64,000 bases of DNA, from contig JAXHNP010000006.1 of NCBI GenBank assembly GCA_034520365.1, positions 737,001-801,000 on the forward strand, read 5' to 3'. Numbering within the stretch: position 1 is the first letter of the stretch; every line of letters begins with the position of its first letter. The notes under the pieces were generated by a model. It did not search any database. It was not told the DNA's origin and saw only the letters and a program-made list of their open reading frames with translations. The position numbers and the translations under genes are program-made. This DNA is from Desulfobacterales bacterium. GTDB taxonomy: Bacteria; Desulfobacterota; Desulfobacteria; Desulfobacterales; Desulfosalsimonadaceae. Below are positions 1 to 64,000 of this stretch, piece after piece.

Positions 1-1
1 C

Positions 2-514
2 GTGGCGGTGACCCGGTGTACCTGCCGGCTGATAGCCCATAAATGCGAAAGTCCTCTGGAAGTCTGCATTCAGGTGGATAATGCCGCCAAATATACGCTG
101 GATCGGGGTACGGGCCGGGAGATCAGTAAAGACGAAGCGCTTCAGATCCTGCGGGACTGCGAGGACAAGGGGCTTGTGCATGTCACCATGAACAAGGCCC
201 ATGCCGGCCATTTTATCTGCAACTGCTGCGACTGCTGCTGCCAGGCATTGCCGCTGGTCATTTCCGAAGGGTTGAATATCCTTGATCCCAGCCGGTACCA
301 GGCGGAAATTGATCCGGAATTATGCACCGCCTGCGGCACCTGCGAGGAACGCTGTGTATTTAATGCGATCGTGCCTGCGGAGCCTGAAAATGATGATTCC
401 GTTATGCAGGTGGTTTCCGAAAAATGCATGGGCTGCGGGCTTTGCCAGGCGGCATGCCCTGAAGCGGCCATAACGCTCAATGCCGTGCGGCCGAAGGATT
501 TTGTTCCGGAATAA
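2..514 (+). CDS. 4Fe-4S dicluster ferredoxin-type protein (5' end outside the window)
   Basis: The reading frame is open at the left edge, so this is the C-terminal 170 residues or so of a longer protein. A Cys-dense segment (CNCCDCCC, around residues 73-80) is followed by two classical 4Fe-4S motifs, CTACGTCEERC near residue 108 and CMGCGLCQAAC near residue 142. This arrangement is known from soluble Fe-S proteins of anaerobes in which a CxCC-type segment precedes a bacterial-type dicluster ferredoxin domain. It probably transfers electrons in the cytoplasm, but the partner cannot be named from this fragment. The start is not in the window, so the GTG at position 2 should not be taken as a real start. 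Confidence 0.85.
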   Translation: MAVTRCTCRLIAHKCESPLEVCIQVDNAAKYTLDRGTGREISKDEALQILRDCEDKGLVHVTMNKAHAGHFICNCCDCCCQALPLVISEGLNILDPSRYQAEIDPELCTACGTCEERCVFNAIVPAEPENDDSVMQVVSEKCMGCGLCQAACPEAAITLNAVRPKDFVPE

Positions 515-646
515 CCGGGATTTCCAATTTCACCGCATCTACTGCGTCAAATAATGTCTCGCATAGGCCACTATAGCTCGACATCATTTTCCTTGTATCT
601 GCGGCAAACTTGAAAATCGCTCAATTTAGTCTGGAATAGCAATAGC

Positions 647-670
647 GTAGGGCAGGCCACCGTGCCTGCC
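647..670 (+). repeat. Single GTAG-type REP hairpin
   Basis: GTAG is followed by a 7-bp stem GGCAGGC/GCCTGCC around a CACCGT loop. It belongs to the hairpin family scattered through the window. It lies in the 254-bp gap between the Fe-S gene and the tRNAs; nothing else except the tRNA promoter is seen in that gap. Confidence 0.8.
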
Positions 671-721
671 AGAAAAATAGTTGGAAGGAATTTAGCGTGC
701 GCACATCAGTGAAATTTGCGC

Positions 722-750
722 TTGACAAGCCAATCAAAAATATTTAGTTA
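722..750 (+). promoter_or_regulatory. Candidate sigma-70 promoter of the tRNA pair
   Basis: A perfect -35 box TTGACA (722-727) lies 42 bp before tRNA-Gly. With a 17-bp spacer the -10 position would be TAGTTA (745-750), which is a weak match. Transcription would then start about 10 bp before the tRNA. The -35 is clear; the -10 is uncertain. Confidence 0.45.
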
Positions 751-768
751 TAGGATTACATTTTTTGA

Positions 769-840
<72 letters not shown>

Positions 841-852
841 CCATTTTTTTTT

Positions 853-924
853 GGCGGCATAGCCAAGTGGTAAGGCAACGGCCTGCAAAGCCGATATTCT
901 CCGGTTCGAATCCGGATGCCGCCT
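853..924 (+). tRNA. tRNA-Cys (anticodon GCA)
   Basis: The acceptor stem GGCGGCA pairs with TGCCGCC, and the anticodon loop CTGCAAA gives GCA. The T arm is CCGG-TTCGAAT-CCGG, and CCA is encoded at 925-927. It starts only 9 bp after the CCA of tRNA-Gly and ends 4 bp before the convergent glycerate kinase remnant. Confidence 0.97.
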
Positions 925-931
925 CCAAGTT

Positions 932-1573
932 TTAAACTCCCCCCACCAGCAAAACCCGCAAATCCATCACATTAGTGCCGGTTGGCCCGGTCATCAGCAA
1001 CTCCCCGCTCTGTGTGAAAAAATGATAGCTGTCGTTATTATCAAGGTAGGTGTAAGGGGAGAGCCCGGCATCAAGGGCTTTTTTGAAGGTGCTGGTATCC
1101 ACGCCCGCGCCGGCCGCATCCGTGGGGCCGTCTGTGCCGTCGGTGCCGCCGCTTAAGACCACCATCATGTTTTCATCCCGGATATCAATGGCTGCGGCCA
1201 GGGCAAATTCCTGGTTCCTGCCGCCCAGGCCGTCCCCCTTAATCGTAACGGTTGTTTCCCCGCCCGAAAGCAGGCAGGCCGGCGGGGCAATGGGGTTTTC
1301 GCTTTTAACTGTGATCACCCCACCGGTGATCCGATCCCCGAGGAGCGATTCGAGTGCGGCGGTCATGTCTGCCGTGGCTTTGCCCGCACCGATGACGTAT
1401 AAATCGGCATAGGCGGATAAATCAAATGATGTGTCCTGGATTTGAAGCCGGGTGTCGTTAAGCTGGCAGGCGTTTAGAAACGCGGTTTCGGCATTTACCG
1501 CATTGATTCCGGATTGAAAAATATCTGCCGCATCCTGCCGAAACCGCTCTAAAGATGGATGGACCGGGGCCAT
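932..1573 (-). pseudogene. Glycerate 2-kinase (MOFRL family) with internal in-frame deletion
   Basis: The 213-residue product consists of the two ends of a glycerate 2-kinase (GckA/TtuD type, usually about 420-450 residues). The N-terminal part (residues 1-90) includes LYVIGAGKATADM, and the C-terminal MOFRL part starts at PPACLLSGGETTV (about residue 96) and runs through GDGLGGRNQEFALAAA, SGGTDGTDGPTDAAG and the normal end GPTGTNVMDL. About 200 residues between them are missing, with the junction near residue 90 (about position 1303). The frame is intact, so a stable truncated protein is possible. However, a large part of the fold is gone and activity is unlikely. I call it a remnant; it could also be a shortened, repurposed protein. 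Confidence 0.75.
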
Positions 1574-1594
1574 AGGGTTACCGCATGGGAAGTG

Positions 1595-1795
1595 TTATGA
1601 TTCCGCCGCTGTTTTATCGGTTGCCGCGGCGGTTGACGGCTCATTTTCGGTTTGTGTGGATTTCTTCTTGGTTTTGGGTTTTTTTTTCTTCAAGCATTTT
1701 TTGTCTTTACGGACGAATGCGCATAGCTTTGGATTGTAATACTCCTTGCAGTTTAAAGGATTATATAGCGGGCATTCCGGATGTTTTTGAGACAT
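1595..1795 (-). CDS. Small Cys-rich hypothetical protein
   Basis: A 66-residue protein starting MSQKHPECPLYNPLNCKEYYNPKLC. It has four Cys in the first 30 residues or so (CPLYNPLNC, KLC, KKC) and then a lysine-rich, low-complexity tail. The Cys spacing suggests a small metal-binding domain, but no family is recognised. The ATG at 1795 is chosen because AAGGGG lies about 10 bp upstream; a longer frame would begin with TTG at 1840 and has no ribosome site. It is co-directional with the glycerate kinase remnant, 21 bp upstream of it. Confidence 0.6.
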   Translation of the reverse strand: MSQKHPECPLYNPLNCKEYYNPKLCAFVRKDKKCLKKKKPKTKKKSTQTENEPSTAAATDKTAAES

Positions 1796-1914
1796 ATGCC
1801 AATTTCCCCTTGATTTATATTCCTTACGGACTTTTGCCAAAAGCGATGTAAATATAACATAAACCGGATAATTTCACAAGGACGAACGGTCAACAGGACG
1901 AACGGTCGGCACGG

Positions 1915-2065
1915 CACGGTGAATTTGTTCTGGCGAACAACCCCATAGCCATGGGGTTGTTCGCATGTAAGGTCGGCACGGTGGCCGACCCTACGAAGGG
2001 CCGTTTTTCCCCTTGCGTAGGGCAGGCCACCGTGCCTGCCTGAAAAACAGAACAAATTTACCGTG
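1915..2065. mobile_element. 151-bp MITE-like element with TIRs and two inverted REP hairpins
   Basis: The ends are imperfect inverted repeats (CACGGTGAATTTGTTCTG at 1915-1932 and its near complement at 2048-2065). Inside are a 13-bp-stem palindrome around CCCCAT/ATGGGG (1934-1963), a minus-oriented REP hairpin (1971-1994, GGTCGGC stem) and a plus-oriented one (2017-2040, GGCAGGC stem). No target duplication is seen at this copy. It occupies most of the 394-bp gap between 1796 and 2189; upstream of it GACGAACGGT occurs twice (1881, 1898). Confidence 0.75.
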
Positions 2066-2131
2066 GGAAAACGGAAAACCAAACCGCATTGAAATCCCTT
2101 TGACAATTGCGCATCGGAATGTAATAAAAAT

Positions 2132-2175
2132 TTCAATTTAGCTTCAATTTAGGTTCAATTTAGGCTCAAATCAGG
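2132..2175 (+). repeat. Four tandem 11-bp repeats upstream of the dynamin gene
   Basis: TTCAATTTAGC, TTCAATTTAGG twice, and the degenerate CTCAAATCAGG lie head to tail directly before the AGGAGA ribosome site. The 11-bp period is close to one helical turn, so a repeated protein-binding site is possible. It could also be simple slippage. Confidence 0.7.
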
Positions 2176-2189
2176 AGAACTGACGCGAT

Positions 2190-4424
2190 ATGCAGGACTA
2201 TGACAATTTGAAACATGAACTTCAGGCGGTTAACCAGGGAATCTGCGAGTTAATGCAGCGGGCCCGGCAAATTCCGGCCACCTCCGAGCAGATTTTTGAG
2301 GAGTGGGAAACCGCCTGCCATAAAATTGAGGGCCAGCTTGAAGATGACCTGATCCGGGTGGCGGTGGTGGGGGCCATTAAATCCGGCAAATCCACCCTGA
2401 TAAACGCCATGCTGTCCGGAGAGTATCTGAAACGCGGCGCCGGGGTTGTCACCTCTATGGTCACCCGGCTGCGGCGCGGTCCCCGGCTTAAAGCCCGCTT
2501 GTATTTCAAATCCTGGCAGGAGGTTAATGCGGACATTCAAAAGGCGCTGGCCCTGTTTCCGGCCTCGGAATGGGGCAGCCGAAAGGCATCCTTTGATATC
2601 CGGGAGGCCTCAGACCGGCAGGCGCTTAAACAGGCGCTCAAGAACCTTTCCACCCGGGATCTGGTCACCAACGACACCCGGAATTTAAACTCCCTTTCCC
2701 TTTCCGCCTATCTTGAGGGCTATGAGCACGTCCGGGAGATTATCGGTGATGACAGTGTGGTCAAAGAATTCAGCGGCCAACAGTTTGCCGCCCACCAGGA
2801 TTTTTCCGGCAATGACACCCTGGCGTTTTATTTAAAGGATATCGCCCTTGAGGTGGATTCTGAAAATATCGCGCCCAATATTGAAATCGCGGACTGTCAG
2901 GGCAGCGACTCCCCGAACCCTTTGCACCTGACCATGATCCAGGATTACCTGCTTTCCGCCAACCTGCTGGTGTATGTGATCAGCAGCCGGACCGGCATCC
3001 GCCAGGCGGATATTAATTTTCTTTCCATGATCCGCCGCATGGGGTTTATCGAGCATATCGTGTTTGTAGTAAACTTTGATTTTGGCGAGCATGAGGCTGC
3101 AGCGGATTTAAATCAGCTGGTGGACAGGATCAAGGATGATCTGGGCATTATTCGGGCAGATCCCCAGGTTTATACCTTTTCCGCCTTATACAGTCTGTTT
3201 CGCTCGCTGTCTGAAAACCTTTCCGAAAAGGATCGTCAGCGGCTTGCGATGTGGCGGCAAGAAGAGAACCTGGCCGCGTTTTCCCATGCTGAAGAAGCGC
3301 GCTTTAACCGGGCGTTTCATGAAATCGTGACGAACCAGCGGTATGCGCTTCTGTTTAAAGCCCCGCTGGACCGGCTGACCATGATTGCCGTCGGTATATT
3401 AAAGTGGTGCCGGATGAACCGGGATCTTTTGGGTAAAGGCTCAGACGAATCCGCCGAGCTCATCAAAAAAATCAAAGGCGAACAAAAACGGATCAACCGC
3501 GTGCAGTCCATGATAAAAAGCACGGTGGAGGGGACAATCCAGCAGGTGAAGCGGGATATAAAAAAAGATGTGGATGATTATCTGGACCCGCGCTATGGCG
3601 AAGCAGTAGCGCCGGTGATTGAATTTGTCAGAAACTATTCCATTTCAACGGACAAGTATAGCGAATATTTGGCCGCCGGCCGGTTTTCCGATGCCCTTTA
3701 CATGGTGTTTCAGGAGTTTACCCATGAACTGGACGCATTCATGGCGGAGACCGTAAACCCCAAAATTTTTAATTTTATAAAAACTGAAGAAGACCGGATC
3801 AAGGAATATTTCTCCACCATTACCGGCCCCTATGAGGCCATGGTGGTCGATGCCATGGCGCAGTACAATCAGGTACTGGAAAATCTCGGACTTGAGACAA
3901 TCTCGGAGGGGTATGTGGAAATCCCCCTGCCGGACTTTCAGGCGCTGAAAAGAGAGCAGGGCCTTGAACTGCCGCCGGCTGACACTACCATGAATTACAG
4001 CCGGGCGATTAAAACCGAGGCGATCATGCGCTTCGGCATGCAGAATCTGGCAAGCCGCATCAAGCGGCTGTTTCGCCGATCCGCCGGGCAGTCTGCCGCC
4101 GAAGGGCAGGCCGCGTTAAAAACCGCGGCCAAACGGATGAAGCGGGAAACCGAGGGAGGGATTTCCTTTCAGTTTAAAAATTACAAGGAAAACATTAAAT
4201 TCCAGTACCTGTTTCATCTGGTGGATGCGGTGGCGGATCATTTGTATGCGGAAATTATGGACCGGTTCCATGATTTTACCAATGACCTGGTGACGCTCGG
4301 CGGATATGCGGGAAAACATCAGGATGAAGGGGCCCGGCTGGTCGATCAGTTAAATGAAATGGCCGAGGTGGCGTCGGATTTGGAGAAGCGGCTTAAGGAA
4401 ATTGGCTCCCGGATTAACATGTAA
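2190..4424 (+). CDS. Dynamin-like GTPase
   Basis: A 744-residue protein with an N-terminal GTPase domain. The P-loop is GAIKSGKST (residues 61-69), a G3-type ADCQGSD follows, and VVNFDFGE fits the G4 position. The rest is long and helical, as in bacterial dynamin-like proteins, which remodel or tether membranes after GTP-driven assembly. No transmembrane segment or signal peptide is evident. The ATG at 2190 follows AGGAGA. The gene is followed after 10 bp by a ParA-type ATPase, so the two are probably co-transcribed. A second dynamin-like GTPase lies nearby on the other strand (6440-7960). The substrate membrane and function are unknown. Confidence 0.85.
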   Translation: MQDYDNLKHELQAVNQGICELMQRARQIPATSEQIFEEWETACHKIEGQLEDDLIRVAVVGAIKSGKSTLINAMLSGEYLKRGAGVVTSMVTRLRRGPRLKARLYFKSWQEVNADIQKALALFPASEWGSRKASFDIREASDRQALKQALKNLSTRDLVTNDTRNLNSLSLSAYLEGYEHVREIIGDDSVVKEFSGQQFAAHQDFSGNDTLAFYLKDIALEVDSENIAPNIEIADCQGSDSPNPLHLTMIQDYLLSANLLVYVISSRTGIRQADINFLSMIRRMGFIEHIVFVVNFDFGEHEAAADLNQLVDRIKDDLGIIRADPQVYTFSALYSLFRSLSENLSEKDRQRLAMWRQEENLAAFSHAEEARFNRAFHEIVTNQRYALLFKAPLDRLTMIAVGILKWCRMNRDLLGKGSDESAELIKKIKGEQKRINRVQSMIKSTVEGTIQQVKRDIKKDVDDYLDPRYGEAVAPVIEFVRNYSISTDKYSEYLAAGRFSDALYMVFQEFTHELDAFMAETVNPKIFNFIKTEEDRIKEYFSTITGPYEAMVVDAMAQYNQVLENLGLETISEGYVEIPLPDFQALKREQGLELPPADTTMNYSRAIKTEAIMRFGMQNLASRIKRLFRRSAGQSAAEGQAALKTAAKRMKRETEGGISFQFKNYKENIKFQYLFHLVDAVADHLYAEIMDRFHDFTNDLVTLGGYAGKHQDEGARLVDQLNEMAEVASDLEKRLKEIGSRINM

Positions 4425-4434
4425 AGGAGGCGAA

Positions 4435-5220
4435 ATGGCGAAGAAAAACACCCGGATTGTGGCGGTTGCCAATGAAAAGGGCGGGGTGGGCAAAACCGCC
4501 ATGGTGATCAATCTTGGGGCGGCCCTGTCAAAGCAGGGCAAAAGGGTGCTGATCGTGGACATGGATCCGCAGCATAATGCCACGAGCGGGCTGGGCATTG
4601 CGGTCACGGATGACATGATCAGTATTTATGATCTGATCAGCGGAAACAGCGATGTTTCGGTCGAGGATGCCGTGTTTCCGACCAAATGGGCGGGGCTTGC
4701 GGTGATTGCCGCGCACCCGGATCTTGCCGGCGCCGAGGTGGAGCTGGTGGATGCGAAGGAGCGGGAGAACCGGCTGAAGCATGCGATTTCCCCCCTGATC
4801 GGAAAATATGATGTGATCATTCTGGATACCCCGCCGAGCCTGTCGCTTTTAACCATCAATGTATTTTCCTGCGCCAATGAGGTGCTGGTGCCCTGCCAGA
4901 CTCATCCCTATGCATTTAATGCCCTGGAAGACCTTTTTGATACCATTGGCGCGGTTCAGGAGGAGATTAACCCCGAGCTTAAGATTATAGGGGTGGTGCC
5001 CACCTTCTTTGACCAGCGCCTCCGGGTGTGCCGGGAGATCATGGATCGGCTGAAAACGGATGAGCGGTATCAGAATCTGGTGCTAAATACCGCCATTCGC
5101 TCCAATATTACCATTGCTGACAGCGCGGATGCGGGCAAGCCCATTGTTTTTTACCGCACCGGCAGTTTCGGCGCAAAGGATTACACAAGCCTGGCCGAGG
5201 AATTTCTGACGGGGGCATGA
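4435..5220 (+). CDS. ParA/Soj-family ATPase
   Basis: A 261-residue protein with the deviant Walker A KGGVGKT (residues 15-21), the following VDMDPQHNATSGLG and the Walker B ILDTPPSLS. ParA/Soj proteins bind DNA or other surfaces as ATP dimers and position chromosomes, plasmids or protein complexes. The ATG at 4435 has an ideal ribosome site (AAAGGAGG at 4423-4430); longer in-frame starts lie inside the dynamin gene. No parB or centromere-like repeat adjoins it, so a role in positioning a protein complex (perhaps the dynamin) is as likely as DNA segregation. Its stop overlaps the start of the TetR gene by 4 bp. Confidence 0.88.
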   Translation: MAKKNTRIVAVANEKGGVGKTAMVINLGAALSKQGKRVLIVDMDPQHNATSGLGIAVTDDMISIYDLISGNSDVSVEDAVFPTKWAGLAVIAAHPDLAGAEVELVDAKERENRLKHAISPLIGKYDVIILDTPPSLSLLTINVFSCANEVLVPCQTHPYAFNALEDLFDTIGAVQEEINPELKIIGVVPTFFDQRLRVCREIMDRLKTDERYQNLVLNTAIRSNITIADSADAGKPIVFYRTGSFGAKDYTSLAEEFLTGA

Positions 5221-5825
5221 ATATGGACGGCGAACCGAGAACCCGGGATGCCCTGGTTAATGCGGCAGTTGCCATGTTCCAGCAGAACGGGTTTCAAATG
5301 ACCCGGGTCTCTGATATTGTGGCCACGGCCGGGGTGGCCCAGGGCACGTTTTACAACTATTTCCGGTCCAAGGAAGCCATATTCCGCGAAATCTGCATGG
5401 ATTTCATGGAACAGGTCCGGGAGCGGTTTGTTGAACGGACCGAGCACATGTTTGACGGGGACACCGCGGATGAGATCCGGCATAATGTGCACCGGGTGAT
5501 TCAGGATGTATTCGCCATCTACCAGGAGAATCTGGCGGTGGCGGAACTGCTGTTCCGGGAAGGGATCGGAAACGGCGGGCTGTTCAAGGAAATCTACGAG
5601 GATATTTTGAATCTGTTTCTGGAGTTGATCCGGGAGCAGGTGGAAAAGGGGATGCAGAAGGGGTTTCTGCACATAAAGGAGGCCGATATGGCGGCGGTGT
5701 TTTTATTCGGCCTGTTTGAGCGGACCCTGTTTTATTTTCTGCTGGTTCGAAAGACCATGGACATGAAAAAGCTGGAAAATGAGCTGGCGGATTTTATGCT
5801 GCGGGGGCTGGCGTTTCAGGAATGA
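5217..5825 (+). CDS. TetR/AcrR-family transcriptional regulator
   Basis: A 202-residue protein with an N-terminal TetR helix-turn-helix (residues 9-55), including VSDIVATAGVAQGTFYNYFRSKEAIF, followed by a helical ligand-binding domain. The start overlaps the parA stop (ATGA), so it is translationally coupled to the dynamin-parA genes and may regulate that operon. An alternative ATG lies two codons downstream. It ends convergently with recX, overlapping it by 10 bp. The ligand cannot be predicted. Confidence 0.9.
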   Translation: MNMDGEPRTRDALVNAAVAMFQQNGFQMTRVSDIVATAGVAQGTFYNYFRSKEAIFREICMDFMEQVRERFVERTEHMFDGDTADEIRHNVHRVIQDVFAIYQENLAVAELLFREGIGNGGLFKEIYEDILNLFLELIREQVEKGMQKGFLHIKEADMAAVFLFGLFERTLFYFLLVRKTMDMKKLENELADFMLRGLAFQE

Positions 5826-6427
5826 ACTTCCTCATAAATATCCCGAATCGTCTCCCCGGAAAATCCCCGCTGTTTTAAAAAACTGTAAATCTTCCGGCGG
5901 CGTTGCATTTCCGATAGATTCCGCCACCTTTCCAGTTTGGGCCGAATCGCCGCCCACCCCGCCTGATGCTCGTCATAGCCGCTTAATGCCGCCTCGATGA
6001 CGGCCTCGCTGATGCCTTTTTGCTTCAATTCCCAGGTGAGCCCGAATCTGCCGCGCGGCCGGTGCCTTAACCGGTTTTCAATCCAGATCCGGGCGAATTC
6101 CGCATCATCGATATAGCCGTATCCGTCAAGCCGGCTGATGGCCTGATCAATCGCCTCCGTACAAAATCCTTTATGCCTCAGATGGTTCTCGATTTCCTTG
6201 CGGCTCCGGGGCCTTACAGCTAAGAAGGAGATCGCCCGTTGAAAGGCCTTGTCCTTTTCATCAATGGCTTTGAGCTCATCGATTCGAGCCTGGTCAAGGG
6301 CCTCGCCTTTTTTCAGACGGCCGGCCGCCCATAGGGGAAGGGAGAAGCTGTACGCCTCGTCTATATAGACATTGACCCGGTCTTTGCGCTTCTTCTGGGG
6401 GGAAATGGCCGTGATGATGCCGGACAT
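5816..6427 (-). CDS. recX: RecX family regulator of RecA
   Basis: A 203-residue protein with the tandem three-helix repeats of RecX, for example RPRSRKEIENHLRHKGF, GYIDDAEFARIWIENR and RFGLTWELKQKGIS. RecX binds RecA filaments and modulates recombination and the SOS response. The N-terminal 60 residues or so are the usual beta-rich extension. recA is not adjacent, unlike in many bacteria. It lies 12 bp downstream of the EHD-like GTPase gene and is probably co-transcribed with it. Confidence 0.9.
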   Translation of the reverse strand: MSGIITAISPQKKRKDRVNVYIDEAYSFSLPLWAAGRLKKGEALDQARIDELKAIDEKDKAFQRAISFLAVRPRSRKEIENHLRHKGFCTEAIDQAISRLDGYGYIDDAEFARIWIENRLRHRPRGRFGLTWELKQKGISEAVIEAALSGYDEHQAGWAAIRPKLERWRNLSEMQRRRKIYSFLKQRGFSGETIRDIYEEVHS

Positions 6428-6439
6428 ACAGAAACAGCA

Positions 6440-7960
6440 TTAAAACTTTTTGGGCTCGGTGATCGCGTAAGGATCATCAAACGTGTCCGGCTCGGGTTCC
6501 GGCTCTTCTTCTTCTGAATGATAATAATAAAGGGGCTTGGCAGAATCCTCGACCATCGCCTCCGGGTCCTGTTCCATGTTGGCCAGCTCATTTAAGGCTT
6601 TTCGAATCTCCCGCGTGCCTTCTTCATAGACCCGGTTGACCGTATTGTACTCATCCCGCACCTTGTAGAGGGGAAAACGGCCGCCTGATTTCTGGAGATA
6701 GGTATAGACCAGATCCCGCACCGCCGCCTGCCAGCTGTCCCGGCGGGTCTGGGTGTTCAAGGGAATCAATTGATCGATATTTTTCAAGTAGCTCCGGTGA
6801 AAGGCCGAGTGAATGTATCGCATGGGCAGGGTCGTCCAGAAAATCAGAAACAGAATCGCAGCGCCGACGCCGCCGCTCAGTGCCACGGGGTCTGTGGGGC
6901 CTCCGAAGATGCCGGCGCTCATGCCGCCGAAAACCGCCGCACCGCCGGCAAACAGGCTTATGACAAATCCCAGGAAGTTGAATTTAAACCGGAATTTCCG
7001 GAGTCTGGTCCGATAGTTCACAATCGCCTCAAGAAAAAGGTTTAACCGTTCCGCATGGGTTTCCACAAACGAGGCCATATTGTCCAGCCGATGCTGCGGT
7101 GCCTGGAGAACCGCGTTTTTCAGTTGTTTGCGCTGGTTCTCCAGAAGATAGAGAAAATTCTGCTGCCCGCTTTCGCAGGGCTCCGGATTTCTGGAGGCCC
7201 TTGAGGAGTAGGTCAGGTGAATCGGCGGGATATCCTTTCGCCCGGTAATCTGGGAGAGGTTCCAGCAGAGCGTGCCGTAGACCTGGAGCAGATCGGTCAG
7301 GGAGGCGCACTCATCAACCCGGTTTAGAATATAGAGCACCCGGTCTTCATAGGTGCGCGTGGCAATGGTCTCCCGTAGACTGGTATGCGCCTCCCGAACG
7401 GTTCCGGCTTTGTGCGGGTCAAAAAGCACCAGCACCAGGTCTGCCAGGTGGGCCAGATCGCCGATTACCTCCTGGTAGTTATACCCCCGGTCCCGCTCCG
7501 TTACACTGTCGAGCATCCCCGGGGTGTCGATTAAGGCCAGGTTTTTTAAAAACGGGGAGTTAACCTTTTTCAGGCGAAAATGGGCGGCAAACCGCTGCCC
7601 GTGTTTTTTGAGCATTTCAAAGGGGTATTCCGGATCATTTAAGAGAAATTTGCCGTCGCGGTGCTCGGTGACGCGGATGTTTTCCGTATCCTGTACTTTT
7701 TCGTCATAGGTGATAATGGTAAAGGAGTCATCCGTGGGTGCCTGGCCGATGGCCTGGATGTCCGCGCCTAAGAATTCGTTGATCAAAGTGGACTTGCCGG
7801 AGGAGTAGTTGCCCAGTACAAGTACCATGGGGCGCCACTTGATGGTTGTTTCAAGCGGGACGTCGCTATACCCGTATTCCCGGGCAACCGGTGTCAGATG
7901 GCTCTCCACCATCGAGACGATTTCAGCGCGCAGCGAATTGATATAATTTTCCTGATACAT
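6440..7960 (-). CDS. Membrane-anchored EHD/dynamin-like GTPase
   Basis: A 506-residue protein. The GTPase domain has P-loop GNYSSGKST (residues 50-58), G3 LIDTPGMLDS and G4 LNRVDE. The GNYSSGKST form and the DTPG sequence resemble EHD-type ATPases/GTPases of the dynamin superfamily. A helical part is followed by a hydrophobic hairpin of two probable membrane segments (about residues 330-385), and the C-terminus is Glu/Pro-rich. It probably acts at the inner membrane. The start at 7960 has AGGAGA 9 bp upstream. Together with the dynamin at 2190 it forms a pair around parA, tetR and recX; bacterial dynamins often come in pairs, though usually as adjacent genes. Confidence 0.85.
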   Translation of the reverse strand: MYQENYINSLRAEIVSMVESHLTPVAREYGYSDVPLETTIKWRPMVLVLGNYSSGKSTLINEFLGADIQAIGQAPTDDSFTIITYDEKVQDTENIRVTEHRDGKFLLNDPEYPFEMLKKHGQRFAAHFRLKKVNSPFLKNLALIDTPGMLDSVTERDRGYNYQEVIGDLAHLADLVLVLFDPHKAGTVREAHTSLRETIATRTYEDRVLYILNRVDECASLTDLLQVYGTLCWNLSQITGRKDIPPIHLTYSSRASRNPEPCESGQQNFLYLLENQRKQLKNAVLQAPQHRLDNMASFVETHAERLNLFLEAIVNYRTRLRKFRFKFNFLGFVISLFAGGAAVFGGMSAGIFGGPTDPVALSGGVGAAILFLIFWTTLPMRYIHSAFHRSYLKNIDQLIPLNTQTRRDSWQAAVRDLVYTYLQKSGGRFPLYKVRDEYNTVNRVYEEGTREIRKALNELANMEQDPEAMVEDSAKPLYYYHSEEEEPEPEPDTFDDPYAITEPKKF

Positions 7961-8082
7961 ATATGTGCTCTCCTGTAAGCCCTCTGCTTAACCCGCCCGC
8001 GTTTTTGCCGAAGGGCAGGGATTGCCTGAGTTTATATGTGCTTATATCAGAAGTTTTCCCGGGCATCAATGAAATGGTAAAG

Positions 8083-9153
8083 TCATGCCGAAGACTTTGC
8101 CTGCCGGGACAGCCGGGCGACCTCAGCCTTCAGAAAATCGGCGATTTCATCAGGCGAAAGCACATATCCGGCCGCATCCAGCCTGATCGCCGCCTCGGGC
8201 ATGCCAAAGACGGTTGCGGTTTCGCGATTCTGCACCAGCGTCTCCGCCCCGCGCTGTTTCATCTCTTTTAAGCCGGCGGCGCCGTCATTGCCCATGCCGG
8301 TCAGCAGAATCCCGATCGACCGGTCCCCGCAGTGACTGGCCACGGAAGAAAACAGATGCGACACCGGCCGTTTTAATCGCCCCTGGCCGGCGGATGGGCT
8401 GATAAGAATTTTGCCGTCATCCGTAATCCCCATGTTGCCCTCCTCAGGGGCAAAATAAATATGGCCGGGCGCAGGGGATTCCCCGGTTTTGGGGATTTTT
8501 AAAGCAAGGCGCGTTTCCCTGGACAGCCATTCCACCATACCGGCCAGAAAGCCCGCGGCAATGTGCTGAACGACCATGATCGGCACCGGAAAATCCGGCG
8601 GCAGATCCTTAAAAATCTGCTGCAGTATCGGTGGTCCGCCGGTTGAGGCCCCGATGGCGACGATTTTAAGATTTGGCAGGGCGGTTGAACGGGTGTTTAT
8701 ATCCGGTGCCACCCGGATACGCTTCTGCTGTTTGCCGGGAATGCGCTGGACCACCTTGACCTCTGCCATCAGTTTAATGGTGCGGAGGAGTTTTGCCATA
8801 AACGGTTTGGCCTCCGGACTGCCAAGTCCCGGGGGCTTCTGTGCCACGGCCACGGCGCCAGCCTGCATGGCTTTAAAAATATTTTCCGTCTGCTCCGGCG
8901 CAACCAGGGAGCTGTATACGATGATCGGCACCGGATGGGTTTCCATAATCGCCCGCGTCGCCTTATACCCGTCCATCCCGGGCATTTGAATATCCATTAG
9001 CACGACATCCGGCCGGGCTGAGGCCACCATCTCAAGCGCCTCCCGGCCGTTTTTGGCCGCTCCGGCCAGGCGCAGGCCCGGGTCCTGATCAATAATGTAT
9101 TTGACGTATTCCCGGGTGGTCCGGGAGTCATCCACGATGAGGACACTGATCAT
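8083..9153 (-). CDS. cheB: CheB/WspF-like chemoreceptor methylesterase
   Basis: A 356-residue protein. The N-terminal receiver has phospho-acceptor Asp54 (VVLMDIQMPGMDG). The C-terminal methylesterase domain carries the Ser-His-Asp triad in IGASTGGP, VVQHIAAG and GMGNDGAAG. It removes methyl groups from the receptor encoded in the same cluster and so resets the pathway. It is the last gene of the Wsp-like cluster; its start overlaps the GGDEF gene stop by 4 bp. In the Pseudomonas Wsp system the equivalent is WspF, whose loss locks c-di-GMP high. Confidence 0.95.
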   Translation of the reverse strand: MISVLIVDDSRTTREYVKYIIDQDPGLRLAGAAKNGREALEMVASARPDVVLMDIQMPGMDGYKATRAIMETHPVPIIVYSSLVAPEQTENIFKAMQAGAVAVAQKPPGLGSPEAKPFMAKLLRTIKLMAEVKVVQRIPGKQQKRIRVAPDINTRSTALPNLKIVAIGASTGGPPILQQIFKDLPPDFPVPIMVVQHIAAGFLAGMVEWLSRETRLALKIPKTGESPAPGHIYFAPEEGNMGITDDGKILISPSAGQGRLKRPVSHLFSSVASHCGDRSIGILLTGMGNDGAAGLKEMKQRGAETLVQNRETATVFGMPEAAIRLDAAGYVLSPDEIADFLKAEVARLSRQAKSSA

Positions 9154-10085
9154 AGAAGGGTTCCGATGATGCAGTTGCGGCCGCTGGCTTTGGCCTGGTA
9201 AAGGTTTTGGTCCGCCGCATTAATCAAATGATCCGTGGTCAGATCGGGCAGGTCTGTTTGATCACCGATGGCGGCAATTCCGAAGCTCGCAGTGATTTGG
9301 ATGCTTCCCTTTTCGGTTTCCGTTTGCATCTCTTCGATCATTCGGCGGAACCGTTCAGCTGCGGCCTGAGCCCCGGCCAGGTCAGTTTCCGGCAGTACGA
9401 TAATAAATTCCTCTCCGCCATAGCGGGCCATCCAGTCCAGATCTTTTCTCAAGGCTTCGTCAAGCAGATCGGCAAAGGTTTTTAACACCATATCCCCCAC
9501 TTGATGACCATGCTGATCATTGACATTTTTAAAATGGTCAATATCGGTTATTATAATAGAGAGCGGGGAATGATAGCGCTGGGCGCGTTTAAAGGCTTTG
9601 GGCAGGTTTTCATTTAAATATCCGCGGTTAAACAGCTGGGTCAGGGGATCGGTAATGGATAAGAGGGCGATTTCCTTGTTTCTCTGTTTAAGCGAGCTCT
9701 CCAGCGAAATAATACGTTCTGCGGTGGCCAGCCGGGCAACCAGCTCGGCATCATCCACCGGCTTGGTCAGGTAGTCATCCGCGCCGGCCTCCAGGCCCTC
9801 GATGATGTCATTCTTGGAATCCTTGGCGGTTAAGAGGATAATATATACATAGGAGCCGAAATCATGCTTGCGTATGGCCTGACAAAGTTCAGAGCCGTCC
9901 ATTTCCGGCATCATCCAGTCGCTAATGACAATGGAAACCTGACGGCTTAACAGCATGTTCATGGCTTCGAGCCCGTTTTTGGCGATCACCACCTGATAGC
10001 CATGATTTTCCAGCATCAGTTTAAACTTGAGGGCCTGTGTCTGGCTGTCTTCAACCAGCAAAATCTCAAGGTCTTTTTTTATCAT
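9150..10085 (-). CDS. Response regulator diguanylate cyclase (REC-GGDEF, WspR-like)
   Basis: A 311-residue protein. The receiver has Asp56 (IVISDWMMPEMDG), and a helical linker leads to a GGDEF domain with an intact active site (ARYGGEEF), so it should make c-di-GMP when phosphorylated. The product-inhibition I-site position reads KDLD instead of RxxD, so feedback inhibition may be weak. It sits between cheA-REC and cheB, which makes it the output of the chemosensory array, as WspR is in Pseudomonas. It is 21 bp downstream of cheA. Confidence 0.93.
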   Translation of the reverse strand: MIKKDLEILLVEDSQTQALKFKLMLENHGYQVVIAKNGLEAMNMLLSRQVSIVISDWMMPEMDGSELCQAIRKHDFGSYVYIILLTAKDSKNDIIEGLEAGADDYLTKPVDDAELVARLATAERIISLESSLKQRNKEIALLSITDPLTQLFNRGYLNENLPKAFKRAQRYHSPLSIIITDIDHFKNVNDQHGHQVGDMVLKTFADLLDEALRKDLDWMARYGGEEFIIVLPETDLAGAQAAAERFRRMIEEMQTETEKGSIQITASFGIAAIGDQTDLPDLTTDHLINAADQNLYQAKASGRNCIIGTLL

Positions 10086-10106
10086 GAAAGGCTGCCTTTC
10101 CTATTT

Positions 10107-12461
10107 TCATAACAGCCGGTCCAGCACTTCTATCAGGTTGCTCTGGTCAAAGCTGCTTTTAACGATGTAGGCGTCAGCCCCGGCTTCGACGCCGCGTTCC
10201 CGGTCCTTTTGCGAATCTAAACTGGTTACCAGAATAACCGGGATCCCGGCAAGGGATTTGTCCGCCCGAATGCCGGCCGTGAGCTCAAATCCGTTCATAC
10301 GCGGCATTTCCACGTCCGATACCACCGCGTCAAACGCCCGGGTTTTAAGCTGGGATAAGCCGTCCGCCCCGTCAATGGCCGTCTTCACATGGTATCCCGA
10401 CGCCTCAAGGATGTTTTTTAAAAGGGTTCGGGAGGTAAAAGAATCCTCAACGATTAAAACGGACTTTGGCGCCTCCGAAGGCTCGGCGGGGCTATCGGCC
10501 GTTGGCCGGGCGATGGAAAAAGACTGGCCGGATGCGGTTTTGATCAGGTCTTTAACGTTTAAAACCGGTATCACCTGGCCGTTTCCCAGGATCGTGGCCC
10601 CGGCAAAATGCCGGACTTTTTTAAGCTGCCGGCCCAATGGTTTGACCAGTACTTCCTGCTCGGTAAGCACTTCATCCACGCAAAAGGCGATTTCCGTTGC
10701 TTCGGTTTCAAGTATCACCACCGGGATGGCGGTCTGGCCGCTGCCGCCGTTTTTCCCGGCGGGTTTGGGGATTCCCAGGACATCGGCCAGATGGACGAGT
10801 GCGGTGGGGCGGCGGTTAAAGTAGATGATTCTTTGGCTTTCAATCGTTTGGATGTCTTGCGGCCGGATTTTTAAGCTGTGCTGGATTTGCGCGTTGGGAA
10901 GAATAAGCAGATGCCCGGAAACATCGACCAGCACGCCCCGAAATGTCGCCAGGGTCACCGGGAGATAAATCAGAAACACCGTGCCCCGGCCCGGCTCGGA
11001 GCGAATGCGGAGCCGTCCGCCCAAATGATCCAGCGCATCCCGGATAATCGGCATGCCCAGTCCCCGCCCCGATATCTGGGTCACCATGGCGCTGCTTGAT
11101 ACCCCGGACTGAAAAATCAGGTTCAGCGCATCCGCTTCAGCGGCGGCCTCCGCATCTGCTGCCGAAATAATGCCTTTTTTAACTGCGCCTGCTTTAACGG
11201 CGTCAATGTCAATGCCGTTTCCGTCATCTGAGATTTCAATGCATACCTGACGGCTCTCCGGCTGGGAGACGGTTACCCGGATGCTGCCGGTGGCGGGCTT
11301 GCCCCGGGCGGTTCTGAGCTCGGGGGGTTCTATGCCGTGATCAACGGCGTTTCGCAAGAGGTGGGTCAGGGGATCCTTCAACCCCTCCAGGATGCGTTTA
11401 TCAATTTCCACGGACTCGCCGTCAATCCTTAAATCAACAGATTTGCCGCGATCCCTGGCAATCTCGCGGACCATGCGGGGAAAAACCGTAAAAAGGCCTG
11501 AAAAGGGCATCAGCGAGGTATTTTTGGTCTCAGCCAAAAGATCATCGATCAGGCCGCTGAACTGCCGGCTGTCCTGCCCGGCTGCCGAGGCCGTCTGTTT
11601 GAGCTGATGGTCGAAATCCCGTATAAATTCCATGGTATCGTCGATAAACTGAACGGCCCGGTCCACCCCGGGGGCCGGGGTATAACGATCCTCTAATTTT
11701 CGAAAATCACCTTGAAACAAGTCCCATTGGTGTCTCCATTCCTGAAGCGTCTGATCCAGGCTCTCAATTCGCTTTAACTGCTGGTGGGCGGCCTGTTTGA
11801 TGGTGATTAATTCCTCTGTTTTTAACAGGAGCGCGTCGAGTTTGGCGGCAGGGATGCGAACGGAAGTGGAAAAAAGCGGTTTGGCGGCCTGTTGTGAGGC
11901 GGTGTCAGGCGCTTCTGAAGAAAATGACGGATCTCCTTTCGGTGGAGCGGGGAAGGGCGTATCAGGTGGCGGCACATCCGGCGTGTCATGATCCTCATCA
12001 GGCGGTTCTTTGGAAAAGTTTTGTGCCGGCTCTCTATATGATGGTTCGTCAGCCCCGGTTCGGGTTTTGGCCTCTTTGAGCGACCGGACCATTTGCGTGA
12101 TCGCGCTGTCTGTCTCCGCGGCATCCGCTTCCGGGTCGATGGATTTTTCAATCAGCCGTGTGGCCGCATGAAGGGTGTCAAAAAGCGGTGCGGACAATTG
12201 CAGGGCGCTGGATTGAACCGCGGCAAAAATGCTCTCCATTTCCTGGCACAGGGATTCAATGACCGGCAGATTCACCGACCGGGCCGCCCCTTTTAGGCTG
12301 TGGGCCTCCCGGAATACGGATTCGACGACATCTTCCGGGAGCTCCTCGGCATCGGCTGTTTCAAGGCTTGAAAGCCCGGAAAACAGGGCCTCGATGCGCT
12401 CCTGGGCCTCGTCCTGAAATGCGGCCAGCAGCTGCTTCTGGATTTCCGATTCGTCCATCAT
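10107..12461 (-). CDS. cheA: Hybrid chemotaxis histidine kinase CheA-REC (WspE-like)
   Basis: A 784-residue protein with, in order, an HPt domain (phospho-His54 in REAHSLKGAARS), a Pro-rich linker (about 150-195), dimerisation and HATPase domains (LTHLLRNAVDHGIE, DDGNGID, GRGLGMPII), a CheW-like domain and a C-terminal receiver (VVSDVEMPRMNG). CheA proteins with a fused receiver are typical of Wsp-type systems. It would phosphorylate the GGDEF response regulator and CheB encoded downstream. The start overlaps the MCP stop by 4 bp (12458-12461); a second ATG lies one codon later. Confidence 0.95.
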   Translation of the reverse strand: MMDESEIQKQLLAAFQDEAQERIEALFSGLSSLETADAEELPEDVVESVFREAHSLKGAARSVNLPVIESLCQEMESIFAAVQSSALQLSAPLFDTLHAATRLIEKSIDPEADAAETDSAITQMVRSLKEAKTRTGADEPSYREPAQNFSKEPPDEDHDTPDVPPPDTPFPAPPKGDPSFSSEAPDTASQQAAKPLFSTSVRIPAAKLDALLLKTEELITIKQAAHQQLKRIESLDQTLQEWRHQWDLFQGDFRKLEDRYTPAPGVDRAVQFIDDTMEFIRDFDHQLKQTASAAGQDSRQFSGLIDDLLAETKNTSLMPFSGLFTVFPRMVREIARDRGKSVDLRIDGESVEIDKRILEGLKDPLTHLLRNAVDHGIEPPELRTARGKPATGSIRVTVSQPESRQVCIEISDDGNGIDIDAVKAGAVKKGIISAADAEAAAEADALNLIFQSGVSSSAMVTQISGRGLGMPIIRDALDHLGGRLRIRSEPGRGTVFLIYLPVTLATFRGVLVDVSGHLLILPNAQIQHSLKIRPQDIQTIESQRIIYFNRRPTALVHLADVLGIPKPAGKNGGSGQTAIPVVILETEATEIAFCVDEVLTEQEVLVKPLGRQLKKVRHFAGATILGNGQVIPVLNVKDLIKTASGQSFSIARPTADSPAEPSEAPKSVLIVEDSFTSRTLLKNILEASGYHVKTAIDGADGLSQLKTRAFDAVVSDVEMPRMNGFELTAGIRADKSLAGIPVILVTSLDSQKDRERGVEAGADAYIVKSSFDQSNLIEVLDRLL

Positions 12462-14422
12462 ACCTTATAATTCGACGTAATATCCCGCATGGTCTGGGCC
12501 AGCTCCTCAAGCCCCTTGATCGCGTCCTCCAGCTGTTTGACGCCGTCCAGATTCTGCTGGGTGGCATCATTGATGCTCTCCATAGCCTGGGACAGCTGAT
12601 CAATGCCCGAGCGCTGCTGCTGGTTTGAGGCCGTAATCTGGGCGGCGGCATCCGAGGATTCATTGACCTGCCGCTCCAGGCGGTCAATGGCATTGCCTGC
12701 CTGTTCAGCCAGTTCAATGGCCTCCTCCACGGTTTTGGTGCCCCGTTCGGTGGCCATGACCGCCGCACTGGTGGCCTTCTGGATATCCCCCAGAATGCTG
12801 CGCACCTGGCTGGTGGCCTCCTTGGATTGATCCGCCAGGGTTTTCACCTCCTGGGCGACCACGGCAAAGCCCTTGCCCTGTTCGCCTGCTTTGGCCGCCT
12901 CAATGGCGGCGTTCACCGACAGGATATTGGACTGGTCGGCAATATCCGTGACAGTATTAATGATTTCTTCAATGCTTTTGGTCTGTTCGCTGAGCTTGAC
13001 CGTGCTTTCGGCGATATAATTCATCTCCTCTTTGATGCGGTTGATGCCGGCGGTGGTGTTTTCCGTGGCCTGCTTGCCGGCAAGCGATATTCTGGCGGTG
13101 TTCTCCGCGCTTTTGGATACATATTCGGCCTTTTCAGTGGCCAGCTGAGAGGTCTGGCTGACCTCTTCGACCGTGGTGGTGACTTCGCTGATGGAGCTTG
13201 AGGTCTCAGAGGCGCTTGAAGCCAGCTGCGAGGCGGTGGTGGATATCTGGCTGATGGAGGAGAGCAGGTGCCGGGAGGATTGGCCGAGCTGCTTGATCTG
13301 CTTTCTGAACCGCTGGGTGCCGCTGGCAAAGGCCTTCATCAGCATGCCGATCTCATCTGCCCGGTTTTTATGCTGTTCAGATACGGTCAGGGTGAAATCG
13401 CCCTCATCCATCATCATGACCCGGTAGGACAGGGCATTGATCGGCCGGGCGATCATTTTGGACTGGACATAGCCCGCCCCGCAGATAAGCACCAAAAGGA
13501 TGAGGCCGGTCCAGAAAATATTCAAGCCCAGTTTGTGCAGAAGGCTGAAGGCTTCCGCGGCATCCATCTGACTGATAATCGCCCAGTTAAAATCCGTTCC
13601 CATCCGCTTGGGCAGATCCAGGCTGTCATAGGCGGCAAGGACCTCCACGTTTCGGTAATCCCGGATTTGCCGGGTGCCCGCCTTTTTATCAAGCGCCAGT
13701 TTCACGGCCGTAGTTTGGATTTTTTCGCTTAAAACCGATTTGTCCTGTAAAAAGCGGGATTGGGAGCGCATGAGCTGATCCTGGCCCACCAGATAGGTCT
13801 CCCCGGTCTTGCCCATGCCGGTTTTATCGCTGGCAATGGCATTGATCCGGCCAGCATCAATCAGAAACACCAGGATGGCCTCAAGTTCGCCGGTGTCCGC
13901 ATATATGGGGGCGGCCATAAAAAGCCCGGGCGATGCGCCGGATTGATAGTTTGTTATATCCGTTAAGAGAGGGGCCTCGGTTTTTCCGATGTCTTTGGAG
14001 ATGGCGGCCAATCGGGTCATCGGCGCGGTTTCCGCAGCCGCATCTTTTTCGGCCGGCGCTTGCGCCTGGTGCATCAGTTCCCCTGTTTTTGAGAGCAGAA
14101 AGATATTGCTGTAGCCGAAGCCTTTCATATAATAGTCAAACAGCGGGTTCATTTCCCGGTAGGTCCCGGTGTTTAGCATATTCCGGATATGCTGGGAGCG
14201 GGAGAGCAGGATCAGGTTTTTCATCCGGGATTTTAAAAATTCGAGCACCTGTTCCTTTCTGATTTTGTTGACCGCGGACAGATGGTTGAAGGCCTCGCTT
14301 TCCATGGCGGAACGGGAGTAAATATAGGTCATGCCGCCCAACAGGATGAGCGGGATCAATCCGACGATTAAAAACTGGGTGATCAGTTTTGCCATGATCC
14401 GTTTGGAAAACCATCGCAGCAT
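12458..14422 (-). CDS. Methyl-accepting chemotaxis protein with periplasmic sensor domain
   Basis: A 654-residue receptor. The first membrane segment is at about residues 13-33 and is followed by a periplasmic dCache-like domain of about 260 residues (SNIFLLSKTGELMHQ; GKTGETYLVGQD). A second membrane segment at about 300-318 leads to a HAMP domain and a long signalling helix with the conserved tip (NILSVNAAIEAAKAGEQGKG, then FAVVAQEVKTLADQS). No CheR-docking pentapeptide is seen at the C-terminus. It is the sensory input of the Wsp-like cluster (WspA position). The ligand is unknown. Confidence 0.93.
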   Translation of the reverse strand: MLRWFSKRIMAKLITQFLIVGLIPLILLGGMTYIYSRSAMESEAFNHLSAVNKIRKEQVLEFLKSRMKNLILLSRSQHIRNMLNTGTYREMNPLFDYYMKGFGYSNIFLLSKTGELMHQAQAPAEKDAAAETAPMTRLAAISKDIGKTEAPLLTDITNYQSGASPGLFMAAPIYADTGELEAILVFLIDAGRINAIASDKTGMGKTGETYLVGQDQLMRSQSRFLQDKSVLSEKIQTTAVKLALDKKAGTRQIRDYRNVEVLAAYDSLDLPKRMGTDFNWAIISQMDAAEAFSLLHKLGLNIFWTGLILLVLICGAGYVQSKMIARPINALSYRVMMMDEGDFTLTVSEQHKNRADEIGMLMKAFASGTQRFRKQIKQLGQSSRHLLSSISQISTTASQLASSASETSSSISEVTTTVEEVSQTSQLATEKAEYVSKSAENTARISLAGKQATENTTAGINRIKEEMNYIAESTVKLSEQTKSIEEIINTVTDIADQSNILSVNAAIEAAKAGEQGKGFAVVAQEVKTLADQSKEATSQVRSILGDIQKATSAAVMATERGTKTVEEAIELAEQAGNAIDRLERQVNESSDAAAQITASNQQQRSGIDQLSQAMESINDATQQNLDGVKQLEDAIKGLEELAQTMRDITSNYKV

Positions 14423-14448
14423 GTTGGACTCCTTATAAGGAACTTCAC

Positions 14449-14591
14449 GGTTTAAGGTATAGGGTTTAAGGTGTAAGGTATAAAACTCAAGGTTTCAGTG
14501 TTCAGGCCTGCAAAAATTTTGGCTCGCTCGCATAATATTTCCTGAAACCTGACACCTGAAACCTGACACTTGACATCTGAAACCTGTATCC
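14449..14591. repeat. Degenerate heptamer-type repeats splitting the chemosensory cluster
   Basis: The 191-bp spacer between cheW (14614-15153) and the MCP gene holds short repeats: GGTTTAAGGTGTAAGGTATA-type units at the left, and CCTGAAACCTGACACC-type units at about 14550-14585 in the opposite sense. The two halves could pair. All other junctions in the cluster overlap or are under 25 bp, so this looks like an insertion. Confidence 0.6.
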
Positions 14592-14613
14592 GGAATTTTT
14601 AATCAATGCGTGT

Positions 14614-15153
14614 TTACTCTGCCGTCTGATCAACCACCAAAGCCTCGTCTGTCAGCAGTTTTTCACCGTCAAGCACAATCGTCCCTGACGCATCAATCCC
14701 CTTCAGATAGGCGGCCCGCACCCCGGTCAGCGTAGGTACCGAGGTGTGCGGCAGATCAACCGGGATTTCCTTAACGCCGATGATCCGGTCCGCCAAAACC
14801 CCGAATGCCATATCTTTTGCGGATAAAATTAATACATAGGCGTTTTCCGCCCGCTCGCTTGGCTTAAGTTCAAACAGGCGCTTTAAATCCATGATTGACA
14901 GGATTTCCCCCCGCACATGGATAATCCCGGGAATATAGGCCGGAAGGCCGGGCAAAAACGTCAGCTGCCCAATCGGCAGAACCTCCCGGACAAATTGCAG
15001 CTCAATGCCGTATACTTCCCCGGCCAGAAAAAAGCCCACTGTTTTGACAGTTTCTTTTTGTTCCGGCCCGGATTTTGGTTTTGCCAGGGTTTCGGCCCGT
15101 TTTTTAAGGATTTCGGCATCGGATTTCTTGGCGGCGTTCTCCGGCATCGGCAA
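14614..15153 (-). CDS. cheW: CheW-like adaptor (second copy in the cluster)
   Basis: A 179-residue protein: a polar N-terminal extension (1-37) and then a CheW domain (VGFFLAGEVYGIELQFVREV, GIIHVRGEILSIMDLKRLF, GVLADRIIGVKEI). It links the receptor to CheA. The cluster has two CheW genes, like wspB and wspD. It lies 2 bp downstream of cheR-TPR. A gap of 191 bp containing repeats follows before the MCP gene. Confidence 0.92.
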   Translation of the reverse strand: MPMPENAAKKSDAEILKKRAETLAKPKSGPEQKETVKTVGFFLAGEVYGIELQFVREVLPIGQLTFLPGLPAYIPGIIHVRGEILSIMDLKRLFELKPSERAENAYVLILSAKDMAFGVLADRIIGVKEIPVDLPHTSVPTLTGVRAAYLKGIDASGTIVLDGEKLLTDEALVVDQTAE

Positions 15154-15155
15154 TT

Positions 15156-16661
15156 TTACCTGATAAAGGATTTAACGGTTTCAAGCATGCGGCCAGCGGT
15201 CATGCCCTCTGAATGGGGCAGGATTTCCCCCGGATCTTTGGCTTTTAACAAACTCTGGGCGTTTAGGAAGCGTTTCCGGCTCTCCTCAGGCCGACCCCTT
15301 TGTTTGAGCAGAAGGCCCAATTGGAAATGGGCCATGACAAAATCCGGGTCCAGGTAAAGGCTTTGTTTCAATGCCCGGATGGCCGCCTCCGGGGCATTTT
15401 CCGCCTGATGGAGGCCGGCCAGCAGAAAATACAGATCCGGATTCAGCTTTTCGGTTTCAATGGCCGCCTGGCACCAGTACTCGGCATTTTTAAGCTCTCC
15501 GAGGTTGGCATGGCATCGGGTCAAAAGCACCATGGCCTCGGTCTGCATCAGAAACGTCCCGTTTCGGGCGCGCCCGTTTGAAAGCATCCGGTGGAGTTTA
15601 TCTGCCGATGCCTGGTAGCGCCCCTGGTCATAATCTGACAGGGCATCTTCATAGCTATAGCGCACAGAAGGGGCTTTAACCGGCCGGGTGTCTGTCATGC
15701 GCCGATTGCAGGCCGCGCTGTTTGATCTTTGGCCGGCAGCGCTCGGATTGGCGGGACTCCGTTCCTGATTCCGCCTTTTTGCATAGGTTAACGGATATTT
15801 TTCCTCTTTGCGGGCAGGGCCTTTGCGAAAGAAAGTGGCATGGGTGAACCGCACCGGGGTAAGGGCCGAAGAGTTGACGAATCCGGACTCCGCCGGTCCG
15901 GTAATCAGCCAGCCGTTCTCCTCCAGAAGATCGATCAGCCGGTTTATCACATGCTCCCGGCTCATGGGGTCGTGATACATGAGCACATTGCGGCAGAAAA
16001 TCACATCCATGGGTTTGGGGCCGCCCAAAATTTTCCGGTAATCCGGTTCCGCAAAATTGAGCCGGGTAAAGCAGACCTGCCGGCGGATGCGGGGGAGAAT
16101 CTCAAACCGGTTGTCCGGGCAGGGCTTAAAATAGGTCCGGATAATCGACTCCGGCGTTTCCCGCATGGACCACTGGGTATAGATGCCTTGTTCGGCGATT
16201 TTTAAGAACTTTTGGTTCACATCTGTGCCCAGAATATGGATGTCCCAATTGTTCAGCCGGCTGCCCAAGCGATCCAGCAGGATGGCGATGGAATAGGCTT
16301 CTTCGCCGGTGGCGCAGCCCGCGCTCCAGAAGCGAAGCGTTTTTTCCGGCCGCCGGGGATGATCAATCAGTCCCCGGATGACATGGTCCTGGAGGGCCTG
16401 AAACATATGCTTGTCTCTTAAAAAATAGGTCTCCCCGATGGTCAGATGCCCCACCAGCGGCTCCAGGAGTTCGGCGGGCGCGGCGGATTCAAGAATTTTT
16501 CGGGCGTATCGGGCGGGTTCGTCAAAACCGGTTTCGCGGGCTGCGGCAGCAATGCTTTTGGCAAGCGTCTTCCATTTCGGCCTGGGAAATGAAAGACCGG
16601 TGCGGGCGGTAATAAATCGGCTGATGTCGCTTAGAATCTGCTCCGATAAAGACAAATGCAT
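15156..16661 (-). CDS. cheR: CheR methyltransferase with C-terminal TPRs (WspC-like)
   Basis: A 501-residue protein. The CheR N-terminal helical domain is followed by the SAM-binding domain (FWSAGCATGEEAYSIAILL, ILGTDVNQKFL, DVIFCRNVLMYHD). After a variable linker (about 275-325), TPR-like repeats occupy about residues 330-470 (YSYEDALSDYDQGRYQ, LYFLLAGLHQAENAPEAA, VMAHFQLGLLLKQRGRPEES). CheR proteins with C-terminal TPRs are characteristic of WspC and similar alternative-function systems. It methylates receptor glutamates. It overlaps the upstream cheW by 1 bp and lies 2 bp before the next cheW. Confidence 0.94.
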   Translation of the reverse strand: MHLSLSEQILSDISRFITARTGLSFPRPKWKTLAKSIAAAARETGFDEPARYARKILESAAPAELLEPLVGHLTIGETYFLRDKHMFQALQDHVIRGLIDHPRRPEKTLRFWSAGCATGEEAYSIAILLDRLGSRLNNWDIHILGTDVNQKFLKIAEQGIYTQWSMRETPESIIRTYFKPCPDNRFEILPRIRRQVCFTRLNFAEPDYRKILGGPKPMDVIFCRNVLMYHDPMSREHVINRLIDLLEENGWLITGPAESGFVNSSALTPVRFTHATFFRKGPARKEEKYPLTYAKRRNQERSPANPSAAGQRSNSAACNRRMTDTRPVKAPSVRYSYEDALSDYDQGRYQASADKLHRMLSNGRARNGTFLMQTEAMVLLTRCHANLGELKNAEYWCQAAIETEKLNPDLYFLLAGLHQAENAPEAAIRALKQSLYLDPDFVMAHFQLGLLLKQRGRPEESRKRFLNAQSLLKAKDPGEILPHSEGMTAGRMLETVKSFIR

Positions 16662-17119
16662 TACACTGTTTCAATCGCCAGTTTGGCCTGTTCAAGGGTT
16701 GTTTGCGGAATCAGGGTGTCAATATCATAGATAAATACGGTTTGGTGTTCAAACGTCGCCGCGCCGGTGATGTATCTGCGCATTTCCGGGTAGATGGTTT
16801 CCGGATCAATGGCCGGCTCCGGGTAAAGCAGGTCCACGCCGGCTATTTTATCCACGGCAAATGCAAGGGAAAATCCGCAGGCACGGCAGAGGATGATCCG
16901 GTCGGATTCGCGGATCGGCCGCTCCGGCAGACCAAACTGTTTCCGGATATTAATTAAGGGGACCACGGCCCCGCCCATATTGATAAGTCCCAGGATCAAA
17001 TCCGGGGCATCCAGCGGATAAGCCGGCTGCACCGCCCGGATGACGTGCTCAACAGCTGAAGCCGGGACCGCAAAGTGCTGTTCATCAATTGCAAAAATAA
17101 GGTGATGGTCCCCGGACAT
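16661..17119 (-). CDS. cheW: CheW-like adaptor (first gene of the cluster)
   Basis: A 152-residue CheW-domain protein (HLIFAIDEQHFAVPASAVEHV, LILGLINMGGAVVPLINIRKQFG). The ATG at 17119 is chosen because the longer frame (to 17260) would be encoded by the neighbouring repeat element and adds nothing CheW-like. The stop overlaps the cheR start (TAATG). As the first gene it marks the promoter side of the operon, and the mobile element at 17209-17409 lies just upstream of it. Confidence 0.88.
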   Translation of the reverse strand: MSGDHHLIFAIDEQHFAVPASAVEHVIRAVQPAYPLDAPDLILGLINMGGAVVPLINIRKQFGLPERPIRESDRIILCRACGFSLAFAVDKIAGVDLLYPEPAIDPETIYPEMRRYITGAATFEHQTVFIYDIDTLIPQTTLEQAKLAIETV

Positions 17120-17208
17120 GTCTGATGCCCCCCCCGGAATTTGTGTGAATATAATTAAATCCTTATACGTCAATTTGGGCTGTTTTTCAAGAAAAAGCCT
17201 GTTTCGGC

Positions 17209-17409
17209 CAGGGTGAATTTGTTCTGGCGATAAACCCCATAACCAAGGGGTCGTTCGCATGTAAGGTCGGCACGGTGGCCGACCCTACGCAATTTGGAGT
17301 TAACCCGTATTAAGGTCGGCACGGTGGCCGACCCTACGAAATTGGTGTTAACCCTCGTAGGGCGGGCCACCGTGCCCGCCTGAAAAATAGATAGAACAAA
17401 TTTATCGTG
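17209..17409. mobile_element. 201-bp MITE with TIRs, three REP hairpins and 10-bp target duplication
   Basis: The element starts CAGGGTGAATTTGTTCT and ends AGAACAAATTTATCGTG, an imperfect 17-bp inverted repeat. It is flanked on both sides by the exact 10-mer CTGTTTCGGC (17199-17208 and 17410-17419), the mark of transposition. It contains REP hairpins at 17265-17288 and 17314-17337 (minus) and 17357-17380 (plus, GGCGGGC stem). No open reading frame fits. It fills half of the gap between the divergent cheW and btuF genes and may affect both promoters. Confidence 0.85.
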
Positions 17410-17467
17410 CTGTTTCGGCTGAAGTATCGACGGGATGCAGGGGGTTGTTAACGCCTTATTTGTTTAC

Positions 17468-17503
17468 AATTTGCCGCATATGGACTATTACAGGGGGCAA
17501 ATT
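17468..17503 (+). promoter_or_regulatory. Inverted repeat in the btuF leader
   Basis: AATTTGCC (17468-17475) and GGCAAATT (17496-17503) form an 8-bp perfect inverted repeat 38 bp before the btuF start. It could be an operator or a leader hairpin. No cobalamin riboswitch features are recognisable in the roughly 120 bp available. Confidence 0.4.
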
Positions 17504-17541
17504 AAGGTTTCCAATCAGTTTATATCAAGGGGTATTTGGTA

Positions 17542-18444
17542 ATGAGGCACATGGCGCATCTTTTCCGGATCACCGGCATGGGCATCGCTTTATTGCTGGC
17601 TTGTCAGCTTCCTGCCTGGGCAACCGAGATGCATTCCCTGGTGGATCAAACCGGGCGAAAGATCCGCGTGCCTCCAGCACCGCAGCGGGTGGTGGCGCTT
17701 GCGCCGAGCATAACGGAAATCCTTTTTGCCCTGGACTGCCAGGACCGGCTCAAAGGGGCCACGCGATTTTCCGATTATCCGGAAGCAGCCCAAAAGGTTC
17801 CCAAAGTGGGTTCCTATGTATACCTGGATTTGGAGAAAATCGTGGCCCTGGATCCGGATGTTTGTATTGCCATCAAAGACGGCAACCCGCGGGCGGTGAT
17901 TGACCGATTGGAATCCCTTGATATCCCTGTGTTTGCCGTAAACCCCAGGGGACTGGACACGGTGATGGCGGCTATCGGCCATATCGGTAAACTGATGGGA
18001 GCGGAAAGCCGGGCGAATGAAATTGTCGCGGACATGGAGGCCCGGATCGACGGGGTCGAATCCAAGGTGGCCCAGACCGAAAAACGGCCCCGGGTGTTTT
18101 TTCAGATCGGCATCGCACCGATTGTGTCCGCCGGCTCGGATACATTCATCCATGAGCTGATCGTAGAGGCGGGCGGGAGAAATATCGCGGGCAAATATAC
18201 ATCCTACCCCCGGTTTTCCAAGGAAGAGGTGCTGGAGCTGGCACCGGATATCCTGATTATCACATCCATGGCCCGAAAAGAGGTGTTTGATCGGGTGAAG
18301 AGGGAATGGGAGAGGTGGGATCAGATTCCGGCAGTGGCCAATGACCGGGTTCATCTGGTGGACTCCAACCTGTTTGACCGGCCCACGCCGCGGCTGGTGG
18401 ACGCGCTGGAGAAATTGGTTGAGCTGATTCATCCGGAGTTGTGA
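17542..18444 (+). CDS. btuF: Cobalamin/corrinoid ABC transporter substrate-binding protein
   Basis: A 300-residue protein with an N-terminal signal peptide (hydrophobic GMGIALLLACQLPAWA, cleavage near WATEM) and a BtuF/FhuD-type periplasmic binding fold (RVVALAPSITEILFAL, DLEKIVALDPDVCIA, SYPRFSKEEVLELAPDILI). The class binds vitamin B12 or iron-siderophore complexes. B12 is favoured by the SITEILFAL and KVGSY signatures, but substrate assignment in this class is uncertain. The ATG at 17542 has AAGGGG 9 bp upstream; an in-frame TTG two codons earlier is less likely. It is followed after 6 bp by the permease gene. Confidence 0.85.
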   Translation: MRHMAHLFRITGMGIALLLACQLPAWATEMHSLVDQTGRKIRVPPAPQRVVALAPSITEILFALDCQDRLKGATRFSDYPEAAQKVPKVGSYVYLDLEKIVALDPDVCIAIKDGNPRAVIDRLESLDIPVFAVNPRGLDTVMAAIGHIGKLMGAESRANEIVADMEARIDGVESKVAQTEKRPRVFFQIGIAPIVSAGSDTFIHELIVEAGGRNIAGKYTSYPRFSKEEVLELAPDILIITSMARKEVFDRVKREWERWDQIPAVANDRVHLVDSNLFDRPTPRLVDALEKLVELIHPEL

Positions 18445-18450
18445 TTAATC

Positions 18451-19446
18451 ATGTCGGCGGTAAGCAGGAAAATGCTTATAACCACCCTGGCCATGCTGGC
18501 GGTACTGGTTGGGGTGATGATTCTGGGCCTTGGGATGGGGTCTGCGGAAAAGGGGTTTATGTCTTTTTTAAGGGCCATGTTTTCCCCCGGAAAGGCGGAT
18601 CCCCTGCTAAGCACAATAATCTGGGAGCTCCGCTTTCCCCGGGTGATCGTGGCCGCCCTGGTGGGCGCGACCCTTTCCCTGGGCGGGCTTGTATTCCAGG
18701 CTCTGCTTCGCAACCCTCTGGCTGAACCCTATATCCTGGGCATTTCCGGCGGCTCTGCCATCGGCGCGATTATCGGCATTCTTTTGGGATTTGCCCGGTT
18801 TCCGGGCGTTAGCATACTGGCTTTTATCGGCGGCATGGGAACGCTTCTTCTGGTGCTTTTCATCGCAAGCGGCAGAACCCTGCTTAAAAAAGAGGCGCTG
18901 CTGCTGTCCGGCGTGATGGTCAATGCGTTCTGTTCCGCGGTGATCATGTTTTTGATCTCCCTTACCCAGGATTCGCGCATTCACAATATCATGTTCTGGC
19001 TGATGGGGGATCTCTCGGCGGCCGGCAGAAGCGAGGCCATGCTGATGGCCGCAATGGTGCTGCCCTGTTTTATCGTGGTATTCTGGCTGTCCAATTCCAT
19101 GAACCTGCTTCTGATGGGAAAGGAAATGGCCCACTCCATGGGCGTCAATGTCCGGCTGATCACGGTTGTGCTTCTGGTTTTGACCTCCTTTATGGTGAGT
19201 GCCACGGTTGCCAGCTGCGGGCTTGTGGCATTTGTGGGGCTGGTGATCCCGCATTTGTTCCGGCTGATTATCGGTGCGGATCACCGGGTTCTGGTGCCGG
19301 CCTGTCTTTTCGGCGGGGCCGGCTATCTGGTGCTATGCGATCTTCTGGCCCGGACCCTGCCCCAGCACGGGGAAATGCCGGCCGGGGTGATCACTGCCAT
19401 GGTGGGGGCGCCGGTATTTATTATTCTTCTGAAACGGACGGGATAA
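18451..19446 (+). CDS. btuC: BtuC/FecCD-family ABC transporter permease
   Basis: A 331-residue, strongly hydrophobic protein with about ten membrane segments. It has the family signatures RFPRVIVAALVGATLSLGG near the N-terminus, NPLAEPYILGISGGSAIGA, and GLVAFVGLVIPHLFRLIIG before the C-terminus, where it contacts the ATPase. It forms the inner-membrane channel for the corrinoid or siderophore delivered by BtuF. Its stop overlaps the btuD start by one base. Confidence 0.92.
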   Translation: MSAVSRKMLITTLAMLAVLVGVMILGLGMGSAEKGFMSFLRAMFSPGKADPLLSTIIWELRFPRVIVAALVGATLSLGGLVFQALLRNPLAEPYILGISGGSAIGAIIGILLGFARFPGVSILAFIGGMGTLLLVLFIASGRTLLKKEALLLSGVMVNAFCSAVIMFLISLTQDSRIHNIMFWLMGDLSAAGRSEAMLMAAMVLPCFIVVFWLSNSMNLLLMGKEMAHSMGVNVRLITVVLLVLTSFMVSATVASCGLVAFVGLVIPHLFRLIIGADHRVLVPACLFGGAGYLVLCDLLARTLPQHGEMPAGVITAMVGAPVFIILLKRTG

Positions 19447-20255
19447 TGGCACCTTCGGTGGATGTAAAAAAATTGGCGTATGCCTATGAAGACAGCCGGG
19501 TACTTGAGGATTTATCATTTTCCGTGGGCCAGGGCGAATTTTTTGTGGTGATTGGGCCGAACGGGTCCGGAAAAACCACTCTGATGAAGCTGATTGCCGG
19601 GCTGCTGAAGGCCCAACGGGCCGCCATCCGAATTATGGGCCAAGATATCCGCTCCTACGGCAGAAAGGCTCTGGCCCGCCGGATTGCCTTTGTGCCCCAG
19701 CAGATGCCCATGGATTTTCCCTTCACTGTGGCGGGTGTCGTGCTTTTCGGCCGCGCCCCGCATTTAGGCACCTTTGGCCTGGAGTCCAAAGAGGATCGGC
19801 AGCAGGCGGAACAGGCCATGGCGTTTACGGAAGTGGATCATCTGGCCGGACGCCGGATGGATCAGTTAAGCGGGGGCGAGCGGCAGCGGGTGTTTATCGC
19901 CCGGGCCATCTGTCAGGCACCGCAAATCATGATACTTGACGAGCCGACCGCAGCGCTTGATATTGCCCATCAGATGCGGATTATGGATTTAATGGAGAAG
20001 ATGAAGCAGGAAAAGGGCATCACTGTGCTCATGGTCTCCCATGACGTTAACCTGGCGGCCATGTATGCGGATACCTTGCTGCTCTTGAAAAACGGCAGGC
20101 TGGCAGAATGGGGGCCGCCGGGCCAGGTGCTCGCCTATGAAACCCTTGAGCCGGTCTACGGCTGCCCGCTGCTGGTGGATGAAAGCCCGCTGGGCGAGCT
20201 GCCGCGGGTAACCCCCGTGCCGGGGCGCTATATTATTGAGGAGCTGGTGAAATAG
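19446..20255 (+). CDS. btuD: BtuD/FecE-family ABC transporter ATPase
   Basis: A 269-residue protein with Walker A GPNGSGKTT (about residues 37-45), Q-loop VPQQMPMDF, signature LSGGERQRV, Walker B IMILDEPTAALD and switch His in MVSHDVN. The ATG at 19446 overlaps the btuC stop; a longer frame starting at 19335 would lie inside btuC. With btuF and btuC it makes a complete importer. The gene ends at a long hairpin shared with the convergent YcaO gene. Confidence 0.93.
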   Translation: MAPSVDVKKLAYAYEDSRVLEDLSFSVGQGEFFVVIGPNGSGKTTLMKLIAGLLKAQRAAIRIMGQDIRSYGRKALARRIAFVPQQMPMDFPFTVAGVVLFGRAPHLGTFGLESKEDRQQAEQAMAFTEVDHLAGRRMDQLSGGERQRVFIARAICQAPQIMILDEPTAALDIAHQMRIMDLMEKMKQEKGITVLMVSHDVNLAAMYADTLLLLKNGRLAEWGPPGQVLAYETLEPVYGCPLLVDESPLGELPRVTPVPGRYIIEELVK

Positions 20256-20271
20256 GTATTAGGTATTGGGT

Positions 20272-20325
20272 ATTAGGTATTAGGTGGGTAGGTGTTGTGC
20301 CAACACCTAACACCTAATACCTAAT
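20272..20325. terminator. Long hairpin between convergent btuD and YcaO genes
   Basis: Heptamer-like ATTAGGT units form a left arm at 20272-20297 and a right arm at 20301-20325 that pair almost perfectly (one bulge, loop TGC). It could terminate both transcripts. The right arm also supplies the last codons and the stop of the YcaO gene, and there is no T-tract. Confidence 0.55.
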
Positions 20326-22050
20326 CCCCAATTTCTCCAGATTCTCCCGGGCAAACCCGATTTCCGGATCAATGCTCAAAGCAATCTGGTAATAGGCGAT
20401 GGCGGTCTCCGCATCCCCCAACTCCCGGTAATTGGTGGCGATGTTGGCGTAATCAATGGCGGAATTGGGGTTCAGGCGGATCACCTGCTCAAAACTATGT
20501 ATGGCCTTTTGGTGCTCGCCCAGTTTGAAATAGCAGAATCCCATCAGGTTATAAATATCGGTTCGCTCCGCATCCCATTGAATCCCCTGGTAAAGCACGT
20601 CAAGGGCCTCTTCATAGGCGCCCGAGGTTTTTAAGCAGACCCCCATGTAGGAATAGATGCTGGGAATATCCTGCGGATCCGGTTCCAGGTCACGGGCGGC
20701 CTGAAAATGCGAAAGGGCGGCTTCAGGCTGGTCCAGGGCAAGAAAGCAGGTGCCCAGATAGAATTTGATGTAGTATCTGCTGGGCAGCTTCTGGTCAATC
20801 CATTCAAGCCGCTTAACAGCCGCGTGCGGGGGATATTTTTCCGTGATCAGCTTGCCGCAGAACATGGCGATACTCGTGGCTTGCGCCCGCTCCCGGAAAT
20901 GGGCGCCCGGGATCAGGGTATAAAAGGCCGGGATGTGAAGCTCCGGATGGGCGGTCGGAATGGTGATGACCGGCATATCTTTTTTTGAAAGCGCGGCCAC
21001 ACAGTTTTTGATTTCAGTTTTCATATTATTATTCGAAATATCCGGCAGGTCGGCGAGATTTATACGTTTTGCCGGATGGGTAATATACCGGGCCTCATCC
21101 AAAGTTTTTAGTTTCGGCAGGCCGGAGGCCACATAGTTTGAGCCGGTATTAAAGTCGCCGCCCAGCTGGGCGGTTTCCGACAAGGCCCGGGAGAGGGCTT
21201 TTTCCGGATTCGGCGTGGTGCCGGCGGTCCATACGATTTCGCTTTTCTCCGGATGCGTTGCCGGGTCATGGGCCAAAACCCCGACCGTGGGGATTCCCAT
21301 GTCCAGGGTAAAGTCCGACAAATAGAGCGAAATCCCGTTTCGATGGAATTTTTCCAGAAGCCCGCGCCCCACCGGATCAGCGGCGGATGCCGGATTAATG
21401 GCCGGCACCGGGATTTTCTCCCGGCAGATCAGGGCGGAGACATGACGCTCCACGATTTCACAGATGCCCTGGCACAGGGCTTCTTCCACGCAGTTGCCCG
21501 CAGATGTGCCGTTAAACGCGTTTATGGCAAAAAACCAGTCAAACGGGACCAGCATCTCCCGGTTATTTGTGAAATCATGGCCCCGGGTCCATTTCAGGGA
21601 AAGTTCGGAAAAAATTTCCCTGGCAATATCCCGATCCACCGTATCATCGTGGACCGAGCGGGCGATCATTTCAAATGGAAGGGCGCTCTCCCGGATATTT
21701 TCATAAGTGTCCATGATGAAATTGTCCGGATTTTCCGCAAAACTATAGATGGAAAATCGCTCCACCAGCTCCATCACGGCACTGGCTTCAGCCTGGGCCG
21801 GGGTGGCGCCTTTTCCCATCTGTTTGGCCGTGCCGGTCAGCCGGGCCGCATCCGATCCGCAGACACTGAAAAACACCGGAATGTCCAGCCGGCCGTTATC
21901 GATCCGCACGGTTTCGGCCAGGATATCCAGATCCAGTTGAGCGAATTTTTCCTTCACCCGGCGGACGGTTTCCGCCGGCGGGACGGATTTATCCTGGTCT
22001 TCTGTGGACTTTTTATATGCATCGTTTAGGGTTAATACATGTTTATGCAA
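20314..22050 (-). CDS. YcaO-domain protein with C-terminal TPR repeats
   Basis: A 578-residue protein. The YcaO ATP-binding motifs are present as AEASAVMELVERFS (about residue 86) and EALCQGICEIVERHV (about residue 188), with NTGSNYVASGL further on. Residues from about 425 onward form tandem TPRs (YYIKFYLGTCFLALDQPEAA, YNLMGFCYFKLGEHQKAI, YANIATNYRELGDAETAI). YcaO enzymes activate peptide amides with ATP to form azolines, amidines or thioamides. Total length and a helical C-terminal half resemble E. coli YcaO, which supports RimO-dependent methylthiolation of ribosomal protein S12. No precursor peptide or TfuA gene is adjacent. The last residues come from a repeat. Confidence 0.88.
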   Translation of the reverse strand: MHKHVLTLNDAYKKSTEDQDKSVPPAETVRRVKEKFAQLDLDILAETVRIDNGRLDIPVFFSVCGSDAARLTGTAKQMGKGATPAQAEASAVMELVERFSIYSFAENPDNFIMDTYENIRESALPFEMIARSVHDDTVDRDIAREIFSELSLKWTRGHDFTNNREMLVPFDWFFAINAFNGTSAGNCVEEALCQGICEIVERHVSALICREKIPVPAINPASAADPVGRGLLEKFHRNGISLYLSDFTLDMGIPTVGVLAHDPATHPEKSEIVWTAGTTPNPEKALSRALSETAQLGGDFNTGSNYVASGLPKLKTLDEARYITHPAKRINLADLPDISNNNMKTEIKNCVAALSKKDMPVITIPTAHPELHIPAFYTLIPGAHFRERAQATSIAMFCGKLITEKYPPHAAVKRLEWIDQKLPSRYYIKFYLGTCFLALDQPEAALSHFQAARDLEPDPQDIPSIYSYMGVCLKTSGAYEEALDVLYQGIQWDAERTDIYNLMGFCYFKLGEHQKAIHSFEQVIRLNPNSAIDYANIATNYRELGDAETAIAYYQIALSIDPEIGFARENLEKLGIRY

Positions 22051-22092
22051 TGGGTTTGTATTCCTTCCTGTTGCTTATCCGTCTTACTGATT

Positions 22093-22175
22093 CGTACTCG
22101 TAATCGTACTCGTAATCGGCTTTTAATTTTTTAGTTTCGATTACGAGTACGAGAACCGTCCCGCTGGCGCGGGAC
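22093..22175. repeat. TACTCGTAATCG repeats and GC hairpin
   Basis: Two overlapping copies of TCGTACTCGTAATCG (22092-22118) face an inverted copy at 22139-22154, giving a roughly 15-bp-stem hairpin. A second hairpin, GTCCCGC/GCGGGAC, follows at 22158-22175. They lie upstream of the YcaO gene on its strand, so they could be part of its leader. This and the next two entries account for the 404-bp gap 22051-22454. Confidence 0.6.
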
Positions 22176-22189
22176 TGAGTACGATTAAA

Positions 22190-22414
22190 TTACTTAGAAG
22201 TATTCCCCCAGGCCGTTGCCCGGGACCGAGCTACAAAGTAAATTTAAAGGCACTGAGGCACGATAAATTTGTTCTGTCTATTTTTCAGGCGGGCACGGTG
22301 GCCCGCCCTACGAATGGGGAAAAACCCGATCCATCGTAGGGTCGGCCACCGTGCCGACCATAAATTATTGATTTAATTAATCTAATACCTAATACCCGTG
22401 AAGTTACTTAGAAG
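22190..22414. repeat. Composite repeat, copy 1 (with REP pair and one TIR)
   Basis: A block bounded by the exact 11-mer TTACTTAGAAG at 22190-22200 and 22404-22414. It contains CCGGGACCGAG, GGCACTGAGG, a left TIR (CACGATAAATTTGTTCT, 22259-22275), REP hairpins 22288-22311 (minus) and 22336-22359 (plus), then CATAAATTATTGATTT and TAATACC units. The same order occurs at 60261-60552. The right-hand TIR is absent in both, so an already truncated element has been copied as part of a larger unit. Confidence 0.75.
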
Positions 22415-22449
22415 AACCCTGAACCCTGAACCCTGAACCCTGAACCCTG
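22415..22449. repeat. Tandem heptamer AACCCTG x5
   Basis: Five uninterrupted AACCCTG units just downstream of the acyl-CoA ligase stop. The same heptamer recurs at 36267-36309 and 40727-40770. Confidence 0.9.
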
Positions 22450-22454
22450 CCTCC

Positions 22455-24122
22455 TTATTTGGCCAACTCGGCTTCCCTCAATTTCCGCCGCAGGATTTTA
22501 CCCACTGTGCTCTTGGGGAGTTCATCGATGAACTCAATCTGTTTGGGCACCTTATAGGGCGCCAGATGTTCCTTGCAGTATTGGATCACTTCTTCTTCGG
22601 TCAGGGTTTCGTCTTTTTTGGTGACAATAAAGGCTTTGACGGTTTCGCCCCGGTACTTGTCCGGTATGCCGATGGTGCAGGCCTCAAGGATTTTCGGGTG
22701 GTCAAAGAGCACGTTGTCCAGCTCAATGGGATAGACATTATATCCCCCGGCAATGATCATATCCTTTTTCCGGTCCACAATGGTGAGATAGCCGTCTTCA
22801 TCGAACCGGCCGATATCGCCGCTGTAAAACCAGCCGTCTTTTAACACGGCCCGGGTCTCCTCCGGCTTTTTGTAATAGCCCCTCATCACCTGGGGGCCTT
22901 TAATGGTGATCTCGCCGACCTCCCCGAGCGCTACCTCGGTCTCCCCGGTTTCCACATCCATGAGCCTGACATCCGTGTCCGGCACCGGACAGCCCACAGT
23001 GCCGGGTTTTATTTTGCCGCCCCACGGCGTGACGGTCACGATGGGCGAGTTTTCCGTGGATCCGTATACCTCGCACATATCCGCGCCGGTCAGATCCTTT
23101 AAATCGCGGATGGTATCTGCCGCAAGCGGCGCGGCCCCGGAAAAAAAGCCTTTGATGGAGGAAAGATCCATTTTTCGGAATTCGGGCTCGGCCAAGAGTC
23201 CCACGAAAATGGTGGGCACCCCGGGAAGGAATGTGGGCTTGAATTTTTTGATCATTTTGATGTTGATGGCCGGTTCCGGCCGGGGGACCAGGATGATTTC
23301 ATAGGCCTGCCAAAGGCAGTAGTTCTGAATGGCGGTAAATCCCGCGGAGTGAAAGACGGGGAAGTTGCCGACCAGCCGCTCCGTGCCGGGCTTTAGTTCC
23401 GGAAACCACGCCTCAAACTGCTGCACGTTGGCGCTTAAGTTGGCGTGAGTAAGCATCACGCCCTTGCTTTTGCCGGTGGTGCCGCCGGTATAGAGCAGCG
23501 CCCCGATCTCGTCCCAGTGACTTTGCTCTTCTACCGGCGTGTCCGGGTAGCGTGAGATGACTTTCCGAAAGGAAAAGATGTCATCTGCCATGGGCATTTT
23601 TCGGTACATCTCCCGTTTGGCCAGGGGAAACAACTGCTTCAAGGGAAACGGCAGATAGTCATTGATGTTGCAGGCAATAATGTTTTCAATCTGTGTTTGA
23701 TCTCTGATTTTTTCAATCCTTGGAAGCAGCAGGGAAAGCGTAACCAGGAGCCTGGCATCGGAATCATTGAGCTGATAGGCGAGTTCGCGTTCGGTGTAGA
23801 GCGGGTTGTTCTGGACGGTCACTGCGCCGATCCGGAAGATGGCGTAGTTGGCGATCACGACCTGGGGGATGTTGGGCAGGCAGACCGCCACCTTGTCCCC
23901 GGGCTGGATGCCGCAGTCGCTCAATGCGCGGGCAAAAGCATTCACCAGGCGGTCAAGTGCCGCATAAGTGATGCGTTTGCCCATGTAGTTTAAAGCGGTG
24001 TGGTTGGGAAAGTTTTGGGCGGAGCGGGAAAGGGCGGCGGAAACGGTTCGCTGTTCATAGTCCAGATAAGGCTTAACACCCTTGGCATAGGACTTATGCC
24101 AGAGTTTTTCTACGGCCATCAT
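22455..24122 (-). CDS. Long-chain fatty-acid--CoA ligase (AMP-forming)
   Basis: A 555-residue adenylate-forming enzyme with the P-loop-like LLYTGGTTGKSKGVMLTH, VYGSTENSPIV, the GWFYSGDIGRFDEDGYLTIVDRKKDMI core motif, and the catalytic Lys region PKSTVGKILRRKLR near the C-terminus. It activates a fatty or related carboxylic acid to its CoA thioester at the cytoplasmic side of the membrane. Overall it resembles FadD-type ligases; the exact chain length is not readable. Two in-frame ATGs are adjacent (24122, 24119). It is co-directional with the GlmS-like gene, 98 bp downstream of it. Confidence 0.92.
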   Translation of the reverse strand: MMAVEKLWHKSYAKGVKPYLDYEQRTVSAALSRSAQNFPNHTALNYMGKRITYAALDRLVNAFARALSDCGIQPGDKVAVCLPNIPQVVIANYAIFRIGAVTVQNNPLYTERELAYQLNDSDARLLVTLSLLLPRIEKIRDQTQIENIIACNINDYLPFPLKQLFPLAKREMYRKMPMADDIFSFRKVISRYPDTPVEEQSHWDEIGALLYTGGTTGKSKGVMLTHANLSANVQQFEAWFPELKPGTERLVGNFPVFHSAGFTAIQNYCLWQAYEIILVPRPEPAINIKMIKKFKPTFLPGVPTIFVGLLAEPEFRKMDLSSIKGFFSGAAPLAADTIRDLKDLTGADMCEVYGSTENSPIVTVTPWGGKIKPGTVGCPVPDTDVRLMDVETGETEVALGEVGEITIKGPQVMRGYYKKPEETRAVLKDGWFYSGDIGRFDEDGYLTIVDRKKDMIIAGGYNVYPIELDNVLFDHPKILEACTIGIPDKYRGETVKAFIVTKKDETLTEEEVIQYCKEHLAPYKVPKQIEFIDELPKSTVGKILRRKLREAELAK

Positions 24123-24220
24123 GGGCCTCCAGACGCATGAATGGTTAGTGGACCAGATGCGTTAGTAAAAAATCCGTCTGTTTTTGAACGGCATCCGCAA
24201 ACGCATCCCCCTTGTATAAA

Positions 24221-27200
24221 TCAAAGTCTCGAGACAAGCATCTCGCTTACCTTTTCCGCAGACCGGCCGAAGAGTTCCGGCATGTCGAGAAGCTCAAGGA
24301 ATTTGTCCTCCCACTGGATATTGTTTTCCTGGACCAGGTTCTTGATGTGCTCGTGCTTGCCGCCTAAGGCCTTGACTTTGGCGGTAAGATCCACCTGCTC
24401 CTTAAAAGCGATTTCAAGGAGCATCAGGTGTTCGATGGTATTCGGCCGGTTGGGATCGGTGGATATAACCGGAATGATCAGAATGCTCCGGTCGTCCTTT
24501 CGGCCTTTGCCGATGTAGACATTGCCCTGCCGGACGATGATTTTTTTGGTGCCCTTAAGCGTCTGATCCGTCTCGGACCGGGATGGGATGGCACTGGAGG
24601 TGCCCTCTTTTTTAATGATCCGGATGCGGGTCTCCTCGGTTGGCTCGCCCAGCAGGTTGATGCCGGATATCTGGTAAAGGGTCAGGCCCTTGATATCATC
24701 AATAATCCGCTGCAAATTCCGGAGTACCATGATGTTTGAGATGGAGAGCTGGGCAATGCCGAAGCCGTGTGCGCCGAGCACATCAAAGAGCAGCCCCTCG
24801 GCCTTTTCCTCGATCCGGCTGGTGCCCACGGTCACGGTTTTGGCCTGGTGCTTGATGGCATCCACCGGCCGCGCCAGGCAGTTGATCGCCTCGCCCAGGG
24901 ATTCGAAGAGTTTCTCAAACATGTTTTTGGCCGTGCCCTTTACCCCGAAATCGATTTCAAAATCAGAGAGCGGCAGACGGCCGGCCAGATATTTAAGCAA
25001 AAGGGTCAGGTTGGTGGCCCCTTTAATGCCAAGCGGGGAGGGCAGTTCATTATTGGTCTGTTTTTTGCGGAACTCCGTATAAAACTGAATGATTTTTTCC
25101 CGGAAGCTCTTTTCCAGGGCGATTTCAAATATATCCATATCCGCTTCGGTCAGGCGGTTGATGGTCTCCTGCAGGTCCTGCCGGAAGTCATAGAGAAAGC
25201 GGGAGCCCTCATTAATGGCAAGGGCCGCATAGTAGCCCCAGATATGGCCCACCAGGGTATTTAGGATCGGCGCAAAATGTTCGCTCGCAGACGGCACATG
25301 GATGACATCCGATGCATAGGGATCAAACCGGTCCTCATGTTCATCGGCAATAACAATCGGCAGGGCCTTATGGGAGCGGAAGATGGCCGTGTCCTTGATG
25401 ATATCCCCGATAACGCTCCGCCGCGTGCCGGCGGCGCAGACAAATATCAGCGGCTCGGAGGAGAGATCGATATGTTTTTTATCCTCCACAAAGTCAGAGG
25501 AAATGGTTTTATAGCAGAGCTCGCTCAGCTTGATCCGGATTTCATCCGCCGCGGATTTGTTCGGCCCGCTCCCGACCGCCGCCCAGTAGGTGCGCTGGAT
25601 CGCCAGGCGCCGGGCAGAGGTTTGAATCCGGTGGCGGGCGGCCAGCACCTTCTCCATTTTTTCTGGGATTTCAAGCATCTGCCTGATCTCCTGGGAGATG
25701 AAGGCCTCGTTGCGCCGGCGGGTCAGCTGGGTAAAATACAGGCCCAGAAGGGCCCCGGCAATGATCTGGGAATAAAAGGCCTTGGTAGAGGCCACCGACA
25801 TTTCAATATCCCGGCCGGAGCTGGTATACACCACGCCGTCCACTTTAAAGGTCAGATCCGAATCCCGGCGGTTGACAATGGCAATCGCCCAGGCGCCCAG
25901 CTGCTTCATCATATCCACGGTCCGGTTGGTGTCCGTGGTGGTGCCGGACTGGCTGATGGGGATCAAGAGGGTTTCATTCAGATGGTCGGTTTCGCTGATA
26001 ACTCCGCTTAGCTCCGAGGATTTTAAGGCATCCACCTGAAGGGTCGGGTCGTTTAAATAAAACCGCAGGATGTTCGCGCACACCTGGGCGGCTACGCCGG
26101 CCGTGCCCTGGCCGATGAATAGAATCCGGCGGATGGCATCGGCTTTAAGTGCAGACACCAGCGCATCCGGCACCATGGAGCCATCCAGGGTCAAAACGTA
26201 CCGGGAGCCGCCGTTTTCAATAATCTTCCATCGGTTTTCAAGGGTTTTTCGGACCGAGACCGGGGACTCCATAATTTCTTTCAGAAAATAGTGGCTGAAA
26301 TGCTGCCGGTCGATATCCCTTGAGGTAAGCGGAGTTTTTCGGATATCCGCTTCAGTCAGGGCAATCGGCGTGCCGTCGTAGAATATGGCCTGAACCCCGT
26401 CCAGTCCGCCGGCTGATGCCTGGTCGATGACAAATATCTGGCCGTAAACCGGCTGGCCGGCATCACTATAGCGGGGGGTGCCGCCGTCGAGTTTCAGGTA
26501 TTCCGAGGTCTCCTCCACCAGGCCGTAGATTTCTGAGGACGGGATGTAGTGGTCCCCGGCAAGCCCCACGAATATGGCCTGACCGCTCCCCTTTAGCGCC
26601 AGAAAGAGTTTGCCCGGGGCCAGGTCCGTGTGCATGGATATGGCGTGCGAGCCTTCAAAATCATTGACCGCCAGACGAAAAGCGGTTTCAATGGGATATC
26701 CTCGCGAAAGATAGGATTGAATGTGCACCGGAATGATCTTGGTATCACAGCTGATTTCGTCGGGTATCTGTATGCCGCGGGCAAAATACCCGGCTTTGAT
26801 GGTCTGGTAGTTGTCGATATCGCCGTTTAAGCAGACATGGATGATACCGGCGGCATCCGGGGAGTCGGGCAGTGTGCGGTTGTCCACCGGATGGCAGTTG
26901 GCCTCATTGATGGCGCCGACAGACGCCCACCGGGTATGGGCGGAGACGGTATGATAGAGAAACGGCCGGGAAAGCACCTGCTTTAGTATCGGGTCATCCG
27001 TTATCTGGCCGCGGATAAAGGAAATGTTTTCCCCCAGACCGCCGATTTCCGCAGCCACCTTATAGGTAATGGCAAGCGAAACCTGTTTTTCGGGCGTTTC
27101 CCGGCGGGTCTCATTTACAGAAATGGCCTGGTTGGTCAGTATATGAAAGCTCTGGCGGGAATTGAAATCCGCTGTCAGGCCGGCGGCTGCGATCTCTTCT

Positions 27201-27946
27201 GTCAGGCGGTCATAAACCGACGGCGCCATGATGAACAGCAGCGAAATTCCGGCGGAATCCCGGCCTCTGACTTCGAGCCGGTCGATGCTGTTTAATACGG
27301 CATTGATATTTTTAAGGGTGGTAATGGTTTCTGCCGGCGGCTGCGAATGTTCCGTCCCGTTTAGCGCGCGGATTTTTTCAATGTTGTCGACAATCTCCGT
27401 CTTTAAGCACCAGCCCGTATCTTTCAGCCGTTCAATGCGCTGGGACATGGCTTCGACAATGCCGGGACTCAACCGGCCCATCAGGCGGGCAAGCCGGCTG
27501 CTTTCCGCGTCAATGATGCGGCCAAGCTCGGCTGATAGGGCCTTTAGCTGCTTTTTCGCTTCCGCTTGCGTAAAAATATGGTAGAACGCCGTCCGGGTTT
27601 TAAGCGAGCGGACAGCGGCATAGAAATTTTCGATCAGTTCCCCGCCGCCCAGGTAATCCGATCCGATGTCGGGCTGGGCGGCTTGATCAAGAGTCTTTGA
27701 GGCTTCGGCAATCTGCGCCAGCATGTCCCCCACCGGCGGCATGGCATAATTCTTATTCTCGGTTTCATCGGTTTTCACCGCCACGATGCCGGTGATGCCG
27801 CACTGGCAGGTGCCTGCCGCATAGGGGAATAAAATAATCGTTTTTGCTGGAACGCTTTGGATGTGTTTGCCAAAGGTTATCCGGAATCCGGCCAGGAGAA
27901 AAATAAATTCGGAAATCCACTGAAGAATATGTCTCATAGGTTTCAT
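24221..27946 (-). CDS. Large GlmS-like protein: glutamine amidotransferase plus two SIS domains plus C-terminal extension
   Basis: A 1241-residue protein, about twice the length of GlmS (about 610). The class II glutaminase signature CGITGIV occurs at Cys49, then HTRWASVGAINEANCHPV, HVCLNGDIDNYQ and EISCDTKIIPVH, with about 150 extra residues between the nucleophile and these motifs. SIS domain 1 has ISQSGTTTDTN and SVASTKAFYSQ; SIS domain 2 has AAVGSGPNKSAADEI and DKKHID. About 290 C-terminal residues have no GlmS counterpart. GlmS makes glucosamine-6-phosphate from fructose-6-phosphate and glutamine, but the substrate here may differ. Starting at 27946, the nucleophile would need removal of a 48-residue, partly hydrophobic leader. 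The gene starts 1 bp after the transpeptidase gene; no clear ribosome site. Confidence 0.8.
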   Translation of the reverse strand: MKPMRHILQWISEFIFLLAGFRITFGKHIQSVPAKTIILFPYAAGTCQCGITGIVAVKTDETENKNYAMPPVGDMLAQIAEASKTLDQAAQPDIGSDYLGGGELIENFYAAVRSLKTRTAFYHIFTQAEAKKQLKALSAELGRIIDAESSRLARLMGRLSPGIVEAMSQRIERLKDTGWCLKTEIVDNIEKIRALNGTEHSQPPAETITTLKNINAVLNSIDRLEVRGRDSAGISLLFIMAPSVYDRLTEEIAAAGLTADFNSRQSFHILTNQAISVNETRRETPEKQVSLAITYKVAAEIGGLGENISFIRGQITDDPILKQVLSRPFLYHTVSAHTRWASVGAINEANCHPVDNRTLPDSPDAAGIIHVCLNGDIDNYQTIKAGYFARGIQIPDEISCDTKIIPVHIQSYLSRGYPIETAFRLAVNDFEGSHAISMHTDLAPGKLFLALKGSGQAIFVGLAGDHYIPSSEIYGLVEETSEYLKLDGGTPRYSDAGQPVYGQIFVIDQASAGGLDGVQAIFYDGTPIALTEADIRKTPLTSRDIDRQHFSHYFLKEIMESPVSVRKTLENRWKIIENGGSRYVLTLDGSMVPDALVSALKADAIRRILFIGQGTAGVAAQVCANILRFYLNDPTLQVDALKSSELSGVISETDHLNETLLIPISQSGTTTDTNRTVDMMKQLGAWAIAIVNRRDSDLTFKVDGVVYTSSGRDIEMSVASTKAFYSQIIAGALLGLYFTQLTRRRNEAFISQEIRQMLEIPEKMEKVLAARHRIQTSARRLAIQRTYWAAVGSGPNKSAADEIRIKLSELCYKTISSDFVEDKKHIDLSSEPLIFVCAAGTRRSVIGDIIKDTAIFRSHKALPIVIADEHEDRFDPYASDVIHVPSASEHFAPILNTLVGHIWGYYAALAINEGSRFLYDFRQDLQETINRLTEADMDIFEIALEKSFREKIIQFYTEFRKKQTNNELPSPLGIKGATNLTLLLKYLAGRLPLSDFEIDFGVKGTAKNMFEKLFESLGEAINCLARPVDAIKHQAKTVTVGTSRIEEKAEGLLFDVLGAHGFGIAQLSISNIMVLRNLQRIIDDIKGLTLYQISGINLLGEPTEETRIRIIKKEGTSSAIPSRSETDQTLKGTKKIIVRQGNVYIGKGRKDDRSILIIPVISTDPNRPNTIEHLMLLEIAFKEQVDLTAKVKALGGKHEHIKNLVQENNIQWEDKFLELLDMPELFGRSAEKVSEMLVSRL

Positions 27947-27947
27947 A

Positions 27948-29297
27948 TTACAAGTTTGAATCGGTTGAAGGGGTTTTAAAATATTCCTGAAACGCCAGTT
28001 TCGCATAGCTGGCCGCCCGGGTGCCGATGTATTCCTTGTGCGCCACAAATACGGCGACCGCCAGTTTTTTCCCGCCGTCGGGGTCTTCGGCGAACCCGGC
28101 AAACCAGTCGTATTTGATGTGCAGGGGGTTGTTGTTGATGGAGCCGGTTTTACCCCCGATATCCAGCCGGGAAAGGACCTTGTCCCGCCGGCGGGCGCTG
28201 AAGGCTTTTCGGGCGGTTCCTTCGGTGATCGTGGCATGCATGAGCCTTTTTAATCGGTTGGCCGTATCCGCTGAAACCGCCTGGTTCAGGACTTGGGGCT
28301 GGCTCTTATAAACCGGCTGGTTCTTTTCGCGCACGGTTTGAATTAAGGTGGGCGCCATGAGTCTTCCCTCATTTGCGACGCCGGCTACCAGGACCGCCGC
28401 ATGCAGTGGCGAAATCAGGGTCTGCCGATTGAACCCGCAGGCGATTTCCGCCCAGTTAAAAACTTCATCTTTTACTACAAGCGGGCTTTGGGCAAGCGGC
28501 AGATCAAAATTAATGTCTTGGTTAAACCCAAACGCCCTGCCATATTTTTCCAGTCCGGATTTTTTCAGGCGGTGGACACCGATTTTGCCGAACACCGGAT
28601 TAATGGAGTCCGCAAAGGAATCTTCAAATGTGATGTGGTTGGTATACCGGTGTTCGTTGGTTTTAAGCTGGGATTTGTATAGGGTGTATTTTCTGCCGTT
28701 AAAGGAGACCGGCGTGGTAGGGCGAAATCCGTACTCCTCAATGGCCGCCCCGGCGGTGACGATTTTAATCAGGCTGGCTGCAGGAAAATCCGGCCGCGTG
28801 CACACATTGGAATTCTCCCCGGTTCTATCAAAACTGACCATGGCCTGAATCTCTCCGCTCTCCGGGTCAAGGGCCACAAAACCGAAATACTTGGCATATT
28901 TGCGGTCTATGTGATCCGTAATGACCTGCTGCAGAGACGGTTTGACGCTGGTGACCATGCGGTATTTCCCCCTGCCGGATTCAAGGTAGAAGCTTTCCCG
29001 GGTGAGCTTTGTCAGCGGTTGGCTGGCCAAAAGCTTCTGCAGATCAGACTGGTCCAGGGGCTTAACAGAAACCTCTTCCGGCTTTGCGCGGGAAGTCGCC
29101 GGCTGAATAAATGCCCGGTCATATACCCAGAAAGCGCCCTTGGTGAGCGCGATGAGGACGATCAGGGCGAAAAAATAAATCGGCAGCCGGCGGACGGCCT
29201 TTTCTTTGGCGGATCGCCGATGCAGTTTGACCTGATAGTTACGCCAGCGATGGGTGGGGGCGTAAAGCCGGGTATTTAATTTTGAGCGTTTAAACAT
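27948..29297 (-). CDS. Penicillin-binding transpeptidase
   Basis: A 449-residue protein with a basic cytoplasmic N-terminus, one membrane anchor (about residues 39-60) and a periplasmic transpeptidase domain. The catalytic motifs are SLIK (SxxK) in FPAASLIKIVTAG, SIN (SxN) in DSINPVFGK and KTG in IGGKTGSINN. It lacks a glycosyltransferase domain, so it resembles a class B (PbpA/FtsI-like) cross-linking enzyme, although the N-terminal non-catalytic part is short. It is directly upstream of the GlmS-like gene, which places a peptidoglycan cross-linker next to a possible amino-sugar enzyme. Confidence 0.88.
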   Translation of the reverse strand: MFKRSKLNTRLYAPTHRWRNYQVKLHRRSAKEKAVRRLPIYFFALIVLIALTKGAFWVYDRAFIQPATSRAKPEEVSVKPLDQSDLQKLLASQPLTKLTRESFYLESGRGKYRMVTSVKPSLQQVITDHIDRKYAKYFGFVALDPESGEIQAMVSFDRTGENSNVCTRPDFPAASLIKIVTAGAAIEEYGFRPTTPVSFNGRKYTLYKSQLKTNEHRYTNHITFEDSFADSINPVFGKIGVHRLKKSGLEKYGRAFGFNQDINFDLPLAQSPLVVKDEVFNWAEIACGFNRQTLISPLHAAVLVAGVANEGRLMAPTLIQTVREKNQPVYKSQPQVLNQAVSADTANRLKRLMHATITEGTARKAFSARRRDKVLSRLDIGGKTGSINNNPLHIKYDWFAGFAEDPDGGKKLAVAVFVAHKEYIGTRAASYAKLAFQEYFKTPSTDSNL

Positions 29298-29444
29298 TGA
29301 ATTCTATATTTGCATGTTGATGTTCTTGACGAAAAGCCGTTTGGCGGCCCATACGATCCGGTTTTTCGGGCAAACGCCCGATAGTTCAATTTTTTCTTAA
29401 TTTACCGGCAATCCAAACCCCCTGTCAAATCGTTTTTATCCGCC

Positions 29445-31193
29445 TTACGGCGACAGGGAGAGCAAATAGGATCGCAGGTTCATCTTTTTGTTTTTAAGCC
29501 CCAGTTTGTTGCGGATGTTGTTCCGGTGGAATTCAATGGCCCGATCCGATAGGTTTAACAGTTCGGAAATTTCCTTTGTGGTTTTGCCGGCTTTTACCAT
29601 GTCCGCCACCTGAATCTGCATCGGAGTCAGCTGCTGATACTGGGTGGAGAGTTTTTTCATATAGGGGGAAACCATGTCCTGGACGTTGTTCTCCAAAATT
29701 TCCAGGTATGTCTGCTGGGAGGCGGAGAGCGGGGTGTTTTTCAGCTTTTCGATATAGGGCAGAATAAGCGACTTGACATTGGCCATCACCTTTTCTTCAA
29801 GCTCCTCTTTGTCCTGATCCCGCTGTTTTAACAAAATTTTTAACGCCGTATTGGTCTCCTGCAGATTAAGGGACTGATCCCGCAGGCTTTCCTCGGTCTG
29901 GCGCAGCGAGGTTTCGATTCTTTTTCTTTCCTCGATCTCTTTAAGCAGCCGTTCATTGGCGGCCACAAGTTCCTGGGTGCGCTCCGCCACGCGGATTTCA
30001 AGTTCCTCATTGGCCCTGGCCAGGGCGGTTTCCGCGTTTTTGCGGTCCGTGATATCAACGAATGCGCCCATCATACAGATCGGGGCGCCGCTGGTATCTG
30101 TTACCAGGTTGGCGGAGAGAAGAACGGTCACGGGGGTGCCGTCTTTTTTAATCCCTTCGATTTCTCCGTACCACCGGCCCTCCTTAAGTATAACCGACAT
30201 GACATGAAGCGCCTGGTCCGGATCCCGGGCAAAGCTCACCGCCTGTCGGCCCAGGACTTCGGCGATGTTGTCATCGCCCCACATATCCATAAACGCCTGA
30301 TTCACATAGGTGATGTTGCCTTCCAGGTTTCCGATGACAATGGCGTTGATGGAGGAGGTGACAGCAGAATCCTTGATGCGCAGCTCCGCCTCGATATTTT
30401 TTCTTTCCGTGATGTCGATGAAGGAGACCATGATGCAGACGGGCCGGTTTTCGTCATTAAACACCAGGTTGGCGGAAAGCAGCACGGTAACGGGCGTCCC
30501 GTCACTGCGGAAGCCTTCGATTTCCCCCTCCCATGCGCCGGATTCCAGCACGGTACTGAGCACAAGGGCCGCCTCGTCCCGGGATCGGGCCAGCGTTAAT
30601 GCGGATTTTCCGATCAGTTCATTCGGGTCGGATGCGCCCCAGATCTGCAGGGTGGCGTTATTTACGTAGGTAATCGTGCCATCAAGGTCGGCCATGCCGA
30701 TACCGTGGATACAGGAGGCAATGGCAAATTCCTTGATACGGAGTTCCTCCTCGATCTTTTTTCTCTCCGTGATATCGATGAAAGAGTCCATGGTGCAGAT
30801 CGGCTCGCCCGCGTCGTTGTGGACAAGGCTTGCGGAGAGGTAGACGATAATGGGCGAGCCGTCTTTGCGAAAGCCCGAGATTTCGCCTTCCCAGTAGCCG
30901 TTTTCCAGAACCGCGGTCATCACCTCAAGGGCCTGGTTCTCATCCTGGGCCAGCTCAAGAGAGGATCGGCCCAGAACCTCGGCAGGATCATCCGCGCCCC
31001 ACATGCGGAGCGCCGCATTGTTGACATAGATGATGTTGCCTTCAAGATCGCCGATGCCGATGCCCTGGACTGAGGAGGCGATGGCCCGGTCCTTGATCAG
31101 GAGCTGATCCTTGATGGCCTTGTCTTCCAGCGGATGGCCGGTATCACCGAATGCCGGAAACGGCCGGTGACCGCCGTTTGATTGTTGCGTCAT
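29445..31193 (-). CDS. Triple-PAS LuxR-type transcriptional regulator
   Basis: A 582-residue protein. Three consecutive PAS/PAC units of about 125 residues (about 35-155, 160-280, 285-405) share near-identical wording (GIGIGDLEGNIIYVNNAALRMWG; GIGMADLDGTITYVNN; AIVIGNLEGNITYVNQAFMDMWG; each ending DITERK or DITDRK). A coiled coil (about 405-490) and a C-terminal LuxR helix-turn-helix follow (TPMQIQVADMVKAGKTTKEI, then SELLNLSDRAIEFH). The protein is cytoplasmic and has no receiver or kinase domain, so signals probably reach it through PAS ligands or redox. PAS motifs do not show which. Target genes are unknown. Confidence 0.9.
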   Translation of the reverse strand: MTQQSNGGHRPFPAFGDTGHPLEDKAIKDQLLIKDRAIASSVQGIGIGDLEGNIIYVNNAALRMWGADDPAEVLGRSSLELAQDENQALEVMTAVLENGYWEGEISGFRKDGSPIIVYLSASLVHNDAGEPICTMDSFIDITERKKIEEELRIKEFAIASCIHGIGMADLDGTITYVNNATLQIWGASDPNELIGKSALTLARSRDEAALVLSTVLESGAWEGEIEGFRSDGTPVTVLLSANLVFNDENRPVCIMVSFIDITERKNIEAELRIKDSAVTSSINAIVIGNLEGNITYVNQAFMDMWGDDNIAEVLGRQAVSFARDPDQALHVMSVILKEGRWYGEIEGIKKDGTPVTVLLSANLVTDTSGAPICMMGAFVDITDRKNAETALARANEELEIRVAERTQELVAANERLLKEIEERKRIETSLRQTEESLRDQSLNLQETNTALKILLKQRDQDKEELEEKVMANVKSLILPYIEKLKNTPLSASQQTYLEILENNVQDMVSPYMKKLSTQYQQLTPMQIQVADMVKAGKTTKEISELLNLSDRAIEFHRNNIRNKLGLKNKKMNLRSYLLSLSP

Positions 31194-31212
31194 GAAACCC
31201 CCTTTGCAGGCT

Positions 31213-32076
31213 TCATAGATACGTTTGGGCCCATTGGCTGGTATGGGCCATGATCGCGGATTTTTGGGTGTCCAGATGGCCGGAATGACCGCTTTCCGGG
31301 ATCAGCTCAAGGGATTTTTCGCAGGTGAGGGCGTCAAAAAGCAAGCGGGCGGTCTCCGGCGGATCCACTTTGTCTTCTTTGCCGTGCATGACAAGGGTTG
31401 GGATTTGAATCCCGTGCACCCGGGTCAGGGTATCCACAAATGCGCACGACGCTGCCCCGGGCAGCGGAAATGCCGAGTATGCTTCAATAAGCGCCGGATC
31501 GTTAATAATTTGCCGGTTGACTGCCGGATCATAGGCTATGGTGGCGGATTTCAGCACCCATAGCATGTTGAACCGCCAGCCCGCACCGGTCAGTCTTTTT
31601 TTTATCCGGGAGGCACCGAGGAGTGATTTGAAAAAGAGCGTCTCCCAGACGTTCAGATAGTTTCTGACCGTGGCATCCAAAGTGACGATGGCTTTGATCC
31701 GGGGCTCTGCCAGGGCCGCCTCCAGGACGGCGGTGCCGCCTGAGGAGAAGCCGAAGGCGCCGATCCGTTCGGCATCGATAGATTTTTGAGTGGAGAGATA
31801 ATCAATGGCCGCGCTGATGGCCCGGACCCATTGATCCATATCCAGATAAGACCGCGGACCGCCGCTTTCCCCGTGGCCCGGCATATCCACGGCCATGGCG
31901 GCAATGCCGCTGCCGGCAAGAAATTCAGCAAATTCGAAAAAGTTTTCCTTTTTTTCAAATGCCCCGTGGCAGATGATCAGGCAGGGCGCAGGCACTGAAT
32001 GGCCGCCGGCAGGGACGAATAAGGCGGCGGCCAATGTTTCGCCGCTGAAGTCAATGGTGATATTTTGGCGGTTCAT
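31213..32076 (-). CDS. Alpha/beta hydrolase
   Basis: A 287-residue protein with the oxyanion region ICHGAFEKKENF, nucleophile elbow GFSSGG, acid in MHGKEDKVDP and the catalytic His in PESGHSGHLD. These form a complete Ser-Asp-His triad. The short cap insertion and lack of a signal peptide suggest a cytoplasmic esterase or thioesterase-like enzyme. The substrate cannot be told. It begins 2 bp after metG and probably belongs to the same transcript. Confidence 0.88.
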   Translation of the reverse strand: MNRQNITIDFSGETLAAALFVPAGGHSVPAPCLIICHGAFEKKENFFEFAEFLAGSGIAAMAVDMPGHGESGGPRSYLDMDQWVRAISAAIDYLSTQKSIDAERIGAFGFSSGGTAVLEAALAEPRIKAIVTLDATVRNYLNVWETLFFKSLLGASRIKKRLTGAGWRFNMLWVLKSATIAYDPAVNRQIINDPALIEAYSAFPLPGAASCAFVDTLTRVHGIQIPTLVMHGKEDKVDPPETARLLFDALTCEKSLELIPESGHSGHLDTQKSAIMAHTSQWAQTYL

Positions 32077-32078
32077 GT

Positions 32079-34007
32079 TTATTTTAACGCTGCCCCCGGG
32101 GCTACCGGCTTTTCCACCGTGGCAACAGTTGAGCCCGCCTCCGTGGATGCGGCCAAAAGCATCCCTTCGGACCGGATGCCCTTTAATTTGGCAGGTTTCA
32201 GGTTGGCCACCACAATGACCTGTTTGTTAATGAGATCCGCCGGGCTGTAGCTTTGGGCGATGCCCGCCACAATGGTCCGTTCTTCCGTGCCCAGGTCCAC
32301 GGTTAATTTTAACAGTTTATCGGTTTTCGGTACCGCTTCGGCGGAAATAACCGTGGCCGCCCGAAGATCAAGCTTTCCCACGTCATCAATGGCAATTTCA
32401 GGCTTGAATTCGGGCGTATGGGCTGTCTTCTGTTCCGGCGCCCCGGATTCTTCAGGTGCCGGCTTTTGTTCGATCCGGGGGAAAAGGGAGATGGCTTTGG
32501 GCAGCCGGGTGCCGGGTTGAAGCGCCGGCCACTCCCTGATCGCTGAGATGGAGAGGCATTCGGAACGCTCCATGTCAAAGCCCAAACGGGAGAGCATGGT
32601 CCGGGATGTGTCCGGCATGATGGGATACAGCAGGCCCGCAATCACCCGGAGGCCTTCCAGAAGATTGTAAATAACCGCTTCAAGCCGCTGTTTCTCTTCC
32701 GGCTGCTTGGCCAGCTCCCACGGGGCGGCGGTATCCACGAATTTGTTCATGCAGCTGATGTAGTCCCAGATGGCCATGGCCGCCTTGTGAAAATGGAGTT
32801 CCGCCATTTCACTTTGATAGGTCTCAATGGCCGTCCGGGCCGGCCCGGCGAGTTCCGGACCGATTTGGGCCTGCGTGCCCTCGTCAACCCCCGGAATGAC
32901 GCCTTTGAAATATTTGTGAAACATCCCCAGCACCCGGGAGAAAAGGTTGCCCAGGTCATTGGCCAGATCGGCATTGATCCGCTGAATCAGGGCTTCCTCT
33001 GAAAAATTGGCATCCAGGCCGAAGGTCATGTCCCGTATGAGAAAAAACCGGATGGCGTCGGTCCCGTAAGTTTCCTGCAGGTAATGGGGGTCCACCACGT
33101 TGCCCAGGCTTTTGGACATTTTACTCTCATCCACATTCCAGTAGCCGTGCACATAGAGCCGCTTGTAGATGTCTATCCCGGCGGCCTTCAGCATGGTGGA
33201 CCAGTAAATGCCGTGGGGTTTCAGGATGTCCTTGGCCACAATGTGCCGGGCCTGGGGCCAGAATTTTTTGAAGTTTTCGCCATCCGGGTACCCCAGGGCG
33301 GAAATGTAGTTGATCAGGGCATCAAACCAGACGTAGGTGACGTAATCGGGATCAAAGGGCAGGGTGATTCCCCAGGTCAGGCGCGTTTTCGGCCGCGAGA
33401 TGCAGAGGTCATCCAGCGGCTCTTTTAAAAAGGAGAGCACTTCATTGCGATATCGCTCCGGCTGGATGGTCTCAGGATAATCGGTCAGGTACTGGATGAG
33501 CCAGTCCTGGTATTTGCTCATCCGGAAAAAATAATTGGACTCCTTGATCAGTTCCGGAGCGGTGCCGTGATCCGGACATTTCCCCTCCACCAGTTCCCGC
33601 TCGGTGTAGAAGCGTTCGCAGCCGTAGCAGTAAAGCCCTTCATATTCGCTGTAATAGATATCTCCGGCATCATAGATCTGCTGCAGGATTTTTTCAACCA
33701 CCGCAATGTGATCCGGATCCGTGGTACGGATGAAATGATCATAATCAATATTGTACTTGGGCCATAGGTCCTTGAACAGCTGGCTGATCCGGTCCGCGTA
33801 TGTCGCGGGGGTCTCCCCCTGGCTTTCTGCGGCCTTGACGATTTTGTCCCCGTGCTCGTCCGTACCGGTCAAAAAATAGGTCTCCTGCTCCTGCAGGCGG
33901 TGAAACCGCCGGGCCACGTCCGCGGCAATGGTCGTGTAGGTATGGCCCAGGTGCGGTTTGGCATTTACATAGTATATCGGCGTGGTTATATAAAACGGTG
34001 TTGTCAT
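32079..34007 (-). CDS. metG: Methionyl-tRNA synthetase
   Basis: A 642-residue class I synthetase. The HIGH motif appears as PHLGHTYT (residues 18-25). A zinc knuckle, YCYGCERFY...GKCPDHG, and the KMSKS motif, DESKMSKSLGN, are both intact. A C-terminal EMAP/Trbp-type tRNA-binding domain (about 540-640, LDLRAATVISAEAVPKTDKL) is fused, as in the long bacterial form. It charges tRNA-Met. The start overlaps the ricT stop by 4 bp, and metG-ricT-holB form a tight block. Confidence 0.97.
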   Translation of the reverse strand: MTTPFYITTPIYYVNAKPHLGHTYTTIAADVARRFHRLQEQETYFLTGTDEHGDKIVKAAESQGETPATYADRISQLFKDLWPKYNIDYDHFIRTTDPDHIAVVEKILQQIYDAGDIYYSEYEGLYCYGCERFYTERELVEGKCPDHGTAPELIKESNYFFRMSKYQDWLIQYLTDYPETIQPERYRNEVLSFLKEPLDDLCISRPKTRLTWGITLPFDPDYVTYVWFDALINYISALGYPDGENFKKFWPQARHIVAKDILKPHGIYWSTMLKAAGIDIYKRLYVHGYWNVDESKMSKSLGNVVDPHYLQETYGTDAIRFFLIRDMTFGLDANFSEEALIQRINADLANDLGNLFSRVLGMFHKYFKGVIPGVDEGTQAQIGPELAGPARTAIETYQSEMAELHFHKAAMAIWDYISCMNKFVDTAAPWELAKQPEEKQRLEAVIYNLLEGLRVIAGLLYPIMPDTSRTMLSRLGFDMERSECLSISAIREWPALQPGTRLPKAISLFPRIEQKPAPEESGAPEQKTAHTPEFKPEIAIDDVGKLDLRAATVISAEAVPKTDKLLKLTVDLGTEERTIVAGIAQSYSPADLINKQVIVVANLKPAKLKGIRSEGMLLAASTEAGSTVATVEKPVAPGAALK

Positions 34008-34720
34008 TCGATGCCTGGTTCCTCTTCCGCGTGGTTGTTATTCTGATTGTTTTGATTCTTTTGGTCTTTCGGGTTCGGCTTCCGGTATATGCCGTCTTCG
34101 AAGGTGAGGCAGCACATGAGCCGGCCGCAGACGCCGGATATCTTTGTGGGATTTAGGGATAATCCCTGGCGCTTGGCCATTTTAATGGATACCGGATCGA
34201 ATTTGGTTATAAACGCGCTGCAGCAAAGTTCGCGGCCGCAGCGGCCGATGCCCCCGCATATTTTGGCCTGGTTTCGGATGCCCACCTGCCGCATCTCAAT
34301 CTTGGTCCGGAATTCTTTGACCAGCATCTTAACCAGCTTCCGAAAATCCACCCGGCCGTCTGCCGTAAAATAGAAGGTCAGTTTGCTGGTGTCAAAGTTG
34401 GACTCAATGTTAAACAGGTTCATTTCCAGGCCAAGTTCCTGGATACACTCCTTGCAGAACGTATACGCCCGGGCCTCGATATCCTTGTTTTTTTCAATCT
34501 GGCGGATGTCTTCTTCTGTTGCCGGCCGGTAGACTTTTTTAAGCGGTGCCTTCTCGGCCTTGCGCTCCTTGGCCATGGGCGGAACCGCCACCGTGCCGAA
34601 GCAAAGCCCGTTTTCCGTTTCCACGATGACCCGGTCGCCGGTATTTAACACATAGGCTCCGCAGTTGAAGTCGTATATTTTGCCGGCTGCTTTAAACCGG
34701 ATGCCGATTATTTTTTCCAT
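34004..34720 (-). CDS. ricT: PSP1-domain protein RicT (YaaT)
   Basis: A 238-residue PSP1/RicT protein. The C-terminal domain holds the Cys cluster CGGIGRCGRELCC and VCGRLMCC (about residues 155-207), and the N-terminal part has GIRFKAAGKIYDFNCG. In Bacillus, RicT works with RicA and RicF as an Fe-S complex that aids RNase Y-dependent mRNA processing. In Gram-negative bacteria the role is less clear. RicA/RicF homologues are not seen here. The tail is Asn/Gln-rich. It overlaps holB by 29 bp and metG by 4 bp. Confidence 0.93.
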   Translation of the reverse strand: MEKIIGIRFKAAGKIYDFNCGAYVLNTGDRVIVETENGLCFGTVAVPPMAKERKAEKAPLKKVYRPATEEDIRQIEKNKDIEARAYTFCKECIQELGLEMNLFNIESNFDTSKLTFYFTADGRVDFRKLVKMLVKEFRTKIEMRQVGIRNQAKICGGIGRCGRELCCSAFITKFDPVSIKMAKRQGLSLNPTKISGVCGRLMCCLTFEDGIYRKPNPKDQKNQNNQNNNHAEEEPGIE

Positions 34721-35771
34721 TTTTCGTGCTTTCCTTATCAGTCAGGGCAAGGACCAGATGGTCCATTGCCAGTCTGGCATTGGCGTTGGCATTCATATTC
34801 CGGGCCGCCGCCTCGATGACCTTTGCAATCTCAAGCAGCCGCGCCGGAGCCGTCTTTTTTGACCGGGCGGCGATGTCCGCCTGAAAATCCCGGTTGATCA
34901 GCTGACCCGGCTGATGCGGATAAACGGCCAGATCCCGGTACCAGGATTTCATGATATCCAATGCGGTCTCCAGGCGACTGCTGTTTTTGGCCAGGGATTC
35001 GGCAAACGCCAGCTGATAATTCAACGGCTGGCTGTCCAATTGCGTCAGCGTCCTTATAATCCAGTTGCGATGCGCAATCCAGTCTTTTTCGATCATGGCC
35101 GCCGCGCGGGTGAGACTGCCGCCGGCCATGGCCGCCACAATATCGGCCGCATCAGCGTCTACCTTGAACCGGTGTTTTAGATAATTTCTGATACTTTCCC
35201 GGGATACGGGGTTGAACCGGATATGGCGGCATCTGGATAAAATGGTGGGCAGCAGATCGGAGGCCTGCCTGGCGGTCAGAACAAATACGGTCCGTTCGGG
35301 CGGCTCTTCAAGGGTTTTGAGCAGGGTGTTGCCGGCCTCCGGGTTCAGGGTGTGCGCATCGGCGATAACCACCACCCGTTTTTTTGCTTCATAGGGTTTT
35401 AAGGCCAGGCGCTGGCAGAGCTCCCGGATTTGGTCCACCTTGATGTAGGTGCCGGACGGAAGAATCCAGTGCACATCCGGGTGGGTTGCCGAAAGAATTT
35501 TTCGGCAGCAGCGGCATTGCCCGCACGATATATCGGCCGTCCCGGAAGCGGATGAGCCGGCGGTATCCGCGTCGCCGGAAGCTCCGCGCCCGAAATTCAT
35601 CCGCGGCGATTGGCAGTTGCAGGCCATGGCAAACGCTTGAGCCGCAGTCTGTTTGCCGACCCCATCCGGGCCGGTGAAAAGATACGCATGGGGAAAACTG
35701 CCGGTTTGGAGCGCCGCAGTCAATAATCGCACAGGCCGATGCTGGTCCAGTAAGTCACCGAATCCGGGCAC
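34692..35771 (-). CDS. holB: DNA polymerase III delta' subunit
   Basis: A 359-residue AAA+ clamp-loader subunit with DQHRPVRLLTAALQTGSFPH, P-loop GPDGVGKQTAA, a Cys-rich zinc module (CGQCRCCRKI), DAHTLNPEAGNTLLKTLEEPP and the SRC motif LSRCRHIRF. It opens and loads the sliding clamp. No ATG fits; the GTG at 35771 (coding for the start PGFGDLLDQHRP) is preferred, with a TTG at 35786 as the alternative. Longer frames would run through the HU gene. It is co-directional with HU, whose stop lies 19 bp upstream of the GTG. Confidence 0.88.
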   Translation of the reverse strand: MPGFGDLLDQHRPVRLLTAALQTGSFPHAYLFTGPDGVGKQTAAQAFAMACNCQSPRMNFGRGASGDADTAGSSASGTADISCGQCRCCRKILSATHPDVHWILPSGTYIKVDQIRELCQRLALKPYEAKKRVVVIADAHTLNPEAGNTLLKTLEEPPERTVFVLTARQASDLLPTILSRCRHIRFNPVSRESIRNYLKHRFKVDADAADIVAAMAGGSLTRAAAMIEKDWIAHRNWIIRTLTQLDSQPLNYQLAFAESLAKNSSRLETALDIMKSWYRDLAVYPHQPGQLINRDFQADIAARSKKTAPARLLEIAKVIEAAARNMNANANARLAMDHLVLALTDKESTKNGKNNRHPV

Positions 35772-35790
35772 AAGTCCAACCGTCAAGCCA

Positions 35791-36072
35791 TTATTGATTT
35801 TTGTTGACCCGTTCCCGGAGTTCCTTGCCGCATTTGAAAAACGGCAATTTTTTGGGCTGGATCTTGACTTTTTCCCCGGTTTTGGGGTTTCTGCCCGTGT
35901 AGCTTTTATACTCTTTGACGAAGAAGCTGCACAGACCCCGGATTTCAATCCGTTCCCCCTCGATCAGGGCGTCGGCCATGGAGTCGAAAAAAATCTGGAC
36001 CACTTTGGCAGCCTCAGATTTTGAGATATTGGATTCCTTTTTCAAGGCGGAAATCAGTTCCAGTTTATTCAT
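35791..36072 (-). CDS. HU/IHF-family DNA-binding protein
   Basis: A 93-residue histone-like protein with MNKLELISALKKESNISKSEA, ALIEGERIEIRGLCSFFVKEY and the DNA-binding arm GRNPKTGEKVKIQPKKLPFFKCGKEL. The Arg-Asn-Pro at the arm tip is the DNA-kinking element of the family. The IEIRG and FKCGKEL wording is nearer to IHF-beta/HU of Gram-negative bacteria. It has a strong ribosome site (AGGGAGG at 36077-36083) and a recognisable promoter upstream, and it heads the holB-ricT-metG group. Confidence 0.95.
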   Translation of the reverse strand: MNKLELISALKKESNISKSEAAKVVQIFFDSMADALIEGERIEIRGLCSFFVKEYKSYTGRNPKTGEKVKIQPKKLPFFKCGKELRERVNKNQ

Positions 36073-36122
36073 ATAACCTCCCTGTTATATTGTTTCGCCT
36101 GATATATTATTTAAATAATTGC

Positions 36123-36150
36123 AGTATAGACAAAAATTTTTTTAAGTCAA
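36123..36150 (-). promoter_or_regulatory. Sigma-70 promoter of the HU/IHF gene
   Basis: On the minus strand, -35 TTGACT (36145-36150) and -10 TATACT (36123-36128) are separated by 16 bp of A/T-rich DNA. The predicted start is about 45 bp upstream of the HU start codon. Confidence 0.7.
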
Positions 36151-36235
36151 GTAGTTATGGACAAAAAAGAGCGGCCCGCTGATTGATTGCATATGGATAC
36201 AGCCATTCTGCCGTTTGCGTCAAGTCTGATTTGAG

Positions 36236-36309
36236 TGTTCAGGTTTCAGGTGTCAGGTGTCAGGCCTAAACCCTAAACCCTGAACCCTGAACCCTGAACC
36301 CTGAACCCT
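36236..36309. repeat. TGTCAGG and AACCCTG heptamer tract
   Basis: GTTTCAGGTGTCAGGTGTCAGG (about 36243-36264, in units of seven) is followed by CCTAAACCC and four or more AACCCTG units (to 36309), ending directly before the lptD stop. The remaining gap up to HU holds only the HU promoter. Confidence 0.8.
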
Positions 36310-36311
36310 TA

Positions 36312-38573
36312 TCACAGCCGGTTGCCCACCTCCCCTAACCCGTGGAGCCGGATCATCCCGGAGATCCGCTGATCGGTTTCATCATCCGAATATCCTACAG
36401 CAATTGACCAGCACTGGGATTGGTAGAGGGCTTCTATGCGTTTTTCAATGTCTGCACTGTCATCGAGGTTCCGTTCATATTCGCCGCTGATCCGGATGCG
36501 GTCTGTCAGGGCGATACTGGCGGCCAAATCAATGGACTGCCGGCTGTCCCGAAGATAGCGATACTCCAGTGCCAGATGATCGCCGCGCTGATTCCGCAGC
36601 CGGGCGGAGAGCAGGTGAGAGAGCAGTGTGTCTGCTTCATGGCTCCATTCCGCTTCGGCATGGAGGTTCAGCATCCGGACCGGGGTGATATCCATTTCCG
36701 CGTAAAGGGGAAGAAACGGCTCGGCATCGGTTTTCTTTTCCCTGTTAAAATCATAGGCCTGTTCAATGAAAAACCGGAAAAAGCGGTTATATCTGGCCTC
36801 AGCCGCTTCCCGGCCGGCATCCGTCTCCGGCCTGGCGTCCGGATCAAAATATTTGGCGGTCAGCAGGTGGGTTAAGGAAAAGCTGATCTGGTTGGCCCCC
36901 GCGATCCGGTCAATGCTGTCAAAATCCGGATATTCGGACTGGTCCGTGTCCGGTACGTATTCATAGGCAAGCTCCGGAATGATCGTATGCTTGATAGGAC
37001 GCGCCGCAGGGGTTTGATCCTTGTATATCCGGTAAAGATCCGTGGAAAGCGTTGCTTTAAGGTCATAGAGTTCCCGGTGCTGATAGTCTTTGTCCCTGCC
37101 CGCGGCTTCAGTCTCCATATCCGGGTCATCATCGGCAGACCAGGCGGTCTGGCGGATGCCGGCGGAGGGCTCGAACGTAAAGAAGGGGCCGGCGCGAAGG
37201 GGCAGGGAAAACCGGGGGTGGATGTCCATCCGGTGGCCTGAGATGCCGTCCTGGCGGTAAAAATAGGTGTACTCCGTGTCTGATTGAAAAAAAACCGGGC
37301 TATCCAGCATCGGCTGCTTTAAAACGTCAAAGGTCATGGCCGGCAGCTGCTGAAGGGTATCATCGCTATCTTCCAGCCGCCGCTTGATAACATTGTCATA
37401 CCAGAGCAGATCCGCGTTAAAGCTGTACCGGGGCCAGATTTTCTGAAGGTGGGCCCGGTTTTCCCGGACCGGATCATCATTATCGTCCAAGCCCCGGCCG
37501 AATTCAGACGCAAAATAGGCATTGGTGTCATCATATCCGGTATACCCGTCCTCAAATTCCCGCAAATAATCCTGGTCGCTTACAATATCCAGATCCAGCT
37601 GGGCATCCATGCCATAGGGCATCTCCTGGTCGGCTTTCATGCGGAACCAGTAGCGGTCGGAATTGGGCCGCAGATACCGGTCATCGCCATAGCCCCACTC
37701 AGCCCCTGCGGCCTCGTCATCGTCCACCTTCCGGTCCTCCATTCCGTCAAACATCAGGGCGCCTTGAGACTGAGGGCTTAGCCGGTAGCGGAATTCGCCG
37801 CCCAGTTTTTCGCCCCGGTTCTGGATGTGGTGATAGTAGAATGTGGCATCTAAGCTCCTGTGGATCGCCCAGTAATAGGGCTGGATAAATTCAATACCGT
37901 TTCGGTCTGAAAACCCGGCTTCCGGGGCCAGAAAACCGGATTGCCGGTTTCGTTTGACCGGAAAGGCAAAATAGGGAAGGTAGGCGACCGGAAGGTTTTT
38001 TGCCCAGAGCGCAGCATGGCGCACCGAGCCGTAGCCGCCCATATCCACTGCCAGATCCCGGCCGGTCACCTGCCAGTCCGGCACTTCGCCGTCACAGCTG
38101 GTTAAACTCCCGCGATTGATCGCATAATGGTCCTCCCCGGTCTTTTGAATCTTATCGCCCCGGATGTAGAAGTTCTTCTCCTCGATAAAAATCAGGCCTT
38201 CATAAACCGTACCGGTCTGCTCATTCAGGTCAAGGTTCATTCGGCTGCCGGACAGGCGGTCGCCCCGGCTGACCAGCCGGACATTGCCGGAGGCGTGCGC
38301 CTGCATGGTGGATTGATTGAACCGGACCGAATCTGCGAAAAGCGTGGTGGCGCCTTTTTTTATGACCACCTGGCCGGTGGCCGTATAGACATCCTGATCC
38401 TTGTCATAGACCAGGCGGTCGGCCGTGATGCGCCAGGGCGCGCCTTCTCCGCTGTCATTGGGTAGGGGCAGGGTTTCCGCCCGGCTGCTTGGGGCGGTTC
38501 CGGCAAAAATAACGGCAGCCAGAAAGAGGAGAAAGCCACTGATTCGCAACAATTTTTGATTTTGGGTGTTCAT
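36312..38573 (-). CDS. lptD: LPS-assembly protein LptD
   Basis: A 753-residue outer-membrane protein. A signal peptide follows the chosen start at 38573 (hydrophobic SGFLLFLAAVIFAGTAP, cleavage near SSRAE). Next come the LptA/OstA beta-jellyroll (TADRLVYDKDQDVYTATGQV, residues about 47-170), the conserved LPYFAFPVKRNRQSGFLAPE segment, and a C-terminal beta-barrel of alternating strands. It inserts lipopolysaccharide into the outer leaflet. The longer frame to 38621 would run into the TIR of the neighbouring mobile element. It shows that the host is Gram-negative with LPS. Confidence 0.93.
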   Translation of the reverse strand: MNTQNQKLLRISGFLLFLAAVIFAGTAPSSRAETLPLPNDSGEGAPWRITADRLVYDKDQDVYTATGQVVIKKGATTLFADSVRFNQSTMQAHASGNVRLVSRGDRLSGSRMNLDLNEQTGTVYEGLIFIEEKNFYIRGDKIQKTGEDHYAINRGSLTSCDGEVPDWQVTGRDLAVDMGGYGSVRHAALWAKNLPVAYLPYFAFPVKRNRQSGFLAPEAGFSDRNGIEFIQPYYWAIHRSLDATFYYHHIQNRGEKLGGEFRYRLSPQSQGALMFDGMEDRKVDDDEAAGAEWGYGDDRYLRPNSDRYWFRMKADQEMPYGMDAQLDLDIVSDQDYLREFEDGYTGYDDTNAYFASEFGRGLDDNDDPVRENRAHLQKIWPRYSFNADLLWYDNVIKRRLEDSDDTLQQLPAMTFDVLKQPMLDSPVFFQSDTEYTYFYRQDGISGHRMDIHPRFSLPLRAGPFFTFEPSAGIRQTAWSADDDPDMETEAAGRDKDYQHRELYDLKATLSTDLYRIYKDQTPAARPIKHTIIPELAYEYVPDTDQSEYPDFDSIDRIAGANQISFSLTHLLTAKYFDPDARPETDAGREAAEARYNRFFRFFIEQAYDFNREKKTDAEPFLPLYAEMDITPVRMLNLHAEAEWSHEADTLLSHLLSARLRNQRGDHLALEYRYLRDSRQSIDLAASIALTDRIRISGEYERNLDDSADIEKRIEALYQSQCWSIAVGYSDDETDQRISGMIRLHGLGEVGNRL

Positions 38574-38618
38574 CCTGCACTGTATCCATTGGGTTGGCGA
38601 AAACCGGTGGATTCTGGT

Positions 38619-38770
38619 CACGGTAAATTTGTTTTATCTGTTTTTCAGGCGGGCACGGTGGCCCGCCCTACGCGACAATGCAGACATTTTGTAGGGTCGG
38701 CCACCGTGCCGACCTTACATGCGAGAAACCCCATGGTTATGGGGTCGTTCGCCAGAACAAATTCACCGTG
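38619..38770. mobile_element. 152-bp MITE with TIRs, REP pair and exact 10-bp target duplication
   Basis: The element starts CACGGTAAATTTGTTTTATC and ends with the near complement AGAACAAATTCACCGTG. It is flanked by GGATTCTGGT on both sides (38609-38618 and 38771-38780). Inside are REP hairpins 38648-38671 (minus, GGCGGGC stem) and 38691-38714 (plus, GGTCGGC stem) and the CCCCAT/ATGGGG palindrome. It sits in the 319-bp gap between divergent lptD and the YhaM-like gene, 46 bp from the lptD start. Confidence 0.88.
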
Positions 38771-38892
38771 GGATTCTGGTTATCTGGCCTTGAAGCCCAT
38801 CGAATTTTTCAGTATAGATCCATGATGGTCTTTTGAACGTTACCAATTTTTCAGCTTAATGCTTTTAAGCTTTTATCATAAAGGCGGCCAGA

Positions 38893-39855
38893 ATGAAAAA
38901 TATCTTTGTCAGTGATCTGAAATCCGGGCAAGCGGTAAACGACAGCTTTGTGCTCGCGGAAAAGCATTTGTCCCGGAAAAAGGACGGCGGCCAGTATATT
39001 ACCGGGGTATTATCCGATAAAACCGGCACCGTCAAAGGGGTGGTCTGGGATAATGTGGAGGAATTAACCGAAAAGCCGGCTGCCGGCGATTTTGTCCATA
39101 TTCGGGGAAATGTCTCCGAATACCGGGGGACGCTTCAGGTGGTGATTCAGTCCATGGTAACGCTGGCGGCAGCGGATGTGGATAAAGCGGATTTTTTGCC
39201 GGCCACCCGCCGGAATCCATCGGCCATGTTTGAAAAATTAAAGGCTGTTTCGGATTCCATGGCCAACCCGGATCTAAAGGCCCTTTTGGCCGCCTTCTGG
39301 TCGGATGCGGCGTTTGTGGAAAAATTCAAAACCGCGCCGGCCGCCAAAAAGATGCACCATGCCTATCTCGGCGGCCTGCTCGAGCACACATTGTCGCTCG
39401 TCCTCCTGGCGGATCGGATTGCGGACCACTATAGCGGCATTGACCGGGATTTGCTTTTGACCGGCGCGATCCTCCATGATATCGGTAAAATTAAGGAGTT
39501 CCGCTATGAGCGGCAAATTGACTACTCAGACGAGGGCCGGCTGGTCAGCCATCTCGTGATCGGAGTAGAGATGGTCCAGGAAAAAATCGCCATGCTTCGC
39601 GACTTCCCGCCCCGGACCGCCATGCTGATCAAGCATATGATAGTCAGTCATCACGGCAATCGGGAATACGGTTCCCCTGAGCCGCCCAAAACCCTGGAAG
39701 CGGTGATGCTTAATTACCTGGATGAAATTGATGCCAAGATAACCGGTATCCGGGAATTCATGGATAAGCAGGCGGCGGATGAGGACTGGACCAGTTATCA
39801 TAGGCCGCTGGACCGGTTTTTTTACAAGGCGGCGATGACGCCGGATCCGGAATAA
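38893..39855 (+). CDS. YhaM-type 3'-5' exoribonuclease (OB fold plus HD domain)
   Basis: A 320-residue protein with an N-terminal OB-fold nucleic-acid-binding domain (GQYITGVLSDKTGTVKGVVWD, about residues 1-95) and an HD phosphohydrolase domain (HHAYLGGLLEHTLSL, GAILHDIGKIKEF, KHMIVSHHG, LNYLDEIDAK). This order matches YhaM, a 3'-5' exonuclease acting on RNA and single-stranded DNA. The metal-binding His-Asp residues are all present. It is 15 bp upstream of tmk and probably co-transcribed with it. Confidence 0.88.
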   Translation: MKNIFVSDLKSGQAVNDSFVLAEKHLSRKKDGGQYITGVLSDKTGTVKGVVWDNVEELTEKPAAGDFVHIRGNVSEYRGTLQVVIQSMVTLAAADVDKADFLPATRRNPSAMFEKLKAVSDSMANPDLKALLAAFWSDAAFVEKFKTAPAAKKMHHAYLGGLLEHTLSLVLLADRIADHYSGIDRDLLLTGAILHDIGKIKEFRYERQIDYSDEGRLVSHLVIGVEMVQEKIAMLRDFPPRTAMLIKHMIVSHHGNREYGSPEPPKTLEAVMLNYLDEIDAKITGIREFMDKQAADEDWTSYHRPLDRFFYKAAMTPDPE

Positions 39856-39870
39856 AGAAAGAATAAATAG

Positions 39871-40521
39871 ATGTTTATTACATTTGAGGGGATCGAGGGC
39901 TCGGGGAAGACCACCCAGATTCGTCATGCAGCCGAATTTCTGACCGCTGCCGGGCACCGGTGCCGGATAACCAAGGAACCTGGGGGGACGGCCGTCGGCC
40001 GGCAGATCCGGTCCATCCTGCTGGATCCGGAAAACCGGGATATCCATTCGGTGACGGAACTGCTATTATATGCGGCAGACCGCAACCAGCATGTACAGAA
40101 ACTGATCCGGCCGGCCCTGGCAGACGGGCAAACCGTCATTTGCGACCGGTTCCATGATTCAACCGTGGTCTACCAGGGGTATGCCCGGGAACTGGATATG
40201 GGGTTGATCGAAGATTTAAACGCCCGGCTGCTGGCTGATCTTAAGCCGGACATCACCTTTGTCCTGGACCTGGAGCCGTCCGTCGGACTTAGGCGGGCCT
40301 GGCAGCAGGTAAGCCAGGGGGATCGCACCGACCGTGAAACCCGGTTTGAAAACGAGGCGCTTTCTTTTCACCAAAAGGTGCGGGCGGGCTACCTGGAACT
40401 GGCCCGCCGGGAGCCGGGCCGGTTTATTGTAGTTGATGGGGCCCGGGATGAAGATGCGGTTAAAGAGGATATTTTAACCGCGCTGGCGGAAAGGCTTGGG
40501 GCCAAAGGGCAAGAGGCTTAA
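39871..40521 (+). CDS. tmk: Thymidylate kinase
   Basis: A 216-residue kinase with P-loop GIEGSGKTTQ (residues 6-15), the DR(F/Y/H) motif ICDRFHDSTVVYQG, and LID-region Arg residues in QVSQGDRTDRETRFENE. It phosphorylates dTMP to dTDP. tmk is commonly found near holB; here holB lies about 4 kb away on the other strand. The end is followed by 272 bp of repeats before the next gene. Confidence 0.96.
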   Translation: MFITFEGIEGSGKTTQIRHAAEFLTAAGHRCRITKEPGGTAVGRQIRSILLDPENRDIHSVTELLLYAADRNQHVQKLIRPALADGQTVICDRFHDSTVVYQGYARELDMGLIEDLNARLLADLKPDITFVLDLEPSVGLRRAWQQVSQGDRTDRETRFENEALSFHQKVRAGYLELARREPGRFIVVDGARDEDAVKEDILTALAERLGAKGQEA

Positions 40522-40556
40522 CCTGGGGGGCGGGTTTCAGTGTTCAGGTGTCAGGA

Positions 40557-40680
40557 AAATGCCGTTAACTTAAGAATGAGAATTGTTTCGGTTGTCATTT
40601 CGATCGCCAGCGAGAAATCTTAGGATTCCTCGTCGCTGTCGCTTCTCGGAATGACAGTGGCGGAAGGCTAAAGTTAATGA
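40557..40680. repeat. GTCATTTCGA inverted-repeat element, copy 1
   Basis: An element of about 124 bp beginning AATGCCGTTAACTTAAG and containing a long imperfect hairpin from GTTGTCATTTCGATCGCC to TTCTCGGAATGACAG. A related copy lies in inverted orientation at 44622-44745. No coding potential. Confidence 0.7.
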
Positions 40681-40726
40681 AACAGGGGATCAAGATTTAT
40701 AATGCCTGTTTTGAACACTGAAATCT

Positions 40727-40770
40727 AAACCCTGAACCCTGAAACCTGAACCCTGAACCCTGAACCCTGA
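40727..40770. repeat. AACCCTG heptamer tract upstream of the CysM/CysRS-like gene
   Basis: Six AACCCTG units, one changed to AAACCTG, ending 24 bp before the fusion gene start. It lies in the leader region and may affect expression. Confidence 0.85.
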
Positions 40771-40793
40771 CAGTCCGATACAGAGGCGAGTTG

Positions 40794-43094
40794 ATGGGCA
40801 AAACCATATTAGATGCCATTGGAAATACCCCGCTGGTGGAAATACAGCGGCTGAACCCGAACCCGAGGGTTCGTATTTTCGCCAAAATTGAATACATGAA
40901 CCCGGGCGGCTCCATCAAGGATCGGCCGGCGCTCTCCATGATCGAGGCCGGGGAGCGTTCCGGACAGTTAACCCCGGATAAGACGGTGATTGAGGCCACC
41001 AGCGGCAATACGGGTATCGGCCTGGCCATGGTCTGCTCGGTCAAAGGGTATCGGCTGCTTCTGGCCATGCCGGAATCCGTCAGCATTGAACGCCGGAAGA
41101 TTTTAAGCGCCCGGGGGGCGGAGATTCTGTTGACCCCGGGACATCTGGCAACCGACGGCGCCATCGAAGAGGCCTACCGGCTGGCCCGGGAATATCCGGA
41201 AAAATATTTCATGACCGACCAGTACAATAATGAGGCCAACTGGATGGCCCATTATTCAGGCACGGCAGAGGAGATTATCCGCCAGACCGAAGGCGAATTG
41301 GCCATGTTTGTCGGCACCATGGGCACCACCGGCACATTGATGGGCATATCCCGGCGGCTTCGGGAATATGACCCGAACATTCGGATTATCGGGGTGGAGC
41401 CGTATTTCGGCCATAAACTGCAGGGGCTGAAAAATCTGAAAGAGTCCTATCGGCCGGAGATATTCGCCAAGCAGTGGCTGGATGAAAAGGTGAACATCGA
41501 TGACGAGCCCGCCTTTGAGATGACCCGGCGCCTGAGCCGCGAAGAGGGCCTGTTCGTGGGCATGAGCAGCGGGGCGGCCATGGCGGTGGCCGCCCAGCAG
41601 GCGGAAGCCATGGAGCAGGGCACCATCGTGACCATATTCCCGGACAGCGGGGAGCGGTATCTGAGCACGCCGATTTTTGAAGTCAAAAAGCGGGATGACA
41701 TCCGGCTGTTTAACACCATGAGCCGCTCGGTGGAGCCGTTTGAGCCGTTAAAGGCCGGCCGCGTGTCCATCTACTCCTGCGGCCCCACCGCCGATTCCCG
41801 GATGAATATCGTCCAGTGCCGCCGCTATGTGTTTGCCGATATCCTCTGCCGCTATCTTTCCTACCGGGGTTATGAGGTGACCCATGTCATGAACATCACC
41901 GATTATGACGACAAGACCATTCAGGGATCGGAGGCGGCAGGTGAGGATTTGGCTGCATTTACCGGGCGCTATATCGAGCTTTTTAAACAGGATCTGGCAG
42001 CGCTTCAGATCCGGCCGGCGGATGAATACCCCAGGGCCGGTGAACACGTCAATGACATGGTGGAAATCACCCGGGACCTGGTGGATAAGGGGGCTGCGTA
42101 TGAAAAAATGCGCTGCGTCTATTTTAATATCAGCGCCCTGGATGAATACGGCGGCCTCTCCGGTATTGATCTGGACAAGATCAGGCTCGGCGCCACGGTG
42201 GATCTGGATGATTATGAAAAAAACAATCCCAAGGACTTTACCCTGTTAAAGCGGGTCCGGCTTTCCGACCTGAAACGGGGCTTGTATGTGAAAACCAAAT
42301 GGGGCAATGTGCGGCCGTCCTGGCACATCCAGTGCGCGGCCATGTCAATGAAGTATCTGGGCGAGACCTTTGATATTCATACCAGCAGCCGGGATCTTTT
42401 GTTTCCGCACCATGAAAATGAGATGGCCATTGCCCGGGCGCTGACCGGAAAACCGCTGGCCCGCTACTGGCTCCATTGCGAGCGGGTTGGGCTTGACCCG
42501 GCAGCCCAGGGCGATGGCGGTGAAAAGCAGGATCTGCCGGGCCTGGATGTGCTTTTCGGGGAGGGATATACGGCCCGGGAAATCCGGTTCTGGCTGCTCT
42601 CCGGGCATTACCGCAAGCCCCTGACATTTGACCGGGACCGGCTGATCCAGGCGAGAAATACATTGAACCGTCTGGATGCTTGTGTCCAGGCACTTTTAAA
42701 TGTCTCATCCGGCGAGCCCTACCCGGAAATCGATCAGCTGGTCTATGACATCAGGCAGGGTTTTATCAATTCCATGGATGATGACCTGAACATGCCGCAT
42801 GCCATTGCCGCCGTGTTCAAGGCCGTTCGTCGGATTAACCGCCTGATTGATAACCGGCAACTGGCTGCAGCGGATGCCGAGAAAATCCTGGAGAGTTTCA
42901 GGGATATCGATCAGGTGCTGAAAATCTTTGACTTCAGTCCCGCCGGCCGGATGGATTCGGACGTGCAGGACTTGATGGACCGGCGGGAAGCGGCCAGAAA
43001 GGCCGGCGATTTTGCCGAGGCCGACCGCATCCGCGATGAGCTCAAGGCCAGAGGCATTGACGTCCATGACCAAAAACTCGGAAGGAGTGAATAA
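40794..43094 (+). CDS. Fusion of CysM-like cysteine synthase and CysRS-like protein lacking HIGH and KMSKS
   Basis: A 766-residue fusion. Residues 1-300 form a complete fold-type II PLP enzyme closest to CysM: Lys42 in NPGGSIKDR, the EATSGNTG loop, VGTMGTTGTLMG and FPDSGERYLST. From about residue 308 it is a cysteinyl-tRNA synthetase body. The zinc/cysteine site is intact (Cys329 in YSCGPT, Cys514 in WHIQCAAM, His539 and Glu543 in PHHENE, with E. coli-like spacing). However, the HIGH position reads NIVQ (338-341), and the KMSKS loop is deleted (EKQDLPG at about 577-583). Charging of tRNA therefore looks impaired. The C-terminal helical part is retained. It may act in cysteine or persulfide metabolism. 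Start ATG at 40794 follows GAGGCGAG; a TTG lies one codon earlier. Confidence 0.87.
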   Translation: MGKTILDAIGNTPLVEIQRLNPNPRVRIFAKIEYMNPGGSIKDRPALSMIEAGERSGQLTPDKTVIEATSGNTGIGLAMVCSVKGYRLLLAMPESVSIERRKILSARGAEILLTPGHLATDGAIEEAYRLAREYPEKYFMTDQYNNEANWMAHYSGTAEEIIRQTEGELAMFVGTMGTTGTLMGISRRLREYDPNIRIIGVEPYFGHKLQGLKNLKESYRPEIFAKQWLDEKVNIDDEPAFEMTRRLSREEGLFVGMSSGAAMAVAAQQAEAMEQGTIVTIFPDSGERYLSTPIFEVKKRDDIRLFNTMSRSVEPFEPLKAGRVSIYSCGPTADSRMNIVQCRRYVFADILCRYLSYRGYEVTHVMNITDYDDKTIQGSEAAGEDLAAFTGRYIELFKQDLAALQIRPADEYPRAGEHVNDMVEITRDLVDKGAAYEKMRCVYFNISALDEYGGLSGIDLDKIRLGATVDLDDYEKNNPKDFTLLKRVRLSDLKRGLYVKTKWGNVRPSWHIQCAAMSMKYLGETFDIHTSSRDLLFPHHENEMAIARALTGKPLARYWLHCERVGLDPAAQGDGGEKQDLPGLDVLFGEGYTAREIRFWLLSGHYRKPLTFDRDRLIQARNTLNRLDACVQALLNVSSGEPYPEIDQLVYDIRQGFINSMDDDLNMPHAIAAVFKAVRRINRLIDNRQLAAADAEKILESFRDIDQVLKIFDFSPAGRMDSDVQDLMDRREAARKAGDFAEADRIRDELKARGIDVHDQKLGRSE

Positions 43095-43098
43095 TACC

Positions 43099-44043
43099 GT
43101 GAAACCGGTCTATTTTCCGTTCACATGCGTATCCGGCGAGCTGATCGCCCGAATCAATCAGTATGTCGGCCCTTTTATCGTATACCAGCCGCTCTCGGAC
43201 CAACCCCCGGCACCGGTGGCTGAGGCTGCCCGGGAAGGCCGCGTTGAATTCCGGGCGCCGGTGACAGGCGATGAGGCGCAAATCCTCGATGCGGCCCAAC
43301 GCTCCCAGCACTGGGGCATGGCCCATCAGGGGCATATGGAGGCATTCAGGGTGCCGGCCGGCGGGGACTTTTACAATGAAACCTTTGCCGCGGAAATCCG
43401 GTCCGAAATTCTGGGGACCAAAACGCCGCAGGCGGATCCGGCGCCCATGTATACGGCCCGGCTGTTTCTTTACCTGGCCCAGGCATTTGATATGCAGCAG
43501 AGCACGCTTCACGAGGAACTTACGGCATCGGATCGTACGCGGAAACAAATGTTTTCAGACCTGAAAGGGGATGCGGAAACCCGCCTGCCGGCATCTGAGA
43601 AACATAGTCCGGAGGATTTGGGCGAGTACCAGACCCGAAACCGGATTACCTCATGGCTTCGCCTGGCCGCAGTGGAAACCGGGCCGGTACCCGCTTTGCT
43701 GACCACCAGCCGGGCCGTATTTGAGCATATTCTTGAATTCGTGCCCAATGTTCAAATTGCGCAAACTTTTGATCAAGGGCCGCCGGGTGAGGCGTTTAAA
43801 CAGGCGCTGCCTGATTATTGGCGGGAACTGGCTGAGGGCCAATCCCCTGAATCGATAACCCCGCCGGCTGCCACCGGTCTGACGGCGGAGGCGGCGCAAA
43901 TGCAGTTAACTGTGGCGGTTTTGCCGGCAAGCACGCCGGCGGAGCTCCTGGAAAAGCTGCTTGAACCGGATCAGTCGTCCCCGGCAGATTTTGGAAAAAC
44001 CGGTCGCATACTGCTTAATCTGCTCTCAGTTAAAAAAATATGA
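43099..44043 (+). CDS. Conserved-looking hypothetical protein downstream of the CysM/CysRS-like fusion
   Basis: A 314-residue protein of unknown function. The GTG at 43099 is chosen because GGAAGGAG lies 11 bp upstream; longer ATG frames lie inside the fusion gene. It begins KPVYFPFTCVSGELI and contains segments rich in Ala, Pro and Glu. No membrane segments, signal peptide or catalytic motif are recognised. A segment around residues 110-140 (MYTARLFLYLAQAFDMQQST) and the C-terminal half look helical. It starts 4 bp after the fusion stop, so the two are almost certainly co-transcribed and could cooperate. Confidence 0.7.
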   Translation: MKPVYFPFTCVSGELIARINQYVGPFIVYQPLSDQPPAPVAEAAREGRVEFRAPVTGDEAQILDAAQRSQHWGMAHQGHMEAFRVPAGGDFYNETFAAEIRSEILGTKTPQADPAPMYTARLFLYLAQAFDMQQSTLHEELTASDRTRKQMFSDLKGDAETRLPASEKHSPEDLGEYQTRNRITSWLRLAAVETGPVPALLTTSRAVFEHILEFVPNVQIAQTFDQGPPGEAFKQALPDYWRELAEGQSPESITPPAATGLTAEAAQMQLTVAVLPASTPAELLEKLLEPDQSSPADFGKTGRILLNLLSVKKI

Positions 44044-44051
44044 GCAGGGGC

Positions 44052-44146
44052 TTGACTGCCTTTATCAATTGGGATATGAGATTCCTCTTTAGCTTTGTGT
44101 TTGGGCCAAGTATTTGGATAAAAGAGAAATTTTTCTCATATCAATT
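44052..44146 (+). promoter_or_regulatory. Candidate promoter and long-range inverted repeat before the ferredoxin gene
   Basis: TTGACT (44052-44057) and TATGAG (44075-44080) with a 17-bp spacer give a moderate sigma-70 promoter. AATTGGGATATGAGA (44067-44081) is nearly complementary to TTCTCATATCAATT (44133-44146), so the transcript leader could fold into a stem just before the GAAAGGAGA ribosome site. Confidence 0.45.
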
Positions 44147-44170
44147 AATTGATGAAAGGAGATTGGAAAA

Positions 44171-44359
44171 ATGGCGTTTAATCCGATTGTTGATCCGGAA
44201 AAGTGTGAAGGGTGCGAAGAATGTGTTGATGTCTGCCCGGTTGAGGTATTTGAAATTCAAGATGGTAAATCGGTTCCGGTTAACGCCGAGGAGTGCCTCG
44301 GCTGCGAATCCTGCATTGAAGTCTGCGAGCCCGGCGCGATTACGGTTGAAGAGACCTAG
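44171..44359 (+). CDS. 2[4Fe-4S] ferredoxin
   Basis: A 62-residue ferredoxin with two CxxCxxCxxxCP/E motifs: CEGCEECVDVCP (residues 12-23) and CLGCESCIEVCEPG (residues 42-55). It is acidic overall and would carry low-potential electrons in the cytoplasm. The second motif has Glu before Pro, an insertion seen in some clostridial and deltaproteobacterial ferredoxins. A strong ribosome site (GAAAGGAGA) precedes the ATG. It is a separate unit from the upstream gene and ends at a hairpin. Confidence 0.95.
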   Translation: MAFNPIVDPEKCEGCEECVDVCPVEVFEIQDGKSVPVNAEECLGCESCIEVCEPGAITVEET

Positions 44360-44375
44360 CCCCTGTTTCACTTTC

Positions 44376-44408
44376 AGCTTCCCCGGTTATCCGTTAATCG
44401 GGGAAGCT
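44376..44408 (+). terminator. Probable terminator of the ferredoxin gene
   Basis: A 10-bp perfect stem, AGCTTCCCCG/CGGGGAAGCT, with a 13-nt loop begins 17 bp after the stop. It lacks a clear T-tract (GCTTTGCC follows). The rest of the 420-bp gap to 44779 holds only repeats. Confidence 0.6.
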
Positions 44409-44508
44409 GCTTTGCCTGCCTTTCCCAAGCCCTTTCGACAATTATTTATCCAAACTCTTAAATACGCATATGACCCTTCTAAAAAACTTCATCGTACTCA
44501 GTCCCGCG

Positions 44509-44610
44509 CGAGCGGCACGGTGGCCGACCCTACGATGAATCGGGTTTTTCCCCATTCGTAGGGCGGGCCACCGTGCCCGCCTGAAAAATAGATAGAACAA
44601 ATTTACCGTG
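44509..44610. repeat. Left-truncated MITE with REP pair
   Basis: A minus REP with an imperfect outer stem (44509-44532) and a plus REP with a GGCGGGC stem (44558-44581) are followed by the right TIR AGAACAAATTTACCGTG (44594-44610). The left TIR is missing, and GTACTCAGTCCCGCGCGAG precedes the remnant. Confidence 0.7.
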
Positions 44611-44621
44611 CTTTAGCATTA

Positions 44622-44745
44622 AGCACCTGTCATTTCGAGGAACGACAGTGACGAGAAATCTAAAAAAATCATTTAATTACAAGATTTCTCGCTGCCGCTC
44701 GAAATGACAACCGAGCCAATTTTTAATCTTAAGTTAATGGCATTG
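44622..44745. repeat. GTCATTTCGA inverted-repeat element, copy 2
   Basis: A hairpin from CTGTCATTTCGAGGAACGAC (44629 onward) to GCCGCTCGAAATGACA, with inner AGAAATCT/AGATTTCT arms, ending CTTAAGTTAATGGCATT. It is the inverted counterpart of the element at 40557-40680. Confidence 0.7.
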
Positions 44746-44779
44746 TCCCAAACCTTTAATTGTTTACAGGTCACGTTCA

Positions 44780-46048
44780 ATGGATTGGCTGTTGCCTGAA
44801 ATGGCGGTTATCCGGCAGTCCCTGGTCAGCCGTGAGATTGCCGATGTGCCGGCCGCATTTGCGGCGGCCATGGCGCCGATTGAAAAAGCCCTCGGCAGCG
44901 AAAATGGCGCGTCCGTGGCGGTTTGCGTGGGCAGCCGCAACATTTCCCGTTTGGATGCGCTTGTTTTTCAGTGCCTGCGGTTTTTAGAAGACAAGGGGTT
45001 CCGGCCGTTTATCGTGCCGGCCATGGGCAGCCACGGCGGGGCCACGTCAAAGGGGCAGAGGGCGGTGCTGGCTGGTTTTAACATTACTGAGAGCACTATG
45101 CAGGCGCCCATTGCAGCGGAAATGAAGGCCCGGCCCATAGCGTCGCTGGGGGCGGATCTGCCGCTTTATGTTTCAACCGCCGCGCTTGACGCCGACTATA
45201 TCGTGCCCATTAATCGGATCAAGCCCCACACCAAGTTCAGCCGCGCCATTGAAAGCGGTATTTGCAAAATGCTGACCATCGGCCTTGGCAAGGCGGACGG
45301 TGCGGCCGCATTTCACCGGGCCGCAGTTACCCGAGGGTTTGGCATTATTGAACAGGCGGCCGAAAAACTGCTCAAACACCTGAGCATTCTGTTCGGCGTG
45401 GGGGTGCTGGAAGATGGATACAGCCGGCTTTCCCATATCGCGGCCCTGCTGCCGGAGACGATGATTGATCGCGAAAAAGAGCTCCTTTTGCAGGCCAAGC
45501 AGATGATGCCGGCCATTCCGTTTGATCCAATCGATATGTTAATTATTGATCAGATCGGCAAAGACATCTCCGGTATCGGCATGGACTCCAATGTGACCGG
45601 CCGTCACCGGGATATTGCGGGGGATTTTTACAGCGCCCCGCATGTGAAGCGCATTTTTGTAAGAGGCCTATCCCCTGCCTCGGGTGGCAATGCCAACGGC
45701 ATCGGATTGGCGGATGTGACCACCCGCCGGCTGGCGGATGCGGTTGACTGGCAGAAAACCTTTGTCAATGCGGTAACCGCCGTTTCTCCGGAAAAAGCGG
45801 CCCTGCCCATGCATTTTGAAACCGACCGTGAGTGTCTGACGGCCTGTGCAAAAACCACGGGTGTGGCGGAAATGCCGGGTCTGCGACTCGTCCGTATCAA
45901 GCATACAGCCAGCCTTTCTTATCTGCAGGTATCCAGGCCGCTGGAATCCGAAATCCAGGTTAATCCCGCACTTTCCCGGATAGGCGACTGGGCGCCGCCT
46001 GCCTTTGATGCTAACGGCAATCTGAAGGATTTCATCCCCGATGAATGA
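44780..46048 (+). CDS. LarA-like (DUF2088-type) domain protein
   Basis: A 422-residue cytoplasmic protein. The segment FIVPAMGSHGGATSKGQRAVLAGFNI and the following TRGFG, IKPHTKFS and SGICKMLTIGLGK resemble the N-terminal domain of the lactate racemase LarA family. LarA itself uses a covalently bound nickel-pincer nucleotide on a Lys and active-site His residues. I see no clear equivalent of the LarA HxxH pattern, so racemase activity is not claimed. It may be a paralogue acting on another 2-hydroxy acid. Its stop overlaps the ogt start by 8 bp. Confidence 0.65.
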   Translation: MDWLLPEMAVIRQSLVSREIADVPAAFAAAMAPIEKALGSENGASVAVCVGSRNISRLDALVFQCLRFLEDKGFRPFIVPAMGSHGGATSKGQRAVLAGFNITESTMQAPIAAEMKARPIASLGADLPLYVSTAALDADYIVPINRIKPHTKFSRAIESGICKMLTIGLGKADGAAAFHRAAVTRGFGIIEQAAEKLLKHLSILFGVGVLEDGYSRLSHIAALLPETMIDREKELLLQAKQMMPAIPFDPIDMLIIDQIGKDISGIGMDSNVTGRHRDIAGDFYSAPHVKRIFVRGLSPASGGNANGIGLADVTTRRLADAVDWQKTFVNAVTAVSPEKAALPMHFETDRECLTACAKTTGVAEMPGLRLVRIKHTASLSYLQVSRPLESEIQVNPALSRIGDWAPPAFDANGNLKDFIPDE

Positions 46049-46538
46049 ACCGGCATGCGCTGCTGCTGATACCCCGCTTGGGCCGGTGGCCATCCGGTAT
46101 CAAACCCACCCTTTTCGGTTAACGGCCCTGGAATTGCCAGAGCCGGGCCGGCTTAGACAACAGCATGCGGCCGGTATGCCGGAAATTGAAGAATTGCAGC
46201 AGATATTTGCACTGATCCATGGTTATTTCAACGGCCGGCCCATTTTTCCGCCCTGGCAGTTTCTTGTCATGGCCCATTTAACCAAACTCCAGCGGAAAGT
46301 TCTTTACGTAACCGCCCAAATCCCCTATGGGTCATTAAAAACATATAAACAGATGGCCGCGGCCATCGGACAGCCCCGGGCCTGCCGGTTTGTGGGCAGC
46401 GCCCTGGCCGGAAATCCGTTTCCCCTCATTCTCCCCTGCCATCGGGTGATCCGCAGTGACGGGCGCATCGGAAACTTCGGCGCGGGCCCGGAAATTAAGC
46501 GGTGGCTCATTGATTTTGAGGCCGGAAACTCGCGGTAA
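46041..46538 (+). CDS. ogt: Methylated-DNA--protein-cysteine methyltransferase
   Basis: A 165-residue DNA repair protein. The active site is the Cys of LPCHRVI, with the recognition helix and arginine finger in TYKQMAAAIGQPRACRFVGSALAGNP. It removes O6-alkyl groups from guanine by irreversible transfer to Cys. The N-terminal domain is shorter than in Ada. It overlaps the upstream gene by 8 bp. Its stop codon (TAA, 46536-46538) is part of the left TIR of a mobile element, so the native C-terminus may have been altered. Confidence 0.93.
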   Translation: MNEPACAAADTPLGPVAIRYQTHPFRLTALELPEPGRLRQQHAAGMPEIEELQQIFALIHGYFNGRPIFPPWQFLVMAHLTKLQRKVLYVTAQIPYGSLKTYKQMAAAIGQPRACRFVGSALAGNPFPLILPCHRVIRSDGRIGNFGAGPEIKRWLIDFEAGNSR

Positions 46539-46609
46539 ATTTATTCTATCTGTTTTTCTGCCTTACGCGATAATGCAGACATTTTGTAGGGTCGGCCACC
46601 GTGCCGACC
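46531..46609. mobile_element. Older MITE copy, interrupted
   Basis: The left TIR (CGCGGTAAATTTATTCTATC, 46531-46550) overlaps the end of ogt. CAGACATTTTGTAGG and a plus REP hairpin (46586-46609) follow. The copy is interrupted at the REP by the element 46610-47185 and continues as CGTGCCGACCTTAGATGC after 47186; its right TIR is not recognisable. Confidence 0.75.
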
Positions 46610-47185
46610 CAGGGCTAATTTGTTCTGTATCCAAATCGAAATCGCTATCGGGATCGGGATCGAAATCGAAATCGAAAAAATATGACCCTTGGACACGAAA
46701 AACTGGACGTCTATCGCCTTTCAATAGGCTACGTTGCATGGGTTTACGAGAAGGCCGACAGCCTGAACGGAGTCCATCGGCCTGCCCGGGATCAATGGCT
46801 TCGGGCCAGCCAGTCGATACCGCTCAATATCGCCGAAGGTAATGGCAAGACCGCGGAAGCCGACCGAAGGCGTTATTTCGAAATCGCTCGTGGCTCCGCG
46901 CTTGAGTGGGCGGCGATTCAAGATGTGCTGGTTGTCGGCAAGGCGCTGGACAAGATGGAAAGCCGGAACCGCAAGGATGAACTCGACCGTATGGCCGCGA
47001 TGCTCAGCCGTCTCGGCGGAAGAGGATACCAAGTTCGAGAGGATCAGGAAGTCTACAGCATCGATTTCGATCCCGATCCCGATTTCGATCCCGATAGCGA
47101 TTTCGATCCCGAGGAAAACGAATCCCAACCTTAGCGTTAACAGGACCGGGGGTATGGATTTTGCGGTTAGAACAAATTAGCCGTG
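46610..47185. mobile_element. 576-bp TIR element carrying a four-helix-bundle gene
   Basis: The left end CAGGGCTAATTTGTTCT and right end AGAACAAATTAGCCGTG are inverted repeats of the MITE type. They are flanked by the exact 10-bp duplication CGTGCCGACC (46600-46609 and 47186-47195), itself part of a REP hairpin of the older copy. Inside the TIRs, a second inverted repeat (22 bp exact, 46635-46656 against 47086-47107, in GATCCCGAT/ATCGAAATCG-rich DNA) brackets the gene 46682-47134. No transposase is encoded, so mobility would depend on an enzyme elsewhere. Confidence 0.82.
46682..47134 (+). CDS. Four-helix-bundle protein (23S rRNA intervening-sequence type)
   Basis: A 150-residue protein with the family pattern LDVYRLSIGYVAWVYEKAD, LRASQSIPLNIAEGNGK and RRRYFEIARGSALEW. 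This family was named from proteins encoded in intervening sequences of 23S rRNA genes; a related protein (Avd) helps diversity-generating retroelements. The molecular function is unknown. The Asp/Pro-rich tail (DPDPDFDPDSDFDPEE) is encoded by the right arm of the flanking inverted repeat, so it is repeat-derived. The gene lies inside a TIR element with target duplication, not in an rRNA gene. Confidence 0.85.
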   Translation: MTLGHEKLDVYRLSIGYVAWVYEKADSLNGVHRPARDQWLRASQSIPLNIAEGNGKTAEADRRRYFEIARGSALEWAAIQDVLVVGKALDKMESRNRKDELDRMAAMLSRLGGRGYQVREDQEVYSIDFDPDPDFDPDSDFDPEENESQP

Positions 47186-47239
47186 CGTGCCGACCTTAGA
47201 TGCTTGCAATTGGATTTTCGGCATGCTAAGGATTAATAT

Positions 47240-47572
47240 ATGAAACAGTATGTTATTGATGAACTGCGTCCGGGGGATCATGAAAAATTAAAATCCTATC
47301 TGGAGTCGCATTGCGGTCCGGCGGAATTAGGGGATCTTTACTGGGTGGCGCTGGATGAATCGGTGTATTCGGAGACACAAACCGCCCATGCCGATTGCCA
47401 GCCCTTTTATGCCGCCGTCCGGCTGGGCGAGCAGTCTGTTGCCATTGAGTTTTTGATTCGAACCAAAAATCGTATCCGGTGCAACTGTATCGCTTATGCC
47501 ACAGCCCGCCAGAAGACATGGCTCATGGATTTTCTGGATGCCATGTTTGAGCGGCTGGAACTGAGGACCTGA
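47240..47572 (+). CDS. Hypothetical protein upstream of RNase J
   Basis: A 110-residue protein of unknown function with a compact alpha/beta look (KQYVIDELRPGDHEKLKSYL, LYWVALDESVYSE, FYAAVRLGEQSVAIEFLIRT, ending LMDFLDAMFERLELR). No motif or membrane segment is recognised. The composition matches the neighbours, and it ends 24 bp before the RNase J start, so translation and co-transcription with RNase J are likely. The ribosome site before ATG 47240 is weak. Confidence 0.7.
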   Translation: MKQYVIDELRPGDHEKLKSYLESHCGPAELGDLYWVALDESVYSETQTAHADCQPFYAAVRLGEQSVAIEFLIRTKNRIRCNCIAYATARQKTWLMDFLDAMFERLELRT

Positions 47573-47596
47573 GAAAATGAAGTGGTGGCGGGCAGC

Positions 47597-49249
47597 ATGC
47601 TGAAGATAATCCCTTTAGGCGGGCTCGGGGAAATCGGGCTGAACATGATGGTGTTTGAATCCCGGGACACGCTGGTTGTGGTGGATGCCGGCCTGATGTT
47701 TCCCGAGGATTATATGCTGGGGGTGGATTATGTGATTCCGGATATGGACTATATCCGGGAAAACCGCTCCCGCGTGGCGGGGATTGTCATCACCCACGCC
47801 CACGAGGATCACACCGGCGCACTGCCGTATCTGCTGCGGGACGTCAATGTTCCGGTGTATGCCACCCCGTTTACCCTGGGTATGATCCGGCATAAACTGG
47901 AAGAGCACGGGCTGCTTGAAGCCGCCTCCCTGGTGCCGATCGCTCCGGACCGGAAATTGCGGCTGCCGCCGTTTGAGTTTGATTTTATCCGGGTAAACCA
48001 CAGTGTGGTGGATGGCGTGGGCTTTGCGCTCAATACGCCGGAAGGTCTGGTGGTCCATACCGGGGATTTCAAGCTGGCCGAGACCAACATTCCGGGCATG
48101 ATGACAGATATTAACAAGTTTGCCCGGCTGGGAGACCAGGGCATACTGGCCCTGCTGTCGGATTCGACCAATGTGGAGCGGCAGGGACACACCATATCGG
48201 ATGAACGGGTGGGCGAGACCCTGGGCCGGATTATTGCCCGGAGCAGCGGCCGGGTGATCATCGCTTTGTTTGCCTCAAATATCGCCCGGATTCAGCAGGT
48301 GGTCAATATCCTCGCCAATACGCAGCGCAAACTCGTATTTAACGGCAGAAGCATTGAGTCGAGTGTCAATATCGCCAAGGATCTGGGACTGCTCCATATT
48401 CCGGAAGACCGGGAGATCGATATCAATCAGATTGAGGCCTTTGCCCCGGATGAGCTGGTGATTTTAACCACCGGCAGCCAGGGGGAGCCCATGTCCGCGC
48501 TAACCCGGATGTCTGCCGGCATGCACAAACAGATAAAGATCGCGCCCGGGGATACGGTGGTGCTGTCCTCCAAATTTATTCCCGGCAATGAAAAGGCGAT
48601 TGCCAAGATCATCAACAACCTCTTCCGAAAAGGCGCTGAGGTAATCTATGAGACCATCTCCGAGATCCATGTATCCGGGCATGCCTTTCGGGAGGAACTG
48701 AAAATGATGATCAACATGACCATGCCCGACTATTTCATCCCCATCCACGGGGAGTATCGGCACTTGTATCATCATGCAAGGCTTGCCGCAGAATGCGGGA
48801 TCCCCGAGGACAACGTGCTGCTTGCGGAAAACGGCCAGATTATCTGTTTTGACGGGCAGGGCGGCCGGATTGCAGAGGAGATGGCCACCACCCGGGTGCT
48901 GGTCGATGGCAAGGGAATCGGCGATGTGGGCCGATCGGTTTTAAAGGAGCGGCGGCTGCTTTCGGAAAAGGGGGTGGTGGTGGTGATTCTGGTTCTTGAT
49001 GAAACCAGCGGCTTTGTCATCCACGGCCCGGAAATTGTCTCCAAAGGGTTTGTGTTTGAAAGCGAAACCGGGCATATCCTGGAAGACGCCAAGTGCATTG
49101 TTCTGGAAGTGGTGGATGATATGATCGTCCAACAGCCCCCGGATTGCGCGGCGTTTTTGCGAAACCGGCTGCCCGGTGCCCTCAGGGAATACTTTAATTT
49201 TACCATGAAGCGAAAACCCGTGGTGGTGCCGATAATAACGGCGGTGTAG
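47597..49249 (+). CDS. rnj: Ribonuclease J
   Basis: A 550-residue metallo-beta-lactamase/beta-CASP nuclease with the zinc motif ITHAHEDHTGALPY, HTGDFKLAE, the DSTNVERQG motif, beta-CASP residues FASNIARIQQVVNI and VSGHAFREELK, and the C-terminal dimerisation domain. RNase J is a 5'-3' exo- and endonuclease for RNA decay and rRNA maturation. The ATG at 47597 (MLKIIPLGGLGEIG) fits the family; GTG codons 12-15 bp earlier are less likely. ftsK follows after 13 bp. Confidence 0.95.
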   Translation: MLKIIPLGGLGEIGLNMMVFESRDTLVVVDAGLMFPEDYMLGVDYVIPDMDYIRENRSRVAGIVITHAHEDHTGALPYLLRDVNVPVYATPFTLGMIRHKLEEHGLLEAASLVPIAPDRKLRLPPFEFDFIRVNHSVVDGVGFALNTPEGLVVHTGDFKLAETNIPGMMTDINKFARLGDQGILALLSDSTNVERQGHTISDERVGETLGRIIARSSGRVIIALFASNIARIQQVVNILANTQRKLVFNGRSIESSVNIAKDLGLLHIPEDREIDINQIEAFAPDELVILTTGSQGEPMSALTRMSAGMHKQIKIAPGDTVVLSSKFIPGNEKAIAKIINNLFRKGAEVIYETISEIHVSGHAFREELKMMINMTMPDYFIPIHGEYRHLYHHARLAAECGIPEDNVLLAENGQIICFDGQGGRIAEEMATTRVLVDGKGIGDVGRSVLKERRLLSEKGVVVVILVLDETSGFVIHGPEIVSKGFVFESETGHILEDAKCIVLEVVDDMIVQQPPDCAAFLRNRLPGALREYFNFTMKRKPVVVPIITAV

Positions 49250-49262
49250 GGATAGTTACTCC

Positions 49263-51488
49263 ATGAAATCCATGCGAAATGAAATTTTGGGCATTTTTCT
49301 GTTCTTTCTGGTGATATTTACCCTGATCAGCCTGGTGACCTATAGCCCGGCCGATCCCTCGGTGCATCATGTGGGCACCAGCGGGAGCGTGCATAACTTT
49401 TTCGGCCTGATGGGCGCCCATATTGCCGGGATATTTGTCGGACTTTTCGGGGTGGGGGCATTCTGGATACCGGTTCTGCTGATGCTTGCCTGTATCGAGT
49501 TTTTCAAAGAGCGCTCGGCCCAGGCCCTGCTGCTGATTGCCGGCGGCGGCTTGATTTTAACGGTGGTGACCGGAAGCCTTTTTGCCATCTATGGCGAGTC
49601 CTACGAGATATTCGGCAGCCGCTATGCGGCCGGCGGGATGATCGGACATCCCGTGCGAACGATGCTTTTGGCCTATTCCAATGCCACCGGCGCCACGGTG
49701 ATTCTGGCGGTGTTCTTTATTATCGGCTTTATCCTGACCACCGGGGTGTCCTTTCTCGGGGTGCTGCGGAATTTCGGCCGGATGGTTGGAATGGCATTTA
49801 CCCGGATTCAGGGCATTTTTGCCAATTTCAGGCAATGGAGAAAAGAGAGACAGAAGGAAAAGAAAGCCCGGAAGAAGCCGAAAAAAGCCGCGCCTGAAAA
49901 GAATCCGCCCAAGAAAAAGAAGCCGCCGCAAAAAGCGCCTGCAGAAGATATCACCATCAAGGAGGCCCCGTGGTCCCGGGAAAAAAAATCGCCGGTGCCG
50001 GCGCCTAAGCCCAGGCAGCAGGTTTTTGAATCCATGCGGTTTAGCAGCGGCTTCCACCTGCCCGCCCTCGAGTTTTTAAAGGACTCGGAAATAGTTGCCG
50101 ATTCGGTGGATCATGAGCATCTGCGGGAGATGTCCCATCTGCTCGAGCAGAAACTTGATGATTTCGGAGTCAAAGGAAAGGTCGTGACTGTTGCCCCAGG
50201 GCCGGTCATCACCCGGTTTGAGTTTGAACCCGCGCCCGGGATTAAAATCAACAAGGTGGTCAACCTCTCGGATGACCTGGCGCTTGCGCTTAAAGCCATG
50301 AGCATCCGCATCATCGCCCCGATTCCCGGAAAAGCTGCGATCGGCATTGAGGTGCCGAACAAACAGCGCGAAGTGGTGACGATTAAGGATATCATTACAT
50401 CCTCGGAGTATGAAAAATCCAAATCCTTTCTAACATTGGGATTGGGCAAAGATATTGTTGGCAGCCCTGTGGTTTCCGATCTTCAGACCATGCCGCACCT
50501 GTTGATTGCCGGTGCCACAGGCACCGGAAAGAGCGTGGCCCTGAATACCATGATCTGCAGCCTGTTGTACAAGGCCACGCCGGAGGATGCTAAATTTATC
50601 ATGATCGATCCCAAGCGGATCGAGCTTTCCGCCTACAATGATATTCCGCATCTCATCACCCCGGTGGTTACGGACATGAAAAAGGCCACCAATGCGCTCT
50701 TCTGGGCGGTGAAGGAGATGGAGCGCCGGTATCAGCTGCTTTCTGAAAACAAGGTCCGAAATATCAACCAGTACAACCGCAAAGTCCAAAAATCCGCTTC
50801 AGAGCCGGCGGAACCGGATGCCCCGGTGCTGGAGAAGCTGCCATACGTGGTGCTCATCATTGATGAGCTGGCGGATCTGATGATGGTTTCCTCAAGGGAT
50901 GTCGAGGTCGCCTTGACCCGGCTGGCCCAGATGGCACGGGCCGCCGGCATCCATTTGATCCTGGCCACCCAGCGGCCCTCCGTGGATGTATTGACCGGGG
51001 TGATTAAGGCAAATTTCCCCACGCGGCTTTCCTTTCAGGTATCCTCCAAGACGGATTCCAGAACCATTATCGACGCCAATGGCGCGGAAACACTGCTCGG
51101 AAACGGCGACATGCTGTTTTTGCCGCCGGGCACCGCCAAGCTTCAGCGGATTCATGGGGCCTTTATCACCGAAGAAGAGGTCTCAAGCATTATTGAGTTT
51201 TTGAAAACCCAGAAATCGCCGGATTATAACGAAGAAGTGCTTGAAAAGCAGACCTCGGAGAAAAACGGGGCCGAGGATAAGGACTATGACGAACGCTATG
51301 ACGAGGCCGTCGCCCTGGTTGCCCGGACCGGCCAGGCATCCATATCCATGGTCCAACGGCACTTGAGGGTCGGATATAACCGGGCCGCGCGGATTATCGA
51401 GGTGATGGAGGAGGAAGGCGTGGTGGGACCGTCGGACGGGGTGAAGCCGAGGGAGGTGCTGGCGAGAAATTATGAGGAGATGTCGTAA
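49263..51488 (+). CDS. ftsK: DNA translocase FtsK
   Basis: A 741-residue protein. Four membrane segments lie in the first 180 residues. A short Lys/Pro-rich linker (about 195-245) leads to the motor domain with Walker A GATGTGKSVALN, Walker B LIIDELADLMM and the ATQRPSVDVLTG sequence. The C-terminal winged-helix gamma domain (DERYDEAVALVARTGQASI, HLRVGYNRAARIIEVME) reads KOPS-type DNA signals. It pumps the chromosome terminus at the division septum. The linker is much shorter than in E. coli, as is common outside enterobacteria. Confidence 0.96.
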   Translation: MKSMRNEILGIFLFFLVIFTLISLVTYSPADPSVHHVGTSGSVHNFFGLMGAHIAGIFVGLFGVGAFWIPVLLMLACIEFFKERSAQALLLIAGGGLILTVVTGSLFAIYGESYEIFGSRYAAGGMIGHPVRTMLLAYSNATGATVILAVFFIIGFILTTGVSFLGVLRNFGRMVGMAFTRIQGIFANFRQWRKERQKEKKARKKPKKAAPEKNPPKKKKPPQKAPAEDITIKEAPWSREKKSPVPAPKPRQQVFESMRFSSGFHLPALEFLKDSEIVADSVDHEHLREMSHLLEQKLDDFGVKGKVVTVAPGPVITRFEFEPAPGIKINKVVNLSDDLALALKAMSIRIIAPIPGKAAIGIEVPNKQREVVTIKDIITSSEYEKSKSFLTLGLGKDIVGSPVVSDLQTMPHLLIAGATGTGKSVALNTMICSLLYKATPEDAKFIMIDPKRIELSAYNDIPHLITPVVTDMKKATNALFWAVKEMERRYQLLSENKVRNINQYNRKVQKSASEPAEPDAPVLEKLPYVVLIIDELADLMMVSSRDVEVALTRLAQMARAAGIHLILATQRPSVDVLTGVIKANFPTRLSFQVSSKTDSRTIIDANGAETLLGNGDMLFLPPGTAKLQRIHGAFITEEEVSSIIEFLKTQKSPDYNEEVLEKQTSEKNGAEDKDYDERYDEAVALVARTGQASISMVQRHLRVGYNRAARIIEVMEEEGVVGPSDGVKPREVLARNYEEMS

Positions 51489-51489
51489 A

Positions 51490-51530
51490 TAAGGGTATAA
51501 GGTGTAAGGTATAGGGTGTAGGGTGTAGGG
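51490..51530 (+). repeat. AAGGTGT/TAGGGTG heptamer tract in front of a start codon
   Basis: Units of seven (GTATAAG, GTGTAAG, GTATAGG, GTGTAGG, GTGTAGG) fill the whole gap between ftsK and the methyltransferase. The last AGGG, 7 bp before ATG 51534, is the only candidate ribosome site for that gene. Confidence 0.8.
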
Positions 51531-51533
51531 TCT

Positions 51534-52196
51534 ATGCTGGATGATGCGCTGATTGATTCGGTTAAGGGGTTTTTGGATAAAGAAGAAGGCCGCCGGCTGT
51601 ATGAAATGGCGGGTCTGGCCAGCCGGATGGGGCCGTGCCTTGAGATCGGCAGCTACTGCGGCAAATCCGCGCTTTATCTGGGGACGGCCTGCCGGGAAAA
51701 CGGGGGCATTCTATTTTCCATTGACCACCATCGCGGCTCGGAAGAGCAGCAGCCGGGCGAGGGCTATTTTGATCCGGACACCTATGATCCGAAAACCGCG
51801 ATGATCGATACCCTGCCGGTTTTGCGGCAGACCCTTTTTAAGGCCGGCCTGGAAGACGCGGTTGCCCCTATAGCTGCCCGCTCGGCGGCTGTCGCCCGGT
51901 TCTGGTCCACGCCCTTAAGCCTTGTTTTTATAGACGGCGGCCACACCTATGAGGCTGCAATGGGCGATTATACCGCCTGGGCGGGCCATATTATGCCCGG
52001 CGGCTATCTCCTGATCCATGATATCTTCAAAAATCCGGAAGCAGGCGGTCAGGCGCCTTACTATATTTACCAGCTGGCCCTTTCATCCGGGCTTTTTAAT
52101 GAGCTTCCCATGACAAAGACCCTGGGCGTCCTGCAGCGCAGGCGGCCGGCTGATCCCTTGCTTGCTGCAGAAGAAACCTATCCAAATGAAATTTAA
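51534..52196 (+). CDS. Class I SAM-dependent methyltransferase
   Basis: A 220-residue protein of the methyltransferase-24 type. SAM-binding motif I is CLEIGSYCGKSALYLG (about residues 35-50), motif II ILFSIDHHRG, and SLVFIDGGHTYEAAMGDY places the acidic post-motif and a His. The His/Asp-rich core suggests metal-assisted O-methylation, as in catechol-type methyltransferases, but the substrate is unknown. It lies between ftsK and a YihY/BrkB gene on the same strand. The ribosome site appears to come from the heptamer repeat. Confidence 0.85.
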   Translation: MLDDALIDSVKGFLDKEEGRRLYEMAGLASRMGPCLEIGSYCGKSALYLGTACRENGGILFSIDHHRGSEEQQPGEGYFDPDTYDPKTAMIDTLPVLRQTLFKAGLEDAVAPIAARSAAVARFWSTPLSLVFIDGGHTYEAAMGDYTAWAGHIMPGGYLLIHDIFKNPEAGGQAPYYIYQLALSSGLFNELPMTKTLGVLQRRRPADPLLAAEETYPNEI

Positions 52197-52259
52197 TGAT
52201 GAATCCGTCGCGCACGCCATTAATCATCTGTCACAGGAAAAGTCAGGGAGGAACTGTTC

Positions 52260-53597
52260 ATGAAGAATTGGCTGAGCTGGGTATCTGTTGTCATACGGTT
52301 TGTCCAGTATGATATCTGGCGAACCCGTGTAAAGGATTTAACCCGGTTTAAAGGCTTTCTGATTAGAAACACCCGGGTGGTTGTCATCGCCATAAAAGAA
52401 TTCATTGAGGACAGGTGCACGCTTCGCGCCTCGGCGCTGACTTTCTACTCGCTTCTCTCCATTGTGCCCATGGTGGCAATGGCATTTGCCATCGCCAAAG
52501 GGTTCGGCTTTCAGAATCATCTTGAAGACCAGCTCCTGGAAAAATTCAGCGGCCAGGAACAGGTGATTCTGCAGGTGATCGATTTTTCCCGGAACATGCT
52601 TGAAAATACCAAAGGCGGCATCATTGCCGGTGTGGGCGTTGCCGTTCTGCTCTGGGCGGTCATGCGTATTCTGAGCCAAATCGAATTTTCGCTAAACGAT
52701 ATCTGGAGAATAAAAGCCGCCCGTTCTTTTGGGAGAAAATTCAGCGATTATCTCTCTATAATGCTTATCGCCCCGGTTCTGCTCATCATGTCCAGCAGTG
52801 TCACCGTCATGGTCGCCACTCAACTTAGCCAGATAACCGAAAAGATAGCCCTGCTGGGGGTGTTCTCCCCGCTTATCAGCCTGGTGATTGAAATTCTTCC
52901 GTATGGCCTGATCTGGATTCTATTCGCCTTTTTATACCTTTTCATGCCCAACGCAAGGATCAACTATGCTTCCGGGCTGATCGCGGGTATAGCGGCCGGA
53001 ACCATCTTTGTCATCGTGCAGAAGATCTATATTGTTTTCCAGGTGGGGGTTGCCCAGTACAATGCCATCTATGGCAGCTTCGCCGCATTGCCGCTGTTTC
53101 TGGTCTGGCTGCAGCTCAGCTGGTTAATTGTGCTCTTCGGGGCTGAACTCTCCTGCGCCCACCAGAATGTGGAGGCATATGATTTTGAACCGGACAGAAA
53201 GGATATGAGCCTCTCATTTAGAAAACTGTTGAGCGTGCAGGTTATCCACCTGCTTGTCACGCAGTTCATGCGCGGGGAGGCCCCGATGACCATACGGACA
53301 ATATCTTATCGGCTGGAGATGCCCATCCGTCTGGTTCAGGAAATTGTCTCTAACCTTTCAGAGTGCGGTCTTGTATCCCAAACCGCACCGAAAGACGGAG
53401 AAAATATTGCCTGCCAGCCGGCGCGCGACATAAACGAATTGACCGTCGCTTCCATCATAGAAGCAATGGAGAATAAAGGCGGCGACGCAATCCCGGTTGC
53501 CAAAACAGAGGCATTTCTCGACCTGTCAGAGACATTGAGAGAGTTTAATGCCGCCATCGAGAGATCCCCGGCTAACAGGCTGCTCAAAGACATTTAA
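52260..53597 (+). CDS. YihY/BrkB-family membrane protein
   Basis: A 445-residue inner-membrane protein with about six membrane segments between residues 55 and 300. The conserved opening is RASALTFYSLLSIVPMVAMA, followed by GVAVLLWAVMRILSQIEFSL and, later, YGSFAALPLFLVWLQLSWLI, then GAELSCA. The family was once annotated as ribonuclease BN or virulence factor BrkB; the function is unsettled and transport is proposed. The cytoplasmic C-terminal 130 residues look like a winged helix (MTIRTISYRLEMPIRLVQEI), as in longer family members. Ribosome site GGGAGGA. Confidence 0.9.
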   Translation: MKNWLSWVSVVIRFVQYDIWRTRVKDLTRFKGFLIRNTRVVVIAIKEFIEDRCTLRASALTFYSLLSIVPMVAMAFAIAKGFGFQNHLEDQLLEKFSGQEQVILQVIDFSRNMLENTKGGIIAGVGVAVLLWAVMRILSQIEFSLNDIWRIKAARSFGRKFSDYLSIMLIAPVLLIMSSSVTVMVATQLSQITEKIALLGVFSPLISLVIEILPYGLIWILFAFLYLFMPNARINYASGLIAGIAAGTIFVIVQKIYIVFQVGVAQYNAIYGSFAALPLFLVWLQLSWLIVLFGAELSCAHQNVEAYDFEPDRKDMSLSFRKLLSVQVIHLLVTQFMRGEAPMTIRTISYRLEMPIRLVQEIVSNLSECGLVSQTAPKDGENIACQPARDINELTVASIIEAMENKGGDAIPVAKTEAFLDLSETLREFNAAIERSPANRLLKDI

Positions 53598-53651
53598 TTC
53601 CGGTGCGGGCATGTTTAGTGTTTAGGGACGCACCAAACAATTAAGCAGATT

Positions 53652-54695
53652 TCATGAAAAAATCGTCTTGTCCATGGCTTTTTCATATGCTGCTTCGCGG
53701 GTGATGCGCTCCTGCTGGACCAGCTGCTTCAGGTGCTGATCCATGGACTGCATGCCCGCAGCGGTGCCGGTTTGAATTATGGAGCTGATCTGGGATATTT
53801 TCGCCCCCCGGATCATGCTGGCCAGGGCCTGGGAGCCGATCAGCACTTCATTGGACGCACAGCGCCCTTTGCCGTCTTTTGTTCGCAATAGCTGCTGGGC
53901 GATGACCGCCCGAAGGGCTTCCGAGAGCATGGTCCGGGCCTGGGCCTGCTGGTCCGTGGGAAATGCGTTGATGATGCGGTCCACGGTCTTGGCCGCGCTG
54001 TTGGTATGCAGGGTGCCGAACACCAGGATGCCCAGTTCCGCGCAGGTTAAGGCCAGGGATATGGTTTCCAGATCCCGCATCTCGCCAACCATAACAATAT
54101 CCGGATTTTCCCGGCTGGCCACCCGCAGGGCATCACCGAAGCTTTTGGCATGGGTTCCGATTTCCCGGTGGGTCACCAGGCAGCGCTTGTTGGGATGCAC
54201 AAACTCCAGCGGGTCCTCGATGGTGATGATGTGGCCGTCGCGTGTTTCATTGATATAGTTGATCATGGCCGCAAGCGTGGTGGATTTGCCGCTGCCGGTC
54301 GGACCGGTCACCAGCACCAGCCCCTTGGTATAACAGGCGATGGTCTTGAGAATCTCAGGCAGGTTCAACTGCTCAAGGGTTAAAATATCGGTGGGAATAA
54401 TGCGGAAAACCGCAGCAATGCCCCGGTGCTGGTAGAACATATTGCACCGGAAGCGGCCCACCCCTTCCAGTTCATAGGCCATGTCAAAATCCAGATCATT
54501 TTGGACAGAGGCCCGCTGTTCGTCATTTAAGATTTCAAAAAGGATGTGTTCATTTGATTCTGCGGTAAGCGGGGGATGATCCAGGGCGGCCAGTTCCCCT
54601 TTAAGCCGGATCAGCGGCGGAAACCCCACGACCATATGCAGGTCGCTCGCCCCGTTTGCCTGCATTTCTCTGAAGTATTGGTCAATCGCTGCCAT
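53652..54695 (-). CDS. pilT: Type IV pilus retraction ATPase PilT
   Basis: A 347-residue hexameric ATPase with ASDLHMVVG, Walker A GPTGSGKSTT, Asp box TIEDPLEFVH, Walker B IVMVGEMRDLETIS, His box GTLHTNSAAKTVDRI and the C-terminal IRGAKISQISSIIQTG motif (equivalent of AIRNLIRE). It depolymerises type IV pili and drives twitching. No pilin or assembly genes are in the window. A second PilT-like gene lies upstream on the same strand, separated by a REP pair. Confidence 0.94.
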   Translation of the reverse strand: MAAIDQYFREMQANGASDLHMVVGFPPLIRLKGELAALDHPPLTAESNEHILFEILNDEQRASVQNDLDFDMAYELEGVGRFRCNMFYQHRGIAAVFRIIPTDILTLEQLNLPEILKTIACYTKGLVLVTGPTGSGKSTTLAAMINYINETRDGHIITIEDPLEFVHPNKRCLVTHREIGTHAKSFGDALRVASRENPDIVMVGEMRDLETISLALTCAELGILVFGTLHTNSAAKTVDRIINAFPTDQQAQARTMLSEALRAVIAQQLLRTKDGKGRCASNEVLIGSQALASMIRGAKISQISSIIQTGTAAGMQSMDQHLKQLVQQERITREAAYEKAMDKTIFS

Positions 54696-54754
54696 ATTTG
54701 CCTCAAATTTTAACCTGGGTTTTCATTTCAGGCGCAACCACCTGCCAGTTAAAT

Positions 54755-54812
54755 GGCGGGCGCGGTGGCCCGCCCTACGAAAAATTTTGTAGGGTCGGCC
54801 ACCGTGCCGACC
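54755..54812. repeat. REP pair between the two pilT-like genes
   Basis: A minus REP (54755-54778, GGCGGGC stem) and a plus REP (54789-54812, GGTCGGC stem) lie head to head with a 10-bp spacer. TIRs are not recognisable here. Confidence 0.85.
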
Positions 54813-54868
54813 GTCCATATGCTTACAGCCCCATGATATGGACTTGACCGGCAAAAAAGTTTGTCCCG

Positions 54869-55933
54869 TTATTTGCTTTCTTTAACCTGGATTTTCATTT
54901 TATCCGGATTGGCCGCATTGGCCACCGCATCCTCCGCAGAGATTCGGCCGGACTGATATAAGGCCAGCAAGGATTCATCCATTAACTGCATGCCGAGTTT
55001 TTTGCCGGTCTGCATCATGGAAGGAATCTGAAATGTTTTGGCGTCCCGGATGAGATTGGCCATCTGGGTGGAGCCGATCAGAACCTCAAGGGCCAGGGCC
55101 ATGTGCTGCTGATCGGTATGGGCAATCAGCCGCTGGGTGATCACGGCCCGCAGGGACTCGCTTAACATGGCCCGGATCTGGTTCTGCTCCTTGGGCGGAT
55201 AGGAGTCGATAATCCGGTCCACCGTCTTGGGCGCACTGGATGTGGACAGGGTGCCGATGACCAGGTGGCCGGTCTCAGCCGCGGAGATGGCCATGGAGAT
55301 GGTCTCAAGGTCTCTTAGCTCGCCCACCACGATTATATCAGGGTCCTGGCGCAGCGCACCTCTCAGCGCATTGGCATAGGCCCATGTGTTTTTGCCGATC
55401 TGCCGCTGGTTGACCACGCCTTTTTTAAACGGATGAATAAATTCGATGGGATCCTCTATGGTTAAGATATGATGCGGCCGTTGGGTGTTAAGGTAATCCA
55501 CCATGGCCGCCAGGGTGGTGGTTTTGCCGTGGCCGGTGCCGCCGGTGACAAGGATCAGGCCCTGGTGCTGGTCCAGAACTTTTTGCACCACCGCCGGCAT
55601 TTCAAGGGATTCAAGCGTGGGTATCGCCGGCGGAATCAAGCGGAAAGCCGCGCTCATCCCTTTCTGGTGCATCATGGCGCTGCCCCGGAAGCGGCCGAGT
55701 TCCGGGACCTCGTAGGCAAAGTCAAGCTGGGCCTCCGCCGTCAGGGTGGCCTGCTGTTTTTCATCCAGAAGCTCGAAAATAAGCTGTTTGCAGGTTTCAG
55801 GGGTTTGCGCCGGGCTTTTTAATTTTCTAAGGCGGCCAAGGCGCCTGACGATAAACGGCTCGCCAGGGGCGATGTGCACATCAGAGGCGTTTAAATCCGC
55901 AGCTGCCTTGAAAACCTTATCTAATTTGGCCAT
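54869..55933 (-). CDS. Divergent PilT/PilU-type ATPase
   Basis: A 354-residue paralogue of PilT. Walker A is GGTGHGKTTT instead of the usual GPTGSGKST, the Asp box (TIEDPIEFIH) and Walker B (IIVVGELRDLETIS) are kept, but the His box reads GTLSTSSAPKTVDRI, so the otherwise conserved His is Ser. The C-terminal motif is NLIRDAKTFQIPSMMQTG. It may be a PilU-like accessory retraction ATPase that needs PilT, or a regulator with weak activity. It follows the signalling genes 56101-60240 on the same strand. Confidence 0.88.
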   Translation of the reverse strand: MAKLDKVFKAAADLNASDVHIAPGEPFIVRRLGRLRKLKSPAQTPETCKQLIFELLDEKQQATLTAEAQLDFAYEVPELGRFRGSAMMHQKGMSAAFRLIPPAIPTLESLEMPAVVQKVLDQHQGLILVTGGTGHGKTTTLAAMVDYLNTQRPHHILTIEDPIEFIHPFKKGVVNQRQIGKNTWAYANALRGALRQDPDIIVVGELRDLETISMAISAAETGHLVIGTLSTSSAPKTVDRIIDSYPPKEQNQIRAMLSESLRAVITQRLIAHTDQQHMALALEVLIGSTQMANLIRDAKTFQIPSMMQTGKKLGMQLMDESLLALYQSGRISAEDAVANAANPDKMKIQVKESK

Positions 55934-56003
55934 TCCGATGCCTCCACTGCTAAAACTTAACCGGTTTTTTTCTGTTTTTGGGAATTTTTTCCATATAATT
56001 TTT

Positions 56004-56068
56004 GGCGGGCACGGTGGCCCGCCCTACGCTATTGATGGAATTTCGTAGGGTCGGCCACCGTGCCGACC
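56004..56068. repeat. REP pair upstream of the PilT/PilU-type gene
   Basis: A minus REP (56004-56027, GGCGGGC stem) and a plus REP (56045-56068, GGTCGGC stem) with a 17-bp spacer. They separate the pilT-like gene from the signalling group. Confidence 0.85.
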
Positions 56069-56100
56069 CCCTATGCATCCACCGATTATATCTATTATAT

Positions 56101-56346
56101 CTATGCCTTTAACTCGGCTGAAGGCAGGATAAGCTCTATCTCATCGCGCCTTAAGTTTAAAAATCCGGCGGCGAAAACATGCTGCCCGTCCCGGTCGTAC
56201 ACCACCACGTCGGTGACAGAGACAAAGGGCTTGGATTCATTCATGTAATCGGTGAGGCGCACGCCGGGGTAGATGCTCAGATTCCCCACAATCTTGAACT
56301 GCCGGGTAAAAATATGGACTTCCATTCGGTCGTTGCTTTCATTCAT
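56101..56346 (-). CDS. Small hypothetical protein in the signalling group
   Basis: An 81-residue protein, mostly beta by appearance (RMEVHIFTRQFKIVGNLSIY, VSVTDVVVYDRDGQHVFAAG, RRDEIELILP). It has a strong ribosome site (AAGGAGG) and lies 24 bp downstream of a receiver gene, so it is very likely expressed. Similar small proteins often sit near type IV pilus or c-di-GMP genes, but PilZ signature residues (RxxxR, DxSxxG) are absent. Function unknown. Confidence 0.75.
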   Translation of the reverse strand: MNESNDRMEVHIFTRQFKIVGNLSIYPGVRLTDYMNESKPFVSVTDVVVYDRDGQHVFAAGFLNLRRDEIELILPSAELKA

Positions 56347-56370
56347 GCCCGCCTCCTTAAACTTTTCGCC

Positions 56371-56748
56371 TCAAATCACTTCATTGATGGCCCCAACCAG
56401 CTCCCGGGTCCGAACCGGCTTTGAAATATAATAGGCGCTGCCGGTTTTCTTCAAACTACTCTCACCCGTGTCAGTCCGGGTGGCCAGGGCGGTGACGAAG
56501 ATTATGGGGATTTCCGCTGTTGCGGCATAATCCTTTAATTCATCCGCCACCTCTTCGCCGGTTAAATCCGGCATCATCAGGTCCAGCAGAATGATATCCG
56601 GCTTTTCCTGCCGGGCCAGCTTAATGCCGTAGCGGCCGTTGGTCGCCACGAACACATCAAACATGCCGGTATTGATCAGATTTTCCCGGACAAAAAAACA
56701 GAAATCCTCTTCATCATCGATGATCAGGACTTTTTTGGTCTCGGCCAT
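56371..56748 (-). CDS. Single-domain response regulator
   Basis: A 125-residue receiver with the acidic pocket IDDEED, phospho-acceptor in IILLDLMMPDLTGEE, Thr in FVTALAT and Lys in YISKPVRT. There is no output domain, so it probably works as a phosphate shuttle or by protein-protein contact, for example on the pilus machinery. The start lies inside the end of the histidine kinase gene (35-bp overlap), which indicates coupled translation with its likely kinase. Confidence 0.93.
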   Translation of the reverse strand: MAETKKVLIIDDEEDFCFFVRENLINTGMFDVFVATNGRYGIKLARQEKPDIILLDLMMPDLTGEEVADELKDYAATAEIPIIFVTALATRTDTGESSLKKTGSAYYISKPVRTRELVGAINEVI

Positions 56749-58468
56749 TGATTAACTCCCCTGTGTTATTGTTTTCTCCCCAAGGCTGAAGCTTGACATA
56801 GAAGGTGGTGCCTTCATCCACCTGGCTTTCCACGTCAATGGTGCCGCTTAAGCGGTCCATGATCATATGGGCCAGACTCAAGCCAAGGCCGGTGCCTTTG
56901 CCGGTGTCCTTAGTGGTAAAAAACGGTTCAAAGATTTTCGGAAAATCGTCCTCGGAAATGCCTTTGCCCGTATCCGCGATTTCAACGACCACCATGGAAT
57001 CGCCGACTTTGAAAAAATCCGCGCGGCGGTAGCCGGTTTTGTAGCCGACGGTTGTCACCTTTTTGCGGTACACCCGGAGGGCCAGATGCTTTTGCGGGGA
57101 TTCGGCTATGGCATCCACCGCATTGTTCACAAGATTTAAAAGCACCTGCTCCAGCATGTGCCAGTCCGCCGCCACTTTAATAGATTCATCCGCATAATCC
57201 CGGCGCACGGTCACGCCGTTTTTATCTATATGATGGGCGGCAAGGGTTATAACCTCTTTCAGCAGTTCGCAGATGGCCACATCTTTGACCTGAAAATCGG
57301 ATTTTCTGGAAAAAGACAGCACATCATCGATGATCCGGTTGGCCCGATCCACCGCATTGGAGATTTTTTCAAGGGATTGATGCACATTATCGCCTGCCGC
57401 CTGCAGGTTGAAATCCAGATAATCCACCCCCATGGCGATAATTTCCAGGGGATTGCGGATTTCGTGGGCCACGCCGGAGGCCATGCGGCCGAGAGACGCC
57501 ATCTTGTCCTTTTGAATCAGCTGATCCCGGGTGGTGCGCAGCAGTTCAATCGTGCTGTCCAGCTCCTTTTCGCGCTCCACCCGCTCGGTAATGTCTTTGG
57601 CAACGACGCAGACCGCAAAGACGCTGTTATCCGCCGGGTTCCGGATGGGGCTCAGGGTGTTTGAGAACCATCGGTGGTTTGTTTGGTCATAGGATTCAAA
57701 CTGCACCATGTCGTTGTGTTGGTAAACCCGGTCCACCTTATCCAAAAATACGCGGCTCTCGTCGCTTGCATACAGGTCCGCGTATGGCCGGCCAAGCAGG
57801 CGTATTTCCTTTGAAAACCCGTGATAATTCACAAATTTGGAATTGGCGAACAACAGGTGCCCCGCTTTGTCTACGCTGTAAACCAGCACATCCGTGGCCT
57901 GCACGATCTGTTCATACTGCTCATTAGCCGTCCTGAGCCGATCCTCCTTGTCGTTCATCCGGGCGGATACGATATAGCCGTAGAACAGGGCGATGGTCAC
58001 CATGAACGGAATCCGCAATGCGTAGCTGATGGACTCAGACCCGGTGAGCAAGCCGTTCTGATAGAGCATCCAGGCATAAATGGCGGCAAAAATGGCGATA
58101 TTGACCATCAGATAATGGAATCGGGCGCTCATGGTGGTGAGGCAGAGGATCAAAAAGTAGATAAGATATAAATCCGAGCCCACATACCCGGAGAAATAGA
58201 TGCCGGCGGGCAGCATGATGCTGTCAAAAAAGATGATGAAATAAAACACCCGGTCATCGAAAAAAAACGTCTCCGGCACGGCCGCCACAACCAGGTTGGT
58301 AAACAGGTAGAAGGCGATAAATATATAGCCCCAGTTTTTGACGTCCGGGCTGGCCGGGGTGAAAACAATGACATAGGCGGTAATAATAATGACCAGCAGC
58401 CGAATGATAAGCACCATTCGCTTCCGGGAGAACGGCCCGTCCGTCATCGCTTCCAGATTCATTCCCAT
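56714..58468 (-). CDS. Membrane histidine kinase (PAS-HisKA-HATPase)
   Basis: A 584-residue kinase. About six membrane segments occupy residues 18-180 without a large periplasmic loop. A PAS domain (about 195-310) is followed by a HisKA domain with the phospho-His in SGVAHEIRNPLE and an HATPase domain (NLVNNAVDAIAES, IADTGKGI, TKDTGKGTGLGLSL). The signal is probably sensed in the membrane or by PAS. The likely partner is the single-domain receiver encoded by the overlapping gene; the REC-HD-GYP gene ends 3 bp upstream of its start. Confidence 0.93.
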   Translation of the reverse strand: MGMNLEAMTDGPFSRKRMVLIIRLLVIIITAYVIVFTPASPDVKNWGYIFIAFYLFTNLVVAAVPETFFFDDRVFYFIIFFDSIMLPAGIYFSGYVGSDLYLIYFLILCLTTMSARFHYLMVNIAIFAAIYAWMLYQNGLLTGSESISYALRIPFMVTIALFYGYIVSARMNDKEDRLRTANEQYEQIVQATDVLVYSVDKAGHLLFANSKFVNYHGFSKEIRLLGRPYADLYASDESRVFLDKVDRVYQHNDMVQFESYDQTNHRWFSNTLSPIRNPADNSVFAVCVVAKDITERVEREKELDSTIELLRTTRDQLIQKDKMASLGRMASGVAHEIRNPLEIIAMGVDYLDFNLQAAGDNVHQSLEKISNAVDRANRIIDDVLSFSRKSDFQVKDVAICELLKEVITLAAHHIDKNGVTVRRDYADESIKVAADWHMLEQVLLNLVNNAVDAIAESPQKHLALRVYRKKVTTVGYKTGYRRADFFKVGDSMVVVEIADTGKGISEDDFPKIFEPFFTTKDTGKGTGLGLSLAHMIMDRLSGTIDVESQVDEGTTFYVKLQPWGENNNTGELINGRDQKSPDHR

Positions 58469-58471
58469 GCG

Positions 58472-59674
58472 TTATTTCCCCGCAGATGGCTGTTTGATAT
58501 CAGCGTGTTGGTAAATCCCGTTTTCAATATCGCGTTCGCTCCAGATAAAATCAGAAACCGCCGTGTTATCCGGGCTGTTAATCGCCGCTTTAATCTCCCG
58601 GATTTCATCGATGGCATCAAGGAATGCGTCCACAACCACCGGCTCAAAATGTTTTTCCCGTTCCGATCGGATGATATCCAGCGCCACTTCCGTGGGATAG
58701 GGGTTTTTGTACGGCCGTTTGGTGGTTAAAGCATCAAATGTGTCCGCAAGCCCGACGATACGGGCGCTCAATGGGATCTCCGGTCCGGCCAGGCCGTTTG
58801 GATATCCCTTGCCGTTCCATTTCTCGTGATGGTTTAGGGCAATCTCGTTCGCCAGCTTTAATACCTCGGCCTGGGAGCCGGAAAGAATATTGGCGCCGAT
58901 GGTGGTATGGGTTTTGATGACGTTAAACTCCTCGGTCGTAAGCTTGCCCGGTTTTAAAAGGATGTGATCCGGTATGCCGATTTTTCCGATGTCATGCATG
59001 GGGGAGGCATAGCGCATGAGCTGCACGAATTCTTCCGGCTGGCCGAGCTTTTGGGCCATCATCTCACAGTAGCGGCTGATGCGAGTAATATGGTCCCCGG
59101 TGTCGTCGTCCTTATATTCCGCCGCCAGGCACAGCCGGTTAATGGTATCCAGATAGGACTGGTTAAGCTGCTGGTTCATACTCTGCAGTTCCGTCATGGC
59201 GTGTTTTAATTCCGTATTCACCGTTTCCATGCGGGCAACGTTTGCCTCAAGCTCTGCGTTGATCTGATCGCGCTCGATTAAAAGGTAGCGCATTTTTAAG
59301 ACCCGCTTCAGACGGAGCAGCAGTTCCCGGGGGCTGAAGGGTTTGGTGATAAAATCACTGGCCCCCTCCCGTATAAGGGTCTCATAGTTGTAATCCTCCG
59401 TGAATCCGGTCATGAGCATGACATCCGCAAAATATTCGGCTTTGACTTTTTTAAGCAGGGTCACCCCGTCCATTTCAGGCATCATGATATCGGATACCAC
59501 CACATCGATCGGTTCCTGTTCTAAAATCCGCAGCGCCTGTCTGCCGTTTTCAGCCATCCGGCAGGTATAGCCGGCTTTTGAAAGGGTTTGTTCCACCAGT
59601 TGCGCCACCGGCGCCTCATCATCGACCACAAGTATTTGGGCTTCTTTGGGGGCTTCAGTAATAGAAGGGTTCAT
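58472..59674 (-). CDS. REC-HD-GYP response regulator, predicted c-di-GMP phosphodiesterase
   Basis: A 400-residue protein with an N-terminal receiver (VVVSDIMMPEMDG), a coiled-coil linker (about 140-185) and an HD-GYP domain (TGDHITRISRYCEMMAQKL, MHDIGKIGIPDHILLKPGKL, HHEKWNGKGYPNGL). The metal-binding His-Asp residues and the GYP loop are intact, so hydrolysis of c-di-GMP is expected. It is part of the minus-strand signalling group next to two PilT-type ATPases and could control twitching or surface attachment. It opposes the GGDEF enzyme of the Wsp-like cluster. Confidence 0.94.
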   Translation of the reverse strand: MNPSITEAPKEAQILVVDDEAPVAQLVEQTLSKAGYTCRMAENGRQALRILEQEPIDVVVSDIMMPEMDGVTLLKKVKAEYFADVMLMTGFTEDYNYETLIREGASDFITKPFSPRELLLRLKRVLKMRYLLIERDQINAELEANVARMETVNTELKHAMTELQSMNQQLNQSYLDTINRLCLAAEYKDDDTGDHITRISRYCEMMAQKLGQPEEFVQLMRYASPMHDIGKIGIPDHILLKPGKLTTEEFNVIKTHTTIGANILSGSQAEVLKLANEIALNHHEKWNGKGYPNGLAGPEIPLSARIVGLADTFDALTTKRPYKNPYPTEVALDIIRSEREKHFEPVVVDAFLDAIDEIREIKAAINSPDNTAVSDFIWSERDIENGIYQHADIKQPSAGK

Positions 59675-59691
59675 GATTCGGTTACCTGTTT

Positions 59692-60240
59692 TTAGTTCTT
59701 TGAATTATTGGGTAAAAATACGCCTGCCACCCGCAGGAGCAGTTCCTTTTCCAGCGGTTTCGGCAAAAGCATCACCGGGGACTGCTGCATGGCGTCCATG
59801 ATTAATTGACTGTCCGGATACCCGGTAATCAATATGACGGGGACATGCGCATCAAAGCCGCGAAGGTGGGTAAGAAATTCAACCCCGTTCATTTCCGGCA
59901 TCTGAAGGTCCAACAGGACAAACTGCACATTTTCCCGGTTAAATATGGCCAGTCCGTCAGCGCCGTTAGCCGCTTCCCGAACCTCGTAGCCCTGCCGCTC
60001 TAAAATCTGACGGGCCAGGTTCCGAACCGGCGCATCATCATCCACGATCAGGACCACCGGCGGCTGATTTCTCAGGTGATGGTTTTCAGCCCAGTGCAGT
60101 AAGTCGTCTTCCCGAAACCGCCAGTCCTTGCCGACTTTAAATGAGGGAATTTGGCCCTTACGGGCCAGCCGGCGGATGGTTTCCACGTGGGCGCCTAAGA
60201 ATTCGGCTGCTTCGCTGGCATTAAATATTTTTGGATTCAT
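59692..60240 (-). CDS. Fusion of an excisionase/MerR-type helix-turn-helix and a receiver domain
   Basis: A 182-residue protein. Residues 5-52 form a helix-turn-helix of the excisionase/BldC type (FNASEAAEFLGAHVETIRRL, ARKGQIPSFKVGKDWRFRED). Residues 60-178 form a receiver with VLIVDDDAPV, phospho-acceptor FVLLDLQMPEMNG and LLPKPLEKE. The order DNA-binding then receiver is the reverse of most response regulators. It is the first gene of the minus-strand signalling group and may regulate it by phosphorylation-controlled DNA binding. Ribosome site AAAGGA. Confidence 0.88.
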   Translation of the reverse strand: MNPKIFNASEAAEFLGAHVETIRRLARKGQIPSFKVGKDWRFREDDLLHWAENHHLRNQPPVVLIVDDDAPVRNLARQILERQGYEVREAANGADGLAIFNRENVQFVLLDLQMPEMNGVEFLTHLRGFDAHVPVILITGYPDSQLIMDAMQQSPVMLLPKPLEKELLLRVAGVFLPNNSKN

Positions 60241-60260
60241 GATATCCTTTGTTTGGCCAT

Positions 60261-60552
60261 TGCTTGAAAGTATTCCCCCCGGGCCGTGCGCCCGGGACCG
60301 AGCCTAAAAATAACTTTAAAGGCACTGAGGCACGGTAAATTTGTTCTATCTATTTTTCAGGCGGGCACGGTGGCCCGCCCTACGAATGGGGAAAAACCCG
60401 ATTAATATTGGGGCGGGCACGGTGGCCCGCTCTACAAATACGAACAACACCGAACCATCGTAGGGTCGGCCACCGTGCCGACCATAAATTCTTGATTTCA
60501 TTAACCTAATACCTAATACCCAAAACCTAATACCCGATAAGTTTTTTAGAAG
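60261..60552. repeat. Composite repeat, copy 2 (with three REP hairpins and one TIR)
   Basis: The same order of parts as at 22190-22414: TGAAAGTATTCCCCC, CCGGGACCGAG, GGCACTGAGG, left TIR CACGGTAAATTTGTTCT (60330-60346), REP hairpins 60360-60383 and 60412-60435 (minus) and 60460-60483 (plus), CATAAATTCTTGATTT, CCTAATA heptamers (60504-60536), and an end similar to TTAGAAG. It is longer by one extra REP. This starts the 960-bp gene-free stretch 60241-61200. Confidence 0.75.
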
Positions 60553-60641
60553 CGTTAACCGGACCCCTGAAAATTCCGGAGGGGGCCGGCAGAACGGAGG
60601 AAAAAATGACGCCGCGCCCAGTTCCTGACGCGTTATATTGA

Positions 60642-60688
60642 ACTCAATTAAATTTAGTTGAGTTTAGTTGAGTTTAATTTAATTGAGT
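60642..60688. repeat. A/T-rich palindrome
   Basis: ACTCAATTAAATT (60642-60654) and AATTTAATTGAGT (60676-60688) are perfect 13-bp inverted arms, and the loop repeats TTGAGTTTAG. A short ATATTG/CAATAT palindrome follows at about 60700. It could bind a regulator or be a relic insertion; it has no coding potential. Confidence 0.65.
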
Positions 60689-60773
60689 TTAATTTGTAAT
60701 ATTGTATGTGTCAATATAAAAACATACACAGCCGGGCGAATTTTTCCGGGCAGCAAAAATCGTACGGGGCGGG

Positions 60774-61063
60774 GTCGGCGCGGTGGCCCTGTCATACGTT
60801 GGCGGGCACGGTGGCCCGCCCTACGCCTGGGGAAAAACCCGATTAATATTGGGGCGGGCGCGGTGGCCCGCTCTACAAATACGAACAAAACCGAACCTTC
60901 GTAGGGTCGGCCACCGTGCCGACCTTATTATTTTAAGGCGGGCGCGGTGACCCGCCCTACAAATGGGGGAAAAACCGCCCCCATCGTAGGGTCGGCCACC
61001 GTGCCGACCTTACTGCGAATAGCCCCCTGGTTAAGGGTTTTATCGCCAGAACAAATTTACCGG
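60774..61063. repeat. Array of REP hairpins
   Basis: One degenerate unit at about 60774, then REPs at 60801-60824 and 60853-60876 (minus), 60901-60924 (plus), 60937-60960 (minus) and 60986-61009 (plus), a GGTT/AACC-type palindrome remnant, and a right TIR AGAACAAATTTACCGG (61048-61063). It is the densest array in the window and ends 138 bp before the kinase gene; no gene is seen between 60241 and 61200. Confidence 0.85.
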
Positions 61064-61200
61064 ACAAATTTGTTTTTACAGTTGACCGGCCGGGCAAATT
61101 CAATCATTCTAATACTTGCGTATTTGTATGAAAATTTTCATGTACTTATCAATCGCGTCAACCAATACCGGAGTCACCCCCAAACCGTAGGCTAAACGGC

Positions 61201-63300
61201 ATGTCGTCTTTAAACCAGGTGCGCCGCATTTTTCAGGCTTTTTTCGATTCTCTGGATAAGTGGACCCGGCCGCAGGCGCATTTGTCCCAGGATAGCCTGG
61301 TTTACTGGCGGGAGCGGATTGTCTGGAGCATCCTTTTAACCGGGGTGATTTTTGGGGGGATTGCCTTTGTGCCGAGCGTGCGGCTTTGCATCAAGGAGGG
61401 CAGATGGCTGGTGGTCTTTTTTGATACCGCCATCTACGCGATGGTGGTCATCCTTTTCTTTGTCCGGCAAATCCCATTTATTGTTCGCGCTTATGCCATC
61501 ATCATCGGCTCCTATATCCTGGGCATGGTGTTGATGCTGGTTATCGGCCCCTCGGCCTCGGGGCCGTTATGGCTGTTCGCATTTCCGATCATTGCGGGCA
61601 TTATCCTGGGCATTCGCGCCGCATTTGCTGCACTCGGCTTAAATATACTCTCCCTTGCCGTTATAGGGGCTATGTTGGGGAGCCAGGCGCCCCCGTGGAT
61701 CGACCCTGCGCCCCATACCATGGAGCGGTGGTTTGTTATCTCCCTTAATTTTATTTTATTAAACGCTGTCGCCGCCCTGTCATTGGCTATCGTGCAGCGG
61801 GGCCTGGCAGCATCGCTAAGCATAGAAAAAACCATGCGCGAGTCCATTCAAAAACAGATGGATGTGCGGATGCAGGCAGAAAAGGCCAGGCGGGCAAGCG
61901 AAGAGAGATTAAGCGCGTTGGTTGAAAACGCCCCCATCGGCATCTTCTGGACCACGGCAAAAGGCAAAGGGCTGGACGGCAACCCGGAAATGGCCCGGAT
62001 GGTGGCCTGTGCATCGCCTGAGGAGGCCAGGCAATATTTCACCGATCTGAGCACCCAGCTTTATGTTGATCCCGGAGACCGCGAAGATATTCTCACCCAG
62101 ATCAAGGAAAAGGGCTATGCGGAAAATGTCGAATACGAGGCGTACCGGGCCGACGGGAGCACCTTCTGGATGCTGGTAAATGCCCGGATCAACCGTCGGA
62201 TTTCAGAGGATGACTTTGAAATCGAGGGCTTTGCCGCAGACATCACCCAGCGCAAGCAATACGAGGAAAAACTGCTGGCTTACCAGATGGCGATTGAAAG
62301 TTCCGGGGATTTTATCGCGATTGTGGATGAGAACTATGTCTATCAGGTAGTTAATTCTGCCTATGCAGCGCTTCAGGGCAGGCCCAAACATGAGATCGTC
62401 GGCCGGCCGGTGGCGGCCATAATGGGTGAAAATTTTTTTCAAACTGCCATTAAGTCTTCCTTGGATCGGTGCCTGGCCGGAGAAAATCTGTATATTGAGG
62501 AGAAACGGCTGCATCCGAAACTCGGCGTGATTGATTTGGCGATCAGTTATTACCCCTTGCGCTCAGAGGAACAGATCATTGGTGTTGTGGCCCTGCTGCG
62601 GGATATTACCGAATACAAGGCGGCTGAATCCGAACTTATAGAATCCCGGGAGCAGTTGCGCGGGCTTTCGGCGCATCTTGAGGAGGTCAGAGAAAAAGAA
62701 CGCGCAGAAATCGCCCGGATGCTGCATGACGAACTCGGGCAGGCCCTGACCGGTTTACGGATAGACACCCTGCAGCTGGGCCAAAAATTGCGGGCAGTCA
62801 ATCCGGAACTGGCGGAAAGCACGGATTCAATGGTCACGCTGATTGATTATTTGAATAATAAAACCCGGCAGCTGGTAGCGGATCTGCGGCCGGGCATGCT
62901 GGATGATCTCGGCCTGATTCCGGCGCTTGAGTGGTATGTGGATCATTTTATGCAGCGTACCGGCATTCATTCTGTTTTCAGCACCAATACCCCTGAGCAG
63001 GAATTGGCTGATGAGACGGCCACCGGCATTTACCGGATCTGCCAGGAGGCACTCACCAATGTCTATCGCCATGCCGCCGCAAGCCGGGTGGAAGTCGAAC
63101 TGACCGTCGGTGATGGACAGATCGCTTTGGAAATACGGGATAACGGCGTTGCTATTGATCTGCAGCGCATTAACACCCAAAATTCATTCGGAATCCTCGG
63201 CATGCGGGAGCGCGCATGGGCCCTGGGCGGCACGCTGACTGTGGATCGGGCCCGGCCGTCAGGGACCACCGTTCGGGTGCAGGTGCCGATCAGTTTGTAG
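61201..63300 (+). CDS. NarX/DesK-type sensor histidine kinase with PAS domains
   Basis: A 699-residue kinase. The N-terminal 205 residues hold about six membrane segments with no large periplasmic domain. A coiled coil is followed by two PAS domains (about 235-355 and 360-480), a HisKA_3 dimerisation domain with the phospho-His in EIARMLHDELGQALTGLR, and an HATPase domain (QEALTNVYRHAAASRVEV, GILGMRERAWALGG). Kinases of this class phosphorylate NarL/LuxR-type regulators. The next genes encode a lone receiver and the start of another gene. The stop codon TAG is part of a REP hairpin. Confidence 0.93.
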   Translation: MSSLNQVRRIFQAFFDSLDKWTRPQAHLSQDSLVYWRERIVWSILLTGVIFGGIAFVPSVRLCIKEGRWLVVFFDTAIYAMVVILFFVRQIPFIVRAYAIIIGSYILGMVLMLVIGPSASGPLWLFAFPIIAGIILGIRAAFAALGLNILSLAVIGAMLGSQAPPWIDPAPHTMERWFVISLNFILLNAVAALSLAIVQRGLAASLSIEKTMRESIQKQMDVRMQAEKARRASEERLSALVENAPIGIFWTTAKGKGLDGNPEMARMVACASPEEARQYFTDLSTQLYVDPGDREDILTQIKEKGYAENVEYEAYRADGSTFWMLVNARINRRISEDDFEIEGFAADITQRKQYEEKLLAYQMAIESSGDFIAIVDENYVYQVVNSAYAALQGRPKHEIVGRPVAAIMGENFFQTAIKSSLDRCLAGENLYIEEKRLHPKLGVIDLAISYYPLRSEEQIIGVVALLRDITEYKAAESELIESREQLRGLSAHLEEVREKERAEIARMLHDELGQALTGLRIDTLQLGQKLRAVNPELAESTDSMVTLIDYLNNKTRQLVADLRPGMLDDLGLIPALEWYVDHFMQRTGIHSVFSTNTPEQELADETATGIYRICQEALTNVYRHAAASRVEVELTVGDGQIALEIRDNGVAIDLQRINTQNSFGILGMRERAWALGGTLTVDRARPSGTTVRVQVPISL

Positions 63301-63499
63301 GGCCGGCCACCGTGCCTGCCCCAATATTGATCGGGTTTTCCCCATGCGTAGGGCAGGCCACCGCGCCTGCCTGAAAAAGCGGTCGGCGCAGTGGCCGACC
63401 CTACATAGAGCATGCAACCGCAATTATCCAAAAAGCCGACCCAACGTAGGGCAGGCCACCGTGCCTGCCAAAAAAGTAGGACGGGCCACCGGGCCCGCC
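63297..63499. repeat. Array of five REP hairpins after the kinase gene
   Basis: REPs at 63297-63320 (plus, mismatched stem), 63348-63371 (plus), 63381-63404 (minus), 63446-63469 (plus, GGCAGGC stem) and 63476-63499 (plus, degenerate). The GTAG of the first contains the kinase stop codon. The array lies between the kinase and the receiver genes (238 bp), so the two may still be co-transcribed. Confidence 0.85.
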
Positions 63500-63538
63500 T
63501 GAAAAACTTGTCAAATCGAATAAAGCGGGGTAAAAATA

Positions 63539-63916
63539 TTGAAGATACTTATTGCAGATGATTCCGGTATTATCCGGGATCGGGTAAAAGCGGCCATCCA
63601 TGGCATTTCAGCCACGGATCAGATTTATGAGGCCAGCACCATTGAAGACACCCTGAACCGCCTCGATGCCGTTTCCCCCGATGTGGTCATTCTTGATCTC
63701 CGCATGCCGGACGGCAGCGGCACGGATGTGCTCAAAACCATAAAAGCCTATCCTGATCCGCCGGTTGTCATCGTGTTCACGAGTTATCCATATCCCCAAT
63801 ACCGACGAAAATGCATGGATTTGGGGGCGGATTATTTTTTCGATAAATCCAAAGATTTTGAGAAGCTATCGGCGCTTATCGAATGGATACACGTTGATGC
63901 CGGCCCAAGTGCCTGA
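63539..63916 (+). CDS. Single-domain response regulator
   Basis: A 125-residue receiver with IADDSG, phospho-acceptor in VVILDLRMPDGSG, Thr in VFTSYPYPQ and Lys in FDKSKDFEK. The only good start is TTG at 63539 (followed by KILIADDSG), with GGGG about 9 bp upstream. There is no output domain. It lies between a NarX-type kinase and another gene whose start resembles a regulator, so a branched phosphorelay is possible. The substitution of Pro by Ser after the active-site Lys is unusual. Confidence 0.9.
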   Translation: MKILIADDSGIIRDRVKAAIHGISATDQIYEASTIEDTLNRLDAVSPDVVILDLRMPDGSGTDVLKTIKAYPDPPVVIVFTSYPYPQYRRKCMDLGADYFFDKSKDFEKLSALIEWIHVDAGPSA

Positions 63917-63962
63917 GAAACGATTGGTTTTTCATTAGACGGAAAGAAAGGAGCTTTGTGAA

Positions 63963-64000
63963 ATGGCAGCGAGCAAGCCGGTCAGGCCCATCAAAATTCT
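63963..64000 (+). CDS. Start of a gene, probably a response regulator (3' end outside the window)
   Basis: ATG at 63963 follows AAAGGAG. The 12 complete codons read MAASKPVRPIKI. The position after a NarX-type kinase and a receiver, and the PIKI(L) opening typical of LuxR/NarL-type regulators, suggest the cognate response regulator. With only 38 bases this is a guess. Confidence 0.5.
   Translation, partial: MAASKPVRPIKI

Follow-up and report, generated by a model that had tools for sequence, protein, structure and literature searches.

Organization of the fusion gene and its neighbors

The window, by which we mean the whole stretch of 64,000 nucleotides that was analyzed (contig JAXHNP010000006.1 of a Desulfobacterales bacterium, assembly GCA_034520365.1), carries on its forward strand an open reading frame at 40794-43094 that reads without a stop through 766 amino acids and joins a cysteine synthase to a module resembling cysteinyl-tRNA synthetase (CysRS). 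The features of the locus, with the basis on which each was placed, are as follows.

39871..40521, + strand: tmk (thymidylate kinase), upstream of the fusion; neighbor in 22/34 loci (set: window, L004-L035, L083-L085)
40794..43094, + strand: fusion gene, CysM-type cysteine synthase and very probably non-charging CysRS-like module, 766 aa (ORF, profiles, full-length homologues)
40794..41678, + strand: cysteine synthase (CysM-like) domain, residues 1-295 (profile and alignment)
40917..40919, + strand: codon of Lys42, the PLP lysine, in 69/69 fusions (alignment)
41430..41432, + strand: codon of Lys213, in 69/69 fusions (alignment)
41697..43082, + strand: CysRS-like module, residues 302-763 (profiles, alignment, structure superposition)
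41805..41816, + strand: former HIGH site, residues 338-341, reading NIVQ and followed by the invariant Arg343-Arg344 (alignment)
42522..42542, + strand: degenerate KMSKS loop, residues 577-583, reading EKQDLPG (alignment)
42939..43082, + strand: anticodon-binding domain, residues 716-763 (Pfam, alignment)
43099..44043, + strand: downstream partner gene with a GTG start and no family assigned; adjoins the fusion in 30/34 loci (same set as for tmk)

A profile search placed cysteine synthase (TIGR01136) on residues 6-295 at 358.4 bits, against a curated cut-off of 344.15, and CysRS (TIGR00435) on residues 304-763 at 338.8 bits, against a cut-off of 340; with the longer open frame the latter score becomes 341.5 bits. 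Pfam recognized catalytic, DALR and anticodon-binding domains in the CysRS half, the anticodon-binding domain (PF23493) at 31.4 bits for a cut-off of 23. In the synthase half, the PLP lysine Lys42 sits in the motif SIKDR and, together with the substrate loop Ser70-Gly71-Asn72-Thr73, is present in all 69 aligned fusions. These profiles and the ORF agree with the original prediction, made from the sequence of this region, that a CysM-like PLP enzyme is fused in frame to a CysRS body. The arrangement extends well beyond this genome, as many Desulfobacterota, members of a mostly sulfate-reducing group, have an intact CysM-type synthase joined to a full-length CysRS fold without HIGH and KMSKS.

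The GTG of the downstream gene lies 4 bases past the fusion stop and is preceded by the stretch GGAAGGAG. A fold search with the product of this gene gave no usable match (best Z 3.5, rmsd 3.6, 110 residues), and no Rfam match marking an RNA element near the fusion gene was found in 38000-47000.

The structural model of the fusion, predicted with 27 sequences (mean pLDDT 81.1, pTM 0.57), superposed on the CysRS 8qhp with a Z of 46.6 (rmsd 2.2, 393 residues) and on the cysteine synthase 2q3b with a Z of 35.9 (rmsd 2.0, 284 residues). Its residues 302-762 matched 1u0b, a CysRS in a tRNA complex, at Z 45.5 (rmsd 3.3, 429 residues), and the mycothiol ligase MshC (3c8z) was matched at Z 41.5 (rmsd 2.3, 369 residues). 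Given the pTM of 0.57, the model leaves the mutual placing of the CysM and CysRS halves unfixed.

The charging motifs are lost across the family

The alignment comprised 69 full-length fusions and 39 ordinary CysRS of fusion-bearing genomes, the window's own included; L010, which the pattern missed, was left out of 70 full-length fusions, and L134 and L157, represented by a wrong ORF, were left out of 41 ordinary CysRS. The 69 rows do not stand for 69 independent lineages, since L008 is a near-copy of L084 and there is close kinship among other rows. KMSK occurred in none of the 69 fusions compared with 39/39 ordinary CysRS, and a HIGH-like motif, defined as [HT][ILVM]G[HN], occurred in 3/69 fusions compared with 39/39; no fusion had both motifs. 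Forty-eight further ordinary CysRS from other organisms all had the HIGH-like motif, and 47 of them had KMSK, with KMAK in the remaining one. The loss of KMSKS is graded: 21/69 fusions retain KMS followed by a residue other than Lys, L086 is a fusion with HLGN and KMSRS, and KMS is found in 0/29 rows of loci L001-L035 and L083-L085, a set drawn mainly from the window's order. The two arginines just past the HIGH site are invariant in all of the fusions. Mean site identity, expressed relative to ordinary CysRS (stray rows L134 and L157 included), was lowest in the KMSKS segment, at 0.64; the two Rossmann parts stood at about 0.8, and the connective, helical and anticodon parts reached 0.98-1.04.

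The genome of the window has a normal cysS, with HIGH and KMSKS, elsewhere, adjoining an ispF-like frame that we take to be ispF. Searching 33 fusion genomes with the cysS family gave a CysRS separate from the fusion in 33/33, and in another sample of fusion genomes a second CysRS-like match outside the fusion was present in 20/20; in a few genomes it was only a fragment, as in G135 and G176 of the 33. The possibility that the fusion is its genome's sole CysRS is thereby ruled out, and tRNA charging is done by the separate, normal CysRS. As the original prediction had read them, the HIGH position is NIVQ and the KMSKS loop is EKQDLPG; the alignment places both as stated and extends their absence to the family. 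The two findings that would have spoken against it, a fusion serving as the only CysRS or relatives retaining both motifs, were not encountered. Since a normal cysS lies elsewhere and the motif loss is common to the family, the CysRS half of the fusion very probably does not charge tRNA, and from the shared loss of HIGH and KMSKS we infer that it forms no cysteinyl-adenylate. This has a consequence for annotation: many fusions exceed the score cut-off for cysteine--tRNA ligase, very probably without having that activity.

Conservation, distribution and origin

Homologues from the same genus are 83-85% identical to the fusion over its full length. The dN/dS ratios of 12 pairs (dS exceeded 1 in several of these) lay at 0.05-0.13 in the CysM half and at 0.06-0.20 in the CysRS half, so that both halves look to be under purifying selection. 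The full-length homologues and these ratios rule out chance or error as the source of the fusion, and the ratios together with a pattern of motif loss common to the homologues rule out a decaying copy; the missing motifs are a conserved trait of the family.

Within the window's genus, family and order, 103/116 genomes (its own included) had a match better than 1e-120, some of these being pieces at contig ends, and across the phylum 157/394 genomes matched at 1e-110 or better. At least 31 fusions or pieces (L004-L031, L033-L035) were among the best 79 loci listed. The titles of the listed fusion loci name Desulfobacterales, Desulfobacteraceae, Deltaproteobacteria, Candidatus Desulfaltia and Desulfocicer vacuolatum, with L026 from an uncultured proteobacterium; a named member is Desulfocicer vacuolatum DSM 3385, of the order Desulfobacterales. 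In a plasmid search 818 records matched, and among the matches listed one covers at least 80% of the query, as two pieces over about 2.9 kb. The fusion was not described in the literature that we searched, a body of work with most subscription journals outside its scope.

In a tree of the CysM half, the 69 fusions fell on one side of a branch (support 98/92) with 22 stand-alone CysK/CysM proteins outside it. In a quick, midpoint-rooted tree of the CysRS half, 30 fusions were split from 65 ordinary CysRS (support 100), and the sequences drawn closest to them were, instead of the resident cysS, CysRS from DPANN archaea and CPR bacteria together with one from a Lentisphaerales. A single fusion event is the simplest reading and fits both trees. 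An origin as a recent duplicate of the resident cysS is ruled out by the separation of the two in the tree. A CysM gene beside CysRS in the Micrarchaeota record L032 was considered as an ancestor and rejected, that CysM being separated from the fusion's by a long branch. Five relatives in which the search found no fusion have stand-alone CysM proteins with 50-53% identity to the N-terminal half; the CysRS module is therefore dispensable to such an enzyme.

A probable housekeeping role for the cysteine synthase

We searched 60 fusion genomes, a non-random set chosen to cover a range of families, for serine acetyltransferase (CysE; TIGR01172, E up to 1e-25) and for CysK/CysM (TIGR01136, E up to 1e-45). 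The fusion was the only CysK/CysM found in 30/60, and 29 of these 30 genomes had no detectable CysE, the exception being G162 with a weaker match of 116 bits (CysE with the fusion only, 1/60). CysE and a second CysK/CysM were both present in 28/60, a second CysK/CysM without CysE in 2/60 (G232, G322), and neither in 29/60, including the one-contig genomes G126, G140, G149 and G207. CysE thus goes with the second CysK/CysM (28/1/2/29, Fisher p 2e-13, kinship ignored). The same searches in 20 genomes without the fusion found CysE in 16/20 and CysK/CysM in 19/20. The window's own genome has both routes, with CysE at C6:276292 and CysK at C6:278476, lying together. Being the only CysK/CysM found in half of the sampled genomes, the fusion probably fills the housekeeping role in cysteine synthesis in many of these bacteria.

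Residues of the synthase half point to its likely substrate. CysM of Mycobacterium tuberculosis is an O-phosphoserine sulfhydrylase, in which the residue opposite Lys213 of the fusion is presumably Arg220, a residue that we take to bind the phosphate. In an ungapped alignment Lys213 meets an Arg of this protein (3dki/3dwg), so that a basic residue is present at the putative phosphate-binding position of an O-phosphoserine sulfhydrylase, and it is Lys in 69/69 fusions. At the same position 22 stand-alone proteins have Lys (11) or Gln (10) in all but one case, and the CysK of the window's genome has Gln with a seven-residue insertion beside it. In the CysK of T. kodakarensis, as far as the available text of the report goes, Lys stands in place of the Sep-binding Arg297 (PMC5120207). 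From the residues and the missing CysE, the substrate of the fusion synthase is most likely O-phosphoserine.

A supply of this substrate appears to be supported in part. With one SerC family searched, a match exceeded the cut-off in 15/33 genomes, was weak in 6/33 and was missing in 12/33; SerC is the usual source of O-phosphoserine. For the SepRS-dependent cysteine route, TIGR00470 exceeded its cut-off in 0/33 genomes, with weak matches of 24-29 bits in 10. A MetX-type acetyltransferase (TIGR01392, 1e-20 or better) was found in four of the 33 genomes (G000, G126, G446 and, weakly, G357), too few for MetX to be a general hidden source of O-acetylserine, which is ruled out; in G126 and G446, which have neither CysE nor a second CysK/CysM, it is a possible source. 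For this phylum, the fusion marks a point at which sulfide likely enters cysteine, and an O-phosphoserine route is predicted.

The anticodon site outlasts the zinc site

Arg423, Arg427, Trp432 and Asp436 are reported to be among the residues through which E. coli CysRS contacts the anticodon base G34 (PMC12684709, consulted in part). In the alignment these correspond to Arg731, Arg735, Phe740 and Asp744 of the window's protein. Across the fusions, Arg423 is kept in 69/69, Arg427 as 67 Arg and 2 Lys, an aromatic residue at 432 in 69/69 and Asp436 in 69/69, the same pattern as in the 39 and the 48 ordinary CysRS. Of 110 sites that are invariant in ordinary CysRS the fusions retain 39 (at 95% or more), and the retained sites comprise 7/7 in the anticodon domain compared with 31/97 in residues 2-310 (Fisher p 0.0006) and 1/6 in the helical domain. 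Taken as a whole, the anticodon domain shows faster evolution than the remainder of the module, with a dN/dS of 0.11-0.38 in the 9/12 pairs with finite dS, and therefore only a handful of its sites are pinned. The conserved anticodon residues may be structural.

The zinc ligands of the window's protein, Cys329, Cys514, His539 and Glu543, align with E. coli Cys28, Cys209, His234 and Glu238, in keeping with the original assignment. The full Cys-Cys-His-Glu set is present in 46/69 fusions, the window's protein among them; taken singly, Cys28 is kept in 59, Cys209 in 59, His234 in 69 and Glu238 in 50, and Trp205 is found in 65/69. Both zinc cysteines are gone in a branch of six (L098, L104, L105, L112, L117, L120), in which the anticodon pattern Arg-Arg-Trp-Asp is present in 6/6 and none of the six genomes yielded a CysK/CysM other than the fusion. 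In E. coli CysRS, the formation of persulfides is reported to depend on each of Lys73, Lys76, Lys266 and Lys269 (PMC5660078, consulted in part). All four together occur in 0/69 fusions, and in the window's protein only Lys73 is aligned. Among the 39 ordinary CysRS seven have all four and 32 have three; because Lys76 varies there it is a poor marker of persulfide formation, and the telling one is Lys269, present in 0/69 fusions compared with 39/39 ordinary CysRS.

The non-translational role that had been proposed for the CysRS half is thus supported in one part, as this half is very probably non-charging, and unsupported in the other, which rested the role on cysteine held at the zinc site. With 23/69 fusions lacking at least one zinc ligand, a zinc-held cysteine cannot be a function common to all of them; it may matter where the site is kept, as in the window's protein.

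A possible tRNA-responsive cysteine synthase

Our preferred reading, which we regard as a serious possibility short of probable, is that the fusion combines a housekeeping cysteine synthase with a non-charging regulatory module that would bind tRNA-Cys. The N-terminal half would use PLP chemistry to form cysteine, with sulfide as one substrate and O-phosphoserine as the most likely other one; the C-terminal half, a retired CysRS with its anticodon-reading site kept, would make no cysteinyl-adenylate and could be expected to bind tRNA-Cys. Binding of tRNA-Cys, probably uncharged, to the module would change the activity of the attached synthase, and the output of cysteine would thereby follow the tRNA-Cys charging state of the cell. 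In members retaining the zinc site, free cysteine could act there as a second signal. Of the models that would explain why the anticodon sites have outlasted the ATP and zinc sites, a tRNA-Cys-responsive synthase is the simplest. If the module senses tRNA-Cys or cysteine, the fusion would be a new, fused form of regulation by a synthetase paralogue and would link tRNA charging directly to a biosynthetic enzyme. A sharper version, in which uncharged tRNA-Cys read by the retired CysRS turns on the fused O-phosphoserine-dependent synthase, possibly the only route from sulfide to cysteine, we advance more hesitantly; if true, it would mean that a metabolic enzyme in bacteria is switched directly by tRNA.

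Regulation without tRNA can also be envisaged, with the module binding free cysteine at the old zinc pocket and inhibiting the synthase in the manner of HisZ, a HisRS paralogue reported to regulate a histidine biosynthetic enzyme (PMC9437257, consulted in part). The full zinc set in 46/69 fusions, His234 in 69/69 and Trp205 in 65/69 are consistent with such feedback, but it is unlikely in our view, as 23/69 lack at least one ligand, the six-member branch has no zinc cysteines even though the fusion is the only CysK/CysM there, and the kept anticodon site is left unexplained. That site would be accounted for if the module served solely to bring cysteine production close to charging, by binding tRNA-Cys or by pairing with the real CysRS, a scheme that also agrees with a single old fusion and with a separate CysRS in 33/33 genomes (two in fragments); the predicted model, however, does not fix the domain arrangement (pTM 0.57), and we rate this delivery role somewhat lower than feedback by cysteine. 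A purely structural tail, supporting the folding or oligomerization of the cysteine synthase, would be in line with the stand-alone relatives and with the loss of the tail's catalytic motifs. We find it a little more doubtful still, since members across the sampled phylum retain the full fold and 39/110 invariant sites, including the G34 contacts.

Two further readings, which give the module a chemistry of its own, seem very improbable. The role originally put forward, in which the zinc site of the CysRS half would hold cysteine made by the CysM half for use in persulfide formation or sulfur transfer, draws on the zinc ligands kept in the window's protein and is opposed by the incomplete zinc set in 23/69 fusions and by the four persulfide lysines, found together in none. 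Hardly better placed is a residual ligase that would still activate cysteine as MshC does, with tRNA or a small molecule as acceptor, at any rate in members like L086: KMS persists in 21/69 (the next residue never Lys) and a HIGH-like motif in 3/69, but KMSK is found in 0/69, KMS in 0/29 rows of L001-L035 and L083-L085, and neither motif is recognizable in the window's protein.

Comparison with known systems

The putative tRNA-Cys-responsive synthase can be set beside several known proteins. HisZ is not known to have an anticodon domain and is a separate subunit (of HisG), whereas the fusion module is covalently joined and keeps its anticodon site. The two may be alike in architecture, each being a synthetase paralogue, non-adenylating in HisZ and presumably so in the fusion, linked to an enzyme from the biosynthetic pathway of its cognate amino acid; in the part of the source available to us, HisZ is described as lacking adenylation activity and controlling its partner (PMC9437257). 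Gcn2, reported to be activated by the binding of uncharged tRNA (PMC4335047, consulted in part), likewise has a synthetase-related domain joined to another enzyme, but it is a yeast kinase with a HisRS-related domain, whereas the fusion places a CysRS fold, with putative tRNA sensing, on a bacterial metabolic enzyme.

MshC is a CysRS paralogue with the same fold as the fusion module and uses ATP (PMC9437257, as far as consulted). The part of MshC that is matched, in the profile as in the chains, stops short of the anticodon domain that the module possesses, and the MshC profile (TIGR03447) scored 183 bits on the window's protein, below its cut-off of 485.1. CysRS* of some Desulfobacterales is likewise an extra CysRS in the same order; it is described as having no anticodon domain and as charging SelC* (Mukai 2017b, cited in the part of PMC9437257 consulted), whereas the fusion keeps the anticodon domain and is without the charging motifs. 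M. tuberculosis CysM, which aligns without gaps around Lys213/Arg, differs in having no CysRS module and in its basic residue, Arg in place of the fusion's Lys. Finally, the DPANN/CPR CysRS (L032, L036, L044, L047, L058, L066) and that of the Lentisphaerales L037, the closest rows to the fusion branch in the quick midpoint-rooted tree, differ from the fusion in keeping HIGH and KMSKS-like motifs and in not being fused.

A partner gene adjoining the fusion

The gene that recurs beside the fusion of a CysM-type cysteine synthase with a CysRS-like module lies downstream of it in the window:

43099-44043, partner gene, downstream of the fusion

This gene adjoins the fusion in 30 of the 34 loci compared (the window, L004-L035 and L083-L085), a count made up of 27 loci that passed the length filter and three (L029, L033 and L034) that were read from their locus neighbourhoods. 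In 13 of these 30 the two genes overlap by 4 bases, and in two other loci, L091 and L118, the partner gene lies directly upstream of the fusion instead. A search of its product for Pfam and NCBIfam matches found none, and comparison of the fold of its predicted model (pLDDT 80.9) gave no clear match. A nickel pincer cofactor-dependent isomerase of group 22 (NF052515, 453.9 bits; cut-off 400) is also encoded in the window, at 44780-46048.

Variation among the fusions and their relatives

Both zinc cysteines are gone in one branch of fusions (L098, L104, L105, L112, L117 and L120), and the fusion itself, the G34 contacts of the anticodon-binding domain and the PLP lysine are all retained there. 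Just outside the fusion clade in the tree, six stand-alone CysM relatives (L168, L169, L170, L172, L173 and L183) end in a conserved two-cysteine tail, for example RSVCAECPP. One genome, G095, carries two fusion paralogues (C38:13018-15282 and C44:10327-12459), which share 63% and 50% identity, respectively, with the protein of the window. The reading frame of the copy in the one-contig genome G126 (C1:2736763-2739035) shifts around residue 565, on the border of its degenerate KMSKS loop; this may reflect a sequencing error, a split gene or a pseudogene.

Tandem repeats and tRNA genes in the window

Upstream of the fusion, about eight copies of TGAACCC form an array (40712-40770) that ends 23 bases before the start codon and is possibly a phase-variable or regulatory element. 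Two further short tandem arrays occupy 46629-46677 and 47062-47112, the latter within a small reading frame. At 769-927, tRNA-Gly (gcc) adjoins tRNA-Cys (gca).
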